A stretch of DNA of 64,000 nt, taken from positions 529,478 through 593,477 of the forward strand of contig NZ_MLJI01000003.1 of assembly GCF_002095535.1 (NCBI RefSeq), in the 5' to 3' direction. Position numbers and translations under genes: made by a program. Every line of letters starts with the position of its first letter. Position 1 is the stretch's first letter. Origin of the DNA: Pantoea cypripedii (GTDB lineage: Bacteria > Pseudomonadota > Gammaproteobacteria > Enterobacterales > Enterobacteriaceae). Below the pieces are notes generated by a model, which was given only the letters and a program-made list of their open reading frames with translations, had not been told where the DNA came from and did not search any database. Positions 1-64,000 of the stretch are shown piece by piece.

Positions 1-519
1 ATTCAGGGCAAAACCACCCTGCGGCGTTTCAATCTGGGTATCAGCGCGACAGGGCAACAATGACAGCGCCTGTTGCCAGCGGGCAAAATCTACTGGCTGC
101 CGGGGTTGTGGTGCACGAATCAGCAGATCCAAATCACTATCCCGATGTAATACCGGCAACGCGGTAGCCAGTGCGAAGCCGGTACTGCCGGTAACGCCCC
201 ATTCCCACGGCCAGGGCTGCTGGCGCAACATCACCAGCGCCTGCACCGTCGGATGGTCATTTAACTTCGCCGGGACCACCAGCATTTCTGGTGAGATGAT
301 GTGCATCACATCATGCGGGGCGACCCAGGCCGCAGCCCGCTGATGGCGTGCCTGACCGCGCACGCCAACCGGGATCAACCCGTCCTTCATCACATCACGC
401 CGCACCACCACCGGTTGCTGATGGTTCCACAGTTCCGCCACCCAGGGTTCTGTTACCCCAAGTAGCGCTGCATCATGGCGCAGCCAGAGGAGGTCATGTG
501 GACGTGCGGCGAAGTTCAT
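1..519 (-). CDS. mdcG: Malonate decarboxylase holo-ACP synthase MdcG, C-terminus cut by window edge
   Basis: The visible 173 codons run in frame to base 1, so the gene continues to the left of the window. MdcG is the phosphoribosyl-dephospho-CoA transferase that attaches the 2'-(5''-triphosphoribosyl)-3'-dephospho-CoA prosthetic group to the acyl carrier subunit MdcC. A Gly-Ser-Thr-Gly motif followed about ten residues later by an Asp-Ser-Asp-Leu-Asp nucleotidyltransferase signature supports this, as does its place as the last visible gene of the mdc operon, two bases after mdcF. In the Klebsiella gene order mdcH would follow on the left. The start ATG at 519 follows directly on mdcF, which suggests translational coupling. 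Confidence 0.9.
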   Translation of the reverse strand, partial: MNFAARPHDLLWLRHDAALLGVTEPWVAELWNHQQPVVVRRDVMKDGLIPVGVRGQARHQRAAAWVAPHDVMHIISPEMLVVPAKLNDHPTVQALVMLRQQPWPWEWGVTGSTGFALATALPVLHRDSDLDLLIRAPQPRQPVDFARWQQALSLLPCRADTQIETPQGGFALN

Positions 520-521
520 TT

Positions 522-1481
522 TCAGATTCCTGCGGTTAAAGAGATAAACAGCGGCAGCGACAGAATCGACAGCAGCGAGCTAAGCAACAGCACCGCTTCC
601 GCATCCGGCGACTGCACGCCAAAACGGTTGCCAAATACCACGCCAAAGAAACCGGCGGAAAGCGCAATCATCAGAATCGCAGTGACCGCGACGGTGCCGT
701 GTAGACCAAAGGCCAGCACAATTCCCCAGGCTATCGCCGGTTGAATCAGCAACTTCGTGACGGTGGAGCTGATCACCATGGTGTTGATTTTCAGTTTACG
801 CGCCGAGAGGATCACCCCGGTCAGGAACAAGGCAGCAGCGGTGGCTGACAGGCCCAGCGGCTTAATCGACGCCAGCAGCAGGTCAGGCATTTTCACACCA
901 AATGCTGACAGCACCACACCCAGCAACGGTCCCCAGACAATCGGTTTTTTCACTGAACGCCACATCAGTACCGGCAGCATAGCCAGCGTTGAACGTTGTG
1001 TTTCACCGGCAGCACGCGCTTTCTCACGTTCGAGGATCAGCAGACAGAACGGCGTCATCAGCACGGATCCACAGGCGATGGAAACCGCCACCGATAGCGA
1101 AGTCGTAGAACCTTCGCCCACTACGCTGCCGAGAATCGGCAATCCGAGCGCGGCATAGTTGGGCAGCGCGACGGTCAGCGTCAGTACGGCCGCATCCTGC
1201 GGAGACTTTTTAAACACGCCAACCGCAATGAAATACAGCGCCGCATAGGCAATCCACATTGCCAGGGTCAGCACCACAATCAACGGCATCTGCGCAACGA
1301 TACCACTCCAGGGAGTTTGCACCGTGGCACTGAACAGCGCCGCCGGTAAGGCAAAATCCATCACAAAAATATTGAGTAACGAGACGTTCTTGTTATCGAC
1401 CATCCCGGCTTTGCCAGCCCAGAAACCCAACAGCATGATGACAAAAATGGGTGCAAGGGCATGAAGAATCACGTAAGTCAT
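522..1481 (-). CDS. mdcF: Malonate transporter of the auxin efflux carrier (AEC) family
   Basis: This 319-residue, highly hydrophobic protein has about ten membrane segments and the overall pattern of AEC permeases, with a five-helix half at each end and a charged stretch near residues 150-180. In the mdc operons of Klebsiella and relatives the AEC gene between mdcE and mdcG is mdcF, the proposed malonate importer. The position here is the same. It is the only membrane protein in the visible operon. The gap to mdcE is 131 bases and holds a hairpin, the largest gap inside the operon, so expression may be tuned separately. Malonate as substrate is inferred from context. Confidence 0.85.
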   Translation of the reverse strand: MTYVILHALAPIFVIMLLGFWAGKAGMVDNKNVSLLNIFVMDFALPAALFSATVQTPWSGIVAQMPLIVVLTLAMWIAYAALYFIAVGVFKKSPQDAAVLTLTVALPNYAALGLPILGSVVGEGSTTSLSVAVSIACGSVLMTPFCLLILEREKARAAGETQRSTLAMLPVLMWRSVKKPIVWGPLLGVVLSAFGVKMPDLLLASIKPLGLSATAAALFLTGVILSARKLKINTMVISSTVTKLLIQPAIAWGIVLAFGLHGTVAVTAILMIALSAGFFGVVFGNRFGVQSPDAEAVLLLSSLLSILSLPLFISLTAGI

Positions 1482-1547
1482 AAATCACCTGTTATTAGAA
1501 GAGTGAATACTGACGCGATGGTGTTCATTTAACAGATGCTTCAGGTC

Positions 1548-1572
1548 ACCGGGCGTGGATTACACACCCGGT
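1548..1572. terminator. Intercistronic hairpin between mdcE and mdcF
   Basis: Arms 1548-1557 (ACCGGGCGTG) and 1563-1572 (CACACCCGGT) pair at nine of ten positions around a five-base loop, in the only long gap inside the mdc operon. In the direction of transcription no U-run follows, so it may be an mRNA stabiliser or partial attenuator rather than a true terminator. A second short CCTG/CAGG pairing lies beside it at about 1573-1592. Confidence 0.5.
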
Positions 1573-1612
1573 CCTGTCGCTATCCGGCAGGTAAGTCTTT
1601 TTTTATTTTTTA

Positions 1613-2401
1613 TTACCAGGCGGCGCGCATACGTTCGCGTACCTGCGCTGAAGCCTGACGATTGGCGGCTACCTCACCGGAACCACGGCGTGGATCACGG
1701 CGTGCATCCTCAATCGCGGCGGCCAGGGTGTCGCGCACCCGCTGGAGGTCACTCGCGCTCGGTGCATCCGGGTCGGCAATGTTCAGCAGAGAAGAAAGCA
1801 GGCCCAGGGTGGCGTAATTGCTGATGTCGTAGGCCATCGGCGGCACGGTCGCCGCCAGTTTTTCCAGCGCTTCGACGGTACGCAGCGTGATACGGGCGGC
1901 AGATTCTTTACCCATCGCATGCACCAACACACCGGCATCATTGAAGGCAATCAGACGATTGGCCTGATACCCGTGCGCCAGAAACGCCCCGGACATTGCC
2001 TTACCGACGATCAACCCGATGACCGGGTGTCCGGCCAGACGGGCCTGGGCATAGGCACCTGCCGCACCCGCCAGCGCCTGGTGGATACCAAAGGCTTCTT
2101 CACGGCGGCCATACGCCTGGCTGGGAACATCAATCACCGCGACAATCGGGCGTTTGGTCGGCTTGTCGGCATCGGCGGCGATGGTCTGATGCACCACTTT
2201 CGCCAGCGTCCAGCCTTCCAGTAGCCCTACCTCGCCTTTGGCGGCGCGCGGGTAACGATTGTGCGCATCCGGGATCACGGCGATATAACGGACACCGTCA
2301 GCATCAGCTGCCAGCACCGATGGGCACAGGCCCGACATTCTTTCTGCTCCGGCAGTCAGCTGGTTAAACCACAGTTCACCACGGCTGTTCATTGCGCTCA
2401 T
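1613..2401 (-). CDS. mdcE: Malonate decarboxylase gamma subunit MdcE
   Basis: The 262-residue product is the gamma (co-decarboxylase) subunit, of the carboxyltransferase-like crotonase fold. Together with MdcD it decarboxylates malonyl-S-MdcC to acetyl-S-MdcC. Its central Ser-Gly-Ala-Phe-Leu-Ala-His-Gly stretch and the upstream Ala-Tyr-Gly-Arg-Arg-Glu-Glu segment fit the family. It overlaps mdcD by four bases (ATGA at 2398-2401), which shows translational coupling and fixes the start. Function is assigned from family and operon order; length is normal. Confidence 0.92.
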   Translation of the reverse strand: MSAMNSRGELWFNQLTAGAERMSGLCPSVLAADADGVRYIAVIPDAHNRYPRAAKGEVGLLEGWTLAKVVHQTIAADADKPTKRPIVAVIDVPSQAYGRREEAFGIHQALAGAAGAYAQARLAGHPVIGLIVGKAMSGAFLAHGYQANRLIAFNDAGVLVHAMGKESAARITLRTVEALEKLAATVPPMAYDISNYATLGLLSSLLNIADPDAPSASDLQRVRDTLAAAIEDARRDPRRGSGEVAANRQASAQVRERMRAAW

Positions 2402-3234
2402 TTGTTCACCTCCGGTGCAAAGACCTGTTGAATCACGGCCGTACTGGCCTGCTGCTGCGTATCAAAGCGGGATAAACGATCCAGATAGAAGGCATAGTTG
2501 TCGCTACGATGCTGCGCCGGTACGCCCTGCGCGATCGCCGTATCCACCGCAGCCTGCACCGCATTGACGCCATCACCCACCAGCGCCTCCACCAATCCGC
2601 TTTGATAGCGGATTTCACCGCCGGTCATGCTCCAGATAAACGGACGGTCGCGCGAGTCGTACTCTTCAATCCCGGCCTCCTGCTCGATAACCTGCGGACC
2701 GTTCAGACCCAGACGTGCTTCGCGGGTGACGATCAAATAGCTGCACAACGCTGCGGCAATCGACATACCGCCAAAACAACCCACCGTACCGGCAACGATG
2801 CCGATCACCGGGGTGTAACGCCGCAGGTCAACGATGGCGGCATGGATATCGGCAATCGCTGCCAGGCCAAGGTTGGCTTCCTGCAAACGCACGCCGCCGG
2901 TTTCGAGGCATAGAATTGCCTGCGTCGGAATGCCTTTACGGTTGTCTTCGGCAGCCAGTTCCAGTGCCGCGGCCATTTTAGCCCCGGACACTTCGCCCAT
3001 GCTGCCGCCCTGGAAAGTGCCTTCGATAGCCACCACCACGGTAGGTTTACCGTTGCGGGTGCCTTTCATCACCACCATGCCATCATCGGCCTGCGGGACA
3101 ATGCCCTGCTTTTCCAGCCACGGCGACATCACACGCTCGAAGGGATCGAGCAACTCGCGGGTGCTGCCTGCGTCGAGTAACGCCAGCGCCCGTTGCCGCG
3201 CCCGTAACTCAATAAAACTGCTGTCGTTACGCAT
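2398..3234 (-). CDS. mdcD: Malonate decarboxylase beta subunit MdcD
   Basis: This 278-residue beta subunit carries the carboxyltransferase-type decarboxylase fold and acts as a complex with MdcE on malonyl-S-ACP. The open frame extends further upstream to 3300, but those 22 codons lie inside mdcC and have no ribosome site. The ATG at 3234, giving an N-terminus Met-Arg-Asn-Asp-Ser, fits the family and overlaps the mdcC stop by eight bases. Glycine-rich stretches such as Gly-Thr-Val-Gly-Cys-Phe-Gly-Gly-Met-Ser are typical oxyanion-hole loops of this fold. Confidence 0.92.
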   Translation of the reverse strand: MRNDSSFIELRARQRALALLDAGSTRELLDPFERVMSPWLEKQGIVPQADDGMVVMKGTRNGKPTVVVAIEGTFQGGSMGEVSGAKMAAALELAAEDNRKGIPTQAILCLETGGVRLQEANLGLAAIADIHAAIVDLRRYTPVIGIVAGTVGCFGGMSIAAALCSYLIVTREARLGLNGPQVIEQEAGIEEYDSRDRPFIWSMTGGEIRYQSGLVEALVGDGVNAVQAAVDTAIAQGVPAQHRSDNYAFYLDRLSRFDTQQQASTAVIQQVFAPEVNK

Positions 3235-3526
3235 GAGCGACCTCCTCAAACACCTGTTCAATACGGATACGTGCGACACCCGGTGTAGCGCCAAAGTCAT
3301 GAATCACCAGCTGGCCCGCAGGCAAATCAGTGAGCTGCGCCAGGCGGTTAAACAGCGCTTCCCAGCGCGCCTGACTGTTGTTTACCGATGTGGTGATCGC
3401 AATATTCAGGACGTTTTTATCGTCAGCCGTAAACAGCACTTCCATATCACCCGATCCCACAACCCCCGCCAGCGCCTTACCGCTGAGCGTGCGGCTGGAC
3501 GGGTATGACAACGTTATGTGTTCCAT
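3227..3526 (-). CDS. mdcC: Malonate decarboxylase acyl carrier protein MdcC (delta subunit)
   Basis: This 99-residue acyl carrier protein is the central shuttle of malonate decarboxylase. The prosthetic-group serine in the Klebsiella protein is Ser25 within a Val-Gly-Ser-Gly-Asp motif; here Val23-Gly24-Ser25-Gly26-Asp27 is intact. The group is made by MdcB and loaded by MdcG, both in the same operon. It is unrelated to ordinary fatty-acid ACP. The gene lies 9 bases after mdcB and overlaps mdcD by 8 bases. Confidence 0.94.
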   Translation of the reverse strand: MEHITLSYPSSRTLSGKALAGVVGSGDMEVLFTADDKNVLNIAITTSVNNSQARWEALFNRLAQLTDLPAGQLVIHDFGATPGVARIRIEQVFEEVAHA

Positions 3527-3535
3527 AGCTACCTC

Positions 3536-4402
3536 TTATTCATTGAGTGGCAATGCGTGAGCGCCCGTGATCCGGTCAAGAAACAAGGTGGCGGCCAGTA
3601 AATCGGCGGCCCCGCCCGGTGAGGCGTTGAACCCCAGCATCGCGTTATCCAGTTTTTCCAGCGCCCTGCGCCCTGCCGGTTGCGCATAACCCCCGGCGGC
3701 CAGGACCTGACGCGCGCCGTTCTGCAGAGCGCGCAGCGCTGGCAACCCGGCCCGATGCAATACGCAGGTATCGGTCAGAGAAGTCAGAATGGCCATCAGC
3801 GCATCAATGCGCGCCGCCGTTTCATCGGCCCCGTTACGTCGGCTGGCCTGCAACTGCGGCAGCGCCAGTCGGGTGATATGGGGAAAGCCCTGCTGCGCTT
3901 CTTCGCGCGCACCGGGAACCCGGAAGCGATGCACCACCCGTAAGCCTTTGCTGAAGGTTTTTGGCGCGGCGCGATCCGGCAAGGTTGCCAGCTGAGCGGC
4001 CAGTTCACAGATGCGCTGAGGGTTGCCCGCCCCTGCCTGCATGGCGCAGGCACTGACCAGCAATCCCAGCGCCCAGATGGCACCCCGATGCGTATTCACC
4101 CCGGCGGTCGCCATCATCATGTGTCTCTCACCTTCACGCCCCAGTTGCCCGATGGTTTCCCGCAGAGCGATATCCGCCGGACGTTGCCAGCTTTGCTGCG
4201 CCAGCGCGTAGAAAGTCGGAGTCAGGCTGCGGGCGGATTGCTCCATCAATGCCAGCGTGAGATCGTGATGTGCACCGCTACCGCGACGATCAACCAGCCC
4301 AGGCTTGGGCGTGAGGTTCACTTCTTCAATCAGGCAATCGGTCGCCACCTGCGCCAGCCATTGCAGACGATGTTCAACCGGTGTGGGTGAGAGTCGTTTC
4401 AT
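3536..4402 (-). CDS. mdcB: Triphosphoribosyl-dephospho-CoA synthase MdcB
   Basis: The 288-residue product belongs to the CitG/MdcB family, which makes 2'-(5''-triphosphoribosyl)-3'-dephospho-CoA from ATP and dephospho-CoA. The diagnostic Glu-Val-Asn-Leu-Thr-Pro-Lys-Pro-Gly-Leu-Val-Asp-Arg stretch near residues 25-38 and the Gly-Val-Asn-Thr-His-Arg-Gly motif around residue 100 are both present. It overlaps mdcA at position 4402 by a single base, so the two are translated together. MdcB rather than citrate-lyase CitG is chosen because of the operon. Confidence 0.93.
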   Translation of the reverse strand: MKRLSPTPVEHRLQWLAQVATDCLIEEVNLTPKPGLVDRRGSGAHHDLTLALMEQSARSLTPTFYALAQQSWQRPADIALRETIGQLGREGERHMMMATAGVNTHRGAIWALGLLVSACAMQAGAGNPQRICELAAQLATLPDRAAPKTFSKGLRVVHRFRVPGAREEAQQGFPHITRLALPQLQASRRNGADETAARIDALMAILTSLTDTCVLHRAGLPALRALQNGARQVLAAGGYAQPAGRRALEKLDNAMLGFNASPGGAADLLAATLFLDRITGAHALPLNE

Positions 4403-6057
4403 TACCAGCTCCGGAATTTAGCGGGCGGGTTATAAAGGCCATCTGACCATTCAACCAGGTCAGCAACGCTACCCGCCGCCAGCAGGGAACGGGTGGCATC
4501 CGAACGGCGAATACCGATGTCTTCCGGGAACACCACTTTGCCGCTGCGACGCAGTTCGGTAACGCGTTTCGCATCCACACCCAGGCCGATATCGGTGATA
4601 CCCGCCACCGCCGCCACCATCGCCCGACGTTCTTCAAGGCTGGTGGCGCGATACAGGTAAGCGATACCCTCTTCCGTCAGCACATGGGTGACGTCATCGC
4701 CATAGATCATCACCGGAGCCAGCGGCATACCGGCACTCTTCGCCACCTCAACCGCATCCAGTTTTTCTACAAAGGTCGGTTTCACCCCGGCCTGGAAGGT
4801 TTCTACCATCTGCACCACCAGCTTACGACCACGCTGGAGCGGATCTGGCTCGTTGATCATCGCCAGCCATGCCGGTGTGGCGTGACGACGGCCATGTGGA
4901 TCGTGGCCCATGTTAGGTGCGCCACCAAAGCCCGCGAGACGGCCACGGGTAACGGTGGAGGAGTTACCTGAACCATCCACCTGCAAGGTGGAACCAATAA
5001 ACATATCGACCGCGTACTGCCCGGCAAGCTGGCACATGGCACGGTTGGAACGCATGGAACCGTCAGCACCGGTGAAGAAAATATCGGGACGCGCACGGAT
5101 GTACTCTTCCATCCCCAGTTCACCACCGAAGCAGTGCACACTTTCCACCCAGCCACTTTCGATAGCGGGAATCAGCGTGGGGTGCGGGTTGAGGGTCCAG
5201 TGTTTACAGATTTTGCCTTTCAGGCCGAGTTGTTCGCCGTAGGTTGGCAGCAGTAGCTCAATCGCCGCCGTGTTGAAACCGATACCGTGGTTAAGTGACT
5301 GCACCTGATGCTCGGCGTAGATGCCCTTGATGGCCATCATCGCCATCAGGATATGTTCCTGTTTAATCAGCCGTGGGTCGCGGGTAAACAACGGTTCGAT
5401 AAAGAAAGGCTTGTCTGCCACCACCACGTAGTCAATCCACGAACCGGGTATATCAACGCGTGGCAGATCGCATTCGTCATCCACCAGTTCATTCACCTGA
5501 GCAATGACGATGCCATCGTGGAAGGCGGCGGCTTCCACCAGCGCCGGGGTATCTTCGGTGCTGGGGCCGGTGTACAGGTTGCCTTTGCGGTCAGCTTTGT
5601 AACCGGCAATCAGCGCGACGTTGGGCGCTAAATCGACATACAGACGCGAGTACAACTCTATATAGGTATGAATGGCACCGATTTCGAGAATGTTATCTTC
5701 CAGCAACTGGGAGATACGTAAGCTTTGCGTACCGGCAAAGGAGAAATCGAGTTTACGGGCGATGCCCTTTTCAAAAATATCCAGGTGCTCACTGCGACCA
5801 ACACTCGGCATGATCATATGCAGATTGTTGACCTTAGCGGGATTGACCTGCGCCAGCATGCGGGAGAGGAAATCGGCCTGTTTCTGGTTATTCCCCTCCA
5901 GCACCACCCGGTCACCTGATGAAATCAGCCGTTCAAGCATTTCTACCAGTTGATCGCCCGGAAGCACTTTGCCCGCTACCGGTACGGATGCCAGTCTCCG
6001 CTGTTTTTCGATGCGCCGCGTATTCCAGACACGTGGCGTATTCTGTCCTGATGACAT
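4402..6057 (-). CDS. mdcA: Malonate decarboxylase alpha subunit MdcA
   Basis: At 551 residues this is the acetyl-S-ACP:malonate ACP-transferase, which exchanges malonate for acetate on MdcC so that the decarboxylation cycle can continue. It shows the CoA-transferase-like organisation of the family and has the expected length. A strong AGGAGG ribosome site lies just upstream of the ATG at 6057. It is the first gene of the operon, and the promoter must lie in the 450-base gap shared with the divergent MerR-like gene, where an FNR-like box is visible. Confidence 0.94.
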   Translation of the reverse strand: MSSGQNTPRVWNTRRIEKQRRLASVPVAGKVLPGDQLVEMLERLISSGDRVVLEGNNQKQADFLSRMLAQVNPAKVNNLHMIMPSVGRSEHLDIFEKGIARKLDFSFAGTQSLRISQLLEDNILEIGAIHTYIELYSRLYVDLAPNVALIAGYKADRKGNLYTGPSTEDTPALVEAAAFHDGIVIAQVNELVDDECDLPRVDIPGSWIDYVVVADKPFFIEPLFTRDPRLIKQEHILMAMMAIKGIYAEHQVQSLNHGIGFNTAAIELLLPTYGEQLGLKGKICKHWTLNPHPTLIPAIESGWVESVHCFGGELGMEEYIRARPDIFFTGADGSMRSNRAMCQLAGQYAVDMFIGSTLQVDGSGNSSTVTRGRLAGFGGAPNMGHDPHGRRHATPAWLAMINEPDPLQRGRKLVVQMVETFQAGVKPTFVEKLDAVEVAKSAGMPLAPVMIYGDDVTHVLTEEGIAYLYRATSLEERRAMVAAVAGITDIGLGVDAKRVTELRRSGKVVFPEDIGIRRSDATRSLLAAGSVADLVEWSDGLYNPPAKFRSW

Positions 6058-6189
6058 GACTAACCTCCTGAATTAGCGAATCTCAATGATTGCTGCAACT
6101 GGATTGAGTCTGGTCTTCAGGCCGGATTTCATCAATCAAGCCTGGGAGCAAATCGTTAGCCTGAGAGTAATGATTGAATGTTAAAAAGT

Positions 6190-6203
6190 TTGATGTGGGT
6201 CAA
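6190..6203 (-). promoter_or_regulatory. FNR-like box upstream of mdcA
   Basis: The plus strand reads TTGAT, four bases, GTCAA; on the mdc strand this is TTGAC-N4-ATCAA. It differs from the FNR consensus TTGAT-N4-ATCAA at one position and lies about 135 bases before the mdcA start. Binding is an inference from the motif alone. Confidence 0.4.
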
Positions 6204-6419
6204 GGACGCGGACATTTTTACTCACTCCGTAACGGCGCAATTTATTGCGCGTCTTTTGGCAATGTCGAAAATAAAACAGCACGATTAATCACGCCGCGAC
6301 GAATTTGTGCCAGTTATTAAGCGAAGCGCTATATTTAATTTTTACAATTACTCACAGCTCCAATAATTAATTGTGTCCAAAAATTTTCAGCAGAAATATA
6401 TTACCTCTTAATAGGTATT

Positions 6420-6433
6420 ATGATCGCGATCAA
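6420..6433 (+). promoter_or_regulatory. Perfect palindrome upstream of the MerR-like gene
   Basis: TGATCGCGATCA (6421-6432) is a perfect 12-base palindrome. Its TGAT-N4-ATCA layout again resembles FNR/CRP-type half sites. It lies about 75 bases before the start of the MerR-like gene, a plausible operator position. Confidence 0.35.
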
Positions 6434-6508
6434 TCCACCAATAAATTATCAAAGCATGATAGAGGCGTGTTGATGTTCTGTTTATAGTTTTCCCGGAGAG
6501 TACGTAAT

Positions 6509-7102
6509 ATGCGATATACAACAGATGAAGTGTGCCGACTAACCCATCTCTGCCCTGAGATTTTACGTAACTGGCATAGAAATAACCTGATTAAAATAGA
6601 TTTAACACAACAGGTTAGTGATGCCTGTCTTAATGATATCCGTGTAATTAAAGCACTGACATCATCTGGCGATACGCTGGAAGAAATTCAACAACTTCTC
6701 AATGATTCATGGCGTTACCGCCCCAGCGGTTGGCCGATCAGGCAGAGAGAACTGCGGGCATTAATAGACAATCATAGCCGCTTCGCTATTAATGCCCACC
6801 TGAGAAAACTGACCAGGACTTATTGTTTTTATGACTTAACAAAATATTTGTTTATCCCGTTGATTCATCAACCTGCTTCTGCAATAAATCATCTGGAGAA
6901 CCACCAATTTGCTGTCGCAACGATCAGAGAGTTGGCCTGTATTACCCAATACCCCTGTACAGTCCAGAAAAGATTGAAATCCTTACAGCAACCGGCATTT
7001 TCATTTCACGGTAGCCTGGGATTAAAAACGAATGAGTTTAATTCTCACCGGGTTAATAATCCTGGCACAGTTAATCGTGTGACTACTGTTTTACCGGGCT
7101 AA
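6509..7102 (+). CDS. MerR-like helix-turn-helix regulator of unknown target
   Basis: The 197-residue product begins with a MerR-type winged-helix segment (residues 1-65): Tyr-Thr-Thr-Asp-Glu-Val-Cys-Arg-Leu-Thr, then a recognition helix ending Arg-Asn-Trp-His-Arg-Asn-Asn, then the usual second part ending Thr-Leu-Glu-Glu-Ile-Gln-Gln-Leu-Leu. The C-terminal 130 residues do not match an effector domain I know; no cobalamin or metal motif is visible. The gene is noticeably AT-richer than its neighbours, suggesting transfer. A GGAGAG ribosome site precedes the ATG. It is divergent from mdcA, so it could regulate malonate use, but Klebsiella mdc operons are controlled by LysR-type MdcR, so the link is unproven. 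Confidence 0.65.
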   Translation: MRYTTDEVCRLTHLCPEILRNWHRNNLIKIDLTQQVSDACLNDIRVIKALTSSGDTLEEIQQLLNDSWRYRPSGWPIRQRELRALIDNHSRFAINAHLRKLTRTYCFYDLTKYLFIPLIHQPASAINHLENHQFAVATIRELACITQYPCTVQKRLKSLQQPAFSFHGSLGLKTNEFNSHRVNNPGTVNRVTTVLPG

Positions 7103-7123
7103 GGGCATGATATTTAGCCAAAG

Positions 7124-7147
7124 AAGGAGGTTCCGCAGAACCTCCTT
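7124..7147. terminator. Bidirectional terminator between convergent genes
   Basis: Perfect ten-base arms AAGGAGGTTC (7124-7133) and GAACCTCCTT (7138-7147) close on a four-base loop between the MerR-like gene and the convergent deaminase gene. T-rich sequence follows on the plus strand. Confidence 0.8.
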
Positions 7148-7152
7148 GTCAT

Positions 7153-7629
7153 TTATCTTTTCTGCCAGAATGATTGTTGTAAACCAAAGATTTCGGCTTC
7201 CAGCGCCGGGATCGGCCCAATAAGGCGTATATCTTTCTGCCCATGCGCAAAAACTTCACTCGCTGCCAGGCTCATGGTTGGGTTTTCTTCATGGCTGCCA
7301 GTGCATTCCAGCAAGCGCGCTTCGCTCATGCCGTACACCACCCGCCCGATGTTCGCCCAATAGAGGGTCCCGGCACACATACAGCAGGGTTCGACTGCGG
7401 TATAAAGCGTGCATTGCCACAAATACTCCGGAGAAAAATTTGTCGCCGCGTTACGCGCCAGGGTCGATTCCGCATGGTTCACGCTATCGATATTGCATTG
7501 TGTCAGCAGCACGGTTTTATTGTCTGGCGCCACCAGTACCGCACCAAACGGGTGTTTTCCCAGCGCAATCGCACGTCTGCCCACCTCATTGGATAAGCGG
7601 ATAAATTCAATATCATAATCATTAAGCAT
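7153..7629 (-). CDS. Nucleobase deaminase of the cytidine-deaminase fold (guanine-deaminase-like)
   Basis: The 158-residue enzyme has the zinc-site signature of small deaminases: His52-Ala53-Glu54 and Pro81-Cys82-x-x-Cys85. The family includes guanine deaminase GuaD, cytosine deaminase and tRNA adenosine deaminase. The middle Glu-Pro-Cys-Cys-Met-Cys-Ala-Gly and the lack of a tRNA-type C-terminus favour a free-base deaminase. It overlaps the NCS2 permease gene by eight bases, so the pair probably imports and deaminates one purine-type base. Which base cannot be read from the sequence. Confidence 0.8.
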   Translation of the reverse strand: MLNDYDIEFIRLSNEVGRRAIALGKHPFGAVLVAPDNKTVLLTQCNIDSVNHAESTLARNAATNFSPEYLWQCTLYTAVEPCCMCAGTLYWANIGRVVYGMSEARLLECTGSHEENPTMSLAASEVFAHGQKDIRLIGPIPALEAEIFGLQQSFWQKR

Positions 7630-8944
7630 GGGTGCGCTCCGTTTGCGAGGCCTGGCGATTCAGTACCGCGTTCAATAGCACGGCGGTGAAGCCGCCAAGG
7701 AAAATACCACTGTCAAAAATCAGTTTTAACGACGGAGGCAAGGCATGGAAAATTGCCGGAAAAGCCATTGGTACGATCCCCACCGCAATCGAGACAGCGA
7801 TGATTAATATGTTCTTTTCATTATTAAAATCCGTGTTCTTTAGCTCCTGAATCCCGGCGCTGATGGTCATACCAAACATCAGAATCCCTACCCCGCCCAA
7901 AACCGGGCTGGGAATGGCGGCAATGATGGCACCCAGCTTAGGAAACACGCCAAGCCCCACCAGAATGGCTCCCGCCGCAATCAGCACCAGCCGACTGGTC
8001 ACTTTTGTCAGCATGATCAGCCCGGCATTTTGCGAAAATGCATTGTAGGGAAAGCTGTTCAGGCAGCCACCGAGCAGGGTGGACAAGCCATCAGCGCGAA
8101 TCGCATCCGCCAGACGGCGTGAGGTTGTCGGCTGCCCAATCAGTTTGTCGATTAACAGAACATTGCCGGTGGTTTCCGTCATCACAATCAGCATCGAGAG
8201 GCACATCACCAGTATCGGCGCAAAATGAAACTCCGGCAGGCCAAAGGCGAATGGCATGCTCAAACCCAACCACCCCGCACTGGAGACCGCAGAAAAATGG
8301 GTCATGCCCGCCACCCAGGCCAGCGCGGAACCGCAAAACAGGCCAAAAAGAATACTGAAATTACGCATCACCCCACGCGTCATGCAGTAGAAAATCAGGG
8401 TAATGATCAAGGTTCCGGCACCGAGCAACAGCTTATCGACGCTGGCAAAATCTGGGGCGTCCGGATTGCCGCCTCCCAGCCAAATCGCAGCGGCGGGCAT
8501 TAGCGATATGCCGATTAGGGTGATCACACAACCAATCACTACCGGAGGGAAAAACCTCACCAGTTGACTGAAAATCGGCGCAACCAGTAAGGTAAATAAG
8601 CCACAGGCAATCGCGCCACCAAATACCGAGGTGATGCCATATTGCTGGCCGACCATCAACATCGGCCCCAGTACCACAAAAGAGCACCCCTGGATTAAAG
8701 GCAGGCGCGCACCGAAACGCCCTACCCCCAGCGATTGCAAAATAGTGGCTAAGCCCGATGTCAGTAAACAGGCATTGATCAACACGATGGTTTCGCTGCC
8801 CGAGAGTTTCAGCACCGATGCCAGAATCAGCGGAACCGTCACCGTACCTGCATACATCACCAATACATGCTGGAATCCCAGCGTCAAAATACGCCTTAAG
8901 GTCAATGGGTTATCCGCCCGCTCGCTATTTAACACGCTTTCCAT
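7622..8944 (-). CDS. NCS2-family nucleobase permease (xanthine/urate/uracil type)
   Basis: This 440-residue protein has the 14-segment layout of nucleobase:cation symporter-2 proteins. Recognisable parts are an early Gly-Phe-Gln-His-Val-Leu segment, the central Glu-Thr-Thr-Gly-Asn conserved motif, and a Gly-Gly-Cys-Leu-Asn-Ser-Phe-Pro-Tyr segment just after it. The latter resembles the purine branch (xanthine/urate) more than the uracil branch. The gene comes first in a two-gene operon with the deaminase and is divergent from a LysR regulator. Confidence 0.85.
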   Translation of the reverse strand: MESVLNSERADNPLTLRRILTLGFQHVLVMYAGTVTVPLILASVLKLSGSETIVLINACLLTSGLATILQSLGVGRFGARLPLIQGCSFVVLGPMLMVGQQYGITSVFGGAIACGLFTLLVAPIFSQLVRFFPPVVIGCVITLIGISLMPAAAIWLGGGNPDAPDFASVDKLLLGAGTLIITLIFYCMTRGVMRNFSILFGLFCGSALAWVAGMTHFSAVSSAGWLGLSMPFAFGLPEFHFAPILVMCLSMLIVMTETTGNVLLIDKLIGQPTTSRRLADAIRADGLSTLLGGCLNSFPYNAFSQNAGLIMLTKVTSRLVLIAAGAILVGLGVFPKLGAIIAAIPSPVLGGVGILMFGMTISAGIQELKNTDFNNEKNILIIAVSIAVGIVPMAFPAIFHALPPSLKLIFDSGIFLGGFTAVLLNAVLNRQASQTERTHA

Positions 8945-8973
8945 ACTGCCCCCTGAAAAATGAAAACGTTGAC

Positions 8974-8987
8974 TGAACGACCGTTCG
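8974..8987. promoter_or_regulatory. Small palindrome in the permease/LysR divergent promoter
   Basis: GAACG (8975-8979) and CGTTC (8982-8986) form an inverted repeat with a two-base centre in the 100-base gap between divergent genes. A site for the neighbouring LysR protein is plausible but unproven. Confidence 0.3.
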
Positions 8988-9044
8988 ACTATATGTAATT
9001 AAAAATGGCAACCGATAATCAGCTGCTTTCAATAAAACTGAAAG

Positions 9045-9971
9045 ATGAGGCATTACGTGAAGTATTCATTGGATCAACTTATGACCTTCGAACAAGTCGC
9101 GAGGTCCGGTTCATTTTCAGCGGCCGCCCGCGTGATGAAGCGCTCACAATCTTCGGTCAATATGGCGATGAGCAATCTTGAAGACGAATTTAACCTCAGC
9201 CTGTTTGTCCGTACGCCCCGCCAGATAAGCCTTACCCCGGAAGGCAACACCTTGCGTGAGTACATCAAAACTATTCTGGAGCAATGCAATGCACTGGAGC
9301 AGCGTGTCAGTGCCTTCAACATTGAAACCGAAGCGCATGTCAGCCTGGCGATCGAAGTTCCCTATAAGACGGTCGCCGCCGTGCTATACGAATTTGCTAT
9401 GCATTTTCCCGAGGTGGATATCCATGTCCGGGAACCCTTTCAGGGTGATGTAGAAGCAATGGTGCGGAAAAATGAAGTGGATGTCGGTATCTCCATGTCG
9501 CGTCCGGTGGACAGCGATGCCATTGAGTTCGCCCAGTTAGGCAAGCTTGTCATGGTGCACGTGGTCAGTTCAGAACATCCGCTCGCGCAACGGTTGCCGG
9601 TGTCGTTTGCCGATTTGCACCGCTGGCGACATATCACCTTTGGCGAACATCAGAAAACTATCCCCAGCACCGAATATCTCGGCAGCCCGCTGGTCTGGCG
9701 TGTCGAGAGTTACAATGCAATGATCGATGCGGCCCTTGCCGGACTCGGCTGGGCTTCGGTTCCACGCATTTTTGTCCAGCGCGAACTGGAGACAGGGGTA
9801 TTAACTGAGCTACGGCAAAAGGAGTATCCGCATACGGACTGGATTGTCGGAGTAGACCTGTTGTGGTCGCGAAAAAAACGCGCCGGACGCGCCATGAGTT
9901 GGTTAATTGATCGGTTACTTAAAAATAAAATTATCGAAAAAGATCATGCCGGAAATAGCACTACCCTTTGA
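9045..9971 (+). CDS. LysR-family regulator next to the deaminase/permease operon
   Basis: The 308-residue product has the LysR helix-turn-helix near residues 12-45 (Phe-Glu-Gln-Val-Ala-Arg-Ser-Gly-Ser-Phe-Ser-Ala-Ala-Ala) and a periplasmic-binding-like effector domain. Divergent placement with about 100 bases between start codons suggests control of nucleobase uptake and deamination. A GTG at 9057 with a closer AGG ribosome site is an alternative start. Confidence 0.85.
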   Translation: MRHYVKYSLDQLMTFEQVARSGSFSAAARVMKRSQSSVNMAMSNLEDEFNLSLFVRTPRQISLTPEGNTLREYIKTILEQCNALEQRVSAFNIETEAHVSLAIEVPYKTVAAVLYEFAMHFPEVDIHVREPFQGDVEAMVRKNEVDVGISMSRPVDSDAIEFAQLGKLVMVHVVSSEHPLAQRLPVSFADLHRWRHITFGEHQKTIPSTEYLGSPLVWRVESYNAMIDAALAGLGWASVPRIFVQRELETGVLTELRQKEYPHTDWIVGVDLLWSRKKRAGRAMSWLIDRLLKNKIIEKDHAGNSTTL

Positions 9972-10660
9972 GGGGAATGCACGCTATTTACGGCCCAGCA
10001 CAAGCTTGCCTGTAGAGTTAGTTACTTGTCGTTACGCTTAATCACTGTTCGGAAATAAAACCAGCTGGAATGACGATTTTTTACAAAAGGAACAAACTAA
10101 TAAATACCCACCTTCACCACCATCACACTTTTAGATAAAAGACGAAGACAAAACCACACATTCACTCTGCATTAACGTGCAGACATGACTATTTTTTTTA
10201 ATCAACGATTTCAAAAAAATAATTACGATAAACTTCACGAAACAAAAGTCCAACTTCCGTGAAAAATATCTGCATACGTCATGCGGAGAAGTTTATTATT
10301 ATATTTATCATTGAGATACGCCGCTCAACAATTAAGTAATCCGCCAAAATGCTTAATGCGGTGGAACGAAATCGTGAAAAAAACTTTAGCAAATAATGCG
10401 ATTTTTTTATTGATCAAAACTTAAATTTCCCCGGAAATATCCTACACAACTCAGAATTATCCTACCTAATTAGAGTTATGTACTCTTTTAGATAAAGCCT
10501 AAATTACGAAAACTCAATAACATCTCTCATTAAATGCTTACGGCTACCTTTAAGAATTTTCCCAGACCACAAAAACACGACTCATTTTAACCCATTGAAT
10601 TGGAAGGATTAAAACCTTAGGATCATCTCAACTCTCTTACGAAGCGGTCGAGATCAGCTT
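9972..10660 (+). promoter_or_regulatory. Long AT-rich leader before the fimbrial regulator gene
   Basis: About 690 bases without a gene, strongly AT-rich, with A- and T-tracts typical of DNA silenced by H-NS. The 12-mer CTTTTAGATAAA occurs twice in direct orientation, at 10128-10139 and 10485-10496. Rcs-like boxes are annotated separately. A long AT-rich leader before a regulator of fimbriae is common and probably integrates several global regulators. Confidence 0.6.
10431..10464 (+). promoter_or_regulatory. RcsB-box-like elements upstream of the fimbrial regulator
   Basis: TCAGAATTATCCTA at 10451-10464 matches the RcsAB box consensus TAAGAATATTCCTA at 11 of 14 positions. A weaker copy ending AAATATCCTA lies exactly 20 bases upstream (10431-10444), about two helical turns away. 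Rcs control of fimbrial regulators is established for ecp/mat fimbriae; binding here is inferred. Confidence 0.45.
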
Positions 10661-11275
10661 ATGAAAAACATAACCAGAGAGGACATTTGCTGCGTCAGTT
10701 GTAAGTTTGGTTGTCAGCTTACAGGCGAAGCAACAGACCTGCTTAACCGGTGTCCCCTACAGAAGATCGCCGTATGGCCAGGTAGAAATTACTTCATGAC
10801 TAAAGGGGTACTTTCGATTGTTAGCGGCCAGTACGAAAGCGTATTTTGCAGAGGGTGTATATTTGTTGATTTTTCAGCAAGGAACCTGCGTTATTTCACC
10901 AATAGAAATTGGATAGATTATCTCAGGTTGACAAAACTGAATATTATTCTGATCTGTGACGCCCCTATGGAGGCACTCGCTCTTTATTGGAAACGAGAAG
11001 ATCAGGCAATCAGCACCGTAATCACTGGTCGGGAAAGTCTTGAAGAAATTAAGAAGTCAATTAATTATTCCTATTACGGCATAAAGGGAGGAGGAAAGTA
11101 TAAAGGAAATCCGTTAACTAAAGATGAGGTCAGATTTCTCGATCTGGTCGTTAATGATCGATCACTCATTTCGATTTCCAGAGAATTGATGGTCGATGTT
11201 AAGAAAATTTATAACATGAAAGACTCTATCCGCAGAAAAACCGGTATCAGTCTTAATAAGCTTCTTTCAAGATAA
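10661..11275 (+). CDS. LuxR-type helix-turn-helix regulator of the fimbrial operon, Cys-rich N-terminus
   Basis: The 204-residue protein ends in a LuxR/GerE-type DNA-binding domain (about residues 150-204: Leu-Thr-Lys-Asp-Glu-Val-Arg-Phe-Leu-Asp, then a helix-turn-helix). There is no receiver signature and no autoinducer domain, as in the fimbrial or Rcs-partner regulators BglJ, EcpR/MatA and FimW. The N-terminus is unusual: Cys10, Cys11, Cys14, Cys18 and Cys31, then a Cys63-x-x-Cys66 pair, which could bind a metal or sense redox. It ends 21 bases before the major pilin start, so it may be transcribed together with the fimbrial genes. Codon use is AT-rich, unlike the housekeeping genes around it. 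Confidence 0.75.
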   Translation: MKNITREDICCVSCKFGCQLTGEATDLLNRCPLQKIAVWPGRNYFMTKGVLSIVSGQYESVFCRGCIFVDFSARNLRYFTNRNWIDYLRLTKLNIILICDAPMEALALYWKREDQAISTVITGRESLEEIKKSINYSYYGIKGGGKYKGNPLTKDEVRFLDLVVNDRSLISISRELMVDVKKIYNMKDSIRRKTGISLNKLLSR

Positions 11276-11296
11276 TAGAGATAAAGGAACTATTCG

Positions 11297-11842
11297 ATGG
11301 CTAACAAAGTAACGAAAACATGTTTGTCACTGATCATGAGCGCAAGTCTGGTTTCGGGTTTTGCGTATTCAGCCTCTGATAACACCATCAGTTTCCAGGG
11401 CGAAGTCACCGCTGAGACTTGCTCCGTCACCGTCAATGGCAACACCACGTCACCGGTTGTACTGATGCCAACAGTAAGTACCACTGATTTAGCGGCCAGT
11501 GGTGATACTGCCGGTGAAACCACCTTCACCATGGGCCTGACCGGTTGTACTGGAGACTCAACGGCATCAACCAGCGTATCAACCGTTTTTGTCGGTAATA
11601 ACGTCAGTTCAACCGGCAACCTGACCAACACCGGAACCGCGCAAAATGTTGAAGTTCAGATTCTGGACCCGCAAGACGCGGTGATTGACCTGACTGACGG
11701 ATACACCGCCAGCGGCGACCTCACCCTGGCTACGGGTGAAACCGAATCCAGCGCCAACTATAGCGTCCAATATTACGCTACAGGCGTGCCTACAGCAGGT
11801 ACGGTTGTCGCTTCACTCCAGTATGCAGTGAGCTATCAGTAA
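11297..11842 (+). CDS. Major fimbrial subunit (FimA-like pilin)
   Basis: The 181-residue precursor has a Sec signal peptide (cleavage near residue 25, Phe-Ala-Tyr-Ser-Ala) and the pilin pattern: an early Cys in Ala-Glu-Thr-Cys-Ser-Val, a second Cys in Gly-Cys-Thr-Gly, and a C-terminal beta strand ending Gln-Tyr-Ala-Val-Ser-Tyr-Gln that acts as chaperone-bound donor strand. An AAGGAAC ribosome site precedes the ATG. A terminator-like hairpin follows, as is usual after major pilin genes. Confidence 0.9.
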   Translation: MANKVTKTCLSLIMSASLVSGFAYSASDNTISFQGEVTAETCSVTVNGNTTSPVVLMPTVSTTDLAASGDTAGETTFTMGLTGCTGDSTASTSVSTVFVGNNVSSTGNLTNTGTAQNVEVQILDPQDAVIDLTDGYTASGDLTLATGETESSANYSVQYYATGVPTAGTVVASLQYAVSYQ

Positions 11843-11850
11843 TTTTTTTG

Positions 11851-11881
11851 GTGCGTATCGGTTACAGGATACGCACTTTTT
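11851..11881 (+). terminator. Partial terminator after the major pilin gene
   Basis: Arms GTGCGTATC (11851-11859) and GATACGCAC (11868-11876) pair perfectly and are followed by five T residues. It lies between pilin and chaperone genes. Such hairpins let most transcripts stop after the pilin, so that pilin is made in excess over chaperone and usher. Confidence 0.8.
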
Positions 11882-11899
11882 CTATTTGAGAACCCAGGT

Positions 11900-12665
11900 A
11901 TGTTTGTCAGTCGTAATCTCTCTCTATTCAAAACAGTTCTGACCCTTTTATTGTTGTCATGCTTTATTTCAGTAACGGCTGAAGCCAGCGTCACCATACA
12001 GGGAAGTCGTATTATTTATCCGGCGAATGCTAAGTCAGTAGATGTGCAGTTAAAAAATAACGACAACCTGCCTTATGTCATGCAGACATGGTTTGATAAC
12101 GGTGATATCGACTCCCGACCGGAACAGACAGCTCAGACGCCGTTTATTGTCACGCCACCGGTATTTCGTATTCAACCCAAATCAGGCCAGATTGTTCGGG
12201 TAATTTTTAGCGGTGATAAATCCCTGCCTCAGGATAGAGAATCGGTTTTCTGGTTTAACGTTCTGCAAATCCCTCCGGCAAATCTGGCAGGCGCGACACA
12301 ACAAAATGCGATGATGGTGATGTTGCGTAATCGCATCAAAATCTTCTACCGCCCTGCGGCTGTCGGTAAGCCGGGCAATATTTTAGACGGGCTCAAAATT
12401 CGGCACATCAGGGACAGCAAAAAAAGGCAATGGTCTTGAGATTGATAATCCACAGCCGTGGCATACCTCGCTTGTTACCGTATCGCTGAAAATTGCAGGC
12501 CAGACATTTCAAGCCCGACCAGACATGGTCGCACCATTTTCTAAACAAATATTTTGGTTTCCGGCTTCGGGTAAACACTTGCAGGGTGCGGGTGTGGCAT
12601 CGCTAGCTGCTATTAATGATCAGGGAGCAAGGATAAGTGAAAATTATACGGTTGAAGTGCAGTAA
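11900..12665 (+). pseudogene. First fimbrial chaperone (PapD/FimC type), interrupted by a +1-base frameshift
   Basis: The reading frame opens with a signal peptide and a complete PapD-type first domain, including the signature Pro-Gln-Asp-Arg-Glu-Ser-Val-Phe-Trp-Phe-Asn and Ile-Pro-Pro. It then stops at 12437-12439. The second domain (Gly-Asn-Gly-Leu-Glu-Ile-Asp-Asn-Pro onwards, ending Tyr-Thr-Val-Glu-Val-Gln) continues in another frame to a TAA at 12663-12665. The switch falls at a run of seven A residues, 12419-12425; six would restore one 254-residue chaperone. This is either a real inactivating change, a site of slippage, or a sequencing error. The reading frame downstream is fully conserved, which suggests that the break is recent or not real. 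Confidence 0.85.
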
Positions 12666-15204
12666 CGTTAAATTCACTTTTTTCGCTTTAAGTATTTCCA
12701 CGTATTTGCCAGCCAAAGGTTTTTGTGATGAGTATTATTTTGATTCATCCCTCTTCAAAGGCTCGGCCTTTGGCCAGAATCTTGAGAAATTTAATGAGAG
12801 CAGCACACCTGCGGGAAACTATTTGGTCGATATTTACCTTAACAACCAACTGATCAAATCCGGCGTAAAGATCAACTTCGCGGCAAGTAATGCCGGGAAC
12901 AAATCTGAACCTTGTATTCCTGATTCCATCGCTAAGTTAATGCAAATCAAAACAATGCCAGATGGCAAAAACGACGATCAATGCCATCCCCTTTCATGGT
13001 GGGTGAAAACCGGAAAGTGGGAATTTGACCAGTCCTCCCTGCGCTTGCAATTGATGATTCCAATGGCCGATCTCCAGAGCCCCCCCAGAGGATATATTCC
13101 AGCTGCTGAGTGGGATGATGGGATGACGGCCTTATTTATTCGCCATAACACCAACTATACCTGGACGGAAAATCCAGGTACCGGTTACAGCTATCAATAT
13201 CTATGGAGTGGTATTACGGCTGGCACCAATATTGCCAACTGGCAATTTCGTCACCAGGGAAACTTACGCTATCTCCAGACCAGCAGCAGCGGCAGCAGTT
13301 ATCGCTACAATGCGGTGAAAACCTGGGTCCAGCGTCCGCTGGAGAGCATCAATAGCCTGATGTCAATTGGCGACAACTATACCGAAAGCTCACTTTTCGG
13401 CAGCTTGTCCTTTAATGGTATCAAACTGGCGACTGATGAACGCATGTGGCCACAGGGGAGGCGTGGTTATGCGCCTGAAGTCCGGGGCGTCGCCTCCTCT
13501 AACGCACGCGTGGTGATCAAACAGTTAAACAAAGTGATCTACGAGACAACGGTTCCTCCTGGTCCATTTGTCATTAACGGTCTGTATAACACCCGCAGCC
13601 AGGGTGATTTGGAAGTAGAGGTGATTGAAGCTAATGGTAAAACCTCGACTTTTACCGTGCCCTACTCCTCTGTTCCGGATTCAGTACGCCCCGGAAACTG
13701 GCACTACTCAATCGCTCTGGGCCGGGTAAGACAGTATTACTCAGTTGATAATGCATTCTTTGAAGGGATTCTGCAGAAAGGTATCAGCAACCGCCTGACC
13801 GCAACCGCAGGTTCACGGCTGGCCAAAGACTACCAGGCATGGTTGTTGGGTGGCGTGCTGGCAACCGAAGCAGGTGCGCTGGGTATTAATACCACTTTCT
13901 CCGATGCCAAAGCCGAGCAAAATAAAAATGTCACCGGCTGGCGTGCCGAAGTCAGCTACAGCAAAACATTCCAGACCGGGACCAACCTGGTGCTGGCCGC
14001 TTACCGTTACTCCACCAGCGGGTTCAGAGACCTGGAAGATGTGCTGGGCGTGAGGCGCCAGAACCAGTCAGGCGTCAGCTACTACTCCGATACTTTGCAT
14101 CAGCGCAATCGCTTATCCGCCACCCTCAGCCAGTCTTTTGATGGTCTGGGGATGGTTAGCCTGAATGCCAGCACAGCAGATTACTATAATAATCAGTCAC
14201 GTATTACCCAGTTGCAGATGGGATACAGCAATACCTGGAAAAAGATCAGCTATAGCTTCAATGTCGCACGGCAACGCACATCCTATAGTTACGATCGCTA
14301 TAACGTCAGCGTCAATGATTCCGATGATGACTCCAGCAAACAGAAATACACGGAAAATACCGTCTCTCTGAATATTTCTATTCCACTGAACTGGGGCAAC
14401 AACCTGTCGTCAGTGGCATACAACTATAACCAATCGAAGGAAACCCGCTCCTCAACCATTTCATTAACCGGTTCCGCCGGACAAAACCGCGACTTTACCT
14501 ATTCGGTCTACGCAGGTGCCGATCAGGACCGTGTAGACGGCAACAGCAGTTCCACCACCTTTGGTGGCAGCGTGCAGCAGAATACGCGCGTGGGTAACTT
14601 CCGTGCCAATTATGGTCAGGGAAGTAACTATCGGCAGGCAGGCCTGGGAGCATCAGGAACCATCCTGATTCATAGCGGCGGGGTCACCCTCGGCCCTTAC
14701 ACCAGCGATACATTTGCCTTAATACATGCTGATGGTGCTCAAGGTGCAGCAGTGCGCAACGGTCAGGGCGCGGTAGTCGATAGCTTCGGCTACGCCATTC
14801 TGCCCTCTCTGACACCTTATCGTGCCAATACGGTCAGTCTCGATACGCTGAATATGCGTTCCGATGCAGAACTGAGTGGTGGTAGCCAGCGCGTTGTGCC
14901 CTATGCCGGTGCAGTGGCGAAAATTAACTTCGCAACCATCAGAGGTAAAGCGGTGTTAATTAATCTGACTATGCGCAATGATGAGGTTCCCCCAATGGGC
15001 GCTGAAGTTCGTGATGCCGATAATACATTAATTGGTGTTGTTGGCCAGGGCGGACAGTTGTATGCACGCGTACCCCATGATTCCGGCACATTAAAAGTGA
15101 ACTGGAGTGATTCGGCTAATAGCACCTGTTACGTCAATTATCAGATTACGGGACACAATGACGAAGGAATTATTCACCTCAATAGCTCATGCAGCAAGGA
15201 ATAA
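12637..15204 (+). CDS. Outer-membrane fimbrial usher (PapC/FimD family)
   Basis: The 855-residue usher has a signal sequence, then the N-terminal chaperone-binding domain beginning Tyr-Phe-Asp-Ser-Ser-Leu-Phe-Lys-Gly, the 24-strand barrel with plug (about 145-690), and two C-terminal domains. A Cys pair near the end is typical. The start is GTG at 12637, preceded by GGAGCAAGG, and overlaps the end of the first chaperone by 29 bases. It exports and assembles the pilin subunits. Length is normal. Confidence 0.93.
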   Translation: MKIIRLKCSNVKFTFFALSISTYLPAKGFCDEYYFDSSLFKGSAFGQNLEKFNESSTPAGNYLVDIYLNNQLIKSGVKINFAASNAGNKSEPCIPDSIAKLMQIKTMPDGKNDDQCHPLSWWVKTGKWEFDQSSLRLQLMIPMADLQSPPRGYIPAAEWDDGMTALFIRHNTNYTWTENPGTGYSYQYLWSGITAGTNIANWQFRHQGNLRYLQTSSSGSSYRYNAVKTWVQRPLESINSLMSIGDNYTESSLFGSLSFNGIKLATDERMWPQGRRGYAPEVRGVASSNARVVIKQLNKVIYETTVPPGPFVINGLYNTRSQGDLEVEVIEANGKTSTFTVPYSSVPDSVRPGNWHYSIALGRVRQYYSVDNAFFEGILQKGISNRLTATAGSRLAKDYQAWLLGGVLATEAGALGINTTFSDAKAEQNKNVTGWRAEVSYSKTFQTGTNLVLAAYRYSTSGFRDLEDVLGVRRQNQSGVSYYSDTLHQRNRLSATLSQSFDGLGMVSLNASTADYYNNQSRITQLQMGYSNTWKKISYSFNVARQRTSYSYDRYNVSVNDSDDDSSKQKYTENTVSLNISIPLNWGNNLSSVAYNYNQSKETRSSTISLTGSAGQNRDFTYSVYAGADQDRVDGNSSSTTFGGSVQQNTRVGNFRANYGQGSNYRQAGLGASGTILIHSGGVTLGPYTSDTFALIHADGAQGAAVRNGQGAVVDSFGYAILPSLTPYRANTVSLDTLNMRSDAELSGGSQRVVPYAGAVAKINFATIRGKAVLINLTMRNDEVPPMGAEVRDADNTLIGVVGQGGQLYARVPHDSGTLKVNWSDSANSTCYVNYQITGHNDEGIIHLNSSCSKE

Positions 15205-15208
15205 CCCT

Positions 15209-16537
15209 GTGCGTTTAAAAATTTATTTCCCCATATTACTTATTTTTTACTTTATTAGCTTCTCAATACAGGCGAGCTGTACCAAAATCACCAGTTCCTC
15301 TTCCTTATCTTCTGCCGCGATTGCGGCAGGATATACGGCAACGTCCTGGACAGGAGCCTGTGATACCTGCAATGGCAACATAGGCTTACCCGCGGTGATA
15401 AGCATCAACAGTGGCAGCACATTCCAGGCTTCTGGCACATTGCTGGCAAGCGCTGTCGGTAATTTCCTGACCTCGGCCAGTAATACAGCGTACACAGCCA
15501 ATCAGATTTTATATCGCTGTGATGTCGCCGACGCCGATAGTTTATATGAAATGTATGCAACCAATGGCGATGATGCTTATACCGGAAGATATACGACCTC
15601 TGAAGTCGATGGAGCCTATTACGATCAGGCTAAAAATGTTGCCGTGCGCATGACCAACCTTAGCACTGGCGAATATTACAGCCGTTACTGGAAACAACGA
15701 CAATTAACAGCCAATGATTGGTACTCCGATGGTACTTATATTTATATCCCGGCAAGCGCCTTCAGCAACGTGTTATATGAAATGTTTAAGATTGACTCTA
15801 CGACTTATTATGCTAACTCCGATAACTATTGGCTTGATTCCAGGAGTCAACCGAGGGGATATATTGCATTTAAAGGCCCGGGACTGGATACCAATAGTCT
15901 TACGGTCGGAATGGACAGCGCCAGCTATTTTTATGGCTGGTATGGCAACTGGCCAGGTACCTGGAGCAGCTACAGTGACGTGACCTATGTGCGTGGCGCA
16001 CTTTGTGAAGTGAGGGATTATCCCTCCGTGGTCCTTTTGCCTACGGTCAGTATTAGTACGCTTTCGGCCGGTGGCAGCAGTCAGGCCCCCTTCTCAATCA
16101 GTATTGAATGTGAATCAGGGGCTATTTCCAGCACCAATACCTCTTCCTCAAGCTCAGCAAATGTCGCGATGGGTTTTTTAGTTAACCAATCGAACGCTGT
16201 CATCCAAGCGACCAATCTGGGATTGGCCACTTCTGGCGGCGGGCTCACCTGGTTGCTTGATACCCACTATGGCAGTAGCGGCGTGGCTTCCGGCGTGGGA
16301 ATTAAAATTTATAACAGTAATGGCACCGCAATAAACCTGCTGCCAGACCTCACCAGCACGGGAACAGGAAATACCCGAGGATGGTATGCCTACAAAGATC
16401 TCACCACATTGGTTTCATCGGACTCCACCAGCATCTATAGCGGGGACTTCACCGCTTCACTGGAAGCCATCGATGGGCAAACTATTACAGCAGGAACAGT
16501 CAATGCGCAATTGCAAGTTGTCATCAGTTTTCAGTAA
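15209..16537 (+). CDS. Two-domain fimbrial tip adhesin
   Basis: From the GTG at 15209 (AAGGA seven bases upstream) the product has 442 residues with a clear signal peptide ending Ser-Ile-Gln-Ala. The frame is open to 15107, but the extra residues overlap the usher and lack a signal. The mature N-terminal part (about 25-300) is Tyr-, Ser- and Trp-rich and unlike other proteins I recognise, as expected for a receptor-binding domain. The last 135 residues, from Val-Leu-Leu-Pro-Thr-Val-Ser onwards, form a pilin domain ending Gln-Leu-Gln-Val-Val-Ile-Ser-Phe-Gln, the donor strand. Its receptor is unknown. Confidence 0.82.
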   Translation: MRLKIYFPILLIFYFISFSIQASCTKITSSSSLSSAAIAAGYTATSWTGACDTCNGNIGLPAVISINSGSTFQASGTLLASAVGNFLTSASNTAYTANQILYRCDVADADSLYEMYATNGDDAYTGRYTTSEVDGAYYDQAKNVAVRMTNLSTGEYYSRYWKQRQLTANDWYSDGTYIYIPASAFSNVLYEMFKIDSTTYYANSDNYWLDSRSQPRGYIAFKGPGLDTNSLTVGMDSASYFYGWYGNWPGTWSSYSDVTYVRGALCEVRDYPSVVLLPTVSISTLSAGGSSQAPFSISIECESGAISSTNTSSSSSANVAMGFLVNQSNAVIQATNLGLATSGGGLTWLLDTHYGSSGVASGVGIKIYNSNGTAINLLPDLTSTGTGNTRGWYAYKDLTTLVSSDSTSIYSGDFTASLEAIDGQTITAGTVNAQLQVVISFQ

Positions 16538-17228
16538 GGCGATGATTTTAATAATGACGATGGTCACTTTTAATGCCTCTGCGGTGGTCAATGTCGACAA
16601 AACCCGGGTTATTTTTAATGCCACGGCGAATATGCAGTCGATTAATTTAGTTAACAGCAGTGAAAGCCCGACAATTGTGCAGGTATGGACCGATGATGGC
16701 GACATCAATGCCTCACCAGATCAAAGCAGAACCCCGGTGATCGCCTTACCACCTGTTATGAAGATGTTTCCCGGTGAACTCCGTTCATTGCGCCTGATGT
16801 TAACATCAAGGGGGGCTATTCCTGCTGACAGAGAAAGCCTCTATTGGCTGAACATTTATCAGATACCTTCACTGAAAAGCGATCTGAATAAAGTTGAGAA
16901 GAAAGTGGTGTTGCCCTTGCGGATTCGGCTCAAGGTATTTATACGACCTGAGGGGCTGAATGCACCGCAAATTGCCGACCCAGCAAAAATCCAGTTTCTG
17001 ACTAAAGACAGGGAGTTAGTTGTAAAGAACCCCACTCCCTGGTACATGAGCATTAATGTCAGCGTCGGCAGTCACGAGATGTTAAAAAATCTTCTTATTG
17101 AACCCAAATCTCAGCTGATAGTGCCAGTCAAGGAGGCTCTCAAACCGGGTGAGAAAGTTAAATATGACGTGATCGATGATAATGGTAATCCGGTGAATTA
17201 CTCCGCAAAAATGTTGCCTCTTGTTTAA
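16503..17228 (+). CDS. Second, intact fimbrial chaperone
   Basis: This 241-residue periplasmic chaperone has a signal peptide ending Phe-Asn-Ala-Ser-Ala and a PapD-type first domain with the signature Pro-Ala-Asp-Arg-Glu-Ser-Leu-Tyr-Trp-Leu-Asn-Ile-Tyr-Gln-Ile-Pro, the Arg-Ile-Arg-Leu-Lys-Val-Phe segment, and a complete second domain. The chosen ATG at 16503 has AGGA seven bases upstream and overlaps the adhesin gene by 35 bases; an ATG at 16542 is less likely. As the last gene of the operon, it may serve the adhesin, or replace the broken first chaperone. Confidence 0.88.
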   Translation: MRNCKLSSVFSKAMILIMTMVTFNASAVVNVDKTRVIFNATANMQSINLVNSSESPTIVQVWTDDGDINASPDQSRTPVIALPPVMKMFPGELRSLRLMLTSRGAIPADRESLYWLNIYQIPSLKSDLNKVEKKVVLPLRIRLKVFIRPEGLNAPQIADPAKIQFLTKDRELVVKNPTPWYMSINVSVGSHEMLKNLLIEPKSQLIVPVKEALKPGEKVKYDVIDDNGNPVNYSAKMLPLV

Positions 17229-17396
17229 CTTAGAACTAAGAATTATCTGATGAAAAAACTAATCATCACGGTCGATTTTCTTCATTTAACATTACCTTTA
17301 CATCTGTTCGGTCGTTGCTATTATAGCGACGCAAAGCAGACACACAGCAACGTGCTGCGAACGAGAGTTTTCCTGGTTTCGAATCTGATGCATTTT

Positions 17397-17422
17397 AACC
17401 CGCGATTCGCGGGTTTTTTCTT
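17397..17422 (+). terminator. Terminator of the fimbrial operon
   Basis: AACCCGCGA pairs with TCGCGGGTT across 17397-17415 and is followed by a T-run (17414-17419 and beyond). It lies about 170 bases after the second chaperone. The stretch 17229-17396 between them shows no convincing gene. Confidence 0.85.
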
Positions 17423-17454
17423 TTTAAGACGTGAACGCCAGCTTTAAAGATTGA

Positions 17455-18249
17455 TTAATCTTCAGTTACTGCTTCATTCCAGCGACTGAAAATATCCTTC
17501 GCCGCAAAGATACCGTTAAGCGCAGCCGGGAATCCGGCATAAACCGCCATCTGTTGTATGACTTCTGTAATCTCTTCCGGTGTTACCCCAACATTAAGCG
17601 CGGCGCTGATATGCACTTTTAACTGCGGCTGAGCCGTGCCGAGCGCAGTCAGCATGGCAACAATGGCCAGCTCTTTCGTGCGATTATTGATCACCGTCCG
17701 GGACAAGATATCCCCGTATGAAAACTCAACCACAAACCGGGCCAGGTCAGGCGCTATCTCCATCAGGCTTTGCGTCACGTTTTTACCTGCTCCGGCACTG
17801 ATGGCCTCAAGTGCCGCCATTCCGCTTGCGTAACGGTCATCAGGGGCAGCCTGAATGACGGGCTGAAAACAGGCGCCACGATCGGCTAACACTTCTTTAG
17901 CCACCAGTATGGCGTTCCCGGCGGCAGGAAAACCCGCAAAGACCGCACTGAGCATGATCACTTCAATAACCGCTTCAGGCTCACAGCCTACATTAAGCGC
18001 TCCGGCAATATGATACCTGAGCTGTGGCTGCGCATTCCCCATGGCCGCAAGAGCCGCGACGGTACTCAACTGACGGGTCTGCAAGTCAAGCTCGCTGCGT
18101 GACATGATTTCGCCATAGCAAAATTCAACCGTGAAACGGGCCAGATCCGGTGCGACATCTTTTAATTGATTCAGTGGACCATCATAGTCGGCTCCGCCAA
18201 CCTGCTTTAACGTTGCCAGACCTGAATCATAGCGAGTTGATGTTGACAT
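17455..18249 (-). CDS. Tandem carboxymuconolactone-decarboxylase-domain protein
   Basis: The 264-residue protein contains two copies of the same domain, about residues 25-115 and 145-245. Each has a Pro-Asp-Leu-Ala-Arg-Phe-x-Val-Glu-Phe-x-Tyr-Gly lead-in, an Ala-Gln-Pro-Gln-Leu helix followed by a His, and a Val-Phe/Tyr-Ala-Gly-Phe-Pro-Ala-Ala stretch. The peroxidase-type Cys-x-x-Cys of AhpD is missing, so a decarboxylase, or a protein of unknown activity, is more likely than a peroxidase. It is divergent from a LysR regulator. Confidence 0.8.
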   Translation of the reverse strand: MSTSTRYDSGLATLKQVGGADYDGPLNQLKDVAPDLARFTVEFCYGEIMSRSELDLQTRQLSTVAALAAMGNAQPQLRYHIAGALNVGCEPEAVIEVIMLSAVFAGFPAAGNAILVAKEVLADRGACFQPVIQAAPDDRYASGMAALEAISAGAGKNVTQSLMEIAPDLARFVVEFSYGDILSRTVINNRTKELAIVAMLTALGTAQPQLKVHISAALNVGVTPEEITEVIQQMAVYAGFPAALNGIFAAKDIFSRWNEAVTED

Positions 18250-18335
18250 AGTTCTCTCCTGACATGGTTAAGTTGATGAACTCTACAACCCGCGAAAGGA
18301 TGTGGCGAATACCCTTTCTGTGATACCTTTTTGGT

Positions 18336-19229
18336 ATGAATACTTCTATCGATCTTCGCCAGTTCCGCTACTTCCTTGCCGTCAGTGAGGAGCGTAACTT
18401 CGGGCGTGCCGCCCGGCGTCTGCATATTTCTCAGCCACCGCTCAGCAGACAAATCCGGCAATTAGAAGAACAGCTGGGCGTTGAATTATTTATTCGCACC
18501 GGGAGTGGTGTCACGCTGACAGCGGCAGGAGAAAAATTTCTTCCGGAAGTGAAACGCACGCTGGCACAGGCAGAAAAAGCGATTGCGGCGGCCAGATCGG
18601 CACAAGACGCGACTCAGGGAAAAATCGTTATTGGCTACACCACTGTTTTTGACAGAAGCGTATTTCCCGATGTTTTTTCCCGCTTTCAACAACGCTTTCC
18701 CCAATGGCAGCTCATTACCAAAGGCAATCACTCAATCAACCTGGTGCGGGATATCAGGAATGGCATCATGGATGCGGCGTTTATTGGTTTACATACTGAT
18801 ACCGCCGAGCTTGCTACAGAAGTCGTTCACCGGGAATCGATGGTGGTGGCCCTGCCTGCGCATCATGCCCTCGCGCGTAAACGCAAAGTGAGCTTCAGCG
18901 ATCTCAGCCACGAATCCATGTTCTGGTTTGAGCGTCCGCTGAATCCCGGCTTTTATGATTATTGCCAGTCATTCTTCGATAAAATCGCTTTCCGGCCAAC
19001 GATGCTGCCAGAACCGCCAGATCATCACATCCTGCTGGGATTGATTGCCGAGGGGAAAGGGTTCGCGCTGATCCCCTCATCATTGAAGAATATTAAACGA
19101 CAGGGGGTGGTGTTTCGCGAACTGAAACCGCAACCCAGCACGCTGTCAATCGGTGTTAGCGTGGCGTTTCTCAAATCCAATACATCGCCCGCCTTACAGG
19201 CTTTGCTTGAGATGGTCAGGAGCGAGTGA
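18336..19229 (+). CDS. LysR-family regulator, CatR/BenM-like
   Basis: The 297-residue product starts with a textbook LysR domain (Leu-Arg-Gln-Phe-Arg-Tyr-Phe-Leu-Ala-Val, then Ser-Gln-Pro-Pro-Leu-Ser-Arg-Gln-Ile-Arg-Gln-Leu-Glu), closest in flavour to regulators of aromatic catabolism. It is divergent from the carboxymuconolactone-domain gene, with 86 bases between starts, and probably controls it. Confidence 0.87.
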   Translation: MNTSIDLRQFRYFLAVSEERNFGRAARRLHISQPPLSRQIRQLEEQLGVELFIRTGSGVTLTAAGEKFLPEVKRTLAQAEKAIAAARSAQDATQGKIVIGYTTVFDRSVFPDVFSRFQQRFPQWQLITKGNHSINLVRDIRNGIMDAAFIGLHTDTAELATEVVHRESMVVALPAHHALARKRKVSFSDLSHESMFWFERPLNPGFYDYCQSFFDKIAFRPTMLPEPPDHHILLGLIAEGKGFALIPSSLKNIKRQGVVFRELKPQPSTLSIGVSVAFLKSNTSPALQALLEMVRSE

Positions 19230-19232
19230 TAA

Positions 19233-19250
19233 CGCCCGCCAGCGCGGGCG
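19233..19250. terminator. Hairpin between convergent LysR and bdcA genes
   Basis: CGCCCGC (19233-19239) pairs with GCGGGCG (19244-19250) around a four-base loop, immediately after the LysR stop codon. No clear T-run follows, so termination strength is uncertain. Confidence 0.45.
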
Positions 19251-19273
19251 AATGTTCCCAAGCCAGGGATAAA

Positions 19274-19987
19274 TCAGGCACCAAATGCACCATCGATGGT
19301 ATGCATTGCCCCGGTGACAAATCCTGCTTCCGGGCCAGCCAGCCATGCGACCATCCCTGCGACTTCTTCAGCTCGTCCATGACGCTTGATCGCCATAAAC
19401 CCGTGCATCAGGTCTTTCAATGGCCCTTCCGCCGGATTCGCATCCGTATCGATGGGGCCAGGTTGCACCACATTTATCGTGATACCACGCGGGCCGAAAT
19501 CACGCGCCAGTCCTCGCGCCATGCCCTGCAAGGCAGATTTACTCAGGGCGTAAGACGCCATGCCGGGTATCGGCATGCGATCGCCATTGACGGAACCCAT
19601 GATGATAATGCGCCCACCTTCCGGCATCTGACGTGCCGCCTCGACAGAGGCGAAATATGGCGCATTGATATTGATACGAAACAGCCGCTCAACCTCGTCA
19701 GGATCCTGTTCTAACGCATCGCCGAAGGCGATGACACCTGCATTGACGACCAGCACATCCAGCGGGCCACAGTCCCGTACACGGGCAATCACGGCATCGC
19801 GGTCTGCGCTATCAGTCTGGAAAGGCTGGCTACCCGTTGATTCAGCAAGTTGTCTGGCGGCGTCGGGCGATCCGGCATAGGTGAAAATAACGTTAGCGCC
19901 TTCGGCACAAAAGCGCCGGACAATCGCCGCACCAATTCCCCGGCTGCCGCCGAGCACCAGGACAGACTTACCTTGAAAATAAGACAT
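19274..19987 (-). CDS. bdcA: BdcA, SDR-family biofilm dispersal mediator
   Basis: The 237-residue protein is very similar to E. coli BdcA (YjgI) and has the same length. It has the SDR cofactor motif Gly-Gly-Ser-Arg-Gly-Ile-Gly, the Asn-Ala-Gly motif, and a catalytic Tyr-x-x-x-Lys (Ser-Tyr-Ala-Leu-Ser-Lys). Its C-terminal half is almost unchanged, including Val-Gln-Pro-Gly-Pro-Ile-Asp-Thr-Asp-Ala-Asn-Pro. BdcA has been described as a cyclic-di-GMP-binding protein that promotes biofilm dispersal. The ATG at 19987 has AAGGAG five bases upstream; an in-frame GTG lies at 19993. In E. coli the TetR-type repressor gene bdcR lies beside it, but bdcR is absent here. Confidence 0.92.
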   Translation of the reverse strand: MSYFQGKSVLVLGGSRGIGAAIVRRFCAEGANVIFTYAGSPDAARQLAESTGSQPFQTDSADRDAVIARVRDCGPLDVLVVNAGVIAFGDALEQDPDEVERLFRININAPYFASVEAARQMPEGGRIIIMGSVNGDRMPIPGMASYALSKSALQGMARGLARDFGPRGITINVVQPGPIDTDANPAEGPLKDLMHGFMAIKRHGRAEEVAGMVAWLAGPEAGFVTGAMHTIDGAFGA

Positions 19988-20057
19988 GGGCACTCCTTAG
20001 TGATTTCGGGTAGCCGCCATTGGCTACGATGCAGTCAGTTTAGCTGACGTTGGTTAT

Positions 20058-20076
20058 GACAACGCGACACGTTGTC
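20058..20076. promoter_or_regulatory. TetR-type operator candidate upstream of bdcA
   Basis: GACAACG (20058-20064) and CGTTGTC (20070-20076) form a perfect inverted repeat with a five-base centre, about 70 bases before the bdcA start. The shape suits a TetR-family dimer such as BdcR, whose gene is not in this window. Confidence 0.5.
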
Positions 20077-20161
20077 CGACGAAAGCGAAATGTTGCGTTC
20101 TCCGATTAACCTACGGACCAGCGAAAACTTTACCTTTCAAAATCAGCGCGCCCGGCGTAAT

Positions 20162-20191
20162 CTATATATAAACCATATACGTTTCATATAG
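20162..20191 (+). promoter_or_regulatory. Inverted repeat directly before the ParD-like gene
   Basis: CTATATATAAAC (20162-20173) and GTTTCATATAG (20181-20191) form an imperfect inverted repeat that ends nine bases before the ATG. It overlaps a TATA-rich promoter and is placed where type II antitoxins usually bind their own operator. Confidence 0.5.
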
Positions 20192-20199
20192 GCCATGTG

Positions 20200-20445
20200 A
20201 TGGGTATCGTAAAAATCTCCGATCTGATGCACGAGAATCTGCGCGTAGCGAGCACGGCGTTAAGCCGCTCGATCAACGCTCAGGCGGAGCATTGGATGAA
20301 AATTGGCATGCTGGCCGAACTCTATCCGCAATTAAGCCATCAGGAACTGACACGTCTGCTGATGCGGGTAGAAATCGATGGCGGCTCCGATCTGGCTAAG
20401 CTGCTTAACACCTCTTTACTGACACCGCAGGGAACCGCGCAATGA
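20200..20445 (+). CDS. ParD-like antitoxin-family protein
   Basis: The 81-residue product matches the ParD-like family: Met-Gly-Ile-Val-Lys-Ile-Ser-Asp, then Ser-Arg-Ser-Ile-Asn-Ala-Gln-Ala-Glu-His-Trp, a ribbon-helix-helix-like N-terminus. No ParE toxin gene is near. Instead the gene overlaps a type I methionine aminopeptidase gene by four bases (ATGA), so the two are translated together. I recall the same pairing in other proteobacteria, so it is a conserved couple, but its role is not understood. A GTG three bases upstream is an alternative start. Confidence 0.8.
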   Translation: MGIVKISDLMHENLRVASTALSRSINAQAEHWMKIGMLAELYPQLSHQELTRLLMRVEIDGGSDLAKLLNTSLLTPQGTAQ

Positions 20446-21227
20446 ACGACATCAAATTGCATTCACCCCATGAAATTGAACTGGCACGCGCTGCCGGTCA
20501 TGACGCCGCCAAAGTGCTGGCAATGATCACCCCTTATGTGAAACCCGGCGTCACCACCGACGAACTGGACCGCATCTGTCACGATTTTATCGTTAACGAA
20601 TTAAAGGTGATTCCGGCCAATATCGGCTACCACGGTTATACCCGCACCACCTGCACTTCCGTCAATCATGTGGTGTGCCACGGTATTCCGGGGGAGAAGA
20701 AGCTGAAAGACGGCGATATCGTTAATATCGACGTGGCGATCATCAAAGATGGCTGGTACGGCGACACCAGCCGCATGTATTTCGTTGGCACGCCGTCAGT
20801 GCGCGCCAAACGTCTGGTGGAGATCACCTATGAATCGATGGTGGCAGGTATCCGCGTAGTGAAACCCGGTGCCACGTTGGGTGACATTGGCGCTGCCATT
20901 CAGCAGGTCGCTGAGAAAGCCGGTTTTTCGGTGGTGCGTGAATATTGTGGTCACGGCGTCGGTGAAATTTATCATGGTGACCCACAAATTCTGCATTACG
21001 GTACAGCGGGAACGGGCATGCCGCTGGAAGCGGGTATGATTTTCACTATCGAACCAATGATCAACGCCGGTAAAGCGGGTACCAGCGTGCTTTCCGATGG
21101 CTGGACAGTGGTGACAAAAGATCGTTCGTTGTCAGCCCAATGGGAACATACCGTGGCGGTGACGGAAAGCGGGTTTGACCTGCTGACGCCGTGGCCGGAC
21201 GGCACCGGTGAATACCCGGCCATCTGA
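20442..21227 (+). CDS. map: Type I methionine aminopeptidase, second copy coupled to ParD-like protein
   Basis: The 261-residue enzyme removes N-terminal methionine and is highly similar in pattern to E. coli Map. The five metal ligands are in place: Asp in Val-Asn-Ile-Asp-Val, Asp in Gly-Asp-Thr-Ser-Arg-Met, His in Cys-Gly-His-Gly-Val-Gly, Glu in Ile-Glu-Pro-Met, and Glu in Gln-Trp-Glu-His-Thr. The essential housekeeping map usually sits beside rpsB-tsf; it is not seen here, so this is probably a paralogue. Its overlap with the ParD-like gene suggests a joint function or regulation. Confidence 0.9.
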   Translation: MNDIKLHSPHEIELARAAGHDAAKVLAMITPYVKPGVTTDELDRICHDFIVNELKVIPANIGYHGYTRTTCTSVNHVVCHGIPGEKKLKDGDIVNIDVAIIKDGWYGDTSRMYFVGTPSVRAKRLVEITYESMVAGIRVVKPGATLGDIGAAIQQVAEKAGFSVVREYCGHGVGEIYHGDPQILHYGTAGTGMPLEAGMIFTIEPMINAGKAGTSVLSDGWTVVTKDRSLSAQWEHTVAVTESGFDLLTPWPDGTGEYPAI

Positions 21228-21237
21228 CATGTCTGAC

Positions 21238-21277
21238 GATGGCGCTTTCCCTGCCAGTGATGTAGGGTAGCGCCATC
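21238..21277 (+). terminator. Hairpin between map and msrA
   Basis: Perfect nine-base arms GATGGCGCT (21238-21246) and AGCGCCATC (21269-21277) follow the map stop by ten bases. The sequence after it is ATTTATTT rather than a pure T-run, so it is a probable, moderate terminator. Confidence 0.6.
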
Positions 21278-21303
21278 ATTTATTTCAGGGTCAGGATGTT
21301 AGC

Positions 21304-21846
21304 GTGAAAAGTGAAAGCGCGATTTTTGCCGGTGGCTGTTTCTGGTGTACCGAGGCAATTTTTCAGTCCATCGATGGCGTCATCGCAGTAGAAAGCGGTT
21401 ATATCGGCGGGCATGTTGCCTCCCCGACTTATGACCAGGTGTATAGCGACACCACCGGCCATGCCGAAGCGGTCAGAATCGTGTTTGATGCTGATATCGT
21501 CAGCTACGACGATCTGCTGGATATCCACTTCGCGACCCACGATCCGAGCCAGCCGAATATCAAAGAGGGCGTTGAACGTTCCCGCTACCGTTCTGCACTG
21601 TTCCCCACCTCAGATGCACAGCGTATCGCCGCCAAACAGGGTATCGCCCGCACTGAGGCGGAAATCGGTAAACCGCTGGTGACCACACTCGAACCACTGA
21701 GCGAATGGTATCCGGCCGAAGATTACCATCAGAACTTCTGGGAAAAAGAGGGCCAGGAAAATGCCTTCTGCATGATGAATATCCCCGCCAAACTGCAAAA
21801 GCTGCGTAACAAGTTCCCGAAACAGGCAAAAGAAAACCCGCTCTGA
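21304..21846 (+). CDS. msrA: Peptide methionine-S-sulfoxide reductase MsrA
   Basis: The 180-residue enzyme reduces methionine-S-sulfoxide in proteins. The catalytic motif Gly10-Gly-Cys12-Phe-Trp-Cys is intact, and the family blocks Gly-Tyr-Ile-Gly-Gly and Thr-Gly-His-Ala-Glu-Ala-Val follow. It starts with GTG at 21304, nine bases after an AGGA; the ATG a little upstream is out of frame. At 180 residues it is the short MsrA form, compared with about 212 for the main E. coli enzyme, so this may be a second copy. Confidence 0.92.
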   Translation: MKSESAIFAGGCFWCTEAIFQSIDGVIAVESGYIGGHVASPTYDQVYSDTTGHAEAVRIVFDADIVSYDDLLDIHFATHDPSQPNIKEGVERSRYRSALFPTSDAQRIAAKQGIARTEAEIGKPLVTTLEPLSEWYPAEDYHQNFWEKEGQENAFCMMNIPAKLQKLRNKFPKQAKENPL

Positions 21847-21861
21847 CTTATCGCACGGGTT

Positions 21862-21932
21862 GTAGCGGCGTGATTTATCACGCGTTTTTTCCGGCACCGT
21901 GCACGGAATTGCGCGATAAATCGCGCCGCTAC
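21862..21932. repeat. REPIN-type pair of palindromic repeats
   Basis: Two inverted copies of the window's short palindromic repeat, starting GTAGCGGCGTGATTTATC and ending at 21932 with the reverse complement, are separated by about 30 bases. The same unit occurs at 27872, 33245, 59571 and 63096. Confidence 0.85.
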
Positions 21933-21937
21933 AGGCC

Positions 21938-21967
21938 ATCTTATCATTAAGAGATTTCTGATAAGAT
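21938..21967. promoter_or_regulatory. Inverted repeat at the start of the CDI relic
   Basis: ATCTTATCA (21938-21946) and TGATAAGAT (21959-21967) form a perfect nine-base inverted repeat with a 12-base centre. It sits exactly at the point where the CdiA-like frame opens. It could be an operator for the relic pair or a trace of the junction; I cannot tell which. Confidence 0.4.
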
Positions 21968-22156
21968 ATTGTTTATCTGAGAGAATTTTTCCAGACTATG
22001 ACCTGGGCGGCGTTTCCGTCATGGCGTTTACCGTTAAAGTACAGGTTGTTTTTCAACCAGCAACGGAACGCTAATAATAGCGTACGTGTTTCCCTCGAAT
22101 TCAGACCCTATAACGGAAAGCCCTATTTTGTGTTAACCGCATTCCCGGAACTTTAG
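21965..22156 (+). pseudogene. Relic of a CdiA C-terminal toxin domain
   Basis: The frame is open from just after a TAA at 21962 to a TAG at 22154-22156; the first ATG is at 21998, giving 52 residues. Its end (Ser-Leu-Glu-Phe-Arg-Pro-Tyr-Asn-Gly-Lys-Pro-Tyr-Phe, then Thr-Ala-Phe-Pro-Glu-Leu) looks like the last strands of a nuclease-type CdiA-CT toxin. It stops two bases before the start of the immunity gene, the standard CDI toxin/immunity spacing. No secretion or filamentous part of CdiA, and no cdiB, is in the window. The family call rests on this short segment and the partner gene. Confidence 0.55.
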
Positions 22157-22158
22157 AT

Positions 22159-22461
22159 ATGGACCGAATCAATATCAGCGCTCTTGATGATCTCATTGGT
22201 ATTTATTTCGGGCAGGACTATGACCTGTTTGACGACAGTGAAGAAATAGAACCCAAAATCGATGCATTCCTGGCGGCATCCCATAAAGGGATGCGTCATG
22301 CCGTGATTGATGACATCGATCTGTTCCTGAAAGAATGTGATGATGTGGATAAAGATTTCAGAGCACATTACAAACGCACATTCTCTCCCGAACTCTGGGG
22401 CACTACGCCCGCCGCCTTTCTAAAACTGGTCAGAGACAAAATCAGCCAATCCATCAATTAA
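22159..22461 (+). CDS. CdiI-like contact-dependent inhibition immunity protein (orphan)
   Basis: This 100-residue acidic protein begins Asp-Asp-Leu-Ile-Gly-Ile-Tyr-Phe-Gly-Gln-Asp-Tyr-Asp, a hallmark of one CdiI immunity family, and has further acidic stretches suited to block a basic toxin. The start lies two bases after the toxin relic. The whole gene is intact, so it may still protect against the matching toxin delivered by neighbours. The LysR gene on the other strand ends 13 bases further on. Confidence 0.75.
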   Translation: MDRINISALDDLIGIYFGQDYDLFDDSEEIEPKIDAFLAASHKGMRHAVIDDIDLFLKECDDVDKDFRAHYKRTFSPELWGTTPAAFLKLVRDKISQSIN

Positions 22462-22473
22462 ACCGGCCGCCGC

Positions 22474-23388
22474 TCAGTCACCGGGCGGCGTCATCTCATC
22501 AATCACTTCGGTGATCCGCTGAATCACCCGTTGTGCCGCACGCGACAGCTGACGGGAAGGGGCAGTACACAGCGCCAGCGTCAGTGGGCGCAATACGCTG
22601 TTTTTGAGCGGCACAAAGTTCAGCTGCTTTTCTTCCACTTCACTCATCACATCCAGCAGGCTTAACACGCAGATGCCCGTGCCCTGGGCAATCAGACTGC
22701 GGATCAGCCGGATATCATTACAGGCGATGATATTATCCGGTTCCAGCCCCTGCTTGCGATACAACGCGGCGACGCGTTCATGCACCACCAGCGATTCGCC
22801 GGGGATAATATGGCGTTCACCACTCAGCTCACTGAGCGATAACGATGTCCGGCCACTCAGCGCATGTTCTGGTGGCAGCACCACTCCCATTTCCAGTTCA
22901 GCAAATGCCAGCACTTCGAGGCCACTTTGTCCGGCGGGGTCGAGAATCAGGCCAAAATCAATTTCCGCCTGGCGGATTAACTGGCTGATGGCATGGCTGT
23001 TATCCACCGTCAGTTCCAGCCGCAGCCACTGATGTTGCTGGGCAATGTCCGCCAGCGCATCAGCCACTTTACCTTTGGTCAGCGACTGCACCAACCCGGC
23101 GCTGACGTTGCCGCGTTTTAGCCCCTGAATATCATCAAAACGCTGGCGGGTGACGCGGAACTCGCGCTGCCAGCGCATCACATCGTCATACAACAATTCA
23201 CCGGCGGTCGTCATGCGCAGGCCATCCGGCAGGCGCTCAAACAGCGGCGTGCCAAAACTTTCCTCAGCCTGCAAAATTTGCCGGTTAATCGCTGAGGCGG
23301 ATACATGCAACTTTTCCGCCGCTTTGCGCAGACTGCCGCTGCGCGCCACCTCGGCAAAATAAACCGCAAATCGGGAAAATGGACTCAT
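22474..23388 (-). CDS. LysR-family regulator of the Rieske oxygenase operon
   Basis: The 304-residue protein has a LysR DNA-binding domain (Ala-Arg-Ser-Gly-Ser-Leu-Arg-Lys-Ala-Ala-Glu-Lys-Leu, then Ser-Ala-Ser-Ala-Ile-Asn-Arg-Gln-Ile) and an effector domain. It is divergent from the oxygenase gene, and the roughly 130-base gap includes TTGTACAGGGTTAATT, a candidate binding region. Control of the neighbouring aromatic oxygenase is inferred from position. Confidence 0.85.
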   Translation of the reverse strand: MSPFSRFAVYFAEVARSGSLRKAAEKLHVSASAINRQILQAEESFGTPLFERLPDGLRMTTAGELLYDDVMRWQREFRVTRQRFDDIQGLKRGNVSAGLVQSLTKGKVADALADIAQQHQWLRLELTVDNSHAISQLIRQAEIDFGLILDPAGQSGLEVLAFAELEMGVVLPPEHALSGRTSLSLSELSGERHIIPGESLVVHERVAALYRKQGLEPDNIIACNDIRLIRSLIAQGTGICVLSLLDVMSEVEEKQLNFVPLKNSVLRPLTLALCTAPSRQLSRAAQRVIQRITEVIDEMTPPGD

Positions 23389-23516
23389 GCTTCACCTGTA
23401 CTAATTTTTGCAACACATAATTGAATTAATGCTGATGGATTTGTACAGGGTTAATTATCAACAATGACCAGACAAAAATGAAGTCTTTTAATGTGAGCAA
23501 CCGACAGGACATCGCT

Positions 23517-24548
23517 ATGAACACCATCACCCCACCCGCCCACTGCACTTTTGAACCTGATGACTGGTTGCGTCTCGCCAGTCAATGGCACCCGGTGGCA
23601 CGTTCCTGTGACATCGCCGGTGCCCCCACCAAAGCGGTGCTGCTGGATGAGCAGCTGGTGGTGTATCGCATCAAAGGTCAGGTGGTGGTGGCGCGCGATG
23701 TGTGTCCGCATCGTGGTGTGCCGCTGACGCTCGGCTTTCATGATGAGGAAGGGGTGGTTTGTCCTTATCACGGCCTGCGCTTCGGTGAAGGCGGACGGTG
23801 TAACCGCATCCCGTCCAGCCCCGGACAGCCAATCCCCGCCAAACTCAATCTGATTAACTATCAGGTGGAAGAACGTTACGGGCTGATCTGGGTGTGCATG
23901 GCCCCGGACGCTGACAACCCTGCTCCGCTGCCGGTGATGCCGCACTGGGACGATGCCGGATTCCAGCAGATTAACTGCCCAGGCTTCGATGTTAACGGCT
24001 TCGCCGGTCGTCAGGTGGAAGGTTTTCTCGACGTGGCGCATTTCGCCTGGGTGCATACCGAAACCTTTGCTGACCCGGAGAACCAGACCGTTCCGCCTTA
24101 TCACCCCATCGAAACCGCCTATGGTTTCGCGGTGGATTACTGGAGTTCCGTCAGTAACTTCGCCGCCGACAGCGGCCAGCAGGCACCGGAAGGCTTCGAG
24201 TGGCTGCGTCATTTTGAGATGCACCTGCCGTTCACCGCCACACTGACAATCCATTTTCCCGGCGAGGCGCGACTGGTGATCATGAATGCCGCCTCACCGG
24301 TTTCAGCACGCAAAACCCGCATGTTCGCCCCGATTGCCCGCAATTTTGATCTGCACATTCCTGTGGAAGATGTCCACGCCTTTAACCAGCGCGTTTTCGA
24401 GGAGGACCGGCTGATGGTGGAAACCCAAATGCCAGAACGCCTGCCGCTTGACCTGACGCTGGAGGCACATATCCCGGCCGATCGCAGCTCGATCGCCTAT
24501 CGTCGCGGCCTGAAACGGATGGGCTTCGGTGAGTTTTTCCTGGTCTAA
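23517..24548 (+). CDS. Rieske-type aromatic ring-hydroxylating or demethylating oxygenase, large subunit
   Basis: From the ATG at 23517 (AGGA seven bases upstream) the protein has 343 residues. The Rieske [2Fe-2S] ligands are Cys63-Pro-His65 and Cys82-Pro-Tyr-His85. The mononuclear iron site is in the Gly-Phe-Leu-Asp-Val-Ala-His-Phe-Ala-Trp-Val-His stretch. Length and pattern fit one-component-oxygenase enzymes such as vanillate O-demethylase or phenoxybenzoate dioxygenase. The reductase gene follows directly. The true substrate is unknown. An ATG at 23478 would add 13 residues. Confidence 0.85.
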   Translation: MNTITPPAHCTFEPDDWLRLASQWHPVARSCDIAGAPTKAVLLDEQLVVYRIKGQVVVARDVCPHRGVPLTLGFHDEEGVVCPYHGLRFGEGGRCNRIPSSPGQPIPAKLNLINYQVEERYGLIWVCMAPDADNPAPLPVMPHWDDAGFQQINCPGFDVNGFAGRQVEGFLDVAHFAWVHTETFADPENQTVPPYHPIETAYGFAVDYWSSVSNFAADSGQQAPEGFEWLRHFEMHLPFTATLTIHFPGEARLVIMNAASPVSARKTRMFAPIARNFDLHIPVEDVHAFNQRVFEEDRLMVETQMPERLPLDLTLEAHIPADRSSIAYRRGLKRMGFGEFFLV

Positions 24549-24559
24549 TGGAGGCGATG

Positions 24560-25528
24560 ATGAGCAACGTTTTACGGGTGGTGGTGGATGGGATTTATCG
24601 TCAGGGTCGTCACAATCTGGGGATTAATCTGGTGGCAGAAAATGGCCAGCCTTTACCGTGCTGGCAACCGGGTGCGCATATTGATGTCCACCTGCGTGAG
24701 GGGTTGGTACGGCAATATTCACTGACCGGACACAGCGAAAACACCGGCCACTACCAGATTTGCATCGCGCGCGATAAACAATCGCGTGGCGGATCACGCT
24801 ATGTGCACGAGGTGCTCCGCCCCGGCCAGGTGATCGACATTTCTCCGCCACGTAACCTTTTCCCGCTCACCACCGCAGGCAAAGTGATTCTGATGGCGGC
24901 GGGGATCGGTATTACACCGCTGTACGCCATGGCACAGGCGCTGGAAACCGCCGGTGTCGCCTTTGTGCTCCATTACTATGTCAGGGAACGGGGTGACGAG
25001 GCATTTTTGCCGGAATTATCCCAACCCTTTCAACACGGTTTTTGCGAAATCTGGCACAGCAGCGAAGGACGCAGTCCGCGCAATCATGCCCCGGCAGAAT
25101 TGCTGGATCCGGCAGAAGATACCCATCTCTATCTGTGCGGTCCGGAGGGCTTCATGGCCCATATGCGTGCCACGGCAACGCAGCACGGCTGGCATGAGGA
25201 GAATATCCATATTGAGGCCTTTAAGCCCCTGACGACTGCCCTGACGAGTGGCAACGACGAGAGCTTTACCGTCACCCTCGCCTCCAGTGGTCAGCAATGG
25301 CCGGTGCCGCCAGAAAAGACCATCGCCACGGTGTTACTGGAAAACGGCGTCGATGTTCCGCTTTCCTGCGAGATGGGCATGTGTGGTGCCTGTCTGACGC
25401 GCGTGACCGCAGGGGAAGCCGATCATCGCGATACGGTACAATCAGACGCCGAGAAAAGCGCGGCTGAGCAATATATCGCCCTGTGCTGTTCGCGCAGTTT
25501 GTCACGCAACCTGGTGATTGATCTTTAG
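24560..25528 (+). CDS. Oxygenase reductase, FMN-NAD-[2Fe-2S] (VanB/PobB type)
   Basis: This is the electron-transfer partner of the Rieske oxygenase. It has a flavin-binding part (Arg-Gln-Tyr-Ser-Leu-Thr), an NAD part (Met-Ala-Ala-Gly-Ile-Gly-Ile-Thr-Pro-Leu and Leu-Cys-Gly-Pro-Glu-Gly-Phe-Met), and a C-terminal plant-type ferredoxin domain with Cys-Glu-Met-Gly-Met-Cys-Gly-Ala-Cys and a later Cys. ATGs at 24548, 24557 and 24560 are possible starts; the last stands five bases after GGAGG and is preferred. The first overlaps the oxygenase stop codon, so coupling is likely. Confidence 0.88.
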   Translation: MSNVLRVVVDGIYRQGRHNLGINLVAENGQPLPCWQPGAHIDVHLREGLVRQYSLTGHSENTGHYQICIARDKQSRGGSRYVHEVLRPGQVIDISPPRNLFPLTTAGKVILMAAGIGITPLYAMAQALETAGVAFVLHYYVRERGDEAFLPELSQPFQHGFCEIWHSSEGRSPRNHAPAELLDPAEDTHLYLCGPEGFMAHMRATATQHGWHEENIHIEAFKPLTTALTSGNDESFTVTLASSGQQWPVPPEKTIATVLLENGVDVPLSCEMGMCGACLTRVTAGEADHRDTVQSDAEKSAAEQYIALCCSRSLSRNLVIDL

Positions 25529-26139
25529 CACATTTCCCACAGGTTATAGCCCACGCCAGCAAGGGCGACCAGCAGCAGAAAGCATTGGGATAACACCTCC
25601 AGCCGCCGCTGCTGTTTGCCCGTCACCCAGTGACGTACCACCAGGATGTAACACATCATCACGCTGAAATCGAACACCATCCACACCCCTGTCAGCACCA
25701 TCAGGCTGGTGCTAACGTGAGGCGTAACGCTGATAAATTGAGGAAATAGCGCGGCGAAAAACAGAATATCTTTCGGATTTGCCACCCCGACCCAAAAACC
25801 CTGACACACCCCGCCCTGCATAACATGTTGCTGCCCAGCGGGTGCTGCTGGCGCGGTTAATCCCCGCCATGCGCCAAAACCGATATAGCCGCACCCCGCC
25901 AGTGCCGCGATGCGCAAACTTAGTGTATTGATCGACACCAACCCCACCAGCATCAGGGTTGCCAGCGCAATCAGCACCAGCGACGCACCATGCGCTCCCA
26001 TCACCGTGGCCAAGGCCCGCCGTGTACCATGGCGCGCAGCGGTGCCGGTTACCAGCGCCACCACCGGGCCTGGCGTCACTAATAAGGTGAGAACGGTCAA
26101 CATATAGGTACTGAGCAACACCAGGTTCATGAGCGACAT
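25525..26139 (-). CDS. RhtB/LysE-family amino-acid exporter
   Basis: The 204-residue membrane protein has about six segments and the family's early Leu-Val-Thr-Pro-Gly-Pro motif. The frame runs up to 26247, but the extra N-terminal 36 residues are hydrophilic and overlap the LysR gene; the ATG at 26139 gives the usual N-terminus and length. The 3' end overlaps the reductase gene by four bases in a convergent arrangement. The exported compound is not known. Confidence 0.83.
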   Translation of the reverse strand: MSLMNLVLLSTYMLTVLTLLVTPGPVVALVTGTAARHGTRRALATVMGAHGASLVLIALATLMLVGLVSINTLSLRIAALAGCGYIGFGAWRGLTAPAAPAGQQHVMQGGVCQGFWVGVANPKDILFFAALFPQFISVTPHVSTSLMVLTGVWMVFDFSVMMCYILVVRHWVTGKQQRRLEVLSQCFLLLVALAGVGYNLWEMC

Positions 26140-26234
26140 CGTTAGAGAAAAAGGAAGTGCAGTATCCCCCGCGCTGATCCGGTTGAAAAACGGATAAAAC
26201 TGACGTTGAATATGAGTTTTAGTCACAATAGAAC

Positions 26235-27155
26235 ATGATAATGTCACTTCCTCCGCTCTATGCTCTGCGCGCCTTCGCCTGTGCCGCCCGGCTTGGGTCC
26301 TTCAGCCAGGCCGCTGCTGTGTTGCATGTCACCCCTGGAGCCATCAGCCGTCATATCCGTACGCTGGAAACCGTGTTTGGCTGTGAACTCTTCATCAGGC
26401 GTGGGCCAAAGGTGGAAGTCAGCCCGGCGGGAAAAATACTGGCGCTGCAATTGCAGGAGGGATTCGACAACCTTGAACGCGCCTGTGCCGCCTTCAGCCA
26501 GCAGGGTAAAGCATTGCGTCTGAAAGCGCCGTCAACGCTGACCATGCGCTGGTTGCTCGATGTTTTGCAGGCTTATCGTGAGCAAAACTCAACACAACCC
26601 GTCGCCATCACCAGCGTCTGGATGGAAACTGACAGTGTCGATTTCAGCCATGAGCCTTTTGATTGTGCCATTCTGCTCGGCAACGGTGATTTTGGCCCTG
26701 ATAGCGAAAGTCGGCTGTTATTTAAAGAGTGGCTGATTCCACTGTGTGCCCCGCCCCTTAAACACCAGGCGCAGCAGGATCTGGCCAGCTGTGAATTCAT
26801 TCATCCCACGGCCGATCGGCGCGACTGGCGGCGCTGGTTGCACGCCACCGGGTACACACCTGTCCCCAATCTCTGGCAAGGCAAGGTGTTCGACACACTT
26901 GAACAAGGCAATATGGCGGCAATCAGCGGCCACGGCATTTCGGTGGGTGACCTGATGTTGAGTCTGACTGCGGTGCGCGATGGACTGCTGGCCTTGCCTT
27001 TTACCCAGGCGGTGGCAACCGGTGACGGATATTACTTTGTCTGCCCGCGCGTCGGTGCCAAAACCTCCCAGACCGAAGCATTGTGGTGTTGGCTAAAAGA
27101 ACATGTCCCTGCCGAACTGCCAGATGGGGTGGAACGGTTAAACAGCGGCGCTTAG
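26235..27155 (+). CDS. LysR-family regulator, GcvA-like, next to the exporter
   Basis: The 306-residue product has the GcvA-type opening Leu-Pro-Pro-Leu-Tyr-Ala-Leu-Arg-Ala-Phe, then Val-Thr-Pro-Gly-Ala-Ile-Ser-Arg-His-Ile-Arg-Thr-Leu-Glu. It is divergent from the RhtB-type gene, a frequent pair in which the regulator controls the exporter. An in-frame ATG at 26241 is an alternative start. Confidence 0.86.
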   Translation: MIMSLPPLYALRAFACAARLGSFSQAAAVLHVTPGAISRHIRTLETVFGCELFIRRGPKVEVSPAGKILALQLQEGFDNLERACAAFSQQGKALRLKAPSTLTMRWLLDVLQAYREQNSTQPVAITSVWMETDSVDFSHEPFDCAILLGNGDFGPDSESRLLFKEWLIPLCAPPLKHQAQQDLASCEFIHPTADRRDWRRWLHATGYTPVPNLWQGKVFDTLEQGNMAAISGHGISVGDLMLSLTAVRDGLLALPFTQAVATGDGYYFVCPRVGAKTSQTEALWCWLKEHVPAELPDGVERLNSGA

Positions 27156-27243
27156 AACATTAGGCTGGAAATTATTTTGTAGCTATCTAAATCAACGAAA
27201 ATAATTTTAACGACAGAATTTAAACCCGGCAAAATTGCAAACT

Positions 27244-27257
27244 TAGGATTATTCCTA
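27244..27257 (+). promoter_or_regulatory. RcsB-box-like site upstream of the KGG protein gene
   Basis: TAGGATTATTCCTA matches the RcsAB consensus TAAGAATATTCCTA at 12 of 14 positions, and is almost a palindrome. It lies 100 bases before the start codon. Confidence 0.5.
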
Positions 27258-27356
27258 GACCACCATAATTAAAATCACCGCTACAGTTATTCTTGCTTCA
27301 CGAGGTAAAAGAAGCACGTACCGTTAATCGCCAAATACATCGATGAGGAATAAACA

Positions 27357-27521
27357 ATGACACAACGTCGTGGTGGTTCAGGTAACTTTGCAGAAGATAA
27401 GCAGCGCGCGGCTGAAGCGGGTCGCAAAGGTGGTCAGATGAGTGGTGGGAACTTCCGCAATGACCCGGAGCGCGCCATCGAAGCTGGCCGAAAAGGTGGA
27501 AAAATCAGTCGCCGCAAGTAA
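27357..27521 (+). CDS. KGG-domain stress-induced protein (YciG/con-10-like)
   Basis: This short gene encodes 54 residues built from two similar units: Gly-Asn-Phe-Ala-Glu-Asp-Lys-Gln-Arg-Ala-Ala-Glu-Ala-Gly-Arg-Lys-Gly-Gly, and Gly-Asn-Phe-Arg-Asn-Asp-Pro-Glu-Arg-Ala and its continuation to Lys-Gly-Gly. That is the KGG repeat of general stress proteins such as E. coli YciG. A GAGGAA ribosome site lies just before the ATG. In E. coli relatives are under RpoS; an Rcs-like box is seen upstream here. Confidence 0.88.
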   Translation: MTQRRGGSGNFAEDKQRAAEAGRKGGQMSGGNFRNDPERAIEAGRKGGKISRRK

Positions 27522-27871
27522 CGAAAACATCCAAATATTCCATATTCATTTCTTCCTTTTGTGGGAAATTCTTTCCTGACGAACATGGTAAGTGCTATCG
27601 GAGAGTTATTTTCCCACAAACACCAGGATATTCCCCGCCATCTTATACAAACAGACCATTTAATTTGTACAAGGATATTTTCCTTGTACAAATTAAAACA
27701 AAACCAAAAATCAATATATCTCAATTAATAAATGGACCTGACAATAACTAACCTTATAAAAAGTCGTCATTTCTTGCATTTGTGATGCTACTTTCCTGAA
27801 GCCTATGTGTTTCGCTGTGGCGGATTATGCAAAGTGATATTTTGATGACTTGTACAGAATCACAACATAAA
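27522..27871. other. Gene-free AT-rich stretch with two inverted repeats
   Basis: No credible gene is seen. TTTGTGGGAAA (27558-27568) and TTTCCCACAAA (27610-27620) are 11-base inverted repeats around 41 bases. A longer perfect hairpin at 27659-27697 is annotated separately. TTGTACAG recurs near 27849. Confidence 0.6.
27659..27697. repeat. Perfect 17-base inverted repeat containing two TTGTACAA palindromes
   Basis: The arms 27659-27675 and 27681-27697 pair without a mismatch around a five-base loop. Each arm itself contains the 8-base palindrome TTGTACAA (27665-27672 and 27684-27691), 19 bases centre to centre. No T-run follows on either strand, so an ordinary terminator is unlikely. It may be a two-dimer operator, an RNA structure, or an end of a mobile element. 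Confidence 0.7.
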
Positions 27872-27893
27872 GCGCGATAAATCGCGCCGCTAC
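27872..27893. repeat. Single palindromic repeat (REP) near the end of the dehydrogenase operon
   Basis: GCGCGATAAATCGCGCCGCT and two more bases make one copy of the window's REP unit, 33 bases after the cytochrome gene stop (in its direction of transcription). It may protect the 3' end of the mRNA. Confidence 0.8.
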
Positions 27894-27925
27894 AATGCCG
27901 CAGCGCGTTATCGCAGGTTTAACGC

Positions 27926-29236
27926 TTAATGTTCTGCCATTTGCGCAGGCAGCCGCAGTGATGTGCGCTGTTTCACCACGTCGTCCGCAGTCACCGCAGG
28001 CGCAGCATTGCCCCAGCTGTTACGCAGGTAAGTCGCTACCGCCGCCACCTGAGCATCCGAGAGTTTCCAGGCAAAGGATGGCATCGCACCGCTGGTAGGA
28101 TTGCCGGCGGTGACAGCCCCGCGGCCCCCCTGCAACACGGTGGTGATGATAGATGATGTATCCTCCGCCATCAGTCCCGGATTCCCTGCCAGGCTGGCCG
28201 CCAGGTTGGGTATGCCTTTACCATCACTGTTATGGCAGGCGCTGCAATTGGCCGAATAGACATTTTCCCCCATCTTCATTTGTGCAGTATCCGCAGACAG
28301 GGGCTGCGGGCGTTGCGTTGCTGAAGCCGGTACCGATTTCAGATACACCGCAATCGCCTGCAAATCCTGATCGGTCAGATGCTGAGTCGAGTTGGTCACC
28401 GCCTCAGCCATCGGACCCGATGCCACCGCGACATGGTTGCTGCCCAGCTTCAGGTACTGCACGATTTGCTCATTGCTCCAGCCACCGATGCCGGTGTAAT
28501 CATTCGGCGTGATATCCGGTGCGTGCCACTCCGCAAGGTTGCTGCCTTGCAAATAATCGCTGGTGTCACCGCCAATCAGGTTTTTCGCGGTATGGCATGC
28601 GGCGCAGTGTTCCGGCCCTTCCACCAGATACGCCCCGCGATTCCACTCAGCGGAATGATTCGGATCCGGCTGGAAACCGGCGTTTTTAAAGAACAGCAGA
28701 TTCCATCCCATCATCGCCAGACGGATGTTATACGGGAAGCCGAGGTGGGTTTCCGGCACCTTATAGTGCACCGGCTGCACGGAACGCATATACATCCACA
28801 AATCGTGCATATCCTGATCGGTCAGCTTAACGTAGGCGTTATAAGGCATCGCCGGATAAAGGTTCTCACCCTCTTTGCCTTTGCCATGGCGTACCGCGCG
28901 GAAAAAATCCCGCTCAGTCCAGCTGCCAATACCGGTTTCCACATCCGGCGTGATGTTGCTGGCGTAGATGCCACCAAATGGCGTGCTGATCGCATAACCT
29001 CCGGCCAGATGCAATTTGCTCTCCGGCATGGTGTGGCACGCGGTGCAGTCACTGGCAATCGCGACATAGCGACCACGAGCCACCGCCGCAGCATCATCCG
29101 CACCTGGCGGCTGGCTGGTCAGCACATCCTGACTGGCGACATCATCCGCCGACGTGTTCCCGTTTTGCCACAGCAAGGCCGCAGCCACGGCGGCGGCCAC
29201 AATGACCACGCCACCTGCAATCGTTGTTTTTTTCAT
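27926..29236 (-). CDS. Gluconate 2-dehydrogenase-type cytochrome c subunit (triheme)
   Basis: The 436-residue membrane-anchored protein has an N-terminal hydrophobic segment (Val-Val-Ile-Val-Ala-Ala-Ala-Val-Ala) and three heme-binding motifs: Cys-Thr-Ala-Cys-His, Cys-Ala-Ala-Cys-His and Cys-Ser-Ala-Cys-His. It takes electrons from the flavoprotein subunit and passes them to ubiquinone or the oxidase. It is the third gene of a three-gene operon with the flavoprotein and small subunit, two bases after the flavoprotein stop. Confidence 0.9.
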   Translation of the reverse strand: MKKTTIAGGVVIVAAAVAAALLWQNGNTSADDVASQDVLTSQPPGADDAAAVARGRYVAIASDCTACHTMPESKLHLAGGYAISTPFGGIYASNITPDVETGIGSWTERDFFRAVRHGKGKEGENLYPAMPYNAYVKLTDQDMHDLWMYMRSVQPVHYKVPETHLGFPYNIRLAMMGWNLLFFKNAGFQPDPNHSAEWNRGAYLVEGPEHCAACHTAKNLIGGDTSDYLQGSNLAEWHAPDITPNDYTGIGGWSNEQIVQYLKLGSNHVAVASGPMAEAVTNSTQHLTDQDLQAIAVYLKSVPASATQRPQPLSADTAQMKMGENVYSANCSACHNSDGKGIPNLAASLAGNPGLMAEDTSSIITTVLQGGRGAVTAGNPTSGAMPSFAWKLSDAQVAAVATYLRNSWGNAAPAVTADDVVKQRTSLRLPAQMAEH

Positions 29237-29237
29237 G

Positions 29238-31010
29238 TCACACCTTCACCAGCGGGCCAGGGTTTTTCCGGTACTGCTCGATAATGGCTTTCGCCGTCCA
29301 CAGACTGAGTGCACCAATGGTGCCAGTGGGGTTGTAACCCGCATTGTTCGGAAAGGACGATGCCCCGAGAACAAACAGGTTATGAACATCCCAGCTCTGT
29401 TGATAACGGTTCAAAACGCTGGTTTTGGGGTCGGTGCCCATCACCGCACCACCAATGGTGTGATCGCTGGCGAAGTTATAAGGGGAATAGCTATCCGATG
29501 CCGAGTTGGTGCCAATCACCTGTTGAGCGCCCATCGCTTTACCAATTTCGACGCTTTTTTCTTCGATGAACCTGGCTGAGCGACGGTCGTTCTCGTTGTA
29601 GTCATAGGTGACGCGCAGCAGTGGATTGCCGTTGTCGTCTTTGTATTCCGGGTCGAGATCGAGATAGTAATCTTCATGCGAGTAACTGGTGCCCTGACCG
29701 AAGATAAAGGTGGCGTTCTGGAACGCGTGGGTATACGCCTGTTTCCACTCTTTACCCCAGCGCGGCGTACCCGGTGGCAGCACATCGGCGTTACCAATCG
29801 GTCGTGCACCACGCGCGACCACCAGAATACCCGCACCGCCGATAAAACCGAGGCCGGTATGGTCGAAGTTGTCACCGTTATAGTCATCAACCTGCTGCGA
29901 TAACGCACCGGCCCCGATGTACTGATTAAGGTTCTCATCCGCGAAAAACAAATTGGCACCGGACACGGTCTGGAAACTGTAAGCACGACCCACCACGCCG
30001 GTTTTGCTCACCGGATCGTAAGGCTTACCAATTTGCGACAGCAGCAACAGGCGCACGTTTTGCATCTGGAATGCGGACAAAATCACGATATCCGCTGGTT
30101 GCTCCCACTCTTTCTTGTTCTTGTCGATATAGGTCACGCCGGTGGCCGTTTTACCGTCGGCGGCTTTATTGACGCGTACGACGGCAGAATCCGTCAGCAC
30201 GGTGAAGTTTTCACGCTGCATCAGCGCCGGAATCACACAGGCGTTGGGGCTGGATTTGGAGAAGTTGCCGCAGCCGTAATACAGGCAGTAGCCACAATAG
30301 GTGCAGGGCCCCATACGCACGCCCAGCGGATTAACATAGGCGCGCGAGGCCTGCCCGGCAGGCACCATAAATGGATTGAGACCCAGCTTCTTCGCGCCAT
30401 CCCGGAACAGATCGGTCAGACGCATACTTTCCAGCGCGGGCAGCGGATATTCGCTGCTGCGATTACCTTCGAACGGGTTGCCATCGGGGATGATTTCGCC
30501 ATTCAGCTTGCCCGCTTTGCCCGACACCCCGGCAATCTTCTCGAAACGGTCATAGAAAGGTTCCAGTTCGTCATAAGTGACGCCCCAGTCCTGCAAAATC
30601 AGCCCTTCGGCGATTTGTTTTTTGCCATAGCGGGTGACAGTTTGCGTGTAAGGTTCAAAATCGAACGGGGTAAAACGCCAGGCCATCCCGGCCCAGTGCG
30701 TGCCGGAACCACCGACGTTGTAGCCCAGTTCGTTCAGGTTCCACTCACGCGACGGCAGCGCGGTCTGGCTGCGATTGTTACGGAACGTGGTGGTTTCCAC
30801 TGCGGGCGGCAGCAGCATACTGCGACGGGTATCCCAGCGCAGTTCATCGGTATCAATCGAAGGGGGGAAGTCAGTCGCGGTTTCAAACCACGGGCCACGT
30901 TCAATGGCAACGACATTCAAACCAGCACGGGTCAGCTCTTCGGCGATCAAAGAGCCACACCAACCCAGACCGACGATGACGACATCAGCTTTTGGACGGA
31001 CATTATTCAT
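29238..31010 (-). CDS. Gluconate 2-dehydrogenase-type flavoprotein (GMC oxidoreductase)
   Basis: The 590-residue subunit has an N-terminal FAD-binding fold (Val-Gly-Leu-Gly-Trp-Cys-Gly-Ser) and the GMC-type closing stretch Ser-Phe-Pro-Asn-Asn-Ala-Gly-Tyr-Asn-Pro-Thr-Gly-Thr-Ile-Gly-Ala. The middle has a Cys-x-x-Cys-Gly-Tyr-Cys-x-x-x-x-Cys group, as in this dehydrogenase family. With the cytochrome and small subunit it oxidises a sugar acid or polyol in the periplasm; gluconate, 2-ketogluconate and sorbitol dehydrogenases share this architecture, so the substrate is not certain. It has no Sec signal, so export with the Tat partner is likely. Confidence 0.88.
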   Translation of the reverse strand: MNNVRPKADVVIVGLGWCGSLIAEELTRAGLNVVAIERGPWFETATDFPPSIDTDELRWDTRRSMLLPPAVETTTFRNNRSQTALPSREWNLNELGYNVGGSGTHWAGMAWRFTPFDFEPYTQTVTRYGKKQIAEGLILQDWGVTYDELEPFYDRFEKIAGVSGKAGKLNGEIIPDGNPFEGNRSSEYPLPALESMRLTDLFRDGAKKLGLNPFMVPAGQASRAYVNPLGVRMGPCTYCGYCLYYGCGNFSKSSPNACVIPALMQRENFTVLTDSAVVRVNKAADGKTATGVTYIDKNKKEWEQPADIVILSAFQMQNVRLLLLSQIGKPYDPVSKTGVVGRAYSFQTVSGANLFFADENLNQYIGAGALSQQVDDYNGDNFDHTGLGFIGGAGILVVARGARPIGNADVLPPGTPRWGKEWKQAYTHAFQNATFIFGQGTSYSHEDYYLDLDPEYKDDNGNPLLRVTYDYNENDRRSARFIEEKSVEIGKAMGAQQVIGTNSASDSYSPYNFASDHTIGGAVMGTDPKTSVLNRYQQSWDVHNLFVLGASSFPNNAGYNPTGTIGALSLWTAKAIIEQYRKNPGPLVKV

Positions 31011-31034
31011 GTTCAGAACTCGTTATTGCGGGAG

Positions 31035-31754
31035 TTAAAGGGTGTTATCAATCAGGCTGGTAGGAATGATGTTGAGCTTCTGCCCTTTCTTCGCCAGCAG
31101 GTCACGGAAGTCGTAGCGTGCGCCAGGGAAACCAATCATCTTCCAACTGGCCATCTCTTTATTGCCGCCGTAGATCGGATCAGAGAGGAAGCCTTCACGG
31201 ACGTTTTGCAGCAGCAGTTCGAAGAACACCTTCGTTTCCACCTGCTCGCCGAGATCCAGTTTGTTATTCTCCATCGCCTGCAATACCGCATCCTGTTGAT
31301 CACCGTTTAGTGCCACAAAGGTTTTGCCATACTGTTTTTGCGTCGCGTTATCGAGCGCCGCAAGGCCCAAACGATAGCGTTGTGCGGGAGTCAGCGGTGA
31401 CTGTGGGCCTTGTTCCGGAGTGCCTTTCACAAAGCGGCCAAGACGATAGACCGCGACCGCGTTACCGTAATCACCGGCCAGCTGCCGATCGATAAAAATG
31501 GCGCAGCCCGCGTCTTTGCCGCTGATGCTCATATCATCAGCCGGAATAAAACGTTCGGCGATGGCACCCACGGTGTCGAATTCGTGTTGCGTGAGGTATT
31601 GCAGCCCACCTTTTTTCGGCGGTGCGAGTGGCGTTTGCACTTTGCCCGGTTCCCACGGCTGCCCGCCATTGACGACTTCAGCCTGCGCCAGCGTGGGGAT
31701 CGAGGACGCCACTCCCAATGCGGTGATGGAGGTGAGAAATTCTCTGCGTTTCAT
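31035..31754 (-). CDS. Gluconate 2-dehydrogenase-type subunit 3 with Tat signal
   Basis: The 239-residue protein opens with a twin-arginine signal (Lys-Arg-Arg-Glu-Phe-Leu, then a hydrophobic stretch ending Leu-Ala-Gln-Ala). The rest matches the gamma subunit family that exports and stabilises the flavoprotein. It is the first gene of the operon. The promoter should lie between 31755 and about 31900. Confidence 0.9.
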   Translation of the reverse strand: MKRREFLTSITALGVASSIPTLAQAEVVNGGQPWEPGKVQTPLAPPKKGGLQYLTQHEFDTVGAIAERFIPADDMSISGKDAGCAIFIDRQLAGDYGNAVAVYRLGRFVKGTPEQGPQSPLTPAQRYRLGLAALDNATQKQYGKTFVALNGDQQDAVLQAMENNKLDLGEQVETKVFFELLLQNVREGFLSDPIYGGNKEMASWKMIGFPGARYDFRDLLAKKGQKLNIIPTSLIDNTL

Positions 31755-32199
31755 ATTTTCCCTGCCAATGAATTTGTCACATTGCTCACCGGGCTAAATA
31801 ACAGACGTGTTTTAGCCTGGCGATAAACTTGCCATAAAGAAAAACTGTATGAATTAAATACAGACGTGCCCATTGGGCGTTTAATAATCAGAATAACAAC
31901 GAGGTAAGAAGCTTTACATTCAAATCAAAGAATTAAATAAATTTTAACAACGACGCAAAGGTTAATTTCTCACCCTGCATTTTGAAAGGGTTTTCTTGAT
32001 GGTTTCCCATCATGGATTTTTTTAATTCTTGTTGAGATCAGTTGTACAGTGCGTTTTTGTTTCGCAACATTTAGTTGCTTGCAAGCGATGCTCTCCTGAG
32101 CATAATACGGCGCAAAAATAAGCCCTGCTGTGATGTAAAACGCAAACTTAGCTGCCGGATAATGCGGCACAATTTTTATACTGGTGCGCTGAGGAAAAA
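31755..32199. promoter_or_regulatory. Divergent region between the dehydrogenase operon and a LacI gene
   Basis: About 445 bases, AT-rich, without a convincing gene. It should hold both promoters. A terminator-like hairpin pointing toward the LacI gene lies near 31998 and is listed separately. Confidence 0.55.
31998..32027 (+). terminator. Terminator-like hairpin with no gene before it
   Basis: TGATGG (31998-32003) pairs with CCATCA (32008-32013) and a run of seven T residues follows within a few bases. The nearest plus-strand gene starts downstream, so the hairpin would end a small RNA or act as an attenuator in the LacI leader. Confidence 0.5.
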
Positions 32200-33228
32200 A
32201 TGAAAAAACTCACCCTGATTAAAGTGGCCGAACTGGCCGGGGTTGGAATTGCGACCGTCGACAGGGTGTTAAATGAACGTGGCGGCGTCCGGCCAGAAAC
32301 AGCGCGCAAAGTGTTGCGCGCCGCGCGTCAGGCGGGTTTGCAGCGTTTGCTGCCGGAGGAATCACAGCAACCGTGGCAAATTGAGGTCTTTTTAAGCAGC
32401 AACAACACCTGGTTTTTCCGTCAGCTGGCGGAGGAATTCGCCCATATTGCCGATCGGCTTGGCTATCGAAAAATTAAATTATTCCGTACGCTGGTGGCGG
32501 AATCACAACCCGAAAAGCTGGCAGAAAAGATAAATAAAAGTAGTGAGTTGCGCGACGGTATTATCGTCTTTGGTCACGATTATTCGGTTATTCACCAGGC
32601 ATTATCAGCGTGCCAACAAAAATCGGTTCCGGTGATTTCACTCGCCACTGACTTACCCGAATCGCATCGTTTATGTCATGTGGGAATAAATCAATATCAG
32701 GCCGGGCGCACTGCCGGTTTATTAATGAGCCGCAGTATGCCGACGGAAGGCGACGTCATTATGGTCAGTGGGCGTTTTGATTTTCGCGCCCATATTCAAC
32801 GTATTTCCGGTTTCCGCGATGCTATCAGCCAGCGCGCCCCCTGGCTGCGGCTGCGTGAAGTGCTGGCCGGTGAAGATGAACGCCACAAAATACGCACCCT
32901 GTTACACCAGACATTACAGCAATCAAACAATGTGGTCGGCTTATATAATTCCGGCGACAGCAATAGCGATATCAGCGAACTGCTGCACCAACATGGTCTG
33001 GCTGGTCACTGCTGCTATATCACCCATGAGCTGTATGATGTGACGCACCGTTTATTACAGGAAGACGTGCTGGCCTATACCCTCGACCAGAACGCACGCC
33101 AGCATGCGGAGCTGGCCACACAGCTGCTGCTGCGTCATCTGGAGCAAGGCTACCAGCCTGATTTATATCAGGATGGCAGCGTAGAACTAAGGATTGTCAC
33201 CGCCGAAAACCTCCCGCACAATCGATAA
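32200..33228 (+). CDS. LacI-family transcriptional regulator
   Basis: The 342-residue protein begins with the LacI headpiece (Ile-Lys-Val-Ala-Glu-Leu-Ala-Gly-Val-Gly-Ile-Ala-Thr-Val-Asp-Arg-Val-Leu-Asn) and continues as a sugar-binding-type effector domain. The Asp in the Val-Asp-Arg segment is typical of a sub-branch that responds to sugar acids and polyols. It is divergent from the dehydrogenase operon, and so could regulate it. Confidence 0.85.
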   Translation: MKKLTLIKVAELAGVGIATVDRVLNERGGVRPETARKVLRAARQAGLQRLLPEESQQPWQIEVFLSSNNTWFFRQLAEEFAHIADRLGYRKIKLFRTLVAESQPEKLAEKINKSSELRDGIIVFGHDYSVIHQALSACQQKSVPVISLATDLPESHRLCHVGINQYQAGRTAGLLMSRSMPTEGDVIMVSGRFDFRAHIQRISGFRDAISQRAPWLRLREVLAGEDERHKIRTLLHQTLQQSNNVVGLYNSGDSNSDISELLHQHGLAGHCCYITHELYDVTHRLLQEDVLAYTLDQNARQHAELATQLLLRHLEQGYQPDLYQDGSVELRIVTAENLPHNR

Positions 33229-33244
33229 AACTCTGTACAGAGTG

Positions 33245-33262
33245 GTAGCGGCGCGATTTATC
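33245..33262. repeat. Single REP unit in the leader of the OsmC-family gene
   Basis: GTAGCGGCGCGATTTATC, one copy of the palindromic repeat, lies 29 bases before the OsmC-family start codon and just before its AAAAGGAG ribosome site. Confidence 0.7.
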
Positions 33263-33291
33263 AGGCTTAAACAGCAAAAGGAGCGACAACG

Positions 33292-33753
33292 ATGGCAGCA
33301 CGGGAACATCATTATCAGGTGACGGTTCGCTGGACCGGCAATCGCGGTGACGGCACCGCCAGTTACACCGCTTATGATCGCAATGGCGAGCTGCTGGCGA
33401 ACGGCAAACCCACCATGCCGCTGAGTGCCGATCCCGCCTTTCGAGGTGACGCAACACGCTGGAACCCGGAAGAGTTGCTGCTGGCAGCAGCCTCAGCCTG
33501 CCATAAGTTGTGGTATCTGCATCTATGCGCTGATGCCGGAATTATTGTCGAAGGTTATGAGGATGCAGCAGAAGGGACGATGGTGGAAGGCACGCGCGGT
33601 CGGTTCACACAAATCACCTTAAAACCGCGCATTACCTTGCGCAACCCGGCGGATGCTGACCGCGCGCGGGGGCTGCATCATCAGGCTCATGAGGCCTGTT
33701 ATGTTGCCAACTCCTTTAACTTTCCAGTGAACTGCGAACCCCGCTTCGATTAA
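33292..33753 (+). CDS. OsmC-family peroxidase-like protein
   Basis: The 153-residue protein has the two conserved active-site cysteines of the family, in Ala-Ser-Ala-Cys-His-Lys-Leu and in His-Glu-Ala-Cys-Tyr-Val-Ala-Asn-Ser. These reduce organic peroxides in OsmC and Ohr. The His after the first Cys and the Trp-Asn-Pro-Glu-Glu-Leu-Leu segment put it with a general OsmC-like branch rather than Ohr. It stands alone between the LacI gene and a convergent cyclase gene three bases away. Confidence 0.85.
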   Translation: MAAREHHYQVTVRWTGNRGDGTASYTAYDRNGELLANGKPTMPLSADPAFRGDATRWNPEELLLAAASACHKLWYLHLCADAGIIVEGYEDAAEGTMVEGTRGRFTQITLKPRITLRNPADADRARGLHHQAHEACYVANSFNFPVNCEPRFD

Positions 33754-33756
33754 GTT

Positions 33757-34833
33757 TCAGGCCGCGCCGGCCAGCGCAGGTTGCCACAACCGCACCCCGT
33801 TACGTCCGGCGCGTTTCACCTGATACAAGGCTTCATCGGCATGGCGTAACCAGTAGCCGAGCGATTCCGAACTGGCGGCAGCGGCAATGCCAATACTGAC
33901 CGAGCAACTGTAATCGGCTGACGCGGGCAAACGCAGCTGCGCAATCTTTTCTTTCAAACGTTCCGCCAGCGCCACCACCGATTCATCACAAGCGTGATGC
34001 ACAATCACCCCCAGCTCATCGCCGCCAAAGCGGGCCGGAATATCCTGTATCCCAACATAATTGCGCAACAACGCCGAGATTTCCGCCAGCAAAAAGTCAC
34101 CAGCTTCATGGCCCCAGGTATCGTTGACCGCCTTAAAATTATCGACATCGATCAGCAGCAGATAGGCGGAACTGTCGCCCCGGCGCGTGCTAAGGAATTC
34201 GCTCTCCAGTCGCCGTTCGAACAAGCGCCGGTTGGGGATTTCTAACCCCGGATCCATCAGCGCGATGCGCTCCAGTTCGCGGTTACGTTTGCGCAATTGC
34301 CAGGTCAGATTGTAGGAAGCTACGCTCAGCGCCAGCATATACACCGTCGCCAGGGGCAACGTCAGCCAGACTGTCTGGGTACTGAACGCCCAATGGAAAC
34401 TCGTGCCATCGAACAGCCACACCACCATAAAGGCGCAAAAGAATGCCTGAAGGGCCGCCAGCAGTTGCGCCCCACCGCCTGCGGCATAGCGGTCTGAAGC
34501 CAGCACCGCCATGATGACAAACGACGGCATCGGACTCATTCCCATCAGCGCCACCCAGATGCCACCAAAAGCCGCATCCAGGGTCAGATTCCGTCTCTCC
34601 GTCGCGGTGGAGTCTTCCGCACGTAACGCGAGGCGATAAGCGACCCAGGGCCAGATAAAGGCGTTGATAAATAACAAACCACAGAATGCCAGGCCGCGAT
34701 TCATTTCCAGCAGCACCGAGAGGATCGGGAAAAAACACAGGATCGTGCCAAGCTGGCGCATCAGGAACATGCGACGGACGAAGCGTACAGAACGTCGCTT
34801 CAGGTGGTTATCATCAGGTGAGTAGTAATTCAT
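33757..34833 (-). CDS. MASE2-domain diguanylate cyclase with GGDEL motif (DgcC/AdrA-like)
   Basis: The 358-residue protein has an N-terminal MASE2 membrane domain (about 15-180) very like that of E. coli DgcC (AdrA), including the Arg-Phe-Val-Arg-Arg and Trp-Pro-Trp-Val-Ala-Tyr segments. A GGDEF domain follows from about 190, with the active-site sequence Gly270-Gly-Asp-Glu-Leu274 in place of GGDEF. The aligned inhibitory site Arg-x-x-Asp is lost (Gly261-Ile-Gln-Asp), so product inhibition is probably absent. DgcC drives cellulose production in relatives. Confidence 0.86.
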   Translation of the reverse strand: MNYYSPDDNHLKRRSVRFVRRMFLMRQLGTILCFFPILSVLLEMNRGLAFCGLLFINAFIWPWVAYRLALRAEDSTATERRNLTLDAAFGGIWVALMGMSPMPSFVIMAVLASDRYAAGGGAQLLAALQAFFCAFMVVWLFDGTSFHWAFSTQTVWLTLPLATVYMLALSVASYNLTWQLRKRNRELERIALMDPGLEIPNRRLFERRLESEFLSTRRGDSSAYLLLIDVDNFKAVNDTWGHEAGDFLLAEISALLRNYVGIQDIPARFGGDELGVIVHHACDESVVALAERLKEKIAQLRLPASADYSCSVSIGIAAAASSESLGYWLRHADEALYQVKRAGRNGVRLWQPALAGAA

Positions 34834-34963
34834 TCACAGGAAATATCAGATCGTCAAGAAATCCAGTTTATCGGAAAAGCACGAACCCGAGCGGACTTTT
34901 TCAGATTTTTTCCCTTGTGCATTAGTAACAGAATAAATTTCTAACGATCTGCGAGTAAAACCA

Positions 34964-34995
34964 GCATCGCAGGCCATACAGGCGGCCCGCGATGC
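34964..34995. terminator. Terminator of the chemoreceptor gene, probably bidirectional
   Basis: GCATCGC (34964-34970) and GCGATGC (34989-34995) pair, with further pairing of GGCC inside. T-rich sequence follows on both strands. Confidence 0.75.
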
Positions 34996-35004
34996 ATTTT
35001 TTAT

Positions 35005-36840
35005 TTAGCGGGCAGTTCCCTGTAAACGGAACTGTGCCACCAGACGTTCCAGCATCACCGCCTGTTCTTCCAGCGAGTTAGCCGAAACCGATGAAGCGCT
35101 CACCAGAGACGCGTTTTGCTGAGTGGTGGTATCCAGTTCACCCACCGCGCGGGCAATCTGTTCAATACCGCGACTCTGCTCATCCGAGGCTGCCGAAATC
35201 TCTTCCATGATTTCATTAACGCGCGCAATGCTGCTGAGGATGTGATCCATGGTTTCACCGGCGCGTGCCACCTGCTGATGACCATTGCTAATGCGGCTGA
35301 CCGATTCGCTGATCAACTGTTCAATGTCTTTTGCGGCCTGCGAGCTACGCTGCGATAAGTTACGCACCTCACTTGCTACCACCGCAAAGCCACGGCCCTG
35401 TTCACCGGCGCGCGCCGCTTCGACCGCCGCGTTCAGAGCCAGGATATTGGTCTGGAAAGCGATGCTGTTGATCACTGCGGTGATATCAGCGATTTTCTTC
35501 GAACTTTCCGAAATCTCGCCCATGGTACTCACCACATCCCGTACCGCGACACCGCCCTGATTGGCATTGCGGGTGGCCTCTGCGGCAATCTGGCTGGCCT
35601 GACGGGCGTTTTCAGCATTGTTTTTCACCGTCGCGGTGAGCTGCTCCATGCTGGCGGCCGTTTCGACCACCGCCGCCGCCTGCTGTTCGGTACGCGAAGA
35701 CAGGTCAAGGTTGCCCTGATTGATGGCACTGGCCGCGTGCGACACGCTGCTGACGCTGCTTAACACATCGCCAATCATGCTGCGCAACCGTTCGTTCATT
35801 CTCCCCATCGCCGACGTCAGCTTGCCGAGTTCATCATGACGATCGGTGGCAAACTGCGAGCTAAGATCGCCATTGGCAATGCGCTCCGCCAGTTCAAGGT
35901 TATGAAAGACCGGCTGAGTAATCTGGCGGATGATGTACCAGGCCACCAGAACACCAAACAGAATCGCCAGCCCGCCAATCAGCAATAACAGCGCCGAGGA
36001 ACCGTTAGCCAGTTCATCATTGCGTGCTTTCACGATGGTGATGATTTGTTTGATCGCCGCACTGCTTTTATCGCCCGCGACTTTCACGCCATCTTCCGCG
36101 CTACGCAGCTGCGTATAAGCCTGTGCTGACTGCAGACTGAGATCTTTAAAACGTTCGGTATCCTGCCACAGCGCGTTAAATCCACCCTGCTGTTCCGGCG
36201 GTAATTGCGCCAGCAGCGCCTTCATCCCTTGTTCCGCCTGGCTGAAATGGGTTTCCAGCGTTTTGCGCAACGGTTCGCTGACGTTAAAACGCAGCGCCAG
36301 CGCTTCTTCGCGCACGTTGCTGATGGCGAATAACTGGTCGTAGATTTGGTTGGTCAGTTCAGGAGTGGCAACCGGGGTACGGATCAGTTGCGTATAGCGT
36401 GAGGTGGTGTCCTGCTGGCTGATGCTATCGAGCTGCGCGCGCAGGCTATTAAGCTGCTGTGTCGCCTGGGTCATCGCCCCAATACGCTGCTGAAAATCCG
36501 CCAGATAAGTACTGATATTGCGGATGATTTCCGTGCCGCCATCTGACCAGTTAAGCTTTTTGGCCTCATCGGTGAGTTGCTGCGCGTGAGTCACATACTT
36601 CGCCATTACCGCGCCTGACGCATCATCGCCATAGAGATATTTAAGGCGGTTAATTTTCGCCTGGAAGACCTCAATATTGATGTCATAAATCAGGTTGGTT
36701 TTCTGATAGATATTATGGATTTCATTAAAGCGCTGCACACTCAGCCCGGAGGCTAGCGCCACCAGCAGCAGCACGATGCCGAATCCCGCCGATAATTTTC
36801 TGGTGATGCGCACGTTCCGCAATCGCGATACCAATCCCAT
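35005..36840 (-). CDS. Methyl-accepting chemotaxis protein
   Basis: From the ATG at 36840 (GGAG ten bases upstream) the receptor has 611 residues: membrane segment (about 15-37), a mostly helical periplasmic domain (about 38-280), a second membrane segment (about 282-305), a HAMP domain, and the signalling domain with the highly conserved hairpin tip [20 protein letters not shown]. The C-terminal Asn-Trp-Glu-Thr-Phe pentapeptide for methylation enzymes is absent. The ligand is unknown. The open frame to 36927 is not used. Confidence 0.92.
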
Positions 36841-36941
36841 GTTTCCCACTCCTGCGTTTTTCGTTTTTGTTAAGTTTGCTGCTGGAGTTATCGGAGGAAT
36901 TGCGGAATTGTTTATCGTAAGGTGCACAAAAATGCGCGAGT

Positions 36942-36973
36942 CATCACACCGCCCGCAGCGGGGCGGCGTGATG
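36942..36973 (-). terminator. Terminator of the fabF/efflux operon
   Basis: CATCACACCGCCC pairs with GGGCGGCGTGATG (one mismatch, five-base loop) directly after the fabF stop, followed on the minus strand by a T-containing stretch. Confidence 0.75.
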
Positions 36974-36982
36974 TTGGGTAAT

Positions 36983-38260
36983 TTATCCCTGCCAGCGACG
37001 GAAAATCAGGCTGGCATTGACCCCGCCAAAGCCAAATCCATTGGAAAGCACGTACTCCATCGGCATCGGGCGAGCCGTCAACGCTACCAAATCAAGACCG
37101 GCGGCCGCCTCGTCGGGCTGATGCAGATTCAGCGTCGGCGGTGCCAACTGGTCACGCAGCGCCAGGATGCTGAAAATCGCCTCAACCCCGCCTGCCGCAC
37201 CCAGCAAATGCCCGGTCGCGGATTTGGTTGAAGTGATCGCCACGGGATTGTCGGCGAAAACTGAACGGATCGCTGCCAGCTCACCTTTATCTCCTACCTG
37301 CGTTGACGTGGCGTGCGCGTTGATATGCTGGATAGCGTCAGGCGTGATCCCTGCCTGACGAATCGCCGTCTCCATCGCCCGGCGAGCGCCGCTGCCATCT
37401 TCCGGTCCGGCGGTCAGATGGTAGGCATCAGCGCTGGTGCCATAACCCACTACCTCCGCCAGCGGTGTAGCACCACGCTCCAGCGCATGCTCCAGCGATT
37501 CAATCACCAGCAAGCCCGCCCCTTCGCCCATCACAAAACCGTCACGCTGCTGATCAAAAGGACGCGAGGCGCTGGCGGGTTGATCGTTAAAACCACTGGA
37601 AAGCGCTTTCGCCGCGGCAAAACCGCCGAGGCTAACGCGATGGATTGCCGCCTCGCTTCCGCCACACAAAGCAATATCCGCCTCGCCACTGCGAATCAGC
37701 CGCGCGGCATCACCAATCGCCTGCGCACCGGCGGCACAGGCGGTGACGGGCGCGCCAATCGGGCCGCGAAAGCCATGCGCAATCGAAACATGACCGGCGG
37801 CCAGATTGGCTAAAAACGAGGGCACGGTGAACGGTGATAAACGGCGCGGACCGCGATTGTTGGTGGTTTCTACCGCCGCCGCGATTTCGTTAAAGCCGCC
37901 GATACCGGTGGCAATGATGGTCGCGGTACGCTCACGCAGCGCCTCCAGCTGTGGGAACCAGTTGGCCTGCGTCAGGGCTTCCTGAGCCGCAACCAGCGCG
38001 AATTCGATAAAGCGATCCATTTTTTTGCGCTCTTTGGCCGGGATAACCGCCAGCGGGTCAAAACCATGTTGCGGATCCTGTTCAACCGAAGGCACCTGGC
38101 CCGCCACTTTGCAGGGAATATCCTGCGCGATAGCTTCAGGTAACGGGCTGATGCCGGACTGCCCTTTCACCAGGTTACGCCAGACATGTTCCACACCACA
38201 TCCCAACGGGCTGACAATACCCATGCCAGTCACGACGATGCGCTTTAATGAGATATCCAT
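36983..38260 (-). CDS. fabF: Second FabF-type 3-oxoacyl-ACP synthase II in an efflux operon
   Basis: The 425-residue enzyme elongates acyl-ACP by two carbons. Catalytic residues are intact: Cys175, His316, Lys346 and His351. The gatekeeper region near the C-terminus (Asn-Gly-Phe-Gly-Phe-Gly-Gly-Val-Asn) is normal. The housekeeping fabF usually sits in the acpP cluster; this copy is the last gene of an operon for a drug exporter, 21 bases after emrB. An extra FabF in such a place suggests a target substitute against a fatty-acid-synthesis inhibitor, with the pump. Alternatively, the enzyme may help to make an exported compound. Confidence 0.88.
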
Positions 38261-38281
38261 ATGATCTCCGGATAGTGAGAC

Positions 38282-39841
38282 TTAAGTTTTTGGCACTTTC
38301 ATAAACGGCACCAGCAAGGCGGCGATAAAAAACCCGATCATGATTAGCCAGAAAGCGTCCGCGAAAGCCTGGGTTTTGGCTTCGCGGAGCGTAAGTGCCG
38401 CAAGATTTTTCAGCGCGGCGGTCTGTGCAGCATCGGGGCTGAAGCCCTGTTTTATCAGTGCTGCGGTGGAAGATTGCATAAATTCGCCCAACGACAGACT
38501 GGCGCTATTGAGATGGTCCGCGAGGCGACTGTAATGCAGGTTTGTTCGATCATTAAGTATAGTGCCGCACAGCGCGATGCCGATGGCGCCGCCCAGGTTG
38601 CGCATCAGATTAAACAACCCGGATGCCAGTTTGAGACGCGCTGGCGGCAGGCTGCCGAGGGTCAGCGTCACCGTCGGTGCCACCGCGAACTGCTGGGCCA
38701 TGCCGCGAAAGGCCTGCGGCAACAACAGTTGTTCTGCACCCCAGTCGTGGGTGATAGGTACAAAGCTGTACATCGATACACCAAAAGCAATCAACCCGGC
38801 GGCCAGCAGCCAGCGCAAATCCACCCGATTGGCTAACCAGGAATACAGCGGGATAGAAAGCACCTGAAACAGGCCGGTGGAGAAGATCGCCAGCCCAATT
38901 TGCAATGCGCTATAGCCGCGCACCGTGCCGAGAAACAGCGGCGTCAGATAGATGGTGGCAAAAATGCCGACCCCGGCCATAAAGGAAAAATAACAGCCGA
39001 GGGTAAAGGTGCGGTCTTTTAACGCGTATAAATCCATTACCGGTTGCTTGTGACGCAGCGTGCGCACAATAAACAGCACCCCGCAAATCAGCGCCAGCCA
39101 GCCGGTGAGGGTCAGTGTACTATCATCAAACCAGCCCCAGCGCGGACCTTCTTCCAGCGTGTATTCCAGGCATCCCAGCGACACCGCCAGCAGGACAATG
39201 CTGAGATAATCGGCACCACGCAGCAACGAGGTATCCGGCGAATCAATGTTCACCAGCGCGGGCACGGCGAACGTGATGTAGATACCCGGCAGGATGTTGA
39301 TAAAGAACAGCCAGTGCCAGTTAAAATTCTCGGTGATCCAGCCGCCGACGGTAGGGCCAAGGGTAGGTGCCAGCGAGGCCAGACCGCCGATGGTGGCGGC
39401 AGCGATCACCCGCTGTTTTCCCTGAAAGAACGCAAACGCCGTGGTGAACACCAGCGGAATCATCGAACCACCCGCCAGCCCCTGCAACGCGCGGAAGGCA
39501 ATCATGCTTTGAATATTCCACGCCCAGCCGCATAACACGCTCATCAGGGTAAAACCTGCTGCTGAGGCGGCGAATAGCCAGCGCGTAGACATCACCCGAG
39601 CCAGCCAGCCGGAAAGCGGGATGATGATGATCTCTGCAATCAGGTAGCTGGTCTGCACCCAGACGGTTTCATCATCACCTGCCGATAGCCCCCCGCCGAT
39701 ATCCCGTAACGAGGCGGAGACGATTTGAATATCCAGCAAGGCGATAAACATCCCCAGACACATGGTGGCAAAGGCAATCACCTTCTGGCTGACCGGCATC
39801 TGCAATGTCGGGATGGCAGGCAGAGCCGTCTGGTTGCTCAT
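38282..39841 (-). CDS. emrB: EmrB/QacA-type drug efflux transporter
   Basis: This 519-residue, 14-segment MFS antiporter is of the DHA2 family, with the motif-A region Gly-Trp-Leu-Ala-Arg and the motif-C region Leu-Ala-Pro-Thr-Leu-Gly-Pro-Thr-Val-Gly-Gly-Trp-Ile. With EmrA and an outer-membrane TolC it would expel hydrophobic compounds. The start overlaps emrA by four bases. Confidence 0.9.
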   Translation of the reverse strand: MSNQTALPAIPTLQMPVSQKVIAFATMCLGMFIALLDIQIVSASLRDIGGGLSAGDDETVWVQTSYLIAEIIIIPLSGWLARVMSTRWLFAASAAGFTLMSVLCGWAWNIQSMIAFRALQGLAGGSMIPLVFTTAFAFFQGKQRVIAAATIGGLASLAPTLGPTVGGWITENFNWHWLFFINILPGIYITFAVPALVNIDSPDTSLLRGADYLSIVLLAVSLGCLEYTLEEGPRWGWFDDSTLTLTGWLALICGVLFIVRTLRHKQPVMDLYALKDRTFTLGCYFSFMAGVGIFATIYLTPLFLGTVRGYSALQIGLAIFSTGLFQVLSIPLYSWLANRVDLRWLLAAGLIAFGVSMYSFVPITHDWGAEQLLLPQAFRGMAQQFAVAPTVTLTLGSLPPARLKLASGLFNLMRNLGGAIGIALCGTILNDRTNLHYSRLADHLNSASLSLGEFMQSSTAALIKQGFSPDAAQTAALKNLAALTLREAKTQAFADAFWLIMIGFFIAALLVPFMKVPKT

Positions 39842-40869
39842 GGCAAGGGCTTCTCATCAACCGTTACCGTCACTGACAGCCCAGGGCGCAGCAGACCGAG
39901 ATTCGCCGCATCCCCCTCCAGCGCGATACGCACCGGTACGCGCTGAACAATTTTGGTGAAATTACCGGTGGCATTTTCCGCAGGCAGGATACTGAAACGC
40001 GAACCGGTAGCCGGAGACAGGCTGACAACATGGCCGCTAAAGGTACGCCCCGGCAGCACATCGGCAACGATCTGCGCCTTTTGTCCCGCCTGTAAATGCG
40101 CCAGCTGGTTCTCTTTAAAATTGGCATCCACCCATAATCCCTGCGCGGGCACCAGCGACAGCAACTGGGTGCCACTGGTGACATAAGCCCCTGACCAGGC
40201 GCGTCGGTTGCCGATCACGCCATCGAAAGGCGCACGGATTTCGGTATAGCTCAGGTTGAGTTTTGCCATTTCCAGCCCCGCCTGCGCCTGGACCAGCGCC
40301 GCCTGGGTCTGCTTTTCACGCGCATCCAGCACCATCAACTGACGCACGGCGACGTTTTTGTCGGCGCGCGCCTTACCCTCCTGGGCCACCGCCTGATGAT
40401 AATCGGCCTGCGCATATTCGCGGGTTTGCGCCGAAACGATAGAATTCAACGCCAGCGCACCATAACGTCGGCTGTCCCCGGCCGTTTTCTCCGTCACCGC
40501 CTGAGCGGCATTCACCGCCGCAGACGACCCGACAATGGTCGCCAGCTGCAATTCACGCGTAGCGGCGATATCGGCCAGTGCCGCCTGTTGCGCATCCACC
40601 TCACCACTGGCCTGCATCAGCGCGGCCTGATAATCACGCGCGTCGAGCCGCACCAGCAGCTCGCCTTTTTTCACGCGCATGTTGTCCTGCACCGCAATAT
40701 CCTGCACGTAGCCCGCCACTTTGGCGGAGATGGCGCTAATATCACCACCAACATAGGCATCATCGGTTGACTCGATAAAGCGACCCGATTGCCACCACCA
40801 CAGGCCGTAGCCGGATGCCAGCACCGCCGCTGCAATAACCACCACCGGAATCACCACGCGTTTGTTCAT
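39838..40869 (-). CDS. emrA: EmrA/HlyD-type periplasmic adaptor
   Basis: The 343-residue membrane fusion protein has one N-terminal membrane helix (Val-Val-Ile-Pro-Val-Val-Val-Ile-Ala), split lipoyl parts (Asp-Asp-Ala-Tyr-Val-Gly-Gly, and Ile-Arg-Ala-Pro-Phe-Asp-Gly-Val-Ile), and a coiled-coil hairpin. It bridges EmrB and the outer membrane. ATGA overlaps join it to both neighbours. Confidence 0.9.
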   Translation of the reverse strand: MNKRVVIPVVVIAAAVLASGYGLWWWQSGRFIESTDDAYVGGDISAISAKVAGYVQDIAVQDNMRVKKGELLVRLDARDYQAALMQASGEVDAQQAALADIAATRELQLATIVGSSAAVNAAQAVTEKTAGDSRRYGALALNSIVSAQTREYAQADYHQAVAQEGKARADKNVAVRQLMVLDAREKQTQAALVQAQAGLEMAKLNLSYTEIRAPFDGVIGNRRAWSGAYVTSGTQLLSLVPAQGLWVDANFKENQLAHLQAGQKAQIVADVLPGRTFSGHVVSLSPATGSRFSILPAENATGNFTKIVQRVPVRIALEGDAANLGLLRPGLSVTVTVDEKPLP

Positions 40870-41411
40870 GGCTGCTCGCCTTTTTGCGTCTGCGGCATAA
40901 ACTTCAGCGCGGCCTCACCCGCGCGTTTTTTCTGCAAATATTCGTGCCGATAGTGCAGGATGGGAGCCGCTGCGGGGGCCGGAACCATGCTGTATTTATC
41001 TGAGGTGATCGGCTGTCCGGTGGTGCTATCCACCATAATGGGCTGCACCGGACGCTGAGTGGCGGTTTCCACCAGCTGCATCTGACGACCTTCCGGCGAG
41101 AAATGGCGGCTCCCCCATTCTGCCAGCGCCAGCATCACCGGCCGGAAATCCCGTCCCAGTTCGGTGAGACGGTATTCGTAACGCGGCGGCGTGCTGCTGT
41201 AGCACACCTTTTCCAGCAGACCATCTTCCACCAGCTCTTTCAGGCGGCGGGACAGGATGTTAGGCGCGATGTCGGCGCTTTTCTGGAACTCATCAAAACG
41301 GGTAAATCCGGCAAAGGCATCGCGCAGGATCATCATGCTCCAGCTGTCGCCAATCCTCCCGAGGCTGCGTGCAATGGGGCATGGGGTCTGACAAAGCGGT
41401 TCGTTTTTCAT
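40866..41411 (-). CDS. HxlR-family repressor of the efflux operon
   Basis: The 181-residue winged-helix protein has the N-terminal Cys7-x-x-x-Cys11-Pro-Ile of HxlR proteins and a core with Phe-Asp-Glu-Phe, then Ile-Ala-Pro-Asn-Ile-Leu-Ser-Arg-Arg-Leu-Lys-Glu-Leu. Such proteins usually sense reactive chemicals by cysteine modification. It is the first gene of the operon and overlaps emrA by four bases. A perfect inverted repeat lies 40-70 bases before its start, suggesting autoregulation of the whole operon. Confidence 0.87.
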   Translation of the reverse strand: MKNEPLCQTPCPIARSLGRIGDSWSMMILRDAFAGFTRFDEFQKSADIAPNILSRRLKELVEDGLLEKVCYSSTPPRYEYRLTELGRDFRPVMLALAEWGSRHFSPEGRQMQLVETATQRPVQPIMVDSTTGQPITSDKYSMVPAPAAAPILHYRHEYLQKKRAGEAALKFMPQTQKGEQP

Positions 41412-41451
41412 GGTGCTGGCTCAGATAAGGTCTTAATGCGCACAGATTTCC

Positions 41452-41480
41452 ATAGTCACTTTCAAAATGCAAGTGACTAT
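41452..41480. promoter_or_regulatory. HxlR operator candidate before the efflux operon
   Basis: ATAGTCACTT (41452-41461) and AAGTGACTAT (41471-41480) form a perfect ten-base inverted repeat with a nine-base centre. It lies at promoter distance from the HxlR start at 41411. Confidence 0.65.
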
Positions 41481-41535
41481 ATTGACGGCAGCTCAGAGTG
41501 CGAAGTGATTGAGTCAGGTGGATAGGGCCTGCCCA

Positions 41536-41587
41536 GGTGCGCATGAATGCGCACCCTACAGGAGTAAGGTCGGCATTTATGCCGACC
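41536..41587. repeat. Two adjacent hairpin repeats of a second REP-like type
   Basis: GGTGCGCAT/ATGCGCACC (41536-41555) and GGTCGGCAT/ATGCCGACC (41568-41587) are two perfect hairpins with nine-base arms and two-base loops, 12 bases apart. They differ from the GTAGCGGCG type but share a CCCTAC flank, so may be another family. Confidence 0.75.
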
Positions 41588-41619
41588 AGGCCAATAACCG
41601 CACGGAACCGTAGCGGAAA

Positions 41620-42601
41620 TTAATGTTTCGGAGCGGGTCCGACGGATTCGCGCATGACCAGGCTGGCATTGAAACTTTTGCGCTGGCCGATTTCTCCGCC
41701 GTCCAGCATCGAAACCAACTGTGCAATGGTTTGCTGCACCATCTCCGTCACCGGGATTTTCATACTGGATAAGGACGGGATGGTATAAGGTGCCAGTGGA
41801 ATATCATCAAAACCCACCACGGAAACCTGTTCAGGAATGGCGATGCTGGCCGCCTAGCTAGCTAGCGACAATCGCCGTAAAGCGGCATCCGCGCGTCAAC
41901 AAAGTTTCTACCGCCGCCATGCCACTTTGCGCATTCCATTTTCCGGGGATAATCAGCGCATCCTGCACCGGTATCTGATGTTCAGCCAGCGCCGCTTTAT
42001 AACCTGACAGGCGCTCCAGCCCGGTGGGAGAATCGAGTGATCCGGTGATAAAGGCGATATCACGATGCCCGAGCGCCACCAGCTGGTTTACCGCCTGCAT
42101 CGCGTTGGCTTTCTGATCGGAATAAATACAGAAACTATGGTGCTGCCGCAGGCGACGATTGATCACCAGAATCGGCTGTTTATGTTGAGAAATGATCTCA
42201 TCCATCTCATCAATGGAGAGAAAACGCGGGTAAATGATGATGCCATCACAACGCAAATCCAGCAGAAACTGAATCGCCGCCCGCTCCTCCGCCGCGCTGT
42301 GTTTACCATCGGCGAGGATTAACTGCCGATCCTGCTGTTCCAGCAAGCGGGCAGAATGGGACATCAGCTCGCTAAAGTAGCTGCCGCTGTACAGGGTATT
42401 GGTGATCACCAGGCCGATGGTCTGGGTCGATTTAACCGCCAGATTGCGCGCCAGCAGGTTGGGTCGAAAGTCAGTCTCAGCAATCGCCCGCAGCACCCGT
42501 TCGCGCTTTTCCTGGCTGACATAGCCATTTCCCGACAACACGCGCGACACCGTGGCTTTCGACACACCGGCTCTTTCAGCCACTTCCAGAATGGTTGCCA
42601 T
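41620..42601 (-). pseudogene. ascG: Broken ascG, LacI-type repressor of the asc beta-glucoside operon
   Basis: The headpiece and most of the effector domain (247 codons from 42601) closely match E. coli AscG. The frame then stops within a CTAGCTAGCTAG block at 41854-41865. The C-terminus (Ile-Pro-Glu-Gln-Val-Ser-Val-Val-Gly-Phe-Asp-Asp and further) follows in another frame to 41620. Compared with AscG, about 14 codons, the Asn-Asp-Asp-Met-Ala-Ile-Gly part, are missing. As given, the repressor would lack part of the effector fold. Given the nature of the block, an assembly or engineered artefact is possible. Confidence 0.85.
41854..41865. other. CTAGCTAGCTAG block with stops in all six frames
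   Basis: This 12-base palindrome puts TAG in all three frames of both strands. CTAG is rare in enterobacterial DNA, and here it occurs three times in succession at the exact place where about 14 codons are missing from ascG. That is the design of a stop linker, or of a contig-joining sequence. Confidence 0.7.
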
Positions 42602-42699
42602 GGTTTTCTCATCTAATTCAAGACGTTTCGCAGTCTACCTAACATGCTCATTGATTGGGAAATTTTTCGCATGTCCGGCTTTGACACGCAACCGCCATT

Positions 42700-42717
42700 A
42701 AGTGATTCAGTTCACAA
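42700..42717 (+). promoter_or_regulatory. CRP-like site before ascF
   Basis: AGTGA-N6-TCACA (42701-42716) differs from the CRP consensus TGTGA-N6-TCACA in the first half. It lies about 70 bases before the operator at 42776, as expected for a catabolite-controlled sugar operon. Confidence 0.5.
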
Positions 42718-42775
42718 TGTCATAAATCAAATTTTAAATTTCTTGCCAGGTTAAAAATACAATTTCATTATTTTG

Positions 42776-42789
42776 TGAAACCGGTTTCT
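42776..42789 (+). promoter_or_regulatory. AscG operator
   Basis: TGAAACCGGTTTCT agrees at all but the last base with TGAAACCGGTTTCA, the AscG recognition sequence known from E. coli. A weaker similar element, GCAAACGCTTTTC, follows from 42806. This supports the identity of the asc system independently of the proteins. Confidence 0.8.
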
Positions 42790-42906
42790 CATGATGAGAA
42801 ATTGAGCAAACGCTTTTCCCTGGTGTGCAACATCGTGTCACCTCTGTCCCTACAACAGATGCGCGACCGGCCAGCAAGTGACCTTTTGATAAGAGACGAA
42901 GAATCC

Positions 42907-44355
42907 ATGTCGAAGAATTATGCCGAAGTCTCCCGCTCCATAGTCCAGGCGTTAGGTGGGCTGGAAAATATCGAAGCCGTGACGCATTGCATGACCCGCC
43001 TGCGCTTTGTGGTCAAAGACGGTAATCAAATCAACAACCCGGTATTGAAGGCCATTCCCGGTGTGATGGGGGTGGTGCATAACGATGCGCAATGCCAGGT
43101 GATCATCGGCAATAACGTCGGTCTGGCCTATCAGGAAGTGTTAAAGCTCGGTACGCCAGGAGCAACTGGTGACGCGACATCGGTGAAACGAAAAATCACC
43201 CTGAAAAGCATCGGCGCAGGCATCCTTGATGCGCTGGTGGGCACCATGTCACCCCTGATTCCTGCCATCATTGGCGGATCGATGGTGAAACTGCTCGCCA
43301 TGGTCCTGAATATGTTCGGTGTGTTCGCCGAAGGGTCGTCAACGCTGGTGATCCTCAACGTGATTGGCGATGGGGCGTTCTTCTTCCTGCCGGTGATGGT
43401 CGCCGCCTCAGCCGCGCTGAAGTTCAAAACCAATATGTCGCTGGCGATTGCCATCGCCGGGGTGCTGATCCATCCCAATTTTATTGACCTGATGGCTAAA
43501 GCGGCACAGGGACAACACGTTGAATTTGCCTATATTCCGGTGACTGCCGTCAAATACACTTACACGGTCATTCCGGCGCTGGTGATGACGTGGATCCTGT
43601 CGCATATCGAACGCATCGTCGATCGCATCACCCCGGCGGTGACGAAAAACTTCCTTAAACCGATGCTGATTGTGTTGATTGCTGCACCGATCGCCATTGT
43701 GCTGATTGGCCCGCTGGGTATCTGGATCGGCAGCGGCATCTCCGCGCTGGTTTATACCATCCACGGTTATCTCGGCTGGCTGTCAGTGGCCATTATGGGT
43801 GCGCTCTGGCCGCTGCTGGTGATGACGGGCATGCACCGGGTATTTACCCCGACCATCATCCAGACCATCGCCGAGACCGGTAAAGAAGGCATGGTGATGC
43901 CTTCGGAAATTGGTGCCAACCTTTCCCTCGGCGGTTCCTCGCTGGCGGTCGCCTTCAAAACCAAAAACCCCGAACTGCGCCAGACGGCACTGGCCGCCGC
44001 CGCGTCAGCGATTGTCGCCGGTATCTCTGAACCGGCCCTGTATGGTGTGGCGGTACGCCTCAAGCGTCCGCTGATCGCCAGCCTGATCAGTGGTTTTATC
44101 TGCGGGGCGGTGGCCGGGATTGGTGGCCTTGCCAGCCATTCCATGGCCTCGCCCGGCTTGTTCACCAGCGTGCAGTTTTTTGATCCCAATAATCCGATGA
44201 GTATTGTCTGGGTCGGTGCCGTGATGGTGCTGTCCGTGGTGCTCTCGTTTATTTTGACCCTGATGCTGGGCTTTGAAGACATTCCGGTGGAAAAAACCGC
44301 CACTGCAACCCCGGCAACCGCTCCTGACATCGTTAAACCCGTAAACGCCAATTAA
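42907..44355 (+). CDS. ascF: PTS beta-glucoside transporter EIIBC, AscF
   Basis: The 482-residue protein has an EIIB domain with the phosphorylated Cys28 (Val-Thr-His-Cys-Met-Thr-Arg-Leu-Arg-Phe) and an EIIC membrane domain with about ten segments. There is no EIIA domain, as in E. coli AscF, so phosphate must come from another EIIA. It imports and phosphorylates aryl-beta-glucosides or cellobiose-like sugars (arbutin, salicin). Longer upstream frames lack a ribosome site; the ATG at 42907 fits the family. Confidence 0.92.
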   Translation: MSKNYAEVSRSIVQALGGLENIEAVTHCMTRLRFVVKDGNQINNPVLKAIPGVMGVVHNDAQCQVIIGNNVGLAYQEVLKLGTPGATGDATSVKRKITLKSIGAGILDALVGTMSPLIPAIIGGSMVKLLAMVLNMFGVFAEGSSTLVILNVIGDGAFFFLPVMVAASAALKFKTNMSLAIAIAGVLIHPNFIDLMAKAAQGQHVEFAYIPVTAVKYTYTVIPALVMTWILSHIERIVDRITPAVTKNFLKPMLIVLIAAPIAIVLIGPLGIWIGSGISALVYTIHGYLGWLSVAIMGALWPLLVMTGMHRVFTPTIIQTIAETGKEGMVMPSEIGANLSLGGSSLAVAFKTKNPELRQTALAAAASAIVAGISEPALYGVAVRLKRPLIASLISGFICGAVAGIGGLASHSMASPGLFTSVQFFDPNNPMSIVWVGAVMVLSVVLSFILTLMLGFEDIPVEKTATATPATAPDIVKPVNAN

Positions 44356-45798
<1,443 letters not shown>

Positions 45799-45829
45799 CC
45801 CCCCGCTTTTTTTGGCGATTTCAGCCTGA

Positions 45830-45854
45830 AATCCCTGCCCTGACGGCAGGGATT
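45830..45854. terminator. Terminator between ascB and the convergent alcohol dehydrogenase gene
   Basis: AATCCCTGCC (45830-45839) pairs perfectly with GGCAGGGATT (45845-45854). T-rich sequence follows. A run of seven T residues is also seen at 45807-45813. Confidence 0.8.
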
Positions 45855-45861
45855 GTTTGTA

Positions 45862-46911
45862 TTACCAGCGCGTTGCCTGCATATCAATGACGAAGCGATA
45901 CTTCACGTCACCCTGCAACATACGTGTAAACGCCGCTTCAATCTGTTCCCCGGCAATCAGTTCGATATCCGCCGTGATGTTGTGCTCACCGCAGAAATCC
46001 AGCATCTCCTGGGTTTCTTTAATGCTGCCAATCGACGAGCCGCTGATACTCAGGCGGCGGAACACCATCGGCGTCACGTTGGGTGCCGGATGCGGCTGAT
46101 CGGGAATGCCCACCAGCACCAGTTTGCCGTTGGTTTTCAGCGTGGCGAGATAAGGATCGAGGTCGTGCGGGGCGGCCACACAATCAACAATCATATCCAG
46201 CGAGGTCTGGCAGGCCGCCATCTGCGCCGCATCACGCGACACCACCACCTGCTTCGCCCCTAAGCGGCGTGCATCGGCACCCTTCTCCGGCGATGTGGTG
46301 AACAGCGTCACGTCCGCCCCCAGGGCCGTCGCCAGTTTCACTGCCATATGGCCTAAGCCACCCAAACCGACCACACCGACGCGGTCTCCCGCTTTGACAT
46401 TGAAATGACGCAGCGGCGACCAGACCGTCACGCCAGCACATAGCAGCGGAGCAACTCCCGCCAGCGCCAGCTGCGGCGGCACTGCCACCACAAAATGCTG
46501 ATCGACCACCACATGCTGCGCATAACCGCCCCAGGTGCGGTCGCCGGTATATTTATCGATGCCGTTATAGGTCGCAGTAAACCCGGCTTCGCAATATTGT
46601 TCTTCCTGCTGCTGGCAAAAATGGCACTCGCGGCAGGAATCGACCATCACGCCCACCCCGACCACATCGCCCACTTTAAAGCGGGTGACATCGCCACCGG
46701 TTGCCATCACGCGCCCGACAATCTCGTGCCCTGGCACCAGTGGATAGTGACTGACGCCCCATTCGTTACGCGCCATATGCAGATCTGAATGGCACACGCC
46801 GCAGTACAGAATCTCGATTTGGACATCCTGCGGCTGCACGCTTCGCAGCACGATTTGGCCGGATGACAAAGGTTGTGTGGCATGGGGTGCGACTAACGCG
46901 TTGATTTTCAT
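45862..46911 (-). CDS. Zinc-dependent alcohol dehydrogenase (YahK/cinnamyl-alcohol type)
   Basis: The 349-residue enzyme has catalytic-zinc motifs (Cys-Gly-Val-Cys-His-Ser-Asp-Leu-His and Gly-His-Glu), a structural-zinc part with four cysteines (Cys-Arg-Glu-Cys-His-Phe-Cys, then Tyr-Cys), and the cofactor motif Gly-Leu-Gly-Gly-Leu-Gly-His-Met. It resembles broad aldehyde reductases such as E. coli YahK. It is divergent from a small HxlR regulator with a perfect palindrome in between, so control by an electrophile or aldehyde is likely. Confidence 0.9.
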   Translation of the reverse strand: MKINALVAPHATQPLSSGQIVLRSVQPQDVQIEILYCGVCHSDLHMARNEWGVSHYPLVPGHEIVGRVMATGGDVTRFKVGDVVGVGVMVDSCRECHFCQQQEEQYCEAGFTATYNGIDKYTGDRTWGGYAQHVVVDQHFVVAVPPQLALAGVAPLLCAGVTVWSPLRHFNVKAGDRVGVVGLGGLGHMAVKLATALGADVTLFTTSPEKGADARRLGAKQVVVSRDAAQMAACQTSLDMIVDCVAAPHDLDPYLATLKTNGKLVLVGIPDQPHPAPNVTPMVFRRLSISGSSIGSIKETQEMLDFCGEHNITADIELIAGEQIEAAFTRMLQGDVKYRFVIDMQATRW

Positions 46912-46988
46912 TGCGCCTCCGAAAGCTTACTGGCAATGGCTGAGTGAAGGCGGCAGACTATAGTGAAGATGGTTCGATATTGATAGTA

Positions 46989-47004
46989 GTCACCATTTGG
47001 TGAC
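46989..47004. promoter_or_regulatory. HxlR operator candidate between adh and hxlR
   Basis: GTCACCA (46989-46995) and TGGTGAC (46998-47004) form a perfect palindrome with a two-base centre. It is 21 bases before the HxlR start and about 80 bases before that of the dehydrogenase, and so can control both. Confidence 0.65.
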
Positions 47005-47024
47005 CATAAAGCGAGAAACTGACT

Positions 47025-47456
47025 ATGCCTGCCTGGGTTGATGGCAAACTGATGTTCTACGCGGATTCCCCGCCGCGTCGCCTGATGGATCTTTTTTCAC
47101 TGAAATGGAGCAGCATGGTGCTGCATGCGTTATATCACTGGCCGGGACATCGCGCCCGTACCGGCGAGTTACAACGCAGTTTGCAGGGGATTTCGAAGAA
47201 GATGCTGTTTCAGACCTTAAAAGAACTGGAGCAGCGCGGTTTGATTGCCCGCCATGTCTATGAAGTGATCCCGCCAAAGGTGGATTATCGCCTGACGCCC
47301 CTCGGCATGACCTTTGCCGCGCCGATTGAGCAGATGTATCAATGGGGCCTGGAAAATCAGGCAGCGCTGGATGAGATGGCCGCCAATTATCAGGCCGCTA
47401 TGGACGAGCCATCAGCCGCGTCATACACGCATGATCCTGCTCCCGATGTGGATTAA
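47025..47456 (+). CDS. HxlR-family regulator next to the alcohol dehydrogenase
   Basis: The 143-residue winged-helix protein has the HxlR core (Leu-Lys-Trp-Ser-Ser-Met-Val-Leu, then Ile-Ser-Lys-Lys-Met-Leu-Phe-Gln-Thr-Leu-Lys-Glu-Leu). The usual N-terminal Cys is absent, so it does not sense by that residue. The 3' end overlaps the convergent XRE gene by 59 bases. Confidence 0.87.
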   Translation: MPAWVDGKLMFYADSPPRRLMDLFSLKWSSMVLHALYHWPGHRARTGELQRSLQGISKKMLFQTLKELEQRGLIARHVYEVIPPKVDYRLTPLGMTFAAPIEQMYQWGLENQAALDEMAANYQAAMDEPSAASYTHDPAPDVD

Positions 47457-48222
47457 ACACCACCAGGCTGAGTCCAGGTTTGCCCTCTACCGCGAAGGTG
47501 CTGTACTCCAGTTCCAGCACCCCTTCGTCCGGTAGCCACAGTTGCTTGATGCCTTCCCCGTGCTGGCTGACTTCATGCGATTGCCACAGACGGCGGAAGG
47601 TCTCGCTCATGGCACACAGCTCCTCCACCAGCGCCCGCACATGCTCGCTGGCACCGGTACGCGCCACGTCAGCGCGGAAATTCGCCACCAGCCCACGCGC
47701 AACGCTCTCCCATTCGGGTAAGCGTTTTTTCATCTGTTCATCGCGGAAGATCATCAACAGGATATTGCGCTGCGCAGGCGGCAACTGTGCGTAATCGACA
47801 AAGACCTTCGTCGCAGCCCGATTCCAGGCCACCACCTGCCATTCAGCGGTTTTCACCAGCGCCGGGGTCACGGGCATACTGTCGAGCACCCGTTGCAGTG
47901 AAGGTGAGACGCTGACGCCCGCCTGCCAGGTGACGCCGGGCAGGCGGTTCTGCGCCAGCAGAAACAGGTGGTCACGCTCTGCCGCACTCAGTTCCAGCGC
48001 TTGCGCCAGGCGTTCCAGTACCACTTCTGATGGCGCGCCACCCCTGCCCTGTTCCAGCCAGGTGTACCAGGTGGTACTGACACAGGCGCGGATCGCGACT
48101 TCTTCCCGGCGCAGGCCTGGCGTACGGCGACGCTGCATCGGGTAGCCCAGTCGGGCCGCATCCAGCCGCTGGCGGCGTTCACGCAGATAATTGCCCAGCA
48201 GATTGTCGTCTTGCATTGTCAT
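47398..48222 (-). CDS. XRE-family regulator with MmyB-like ligand domain
   Basis: The 274-residue protein has an N-terminal XRE helix-turn-helix (about 12-70: Pro-Gly-Leu-Arg-Arg-Glu-Glu-Val-Ala, then Trp-Tyr-Thr-Trp-Leu-Glu-Gln-Gly-Arg) and a C-terminal domain like that of MmyB, which binds fatty-acid-like ligands. It is divergent from an SDR gene with about 100 bases between, and probably represses it. Confidence 0.88.
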   Translation of the reverse strand: MTMQDDNLLGNYLRERRQRLDAARLGYPMQRRRTPGLRREEVAIRACVSTTWYTWLEQGRGGAPSEVVLERLAQALELSAAERDHLFLLAQNRLPGVTWQAGVSVSPSLQRVLDSMPVTPALVKTAEWQVVAWNRAATKVFVDYAQLPPAQRNILLMIFRDEQMKKRLPEWESVARGLVANFRADVARTGASEHVRALVEELCAMSETFRRLWQSHEVSQHGEGIKQLWLPDEGVLELEYSTFAVEGKPGLSLVVFNPHREQDHACMTRLMARP

Positions 48223-48325
48223 GGTTTTATCCTGTTAGTCCCGATACCCGTATAAGCTCACGACTTTTCGCCGCGCCGCAGGCTTTTATCATAGTGCCTG
48301 TTACCAGCCAGTGAGGAGCACGATT

Positions 48326-49213
48326 ATGCGAATTTTTGTGACCGGGGCGAGCGGCTTTGTCGGCTCCGCCATTGTGAAAAAACTCCACGCCCGTGGATAT
48401 CAGGTGCTGGGTCTGGCGCGCAGCGACGCATCAGCAGAGAAGCTACAGCAACAAGGGGTGACGGTGATACGCGGCGACCTGGAGGATATCAGCAGCCTGC
48501 GTGCGGCAGTGCAGCAGAGTGATGGCGTGATCCATGCCGGTTATATCCATGATTTCAGTCGTATGGATCATGCTGCGGCCGTCGATCAACGCGCCATTCT
48601 GGCGATGGGGGAAGCACTGGCGGGCTCAAATCGCCCGCTGATTGTCACCTCCGGTACCGCACTGGTGGCGCCGGGGCGTATGGCAACCGAACAGGATCCA
48701 CCGGCAGCGGGTGTGCATCCCCGTTCTGACTCCAACGTTGCCGCGCTGGCGCTGGCGGAAAAAGGCGTGCGCGTGGCGTTAGTCCGCCTGCCACCGACGG
48801 TGCATGGCGCAGGGGATCACGGTTTTGTCCCCATTCTCATCAACCTGGCGAGAGAAAAAGGCGCTGCGGTTTATATTGAGTCAGGCGAGAACCGCTGGCC
48901 TGCGGTGAATCGCTTTGATGCTGCTGAACTGTTTTGCCTGGCGGCGGAAAAGGCCGAAGCCGGTACGATTTTGCACGCGGTGCAGGAGGAAGGCATTGCC
49001 TTCCGGCAGATTGCCGAAACCATTGCCAGCGGGTTATCGCTGCCGGTGAAAAGCCTGACGATGGACGAAGCGCAGAGCTGGCTGGGCTGGATGGCACGTT
49101 TTGCCGCCATCGATAATCTGGCTTCCAGTGCGTGGACGCGCAAGACATTTAACTGGCAGCCAGATGGGCCGGGGTTGTTGCAGGATATGCGCGAGACGGA
49201 TTATTTTCGTTAA
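48326..49213 (+). CDS. NAD-dependent epimerase/dehydratase-family SDR
   Basis: The 295-residue extended SDR has the cofactor motif Gly-Ala-Ser-Gly-Phe-Val-Gly near residue 7 and a typical Asp-Leu at about residue 55. The usual Tyr-x-x-x-Lys is not clear, as in the atypical SDR subgroup; the substrate is unknown. GAGGAG precedes the ATG at 48326, which is preferred to the upstream 48311 start. Confidence 0.82.
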   Translation: MRIFVTGASGFVGSAIVKKLHARGYQVLGLARSDASAEKLQQQGVTVIRGDLEDISSLRAAVQQSDGVIHAGYIHDFSRMDHAAAVDQRAILAMGEALAGSNRPLIVTSGTALVAPGRMATEQDPPAAGVHPRSDSNVAALALAEKGVRVALVRLPPTVHGAGDHGFVPILINLAREKGAAVYIESGENRWPAVNRFDAAELFCLAAEKAEAGTILHAVQEEGIAFRQIAETIASGLSLPVKSLTMDEAQSWLGWMARFAAIDNLASSAWTRKTFNWQPDGPGLLQDMRETDYFR

Positions 49214-49217
49214 CGGT

Positions 49218-49241
49218 AATGGCGCGATCATTCGCGCCATT
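49218..49241. terminator. Bidirectional terminator between the SDR and ybiV genes
   Basis: AATGGCGCG (49218-49226) pairs perfectly with CGCGCCATT (49233-49241) around a six-base loop, between two convergent genes. Confidence 0.78.
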
Positions 49242-49252
49242 TCACATTAAAA

Positions 49253-50074
49253 TCAGGCAAACGGAAATTCACGCGCCAGCAGGCGGGCAATGACATTCAA
49301 CACGCCGTCGTCATTGTTACTTTCCGTTTTGTAACTTGCCACAGCACTGACTTGTGGGGCGGCGTTCGCCATCGCGAAGCTGTAACACGCCTGACGCAGC
49401 ATTTCGAGGTCATTGGCGCTGTCACCAATCGCCAGCACTTCACAATCATCGATACCCCATTTCTCCTGCAACAAGGCGATGCCGTGTGCCTTATGGCATC
49501 CGGGGATAATCAGATCAACAAAACCGAAGCCGCTGGAGACCGGATGCATAATATTTTCAATCGCATTCAGTTCCGAGTGCAGGCGTTCCAGCAATGCATC
49601 CACCCCTTCGTGTGCCAGATTGAGGGAGAATTTAAAGATGGTGTCATCGATATTGTAGAGGTTGTCGCGCTTTTCCAGCCGATGATAATGATTAGCCAGC
49701 ATCGCCATCACCTCATCCGGCATCGAGGTATGGACGTAGGCACCGTTACGACCACACACCACGGTGCTGATTTCCGGCTCTTTCGCCAGAATGTCGAGTA
49801 CCTGACGCACCGATTCGGGAGCCAGTTCGCCACAGAAAATCTCTTCGTTGCTGTCTGATACCCAGGCACCGTTTTCCGCCACAAAGGCGATTTCATTTTT
49901 GATTTCGGGAAAATAGCGCAGCAGCTGGTAATACTGATTGCCACTGGCGACCACGAAGCGGATGCCTTTTTCTTTTAACAACGCGTACTGGCGCAGGAAA
50001 CGCTGCTTGTTGTACTGCTTGTTGTCATCCAGAAAAGTGCCATCCATATCCACCGCAATCATTTTCACTGCCAT
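49253..50074 (-). CDS. ybiV: Cof-type HAD sugar phosphatase YbiV
   Basis: The 273-residue HAD-IIB phosphatase has the nucleophile motif Asp9-Met-Asp-Gly-Thr-Phe, the Val-Ala-Ser-Gly-Asn-Gln-Tyr-Tyr-Gln-Leu segment and the late Gly-Asp-Ser-Ala-Asn-Asp. All are shared with E. coli YbiV (SupH), a sugar-phosphate phosphatase. It is a single gene. Confidence 0.88.
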   Translation of the reverse strand: MAVKMIAVDMDGTFLDDNKQYNKQRFLRQYALLKEKGIRFVVASGNQYYQLLRYFPEIKNEIAFVAENGAWVSDSNEEIFCGELAPESVRQVLDILAKEPEISTVVCGRNGAYVHTSMPDEVMAMLANHYHRLEKRDNLYNIDDTIFKFSLNLAHEGVDALLERLHSELNAIENIMHPVSSGFGFVDLIIPGCHKAHGIALLQEKWGIDDCEVLAIGDSANDLEMLRQACYSFAMANAAPQVSAVASYKTESNNDDGVLNVIARLLAREFPFA

Positions 50075-50294
50075 ATTACTCTCCCGTATCAGAGTGCCGT
50101 CGAATCCGTCCGGCGAAAAGGTTTTATAAAGCTTACTCGCGGTGTGGGTTCTTGAGAATGCGAATTCGCGCTTTCAGAGCTTTCCAGACCTCTTTTCGTG
50201 CATTTTTGCACCTTTTTCCTGTTCGCGGTTCTGAATATGGCGTGATCGATGTGATGAAACCGGTGGGACATCGTTAACATGCCCCACCCCGGCC

Positions 50295-50996
50295 TTAAAC
50301 TATTGCCTTTTCCTCATTCAATCCAGCGAGTAGTTGCTCTGAAGTCGTAACCGCACCAAAGATACCCCCCTGCATATGAATCATACTTAATGCTGCTTCG
50401 TGATGTTTCAACTCAGTCGCCGCGCAGCAGTCCGACACGACAAGACACTCAAACCCACGGTCATTAGCCTCGCGCAGCGTGGTATGGACACAAACATCGG
50501 TGGTAATGCCGGTGATGATTAAATTCCGTATCGCGCGACTCCGCAGGATCAGCTCAAGGTCAGTGGCATAAAACGAGCCTTTTCCCGGTTTGTCGATGAT
50601 CACCTCGCCAGGCAAAGGGGCCAATTCCGGGATAATTTCCCAGCCCGGTTCACCACGTACCAGAATGCGGCCACATGGGCCAGGTGTACCAATCTCCGCC
50701 TGCATCTGCCTGGAACGCCAGCGCTTATTGGCAGGCAGATCGCTGAGATCCGGGCGATGTCCCTCACGGGTATGAATAATGGGAAAACCCAGTGCGCGCA
50801 TCTGCGCCAGCACGCGCTGTAATGGCGCAATTGGCGCGCGCGTCAGAGCGATATCGTAACCCATGCTATCGACATAACCGCCCTTGCCGCAAAAGTCGGT
50901 TTGCATGTCGATAATTAATAACGCGGTATCGGCAGCAGTGAAACGTCCATCGAATGGCCATGAATAGGGGGTGGAATCAATCGCATACTCAGGCAT
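50295..50996 (-). CDS. Biuret-hydrolase-like cysteine hydrolase (isochorismatase family)
   Basis: The 233-residue enzyme is close to Rhizobium BiuH in recalled pattern: [14 protein letters not shown], the Arg-Glu-Gly-His-Arg-Pro-Asp-Leu segment, and Pro-Gly-Lys-Gly-Ser-Phe. The likely triad is Asp30, Lys136 and Cys169. BiuH hydrolyses biuret to allophanate and ammonia; the related TrtA acts on triuret, so substrate is best given as biuret-like. It overlaps the permease gene by eight bases. It is the last gene of a three-gene operon. Confidence 0.82.
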
Positions 50997-52299
50997 TTTC
51001 TTTCTCCATGCTCTGAACCGTCACTTTTCCCTGCATTTTCACAATCAGGGTGTAACTGATAGCCGCAGCCACCAGGCCAATCACCGCTTCACCAAACTGC
51101 GGGAATGCCAGATGCGCCAATACCGCACATAAACTGCCGATCGCCCAGGCCGCAAAAGCGCTACCACGCAAACGACGTGTGGGGCGTTTTTCACTCACTT
51201 TAGCCATGAAGATCAGATCAACAATCATCACCGCGCCAAACGGTGGCACCACGATGCCGAGCAGGCTGAGCCATTCGAGGAAATAAGACCAGACACCCGC
51301 CAGCGCCAGGACGCCGCCAATGGCACCCAGAATCAGGGTCCACAACCGCATTTTGCTGCTGAACAGGTGACTGAACCCCACCGCACCGTTGTACAGGCAA
51401 TGGGTGCAGACAGAACCCAGGTTGATAAACACAAACAGGAAGGCGATGGTTGACAGCAAAGCGCCGTGCCCCATCAGCATCGGCAGGAAATTCCCCCCGT
51501 TGCTGGCCGGATCGACCGCAGCACCTACCGCAACAATCACCACGCCAAACAGATAGGAAATCACGTTAGCCAGCGGAAACGCGGAAAACGCGGCGATCAC
51601 CGCAGAGCGTCCATTTTTAGACCAGCGAGTGAAATCAGCCGTCATGGTGCCGGAATCAGCAAAACCCGCCACCACCATTGTCACCGCTGTCCCCATGCTC
51701 ATCGCGCCTGCGGCACTGGCGCTGCCGTGCCACTGCGTGATGGTACTGAAATCGTGATTTTCACCGATCAGCCATAATGCGACCAGGCCAAGCACGACAA
51801 ATAAAGGGGCAGCGATCATTCCCAGCACCGAAAGCGCCCTGACGCCAAGGAAGGTCACGCCGGTATAGAGCACCATCGCCAAAGCCGTCACCGCCAGTGC
51901 ATTCCAGCCGAACGTCTGGTTGATCACCGTTCCCGTCAGGCCAGTCTGAAACGCGTACCAGCCAATCACCACCGTAGACAGGAAACCGGACACCAGAATG
52001 TAACCTTTGGTGCCAAAGGTCCGCTTCGCCTGTAACGCGAAGTTCATACCGGTTTCCCCGGCAAACCAGCTCAGCGCACCGACATAAGCAAACAACACCA
52101 GATTACCCAGCAGAATAGCGATGAGCGCAGGCCAGAAGCCGAGATGCCAGGTAATGATGCCGCCAAACAATGCATTGGTTAGGATCATCGGAAAACCAAA
52201 CCACACCGCAGAAACTGAACGGGTGGAATGGCGATGGCTCAGGGGAACAGGCTCGTGTTCAAATTCCTGCTCCAGCGCAGGGGAAGATTTATGTTTCAT
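50989..52299 (-). CDS. NCS1-family permease (CodB-like)
   Basis: The 436-residue, twelve-segment transporter is of the purine/cytosine NCS1 family ([10 protein letters not shown], and [11 protein letters not shown]). Between amidase and biuret-hydrolase-like genes it probably imports a ureide or pyrimidine-like nitrogen source. The open frame to 52416 is inside the amidase gene; the ATG at 52299 overlaps the amidase end by 11 bases. Confidence 0.85.
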
Positions 52300-53740
52300 G
52301 GACGACTCCAGTGAAAGCAGGATAGAGATGATTCCAGGGTTGAATGCGCTCAAAGGCGGCGCTCGCCGCCAGCACCAGGCCATCGTCCAGGTGACGACCA
52401 ACAATCTGCATACCAATAGGTAATCCGCTACGGGTTAACCCGGCGGGAACCGATGCCGCTGGCTGACCGGTAAAATTGAAGGGGAAACAGAAGGAGAGCC
52501 AGTGATCGCTACTGACCATACGGCCATCAATGACCTCCGGGCCTTGCATCCCCAGCGGGAATGGCGGCACGGCCAGGGTTGGCGTCAGCAGCAGATCGTA
52601 ACGCTGCATAAAGCGCCACATCTGATTACTGAGTTTTTTCCGCGCCACAATCGCATCGGTGAATGTCTCCGCACGCCATGGCTGTTGCAGCATACCTGCG
52701 AGGTGGGGCGACATACGATCACCCAGCTGAACGGACATCTCACGCATGCCACTCAGGTCACTCTCCAGTGCGACCAGCGCCCGGAAAGCTGCTGCCTGAT
52801 CGGCGATATCGGGATTGACCTCTTCCAGGTCCGCACCCAGTTCTCGGGCAAAGCGGCGCGCTGCGGCGGTGACCACACGGCGCACTTCGCTATCAACCGC
52901 CACATAACCAAAATCAGCGCTGAAAGCGATACGTAAACCGTTGAGCGGTTTTTCCGGCGCGCTTAGCCAGTCCACATCGTTGCAGGGGATGGAATGGCGA
53001 TCGCGCATATCCGGCCCCGCCATGACCGACATCATCAATGCCGTATCCCGCACGGTACGCGTCATCGGACCAATATGTTCCAGTGATTCCCAACTGGATA
53101 CCCCTGGGTAACGCTCGTCACGACAGCCAGGCCAAAGCGGAACCCGTCCCATCGATGCCTTGAATCCATAGACGCCGCAGTGTGCGGCTGGAATACGTAC
53201 CGACCCCCCGCCATCGCTGCCGAGCGCAATCGGACAAAGCCGCGCTGCCAGCGCTGCACCTGAACCGGCGCTGGACCCGCCCGGTGTTTTACTCAGATCC
53301 CACGGATTACGGGGTGAAGGGAACAGCGGATTATGACCCACGCCGCTATAACCAAATTCCGGTGCAGTGGTTTTTCCCAGCAGCACCGCATCAGCCGCCA
53401 GCAGGCGTTCAACGGTGATGTCATCCTCATCCGGGATAAAATCCGCATAGGCAGCCGATCCTGACGTGGTTTTTACCCCGGCAGTACAAATCAAATCTTT
53501 CACTGCCAGCGGCACCCCGGCCAAGGCACCGAGCGTTTCCCCCTTCGCTCGTCTGGCATCAATCGCGCTAGCCTGGGCCAGCGCCCGCTCCGGCACCGGG
53601 GTGCAAAAAGCCTGAATCTGCGGTTCCCGCTGGGTGAGGCGATCAACAGCCGCTTGCGTCAGTTCACGCGCGGACACCTCACCGTTACGAATCAGCGCCG
53701 CCAGCATGGTGGCATCGCCATCCAGTAACTCATCAAACAT
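52289..53740 (-). CDS. Amidase-signature-family hydrolase
   Basis: The 483-residue enzyme has the Ser-cisSer-Lys triad: Lys in Val-Lys-Asp-Leu, the cis-Ser in Gly-Gly-Ser-Ser-Ala-Gly-Ser-Gly, and the nucleophilic Ser in Asp-Gly-Gly-Gly-Ser-Val-Arg-Ile-Pro. The family covers AtzE-type carboxybiuret hydrolases, allophanate hydrolases and others. Its operon with a biuret-hydrolase-like enzyme suggests a role in the same ureide route. The ATG at 53740, eight bases after GGAG, is preferred to 53761. Confidence 0.85.
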   Translation of the reverse strand: MFDELLDGDATMLAALIRNGEVSARELTQAAVDRLTQREPQIQAFCTPVPERALAQASAIDARRAKGETLGALAGVPLAVKDLICTAGVKTTSGSAAYADFIPDEDDITVERLLAADAVLLGKTTAPEFGYSGVGHNPLFPSPRNPWDLSKTPGGSSAGSGAALAARLCPIALGSDGGGSVRIPAAHCGVYGFKASMGRVPLWPGCRDERYPGVSSWESLEHIGPMTRTVRDTALMMSVMAGPDMRDRHSIPCNDVDWLSAPEKPLNGLRIAFSADFGYVAVDSEVRRVVTAAARRFARELGADLEEVNPDIADQAAAFRALVALESDLSGMREMSVQLGDRMSPHLAGMLQQPWRAETFTDAIVARKKLSNQMWRFMQRYDLLLTPTLAVPPFPLGMQGPEVIDGRMVSSDHWLSFCFPFNFTGQPAASVPAGLTRSGLPIGMQIVGRHLDDGLVLAASAAFERIQPWNHLYPAFTGVVHET

Positions 53741-53925
53741 GGCTTTCTCCAGGTTAATCATTGATACCTGGAGTCATTGCAGATCGCATGCCAGATCGCG
53801 CAGGTAAAGGCGGATAAAACAGAAAAGTCAGTCAGGATACGGGCCTGGATACAAGATCGAATTCTTATGGGCTTTTTTTGATAGCACAATTGCTAGCAAT
53901 GCACCAAAACCGTTCGTCGGATGCG

Positions 53926-54828
53926 CTATGACTTGGCAAAACCCGGCATCGTCTGTAACGAGATGTTGAGGAACTCGACCAATGCTCTGACCCGCTGTGG
54001 GATAAACCGCGCATCAGGAAAAACGGCATACAAATAGCGATCCGGCAGGCGATAGTCTGGCAAGATGTGCACCAGCCTGCCGGAATCCAGTGCCGCCGCG
54101 CTGAGCGGCCGTTGCAGGCCCCCGATGCCAATACCCGCTTCTATGGCCTGCATCAACGCCTGGCTGGTGTTGGCCCTGAACACGGTATTCACCGCCAGCG
54201 AACATATTCCTGCGCTGCTGAGCAAGGTTAACGGCGCATCTTTGGCGATACCGCGGAAGCGCACATGCGGCAGTTGCGCCAGTTGCGTCACCTCGTTAAC
54301 CGGCGTGGCCCTGATGAAGGCCGGTGCTGCCACCAGCACCGTTTCCACTCGCGCCAGGGAACGGGCCGCCATGGTTGTCGGCGGCTGTTCTGCCAGGCGT
54401 AGCGCCACATCAACCCCTTCACCAATCACATCCGATAAGCGATCGTCGAGCGCGATATCCAGCCTGATCCCCTGATGCTCCCGCTGGAAATTGAGTAAAT
54501 AAGGCAGGAAAAGCTGCCCGATCCCACTGGGCAACTGCATATGCAGATTTCCCTGCAACTGCTGCTGCGCCGGGCGCAGCTGGGTTTCAATCTCATCCAT
54601 GGCCTCCATCAACGGTAATATCTGCTGCAAATATTGCGTACCCGCCTCGGTCAGCGCCATGGATCGGGTGGTGCGTCGCAGCAACACCACCCCCAGCTCC
54701 GCTTCTAACGCGGCAATCTGCTGACTTATCGCCGATTGTTTAAGGCCTGCCTGCCGCGCCGCCGCTGAGAACGAACCGGCTTCCGCGACCCGGATAAAAG
54801 TGCTGATGGCATTAAGTTTGTTATTCAT
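53926..54828 (-). CDS. LysR-family regulator divergent from an SDR gene
   Basis: The 300-residue protein starts with a LysR domain (Leu-Asn-Ala-Ile-Ser-Thr-Phe-Ile-Arg-Val-Ala-Glu, then Ser-Ala-Ile-Ser-Gln-Gln-Ile-Ala-Ala-Leu-Glu). It is of the type that often represses a neighbouring oxidoreductase. It is divergent from the SDR gene at 54927. Confidence 0.87.
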   Translation of the reverse strand: MNNKLNAISTFIRVAEAGSFSAAARQAGLKQSAISQQIAALEAELGVVLLRRTTRSMALTEAGTQYLQQILPLMEAMDEIETQLRPAQQQLQGNLHMQLPSGIGQLFLPYLLNFQREHQGIRLDIALDDRLSDVIGEGVDVALRLAEQPPTTMAARSLARVETVLVAAPAFIRATPVNEVTQLAQLPHVRFRGIAKDAPLTLLSSAGICSLAVNTVFRANTSQALMQAIEAGIGIGGLQRPLSAAALDSGRLVHILPDYRLPDRYLYAVFPDARFIPQRVRALVEFLNISLQTMPGFAKS

Positions 54829-54926
54829 CTATTAAATTTCGTGATAAGTGCTATCGAATGGATGGGATATAACCACAAAAAATAATAGATGAGAATGCAA
54901 CCACAACCTCATGCGGAGACGGTCAA

Positions 54927-55985
54927 ATGCATCATTCATCACACAACAAGGTAGCCCTGGTGGCGGGGGCAAGCGGGATTGTCGGTAGCCAGCTGGTTAA
55001 TAGCCTGCTGGCGCAGCAGTGGCAGGTGATTGGGCTGACGCGTCAGCCAGCGCGGCAACATCAACCGATTCCCTATGTCAGCGTTGATCTGCTGGATAGC
55101 GCCGGGAGCACGAAAGCGCTGGCACCGCTGACAAACGTCACCCACATTTTTTATAGCGCCTGGCTCGATGCAGCGGACTGGTCAGCGATGGTCGAACCAA
55201 ATGTGCGGATGCTGCGCAACCTGGTACAAGGCGTTGAGGCGCATGCCCCGCTACAACACGTTAGCCTGATGCAGGGCTATAAGGTTTATGGTGCACATCT
55301 TGGTCGTTTTAAAACCCCGGCGCGCGAAACTGATCCTGGTGTACCAGGCGCGGAGTTCAATGCGGCACAGCTGGCATGGTTGTCGGCATTCCAGCAGGGA
55401 AAAAACTGGCACTGGAGTGCTCTGCGCCCAGGCGTAGTGGGTAGCGCGGTGCCGGGTAATATGATGAATCTGGCACTCAGCATCGCGGTTTACGCGTCAT
55501 TATGTCAGGCAGCGGGTTTGCCGTTACGGTTTCCGGGGTCTGAACTGAGCTGGCAAAGTATGGTGGATCATACCGATGCCCGCTTACTGGCTTCGGCCAG
55601 CGTCTGGGCGGCCGAAGCCCCGGCGGCACACAACCAGGCGTTTAATGTTAACAACGGCGATCTCTGGCGCTGGAGTGAACTCTGGCCAGCCATTGCCCGC
55701 TGGTTTGAACTCGACTGTGCCCCGGCGGTCGCGTTGTCGTTCCAGCAGCTGTTCCGCGACTCGCGGGATAACTGGCAGGCGCTGGCACAACAGCACGCGT
55801 TGCAGCAGGAGGATATCCTGCAACTCAACGATGGCCGTTTTGCTGATTTCGTTTTTGGCTGGGATTACGACATGTTTGGCGACGGCAGCAAACTACGTCG
55901 TGCCGGTTTCAGCCAATATCGCGCCACTGATCAGATGTTTTTTGATCTGTTCAGCGCCTTTCGCCAGGCGAGGCTGATTCCTTAG
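54927..55985 (+). CDS. PRISE-like SDR oxidoreductase
   Basis: The 352-residue extended SDR has the cofactor motif Gly-Ala-Ser-Gly-Ile-Val-Gly and a Gln-Gly-Tyr-Lys-Val-Tyr-Gly stretch, similar to plant progesterone-5beta-reductase/iridoid synthase-like (PRISE) enzymes. It would reduce an enone-type or carbonyl substrate with NAD(P)H. The 3' end overlaps the convergent LysR gene by 35 bases. Confidence 0.8.
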   Translation: MHHSSHNKVALVAGASGIVGSQLVNSLLAQQWQVIGLTRQPARQHQPIPYVSVDLLDSAGSTKALAPLTNVTHIFYSAWLDAADWSAMVEPNVRMLRNLVQGVEAHAPLQHVSLMQGYKVYGAHLGRFKTPARETDPGVPGAEFNAAQLAWLSAFQQGKNWHWSALRPGVVGSAVPGNMMNLALSIAVYASLCQAAGLPLRFPGSELSWQSMVDHTDARLLASASVWAAEAPAAHNQAFNVNNGDLWRWSELWPAIARWFELDCAPAVALSFQQLFRDSRDNWQALAQQHALQQEDILQLNDGRFADFVFGWDYDMFGDGSKLRRAGFSQYRATDQMFFDLFSAFRQARLIP

Positions 55986-56895
55986 CTTCGGATTCGTAGA
56001 AGAAATTACACAGCAGCTGCCAGAGATAGCTGGCAGCTGGGGTGAAGCGATGATCGGCACTGCGCAACAGGTGGCTCTGGCTTTCGCGGGCAATACGATG
56101 ATCAAGAGGAATCGCCCTGAGTTCCTGCTGGCGTAACACCTGTGGAATGGCCTGCTCGGTCATAAACGCAATGCCCAACCCGGCCTGACACAGCGACAGC
56201 GCACTGGAAAACAGGTTGCAACAATAAGCGGGGGCCAGCACCTGCCCTTCGCTTTTGAAGATGGCGCTGAGATAACGTTGCAAGCCAAAGTTTTCACTCA
56301 TGGTAATCAGTCGGTGCTGGGTCAGCTCGGCAATGCTGATTTTGCTATATCCGGCTATCGGATGGTCCGGGCGCACGATGGCGCAAATGGGTCCACGCCG
56401 AAAGCTGTGGGATTTCAGCCCCGGCGGCCCGGCGGTGCCAAAACCGACCGCCATATCCACTTCGCCGCGCATGATCAGATCCACGGTGCTTTGCATATCA
56501 CCCGAGCTGATATCGACAAACACACCCGGCCAGGCCACGGAAAACTCCTTCAATACGTTGTTGACCACCTCTTCCACGATGCCCTGCCCCACCCGCAATG
56601 TCACCGAGCCACCACGCATATGCCGCATATCGCGCAACTGCCGTTCCAGCAGCTTGCGCCGTTGGCTGGTTTGCGCGTAATCATCTGCCAGTAGCTTACC
56701 GGCTTCCGTTAACACCACATTGCGGCCACGCCGTTCCAGCAAGGGTAATTGCAGGCTACGTTCCAGCAACGATAACTGACGACTGACGACCGAAGGGTTG
56801 ATGCCCAGCGCATCGGCGGCGCGCCGTATCCCGCCATGCATCCCGACTTCATATAAATAACTTATCGCCTTCTCCGGATAAGTGGCCGTTGTCAT
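55951..56895 (-). CDS. LysR-family regulator of the peptidase/transporter operon
   Basis: The 314-residue protein has a LysR domain (Ile-Arg-Arg-Ala-Ala-Asp-Ala-Leu-Gly-Ile-Asn-Pro-Ser-Val-Val-Ser-Arg-Gln-Leu). It is divergent from the M20 peptidase and transporter genes, with 112 bases between, so their regulation is likely its role. Confidence 0.87.
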   Translation of the reverse strand: MTTATYPEKAISYLYEVGMHGGIRRAADALGINPSVVSRQLSLLERSLQLPLLERRGRNVVLTEAGKLLADDYAQTSQRRKLLERQLRDMRHMRGGSVTLRVGQGIVEEVVNNVLKEFSVAWPGVFVDISSGDMQSTVDLIMRGEVDMAVGFGTAGPPGLKSHSFRRGPICAIVRPDHPIAGYSKISIAELTQHRLITMSENFGLQRYLSAIFKSEGQVLAPAYCCNLFSSALSLCQAGLGIAFMTEQAIPQVLRQQELRAIPLDHRIARESQSHLLRSADHRFTPAASYLWQLLCNFFYESEAKESASPGERR

Positions 56896-57007
56896 AAGTT
56901 GTTCCTATCTGTTGCTATCAGGTCAACAATTCTAGCATTCCCACCTCATTTTTATACGCTGAGTTTTCTGCGCATACTGCCGTCTGGACTCAGGCAGGAA
57001 ACGATAA

Positions 57008-58153
57008 ATGAACAACATAAAAAATTACTTACAACAGCATGCTGATGACATTCTGGGTGATATCAAACGACTGGTGCAGGCGGAGTCACCGTCATTAGAT
57101 AAAGCGGCGGTGGATCGCTGTGGCGAGGTGCTGCAAAGCATTTTCAAACAGCGCCTGGAAATTGAGGCACAGGTGGATCACCAGACAAAATATGGCAACC
57201 ATTTGCGTTTTTCACTCGGGAACGAGGGGCCGCAAACCACCCTGATGGGTCATTTCGACACGGTCTGGGATCACGGTGATTTAGCCCTGCGCGAAGAGGA
57301 TGGCAAACTGTATGGCCCCGGCGTGCTGGATATGAAAGCGGGCCTGGTGCAGGCCATCTGGGCGGTACGCGCCCTGCAACAGCTGGATTTGTTAAGCGGG
57401 CAGCGCATTGTGTTCCTGTGCAACAGTGATGAAGAGGTGGGTAGCCCCAGCTCCAGTGACTGGATTGGCCGCAACGCCGCAGGATCACAGCAGGTGCTGG
57501 TGGTGGAACCTGCGGTAGTAGGCAGCAACGACCTGAAAATTGCGCGTAAAGGCACCGGACGTTATGACGTGGTGATTACCGGCCAGGCAGCACATGCTGG
57601 CAATAATCCTGAAGAAGGGATCAGTGCGGTGCAGGAGATGGCGCATCAAATCCATTTCCTCCATGCCTTAAATGCACCGGAACGCGGGACCACGGTCAAC
57701 GTGGGCATCGCCAATGGCGGCAGCCGGATCAACGTGGTGGCCGACCATGCTGAACTGGGCATTGATACCCGTGTCACCAGCGAAGATGAAGCCCAGCGCA
57801 TCCATGATGCTATCACCCAACTGCAACCGGTGCTGCCGGGCATTGTGTTGTCCGTTACGGGTGAACAGGGCCGCCCGCCAATGCGTCAGACTCCGGCGTC
57901 ACAGCAGATGCTGGAACGCGCCCAGCAGATCGCACAACAGCTCGGATTTGCCGTTGAGGGTAAATCCGTCGGCGGCGGCAGTGACGGCAACTTCACGGCG
58001 GCGCTGGGTCTGCCCACCCTTGATGGTCTCGGTGCCACCGGCGCGGGCATTCACGCACGCCATGAACACATCATCGTTGCCAATATTGTCCCGCGTGCCG
58101 CACTGGTGGCAGGCATGGTGCTGGGCAACCGTGCAGCAGGGGATGCGGTATGA
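57008..58153 (+). CDS. M20-family zinc peptidase, glutamate-carboxypeptidase-like
   Basis: The 381-residue enzyme has the M20 metal ligands: His-Phe-Asp-Thr-Val, Gly-Val-Leu-Asp-Met-Lys, Asn-Ser-Asp-Glu-Glu-Val-Gly-Ser, Val-Val-Glu-Pro-Ala and a late His. It resembles the CPG2 group, which cleaves N-acyl-glutamates. With the permease gene after it (ATGA overlap) it probably hydrolyses an imported acyl-amino acid or dipeptide. Confidence 0.87.
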   Translation: MNNIKNYLQQHADDILGDIKRLVQAESPSLDKAAVDRCGEVLQSIFKQRLEIEAQVDHQTKYGNHLRFSLGNEGPQTTLMGHFDTVWDHGDLALREEDGKLYGPGVLDMKAGLVQAIWAVRALQQLDLLSGQRIVFLCNSDEEVGSPSSSDWIGRNAAGSQQVLVVEPAVVGSNDLKIARKGTGRYDVVITGQAAHAGNNPEEGISAVQEMAHQIHFLHALNAPERGTTVNVGIANGGSRINVVADHAELGIDTRVTSEDEAQRIHDAITQLQPVLPGIVLSVTGEQGRPPMRQTPASQQMLERAQQIAQQLGFAVEGKSVGGGSDGNFTAALGLPTLDGLGATGAGIHARHEHIIVANIVPRAALVAGMVLGNRAAGDAV

Positions 58154-59547
58154 GCCAGGTAAACCTCGCACAGACAGCAACAGCACCGGCCGCCCGCCCC
58201 GTCGGGCAAAGTCCGTATCTGCTGCTGTTTATTATGCTGGTGGTGGCCGCTGTTGCCACCTGGCTGATCCCGGCAGGCGCATTCGATTATGTCACCCGTG
58301 AGGGGATCAAGTTTGCGGTGAAAGGCAGTCTGCATGCGGTGCCGCAGTCTGGTGTCTATCCGCTGGAGATTTTTACCGCCATCGCTGAAGGCATGGTCAA
58401 AGCCGCGCCAATTATCTTTTTGATTCTGTTTACCGGCGGTGTGCTGGCGGTGGTGGAATCCACCGGGGCGATTAAAACCGCGCTCAACTCGCTGGCCCGC
58501 AGTACCAGCCTGAGTGATACCCGCATCATCCTGATCTTTGGTGTGATTTTCGCCATTCTCGGCACCACCGGCGCGGTGATCAATGCGGTCGTGGCTTTTG
58601 TGCCGATTGGCCTGCTGGTGGCGCGTTCGCTGGGGCTGTCGCCGATCCTCGGAGCATCGCTGGTGTACCTCTCCTGCGCTGCCGGGTTTAACGTCTCGGT
58701 ATTAGGCCCGGCGACCACTGGCCTGACGCAACATCTGGCGCAACTGCCGATCTTTTCCGGCATGCTGCTGCGTGGGATAACCTTCCTGTTGTTTGCGCTG
58801 AGCGCCATTGCTTACCTGATCTGGTCGGTACGTAAAGCGCGTCGCGAAGGTCATCTGCGCCCGCAACAGGCTGAGGAACAGGATGCAACGCTGGTCGTCA
58901 CCGGTCGCCATAAGCTGATTCTGATCACCTGTGCGCTGGCACTGATTATTTTCATCAGCGGTGCCGTGCGGTTGCACTGGGGCACCAATGAAATGTCCGC
59001 CATGTTTATCCTGCTGGCGATTGTGGTGGGGCTGATTGGCCGCATGTCCGGGACGGATATCGCCAATACTTTCCTTTCCGGCTGCTCTGGCCTGGTGAAA
59101 GGTGGTTTTATTGTCGGCCTGGCGGGCGCAGTGTCGCTGGTGCTGCAACAGGGCCATGTGCTCGATCCTATTGTTGGCTTCCTCACCGACCTGCTGGCAC
59201 CGGTGCCGCAAAAGCTCGCGGCGATTGGCATGTTTATCAGCGCAGCGTTGATTCACTTTGGCATCTCATCAGGCTCTGGCGAATCGGCGGTGCTGATCCC
59301 AATCTTTTCTCCGCTGGGGGATAACCTCGGCCTGACACGTCAGGTCACGGTGCAAACCGTATTGCTGGGTGAAGGCATTGTTAACTGCATCAGCCCCACC
59401 TCCGGCGTACTGATGGCGGTGCTGGCGACCGCCGGTATTCCTTTCGGTAAATGGCTGCGTTTTATCGCGCCGCTGATCGCCGTGTGGTTCAGTATCTGCG
59501 TGGTGATGCTGTTGATCGGTGTGTCGATTAAGTGGGGGCCTTTTTAA
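58150..59547 (+). CDS. YfcC/DcuC-family membrane transporter
   Basis: The 465-residue protein has about 12 segments and the pattern of the YfcC branch (Trp-Leu-Ile-Pro-Ala-Gly-Ala-Phe-Asp-Tyr near the start, Gly-Glu-Gly-Ile-Val-Asn-Cys-Ile-Ser-Pro-Thr-Ser-Gly near the end). Members carry dicarboxylates, amino acids or peptides. The tight joining with the peptidase gene suggests that it imports the peptidase substrate. Confidence 0.83.
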   Translation: MSQVNLAQTATAPAARPVGQSPYLLLFIMLVVAAVATWLIPAGAFDYVTREGIKFAVKGSLHAVPQSGVYPLEIFTAIAEGMVKAAPIIFLILFTGGVLAVVESTGAIKTALNSLARSTSLSDTRIILIFGVIFAILGTTGAVINAVVAFVPIGLLVARSLGLSPILGASLVYLSCAAGFNVSVLGPATTGLTQHLAQLPIFSGMLLRGITFLLFALSAIAYLIWSVRKARREGHLRPQQAEEQDATLVVTGRHKLILITCALALIIFISGAVRLHWGTNEMSAMFILLAIVVGLIGRMSGTDIANTFLSGCSGLVKGGFIVGLAGAVSLVLQQGHVLDPIVGFLTDLLAPVPQKLAAIGMFISAALIHFGISSGSGESAVLIPIFSPLGDNLGLTRQVTVQTVLLGEGIVNCISPTSGVLMAVLATAGIPFGKWLRFIAPLIAVWFSICVVMLLIGVSIKWGPF

Positions 59548-59570
59548 GCCATTGAAATAACAACATCTCT

Positions 59571-59648
59571 GTAGCGGCGTGATTTATCACGCCTGTTCTG
59601 GCAATACATGCACCGTTCCTAAAGGCGCGCGATAAATCGCGCCGCTAC
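59571..59648. repeat. REPIN-type pair of palindromic repeats
   Basis: Two inverted copies of the GTAGCGGCG unit, at both ends of 78 bases, follow the transporter gene by 23 bases. Confidence 0.85.
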
Positions 59649-59684
59649 ACCATCTGAAAAATTTCCCCTGGTGATCTGTGAGCA

Positions 59685-59719
59685 AGCACAACATTTTGAT
59701 GTTGTGCTTTTGTTATTTA
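59685..59719 (+). terminator. Terminator of the peptidase/transporter operon
   Basis: AGCACAACAT (59685-59694) pairs perfectly with ATGTTGTGCT (59699-59708) and is followed by TTTTGTTATTT. Confidence 0.82.
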
Positions 59720-59731
59720 CGTTTAATATTA

Positions 59732-59759
59732 CGAATGAAAGTTAATTTAGATTCATTCG
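59732..59759 (+). promoter_or_regulatory. Inverted-repeat operator candidate before ybiU
   Basis: CGAATGAA (59732-59739) and TTCATTCG (59752-59759) are a perfect inverted repeat around 12 bases, ending 28 bases before the ybiU start. The DeoR-type regulator encoded just after ybiU is a natural candidate for binding. Confidence 0.55.
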
Positions 59760-59787
59760 AAACACACCGAACCGACCAGGAGTTGCT

Positions 59788-61050
59788 ATGAACACCTCTT
59801 TTACCTCAGTGACCCTACCTGACGATCACAAAGCAAAAATCCGGCTGATGAAACAGCAGCTGAGAGCGCAAATCGGCGACGTTGAAGGCTTATTCCTTCA
59901 GGTGAAAGCCAAAATCACCCAGGCCATTGCCGAAGCAAAGGAAGATGAAGCACAGCGGGGAACAGCCTGGCCGGTGGTGAGCTGGCGTGATATCGCGGGA
60001 AAAAACATCTCTCAGGAGCAAATCGACTTTATTAAGCGTCGCGGCTGCGTGGTGGTGAAACAAAACTTCGCCCGTGACGAAGCCCTGGCCTGGGATAAGG
60101 CGATGCTGGATTACCTCGAACTGAATGATTTTGACAACCTCTATCGTGGCCCCGGCGATACCTTCTTCGGCAGTCTGGAAGCCTCGCGACCGGAAATTTA
60201 TCCCATCTACTGGTCCAAATCGCAGATGGAAGCACGCCAGAGCGAAGGGATCTCCCTGACGCAATCCTTCCTGAACCGGCTATGGAAATTTAATAGCGGC
60301 GGTGTGACCTGGTTCGATCCTGACGTCAGCATTATCTATCCCGACCGCATCCGTCGCCGCCTGCCGGGCACCACCTCGAAAGGGCTGGGCGCGCATACTG
60401 ATTCCGGCGCACTGGAACGCTGGTTGCTACCCGCTTATCAGCAGGTATTTCGCAACATCTTCAATAACCAGTTTGCTGACTACGATCCCTGGGATGCGGC
60501 GCACCGTACCGAAGTGGATGAATATGATGTCGCTAATACCACCAAATGCTCGGCTTTCCGCACATTCCAGGGCTGGACCGCGCTTTCAGATATGGAAACG
60601 GGTCAGGGCTTGCTGCATGTGGTGCCGGTGCCTGAAGCCATGGCATATGTACTGCTACGTCCGCTGCTCAGCGATGTGCCAGAAGATGAACTCTGTGGTG
60701 TGGCACCCGGTAAAGTGCTGCCGATTTCGCAGCAATGGCACCCGGACCTGATCGCGGGTTTATCTTCCATTCCGCCGTTGCAGGCAGGTGACTCGGTGTG
60801 GTGGCATTGCGATGTGATCCATTCCGTCGCTCCCGTTGAATCACAACAGGGCTGGGGCAATGTAATGTATATTCCCGCCGCCCCCTTGTGCGACAAAAAT
60901 CTGCGTTACGCGGAAAAAGTCGCCAATGCGCTGGATTTCGGCATCTCTCCCCCCGACTTCCCGCGTGAAGATTATGAGCGTGACTGGCAGGAGCGCTTCA
61001 CCACTGCGGATCTGAATGCGATTGGCAAACGCAGCCTGGGGCTGGCCTGA
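59788..61050 (+). CDS. ybiU: DUF1479-family protein YbiU
   Basis: The 420-residue protein agrees with E. coli YbiU in length and pattern. The fold is related to iron/2-oxoglutarate oxygenases: His-Thr-Asp-Ser-Gly and a late His in Val-Trp-Trp-His-Cys-Asp-Val-Ile-His could be iron ligands. Its reaction is unknown. A DeoR regulator follows. Confidence 0.88.
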   Translation: MNTSFTSVTLPDDHKAKIRLMKQQLRAQIGDVEGLFLQVKAKITQAIAEAKEDEAQRGTAWPVVSWRDIAGKNISQEQIDFIKRRGCVVVKQNFARDEALAWDKAMLDYLELNDFDNLYRGPGDTFFGSLEASRPEIYPIYWSKSQMEARQSEGISLTQSFLNRLWKFNSGGVTWFDPDVSIIYPDRIRRRLPGTTSKGLGAHTDSGALERWLLPAYQQVFRNIFNNQFADYDPWDAAHRTEVDEYDVANTTKCSAFRTFQGWTALSDMETGQGLLHVVPVPEAMAYVLLRPLLSDVPEDELCGVAPGKVLPISQQWHPDLIAGLSSIPPLQAGDSVWWHCDVIHSVAPVESQQGWGNVMYIPAAPLCDKNLRYAEKVANALDFGISPPDFPREDYERDWQERFTTADLNAIGKRSLGLA

Positions 61051-61144
61051 TGAAATCTGCCCGGTGGTCCATCGTTCGCCACCGGGCGCACCGCTTTCTG
61101 CTAGACTGGCGAGGTTTACCCTAACCGTGCCCCCTAAAAACTCT

Positions 61145-61897
61145 ATGAATACCCGACACGAACAGATTATCCAGTTGGTGAACGAGCGCGGCAGCGTGAG
61201 CGTGAGCGAGCTTTCGCAGTTGACCGGCGTTTCTGAAGTGACCATCCGCCAGGACCTCAACGCACTGGAACGCGAAAATTTCCTGCGTCGCGTGCACGGC
61301 TCGGCGGTGGCCCCCGACAGTGATGATGTCGGTTCGCGCATGCGTACCCGCTATAAAATCAAACAGGCGATTGCCGAACACGCTGCGTCACTGGTTAATG
61401 ATGGCGAAGCCATTTTCATTGAAGGCGGCAGCACTAACGCGTTGCTGGCACGTTGCCTTGCCAGCCGCAAAGATTTGACCATCATCACCGTGAGCCACTA
61501 CATCGCCCAGTTACTGCGGGATTCGCAGTGCGAAGTGATTATCCTCGGCGGTCAGTACCAGAAAAGCAGTGAATCGATGGTGGGATCGCTTACCCGCTTC
61601 TGCCTGCAACATATCAATTTCCATAAAGCCTTTCTCGGCGTCGATGGCTGGCACCCGGATACCGGTTTTACCGGCCGGGATATGATGCGATGCGATGTGA
61701 TCAATGCGGTGATGGCCAAACAGACTTACACCATCGCCGTGACCGACTCCTCCAAATTTGGCGTGATCCATCCCTACCCCAGCGCGCCGGAACACCCGTT
61801 TGATGCGGTGATTACCGATGACGGCATTCCCGCCACCGCACGCGAGCAACTGACGGAAACCGGGGTGCGGTTAGAACTGGTCGCTCAGCCAAAGTAA
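61145..61897 (+). CDS. DeoR-family transcriptional regulator
   Basis: The 250-residue protein has the DeoR headpiece (Thr-Arg-His-Glu-Gln-Ile-Ile-Gln-Leu-Val, then Val-Ser-Glu-Val-Thr-Ile-Arg-Gln-Asp-Leu-Asn) and a sugar-phosphate-type sensor domain (Ile-Phe-Ile-Glu-Gly-Gly-Ser-Thr-Asn, then Gly-Val-Asp-Gly-Trp). The ATG at 61145 gives the normal N-terminus; the frame to 61016 is mostly within ybiU. It may act on the inverted repeat before ybiU. Confidence 0.88.
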   Translation: MNTRHEQIIQLVNERGSVSVSELSQLTGVSEVTIRQDLNALERENFLRRVHGSAVAPDSDDVGSRMRTRYKIKQAIAEHAASLVNDGEAIFIEGGSTNALLARCLASRKDLTIITVSHYIAQLLRDSQCEVIILGGQYQKSSESMVGSLTRFCLQHINFHKAFLGVDGWHPDTGFTGRDMMRCDVINAVMAKQTYTIAVTDSSKFGVIHPYPSAPEHPFDAVITDDGIPATAREQLTETGVRLELVAQPK

Positions 61898-61980
61898 CGT
61901 TATAACGCACAAATTGATCGTTGCCGGTTACGCTGATAAGCGCATGATGTCTTCCTTTGGCATGAAACCAGGATAAACCC

Positions 61981-63078
61981 ATGAGCAAATTGTTTAGCCC
62001 AATCAAACTGGGTGCGCTTCAGTTAGATAACCGCATCGTGATTGCCCCGATGTGCCAGTATTCGGCACAACAGGGATGCGCCACGGCATGGCACCGTATC
62101 CATTTAGGCCAGCTGGCATTCTCCGGCGCAGGGTTGTTGATCATCGAAGCTACGGCGGTAGAACCGGAAGGCCGTATTTCGCCCCAGGATCTCGGCCTGT
62201 GGGATGATACGACGGAGCAGGCCCTGCAAACCGTGGTCAACGATATTCGCCAGTATGCTGATATCCGTCTCGGCATTCAGCTGGGCCATGCCGGACGCAA
62301 AGCGTCTACCTTCGCCCCATGGCAAGGCGGCACACAGATTCCGCTGGAGCAGCAAGGCTGGCAGACCGTCGCGCCTTCCGCTATCCCGATGCATGAAGGT
62401 GAGCGCCCACCCACCGCGCTGACCCATGCAGACCTCGAACGTATCAAACTGGCTTTTGTTGCCAGCGCACAACGCGCGGTGCGTATTGGTTTTGAATTGA
62501 TCGAACTGCATGGCGCTCATGGCTATCTGTTGCATCAGTTCCTGTCGCCGCTTGCCAACCAGCGTGAAGATGAGTACGGCGGCAGCCTGGAAAACCGTAT
62601 GCGTTTCCCGCTTGAAGTGTTAGCAGCGGTACGCGCCGCAGTGCCGGAGCATGTCGCGGTGGGTGTGCGAATTTCCGCGACTGACTGGGTAGAGGGTGGC
62701 TGGGATGTGCCGCAGTCTGCTGAGTTCTGCCAGAAAATCGAAGCGCTGGGATCGGCCTATGTTCATGTCTCCAGTGGCGGCCTTTCTGCCCAGCAGAAAA
62801 TCACCGTATCAGCCGGTTATCAGGTGCCCTTCGCCCGTGAGCTGCGCAAAATCACCCGCATGCCGGTCATCGCAGTGGGGCTGATTACCGAAGCCCGCAT
62901 GGCCGAAGATCTGTTGCAGGAAGGCGATGCCGATTTGGTGGCGCTGGCACGAGGTATCCTCTACGACCCACGCTGGCCCTGGCATGCCGCAGCCGAACTG
63001 GGTGCCAGTGTGCATGTACCGCCACAGTATCTGCGATCTGAACCGCACGGGGTGAAGGGAAGTATTAAGGCCCGATGA
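61981..63078 (+). CDS. Old yellow enzyme, YqjM/NamA type NADPH dehydrogenase
   Basis: The 365-residue flavoprotein has the YqjM signature Pro-Met-Cys25-Gln-Tyr27-Ser near the N-terminus, the FMN-linked Gly-His-Ala-Gly-Arg-Lys, and the substrate pair His-Gly-Ala-His-Gly-Tyr-Leu. It reduces activated C=C bonds of enones or nitro compounds. The ATG at 61981 has AGGA nearby. Confidence 0.9.
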   Translation: MSKLFSPIKLGALQLDNRIVIAPMCQYSAQQGCATAWHRIHLGQLAFSGAGLLIIEATAVEPEGRISPQDLGLWDDTTEQALQTVVNDIRQYADIRLGIQLGHAGRKASTFAPWQGGTQIPLEQQGWQTVAPSAIPMHEGERPPTALTHADLERIKLAFVASAQRAVRIGFELIELHGAHGYLLHQFLSPLANQREDEYGGSLENRMRFPLEVLAAVRAAVPEHVAVGVRISATDWVEGGWDVPQSAEFCQKIEALGSAYVHVSSGGLSAQQKITVSAGYQVPFARELRKITRMPVIAVGLITEARMAEDLLQEGDADLVALARGILYDPRWPWHAAAELGASVHVPPQYLRSEPHGVKGSIKAR

Positions 63079-63095
63079 CGTAGCTGTCCCCATTC

Positions 63096-63154
63096 GTAGC
63101 GGCGCGATTTATCGCGCGGTTTTTTAAAAGACGCGCGATAAATCGCGCCGCTAC
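63096..63154. repeat. REPIN-type pair of palindromic repeats
   Basis: GTAGCGGCGCGATTTATC begins at 63096 and its reverse complement ends at 63154, forming a long hairpin between two convergent genes. Confidence 0.87.
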
Positions 63155-63160
63155 AAGGGG

Positions 63161-64000
63161 TTACCCGCCCAAAACACGCTTCAGCACGCTATAAATCCGT
63201 TCGTCATTTGACTGCGACACATTAAAACGCAAAAACCGATCGCCAGTGCCGGACTGGCTGAAAGTGTTGCCGGGGGCCAATACCACCCCCTGAGACAAAC
63301 AGGCGCGCGAGACGTCTGCGGCATTCATCCCTTCCGGCAGTTCACACCAGAGAAACAACCCGCTTTGCGGCACCAGCCACGGTCGAATGCCGAGCTGCCC
63401 GAGCCGTGAGATCACCTCCACCCGGTTATCCGCCAGACGCTGCTTAATTGTCTCGATATGCCGCCGATAGCCACTGTCCTTCAAAATATTCAACAACACA
63501 TCGGCCGCCAGCTGGCCGCTGCTAAAGCCGGTGGCGATTTTAAGATCGGTAAGTTTATCCACCCACGCGGGTTTAGCGGCAATAAAGCCACAACGTACCG
63601 AGGCGGAGACCGTCTTAGAGAAGCTGCCGATCAGCATGACCCGCGACAGGCCATCGAGCGCGGCCAAACGCGGTGCCGTGCTGCTTTCCAGATCGGCAAA
63701 AATATCATCCTCGACAATCACCAGATCCGAATCTTCGGCAATTTTCAGCAGCCGATGTGCCGTTGTCGGAGAAAGCGTGGCACCGGTCGGGTTGTGGATG
63801 CCGGAGTTGGTGATATACAGGCGCGGAGCGTGCAGCGTCAGTGCCTGCTGGAACGCATCAAGATCCGGCCCCTGTGCCGTCCAGGGTACGCCAATTACGT
63901 TAACCCGCTGCGCCCTGAGCAGCGCATGGAAATTGAAGTAACAGGGATCATCCACCAGTACGCTATCCCCCGGCTCCAGCAGAAAGCGACAGATCAGATC
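63161..64000 (-). CDS. MocR/GntR-type regulator or PLP aminotransferase, N-terminus beyond the window
   Basis: The visible 279 residues are the C-terminal part of an aspartate-aminotransferase-fold protein: Asp-Asp-Pro-Cys-Tyr-Phe-Asn, Val-Glu-Asp-Asp-Ile-Phe-Ala, the PLP Lys in Gly-Ser-Phe-Ser-Lys-Thr, and Arg-Cys-Gly-Phe-Ile. The frame is open to the right edge of the window. This pattern is typical of MocR regulators (GntR headpiece fused to an aminotransferase domain), but the headpiece is not visible. Confidence 0.82.
   Translation of the reverse strand, partial: DLICRFLLEPGDSVLVDDPCYFNFHALLRAQRVNVIGVPWTAQGPDLDAFQQALTLHAPRLYITNSGIHNPTGATLSPTTAHRLLKIAEDSDLVIVEDDIFADLESSTAPRLAALDGLSRVMLIGSFSKTVSASVRCGFIAAKPAWVDKLTDLKIATGFSSGQLAADVLLNILKDSGYRRHIETIKQRLADNRVEVISRLGQLGIRPWLVPQSGLFLWCELPEGMNAADVSRACLSQGVVLAPGNTFSQSGTGDRFLRFNVSQSNDERIYSVLKRVLGG

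Follow-up and report, generated by a model that had tools for sequence, protein, structure and literature searches.

A probable repressor, an efflux pump and an accessory FabF in one apparent operon of Pantoea cypripedii: a candidate inducible defence of the fatty-acid condensing step

The closest described system is the Pput_2425-2424-2423-fabF2 operon of Pseudomonas putida F1, in which a TetR regulator gene is followed by pump genes and then by fabF2 (Dong et al. 2021, PMC8319022). By that account the operon is cryptic and derepressible, with repression and co-transcription both demonstrated, and FabF2 replaces FabB and, weakly, FabF; it makes unsaturated fatty acids as FabB does, with little C18:1, and an E. 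coli fabB(Ts) fabF strain regains growth with it (PMC8319022), which is the property needed to bypass a drug that hits both enzymes. The same paper reports that fatty acids of the fabF2 deletion are indistinguishable from wild type, that this deletion gives higher resistance to ampicillin, erythromycin and carbenicillin, and that deleting the pump leaves the fabB-null phenotype unchanged; its authors call the pump 'unrelated' and say that a TetR regulator is present in every such cluster (PMC8319022).

Two further precedents concern the inhibitors themselves. E. coli EmrAB-TolC is reported to confer resistance to thiolactomycin and cerulenin (PMC8277102), and thiotetronate clusters carry extra KASI/II genes, such as tlmF, that have been read as self-resistance through an insensitive or surplus target (PMC5518548). 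In these actinomycete clusters the extra FabB/FabF genes lie near the inhibitor genes, whereas the operon described here comes with its own pump and regulator and has no biosynthetic genes seen nearby. E. coli EmrAB-TolC and the present pump are alike in combining an HlyD-type adaptor with a DHA2 permease; the E. coli emrAB genes are not known to have a linked KAS, and their regulator is EmrR, of the MarR family. KpnGH of K. pneumoniae was considered as the same pump and rejected, as it is described as an emrAB homologue sharing more than 90% identity with its E. coli counterpart (PMC4019481).

The operon hxlR-emrA-emrB-fabF lies at 36983-41411 on the minus strand of the window, which is the whole 64-kb stretch of Pantoea cypripedii DNA that was analysed. 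The first gene, hxlR (40866..41411, minus strand), encodes a 181 aa HxlR-family one-component regulator, which scores 82.3 bits against PF01638 (cut-off 20.8), and profile searches place MFS_1, HlyD and ketoacyl-synthase domains in the other operon proteins. The emrA-like gene (39838..40869, minus strand; 343 aa) encodes a periplasmic adaptor of the HlyD/EmrA type, and the emrB-like gene (38282..39841, minus strand; 519 aa) a DHA2 family MFS efflux permease. The permease passes the EmrB subfamily model TIGR00711 (402.1 bits, cut-off 230.2) and falls below the EmrB model NF000391 (245.4 against 925), and the adaptor is below the curated cut-off of the EmrA/EmrK model TIGR00998 (244.1, cut-off 390.8). 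The last gene, fabF2 (36983..38260, minus strand; 425 aa), encodes an accessory beta-ketoacyl-ACP synthase that passes the FabF model TIGR03150 (553.4 bits, cut-off 493.75). The first-pass annotation had described the four genes as joined by four-base overlaps and a 21-base gap, and the coordinates agree, with overlaps at hxlR/emrA and emrA/emrB and 21 bases between emrB and fabF; the regulator, the pump genes and the extra KAS form an apparent single transcription unit. An inverted repeat just past the fabF2 stop (36943..36972, minus strand; 12-base arms with one G-T pair), read from the sequence, may mark the operon end. There is no T-run directly after it, and a terminator scan returned only a shorter overlapping stem at this place, with 10 such sites in the region against 5.5 expected; a promoter scan returned 2 sites against 2.9 expected. 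Structure prediction with AlphaFold gave a pLDDT of 91.3 for the alignment-based model and 32 for the single-sequence model.

Two features are common to this system and that of P. putida F1. First, the repressor gene comes first, a two-gene pump lies in the middle and fabF2 is last. Second, FabF2 is accessory to another FabF and to FabB. The two differ in the repressor, which is TetR in P. putida F1 and HxlR (PF01638) here, and in the pump, which is RND in the Pseudomonas loci compared and of the MFS EmrAB type here, the P. putida operon itself being represented by its published description.

Because the genome encodes another FabF within a fabD-fabG-acpP-fabF cluster, together with FabB, the operon FabF is an extra copy. 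This second FabF, 49% identical to the operon enzyme, and FabB are both on contig C1; the operon enzyme is therefore not the housekeeping copy, the circumstance in which the proposal of target duplication would have failed. The extra copy retains all of its catalytic residues, as had been claimed: C175, both histidines (H316 and H351) and K346 are invariant columns in a 44-row alignment (residue numbers of the operon enzyme). In a quick tree with SH-aLRT as its only support measure, it shares a clade with the fabF genes from TetR-pump-fabF loci of Pseudomonas, to which housekeeping FabF does not belong. This FabF2 clade is separate from other FabF (SH-aLRT 100) and differs from housekeeping FabF by fixed residues at 22 positions, and Pput_2422 presumably belongs to it, judging by its operon layout.

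We propose, with slightly better than even confidence, that this is an inducible operon encoding a pump plus a bypass enzyme, forming a two-layer defence of the fatty-acid condensing step, probably against KAS inhibitors; the repressor role of HxlR, its ligand and the substrate of the pump are all parts of the proposal that we infer. HxlR, bound to a palindrome upstream of its gene, would keep the operon shut. The inducer, most likely a FabB/FabF inhibitor (thiolactomycin- or cerulenin-like, perhaps thiol-reactive) from neighbours or plants, would release HxlR, after which EmrA-EmrB would export the inducing compound and FabF2, with its altered pocket and gate, would take over the FabB and FabF reactions so that elongation continues.

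The changes fixed in FabF2 include L111F, F133T, T137F, P272G, G304A, S397G and T403V (E. coli FabF numbering), and loop 2, a part of the gate, is reported to pivot around P272-P273 (PMC7138838). Of 80 rows, 79 have I or V at position 108 and one has G, I108 being unchanged. PDB 4ls6 is the I108F mutant of B. subtilis FabF, which we take to be cerulenin resistant; a change of this type was rejected, F being absent at 108 across the 80 rows. F400, T270, T307 and both catalytic histidines, presumably contacts of thiolactomycin and platensimycin, are unchanged in FabF2. A FabF2-type enzyme, that of Burkholderia vietnamiensis, has been crystallised with platencin (PDB 4f32; PDB 4ddo is a further entry for this FabF), which argues against platencin insensitivity of FabF2 and disfavours insensitivity to platensimycin and platencin. 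FabF2 may, on these residues, tolerate some inhibitor, and the pocket changes would fit altered substrate choice equally well. The literature searched contained no test of a KAS inhibitor on any FabF2, no HxlR-EmrAB-FabF operon and no FabF2 described as KAS-inhibitor resistance.

Altered substrate choice is central to the strongest rival explanation, in which the operon responds to a toxin that is membrane-active or hydrophobic, the pump exporting it and FabF2 shifting the fatty-acid make-up without being inhibitor-tolerant. The fixed pocket changes would suit an altered choice of chain length, the FabB-like product spectrum of the P. putida enzyme is in keeping with it (PMC8319022), and some loci have SDR and 4HBT thioesterase genes alongside FabF2. 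However, the P. putida deletion has wild-type fatty acids, albeit with the gene cryptic under the conditions used (PMC8319022), the enzyme is weak, and replacing both FabB and FabF exceeds what remodelling needs. We regard this explanation as unlikely.

The sequence upstream of hxlR contains a palindrome, AGTNACTTGCANNNTGNNAGTNACT (41454..41478, assigned to neither strand), which begins 67 bases before the hxlR start and is the predicted HxlR operator. It is found at -61 to -70 with at most two mismatches in all 34 loci of this Enterobacterales group, whether the pump is present or absent; the best match in 1700 shuffles had four mismatches and was seen once. Among the 15 other HxlR-FabF2 loci, 10 have it with at most two mismatches, three with three mismatches, and two lack it. 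Scanning the whole genome for the operator gave a single exact site plus two further places, with 2 and 3 mismatches, and a wider HxlR regulon was rejected on this result. HxlR is probably an autorepressor of the operon.

The regulator also bears on a second rival explanation, in which Cys11 of HxlR senses thiol-reactive compounds that would also inactivate the catalytic cysteine of FabB/FabF, a replacement enzyme and a pump then being induced by a general electrophile and not by an antibiotic. HxlR-family regulators can sense via cysteine, and Cys11 is kept in all 45 HxlR sequences compared; the NCBIfam matches of HxlR, below cut-off, are to RrpB and RrpA, which are redox regulators, and with the operon HxlR as query, HxlR, YodB and QsrR structures are matched by sequence. 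Nonetheless, many HxlR-family proteins have this cysteine, which may be structural, and TetR-linked FabF2 operons are without such a sensor. A general electrophile as inducer seems rather improbable.

The system is not confined to the present strain; its TetR/pump/fabF2 form in P. putida was already known (2021, PMC8319022). A set of 126 FabF2 loci was collected at 58% identity or above. A regulator gene lies near FabF2 in 108 (HxlR in 48, TetR in 60), the other 18 having neither by the rule used, and a pump is linked in 75 (RND in 51, EmrAB in 24), leaving 51 of 126 without one. The EmrAB-linked loci, which include a remnant (L020) and one with broken frames (L086), are in Enterobacterales, and the RND-linked loci mostly in Pseudomonas. 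In Klebsiella grimontii, an HxlR-FabF2 pair adjoins TetR-MFP-RND-FabF2. The search for other genomes with the same four genes was productive: of the 31 loci L006-L036, 21 share the full gene order, pump genes included, and 10 lack an intact pump, and Pantoea sp. At-9b has the same order on its plasmid pPAT9B01. In none of 5,426 E. coli genomes does any one place match 80% of the query 37500-41498, which excludes the fabF end; partial matches at about 65% identity occur in 1,298 of them, the 10 that were listed falling in HlyD and DHA2 genes. Cupriavidus and Variovorax plasmids have HxlR-EmrAB-like matches with no fabF under the match, one of the two records consulted being unannotated.

That the pump and FabF2 merely share a promoter, FabF2 being a back-up for FabB loss, would accord with the P. 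putida authors' 'unrelated efflux pump' (PMC8319022) and with the many HxlR-FabF2 and TetR-FabF2 loci without a pump, but is improbable given that FabF2 is paired, at separate points of the tree, with EmrAB, with colinear RND and with divergent RND, that none of 38 control FabF loci has HxlR, TetR or a pump nearby, and that 295 Enterobacterales genomes contain no EmrB relative above 46% identity other than the one in this operon.

The defence reading retains part of the first-pass annotation, which saw the layout of a self-protection module against a KAS inhibitor and also allowed protection against neighbours. What stands is a complete extra KAS, an efflux pump and a one-component regulator in one apparent unit, with the housekeeping KAS elsewhere, a pairing that recurs with unrelated pumps and regulators, and the reported E. 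coli EmrAB-TolC precedent (PMC8277102). What finds no support is self-protection in a producer, none of the 19 features annotated over 20.5 kb around the operon in At-9b being biosynthetic; of the drugs then named, those of the platensimycin type are the less likely, in view of PDB 4f32. Weighing against the defence reading are the P. putida deletion phenotypes, the pump-less loci (10/31 and 51/126), the lack of a biosynthetic cluster nearby and the unchanged residues at the presumed inhibitor contacts.

That relatives couple this type of spare enzyme to dissimilar pumps and regulators suggests a possible defence against natural inhibitors of fatty-acid synthesis. We advance, more tentatively than the proposal for the operon itself and at somewhat less than even confidence, a broader view in which inducible operons centred on FabF2 make up a widespread and so far unrecognised class that confers resistance to natural KAS I/II inhibitors, with one spare synthase, able to do the work of FabB as well as FabF, placed repeatedly and in separate lineages behind an HxlR or TetR repressor and beside an exporting pump (MFS EmrAB, RND or an extra DHA2). 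The pseudomonad FabF2 would then be 'cryptic' only since its inducer, a KAS inhibitor of soil and plant surfaces, is absent from laboratory media. If so, a published puzzle would be explained, namely that pseudomonads retain a FabF2 which is cryptic, under a repressor and next to a pump; the hxlR operator would offer a reporter for finding natural KAS inhibitors; and bypass resistance to KAS I/II inhibitors would already be present in environmental and opportunistic bacteria.

The four genes lie on the reverse strand in the order hxlR (40866–41411, HxlR family), emrA (39838–40869, HlyD adaptor), emrB (38282–39841, MFS permease) and fabF (36983–38260, ketoacyl synthase, here fabF2), separated by a 4-base overlap, a second 4-base overlap and a 21-base gap, with positions and spacing just as in the first-pass annotation. 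The genome is 6.55 Mb in three contigs (C1, 4,492,436 bases; C2, 1,415,896 bases; C3, 645,493 bases), and the window is 529478–593477 of C3. By operon locus the closest relatives are a Pantoea MAG (FabF identity 99%) and Pantoea sp. At-9b (94.8%), whose plasmid pPAT9B01 carries these four genes in identical order. Upstream of the operon, a LacI-family gene (41858–42601, reverse strand) is disrupted in the window, with two different frames matching residues 1–247 and 267–335, respectively, of the At-9b protein (337 aa); the near-identical MAG has it in a single frame. A VOC-family gene that precedes hxlR in At-9b is without a match in the window (41411 to 41858) or the MAG. In At-9b fabF is followed by an Asp/Glu racemase gene, for which the window has no room between fabF2 and the MCP gene (36927–36983). 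The G+C content drops to 41% at 10001–12000, versus 53–58% around the operon, and this stretch is possibly acquired DNA.

A ketosynthase search of the genome reveals four other matches, all on C1. The first is the strain's own FabF, 49% identical to the operon protein (TIGR03150, 645.1 bits), with its gene directly after putative fabD, fabG and acpP and before putative pabC (names from reading translations). The second is FabB (NF005935, 783 bits versus 630), and the remaining two match PRK09116 and PRK09185 and may have an aryl-polyene role. Because another FabF and a FabB are present on C1, the operon fabF is an additional, non-housekeeping copy, as had been proposed.

We placed 88 proteins in a quick maximum-likelihood tree (SH-aLRT support only, no bootstrap, some long branches). 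The window FabF and 13 further Enterobacterales rows form one group (SH-aLRT 99), which adjoins 34 mostly Pseudomonas rows (48 jointly, SH-aLRT 99) within an enclosing FabF2 group of 78 rows (SH-aLRT 100). The strain's own FabF and FabB fall outside the latter, as do eight FabF from other Pseudomonadota (52–55% identity). As judged from sequence, FabF2 is a separate clade. We compared 125 FabF2 rows (locus L158 left out) with these eight and with 31 housekeeping rows, namely the own FabF, the E. coli FabF and the 29 nearest relatives of the own FabF in 120 Pseudomonadota genomes. The alignment has 22 positions where a single residue occurs in at least 95% of FabF2 and at most 5% of the housekeeping rows; three of these (E. 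coli 90, 91 and 100) are mostly, and two (77 and 117) partly, common to the eight 52–55% FabF. Other fixed changes include L111F, F133T, T137F, S165A, H168Q, P272G, G304A, S397G and T403V, and we take F133 and T137 to be acyl-pocket residues. The catalytic residues, T270, T307 and F400 are unaltered, in agreement with the intact active site first read in the operon protein, and I108 is kept or replaced by V in 79 of 80 rows. PMC7138838 describes a substrate gate whose loop 2 turns about P272–P273 and whose loop 1 comprises residues 399–402.

Among 31 loci of FabF2 relatives in other genomes (L006–L036, all Enterobacterales), hxlR is ahead of fabF2 in every one, with emrAB between them in 21, no pump in nine and a remnant only in one; the four genes sought elsewhere are together in these 21 loci and in pPAT9B01. 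The remnant, in Kosakonia arachidis (L020:8911–11272), retains hxlR and fabF2 with emrA and emrB fragments between, and is what is left after pump loss. In Pantoea rodasii (L016:8444–11275) emrB and fabF2 share a single open frame of 943 codons, because emrB differs slightly in length near its end from its tree neighbors; the frame either encodes a pump-synthase fusion or reflects an error of sequencing. HxlR-EmrAB is ahead of fabF2 in none of the next 48 loci (L037–L084; Pseudomonas, Stutzerimonas, Azotobacter, Azomonas, Zobellella, Plasticicumulans and one Erwinia), where an RND pump gene, most with an adaptor, is upstream on the same strand in 41 and a TetR gene lies farther upstream in most (Pfam identities checked on representatives), with an SDR gene, DHA2 permease or 4HBT thioesterase sometimes intervening. 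In three Pseudomonas loci (L039, L041 and L124) fabF2 is preceded by an RND pump as well as an MFS permease and followed by a second TetR gene. Pantoea has at least four arrangements: HxlR-EmrAB-FabF2 (window), HxlR-FabF2 (L026), TetR-RND-FabF2 (P. vagans pVag1) and TetR-FabF2 (P. agglomerans). In Klebsiella grimontii (L036:9346–20338) two modules adjoin, HxlR-FabF2 and, on the opposite strand, TetR-MFP-RND-FabF2.

At 126 loci (at least 58% identity) the regulator is HxlR in 48, TetR in 60 and neither in 18; a regulator was counted if it lay no more than 1.2 kb from fabF2, or up to 8 kb away on the same strand with an RND gene between. The counted TetR stands farther off at six Pseudomonas loci (L063, L068, L070–L072 and L084), five with an outer-membrane-factor gene between it and the rest, and in eight of the 18 an upstream TetR-type gene falls outside the counting rule. 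The pump is RND in 48 colinear and 3 divergent loci, EmrAB in 24 (counting the remnant L020 and a broken L086) and absent from 51. Since the loci were gathered as the closest relatives of a single protein, these tallies are not frequencies in nature; they also hold near-duplicates, and thinning at 93% identity leaves 77 rows (HxlR 25, TetR 40, neither 12; RND 32, EmrAB 9, none 36). HxlR, TetR or pump genes occur at 0 of 38 control FabF loci: the own FabF, its 29 nearest relatives (1.5 kb flank only) and the eight 52–55% FabF, whose surroundings had been seen before they were chosen. Among evenly drawn genomes, 13 of 295 from Enterobacterales contain a FabF2-like match (E ≤1e-160), interrupted by internal stops in two; for Pseudomonadota the figure is 58 of 398 (E ≤1e-135), with matches reaching down to 51% identity, so that the lowest of the 58 are not FabF2.

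A palindrome, AGTNACTTGCANNNTGNNAGTNACT, the predicted HxlR operator, begins 61–70 bases ahead of hxlR in all 34 loci from which the pattern was taken (window, L006–L036, L085 and L086), with or without pump genes; 31 copies are exact, two have one mismatch and one has two, and the best of 1700 shuffles had four, once. In 15 other HxlR-FabF2 loci (11 plus four divergent ones; L161 is close to L035) it has up to two mismatches in ten and three in three, and was not found in L132 and L166. Across the entire genome, a slightly stricter pattern matches exactly only once, at this operon. Seven of the best eight HxlR relatives (at least 160 bits) in the 295 Enterobacterales genomes adjoin FabF2 or share a unit with it, and the eighth is next to a putative SDR gene (from translation). 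A close EmrB relative (E ≤1e-120) is present in two of the 295, one being the window operon and the other (46%) on a different contig from its genome's FabF2. All 45 HxlR sequences compared have Cys11; Cys7 occurs in 23 of 43.

In an excerpt of PMC8319022, Dong et al. (2021) describe a P. putida F1 operon that opens with a TetR repressor, holds a two-gene pump, called unrelated, and ends with fabF2, whereas the window operon has HxlR and EmrAB, a form not found described in that excerpt. The P. putida gene is cryptic, and on loss of the repressor FabF2 replaces FabB; in E. coli it rescues the growth of fabB(Ts) strains both with and without a fabF mutation, and yields a little C18:1. Deletion leaves the fatty acids the same and makes the strain more resistant (tested with ampicillin, erythromycin and carbenicillin). 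The authors report a TetR regulator in all such clusters and suggest that FabF2 stands in when unsaturated fatty-acid synthesis is defective; in the text cerulenin appears solely in a reference title and thiolactomycin is absent. Excerpts of two other papers state that E. coli EmrAB-TolC confers thiolactomycin and cerulenin resistance (a review, PMC8277102) and that extra KASI/II genes in thiotetronate clusters are interpreted as self-resistance (PMC5518548).

The first-pass annotation read the operon as possible protection against an inhibitor of the condensing enzymes FabB and FabF, and this stands in part: the observations agree with an inducible operon for exporting an inhibitor and supplying a bypass synthase. 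An inducer or inhibitor would turn the operon on, the pump would export the inhibitor, and FabF2 would cover the work of FabB and FabF, a single stand-in for both being needed were a drug to hit both. Putative tolerance of FabF2 to such a drug would be a required further step. What we take to be the inhibitor-contact residues are kept in FabF2, which counts against tolerance. So does the crystal of a FabF2-type enzyme of B. vietnamiensis with platencin bound (4f32). Even if inhibitable, FabF2 could help as a surplus, by amount, as argued for thiotetronate producers (PMC5518548, in excerpt). Membrane remodelling, electrophile stress, or a pump and FabF2 merely sharing an operon are possible readings too. 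The window operon is no peculiarity of one strain but one variant, found in Enterobacterales, of a wider FabF2 system.
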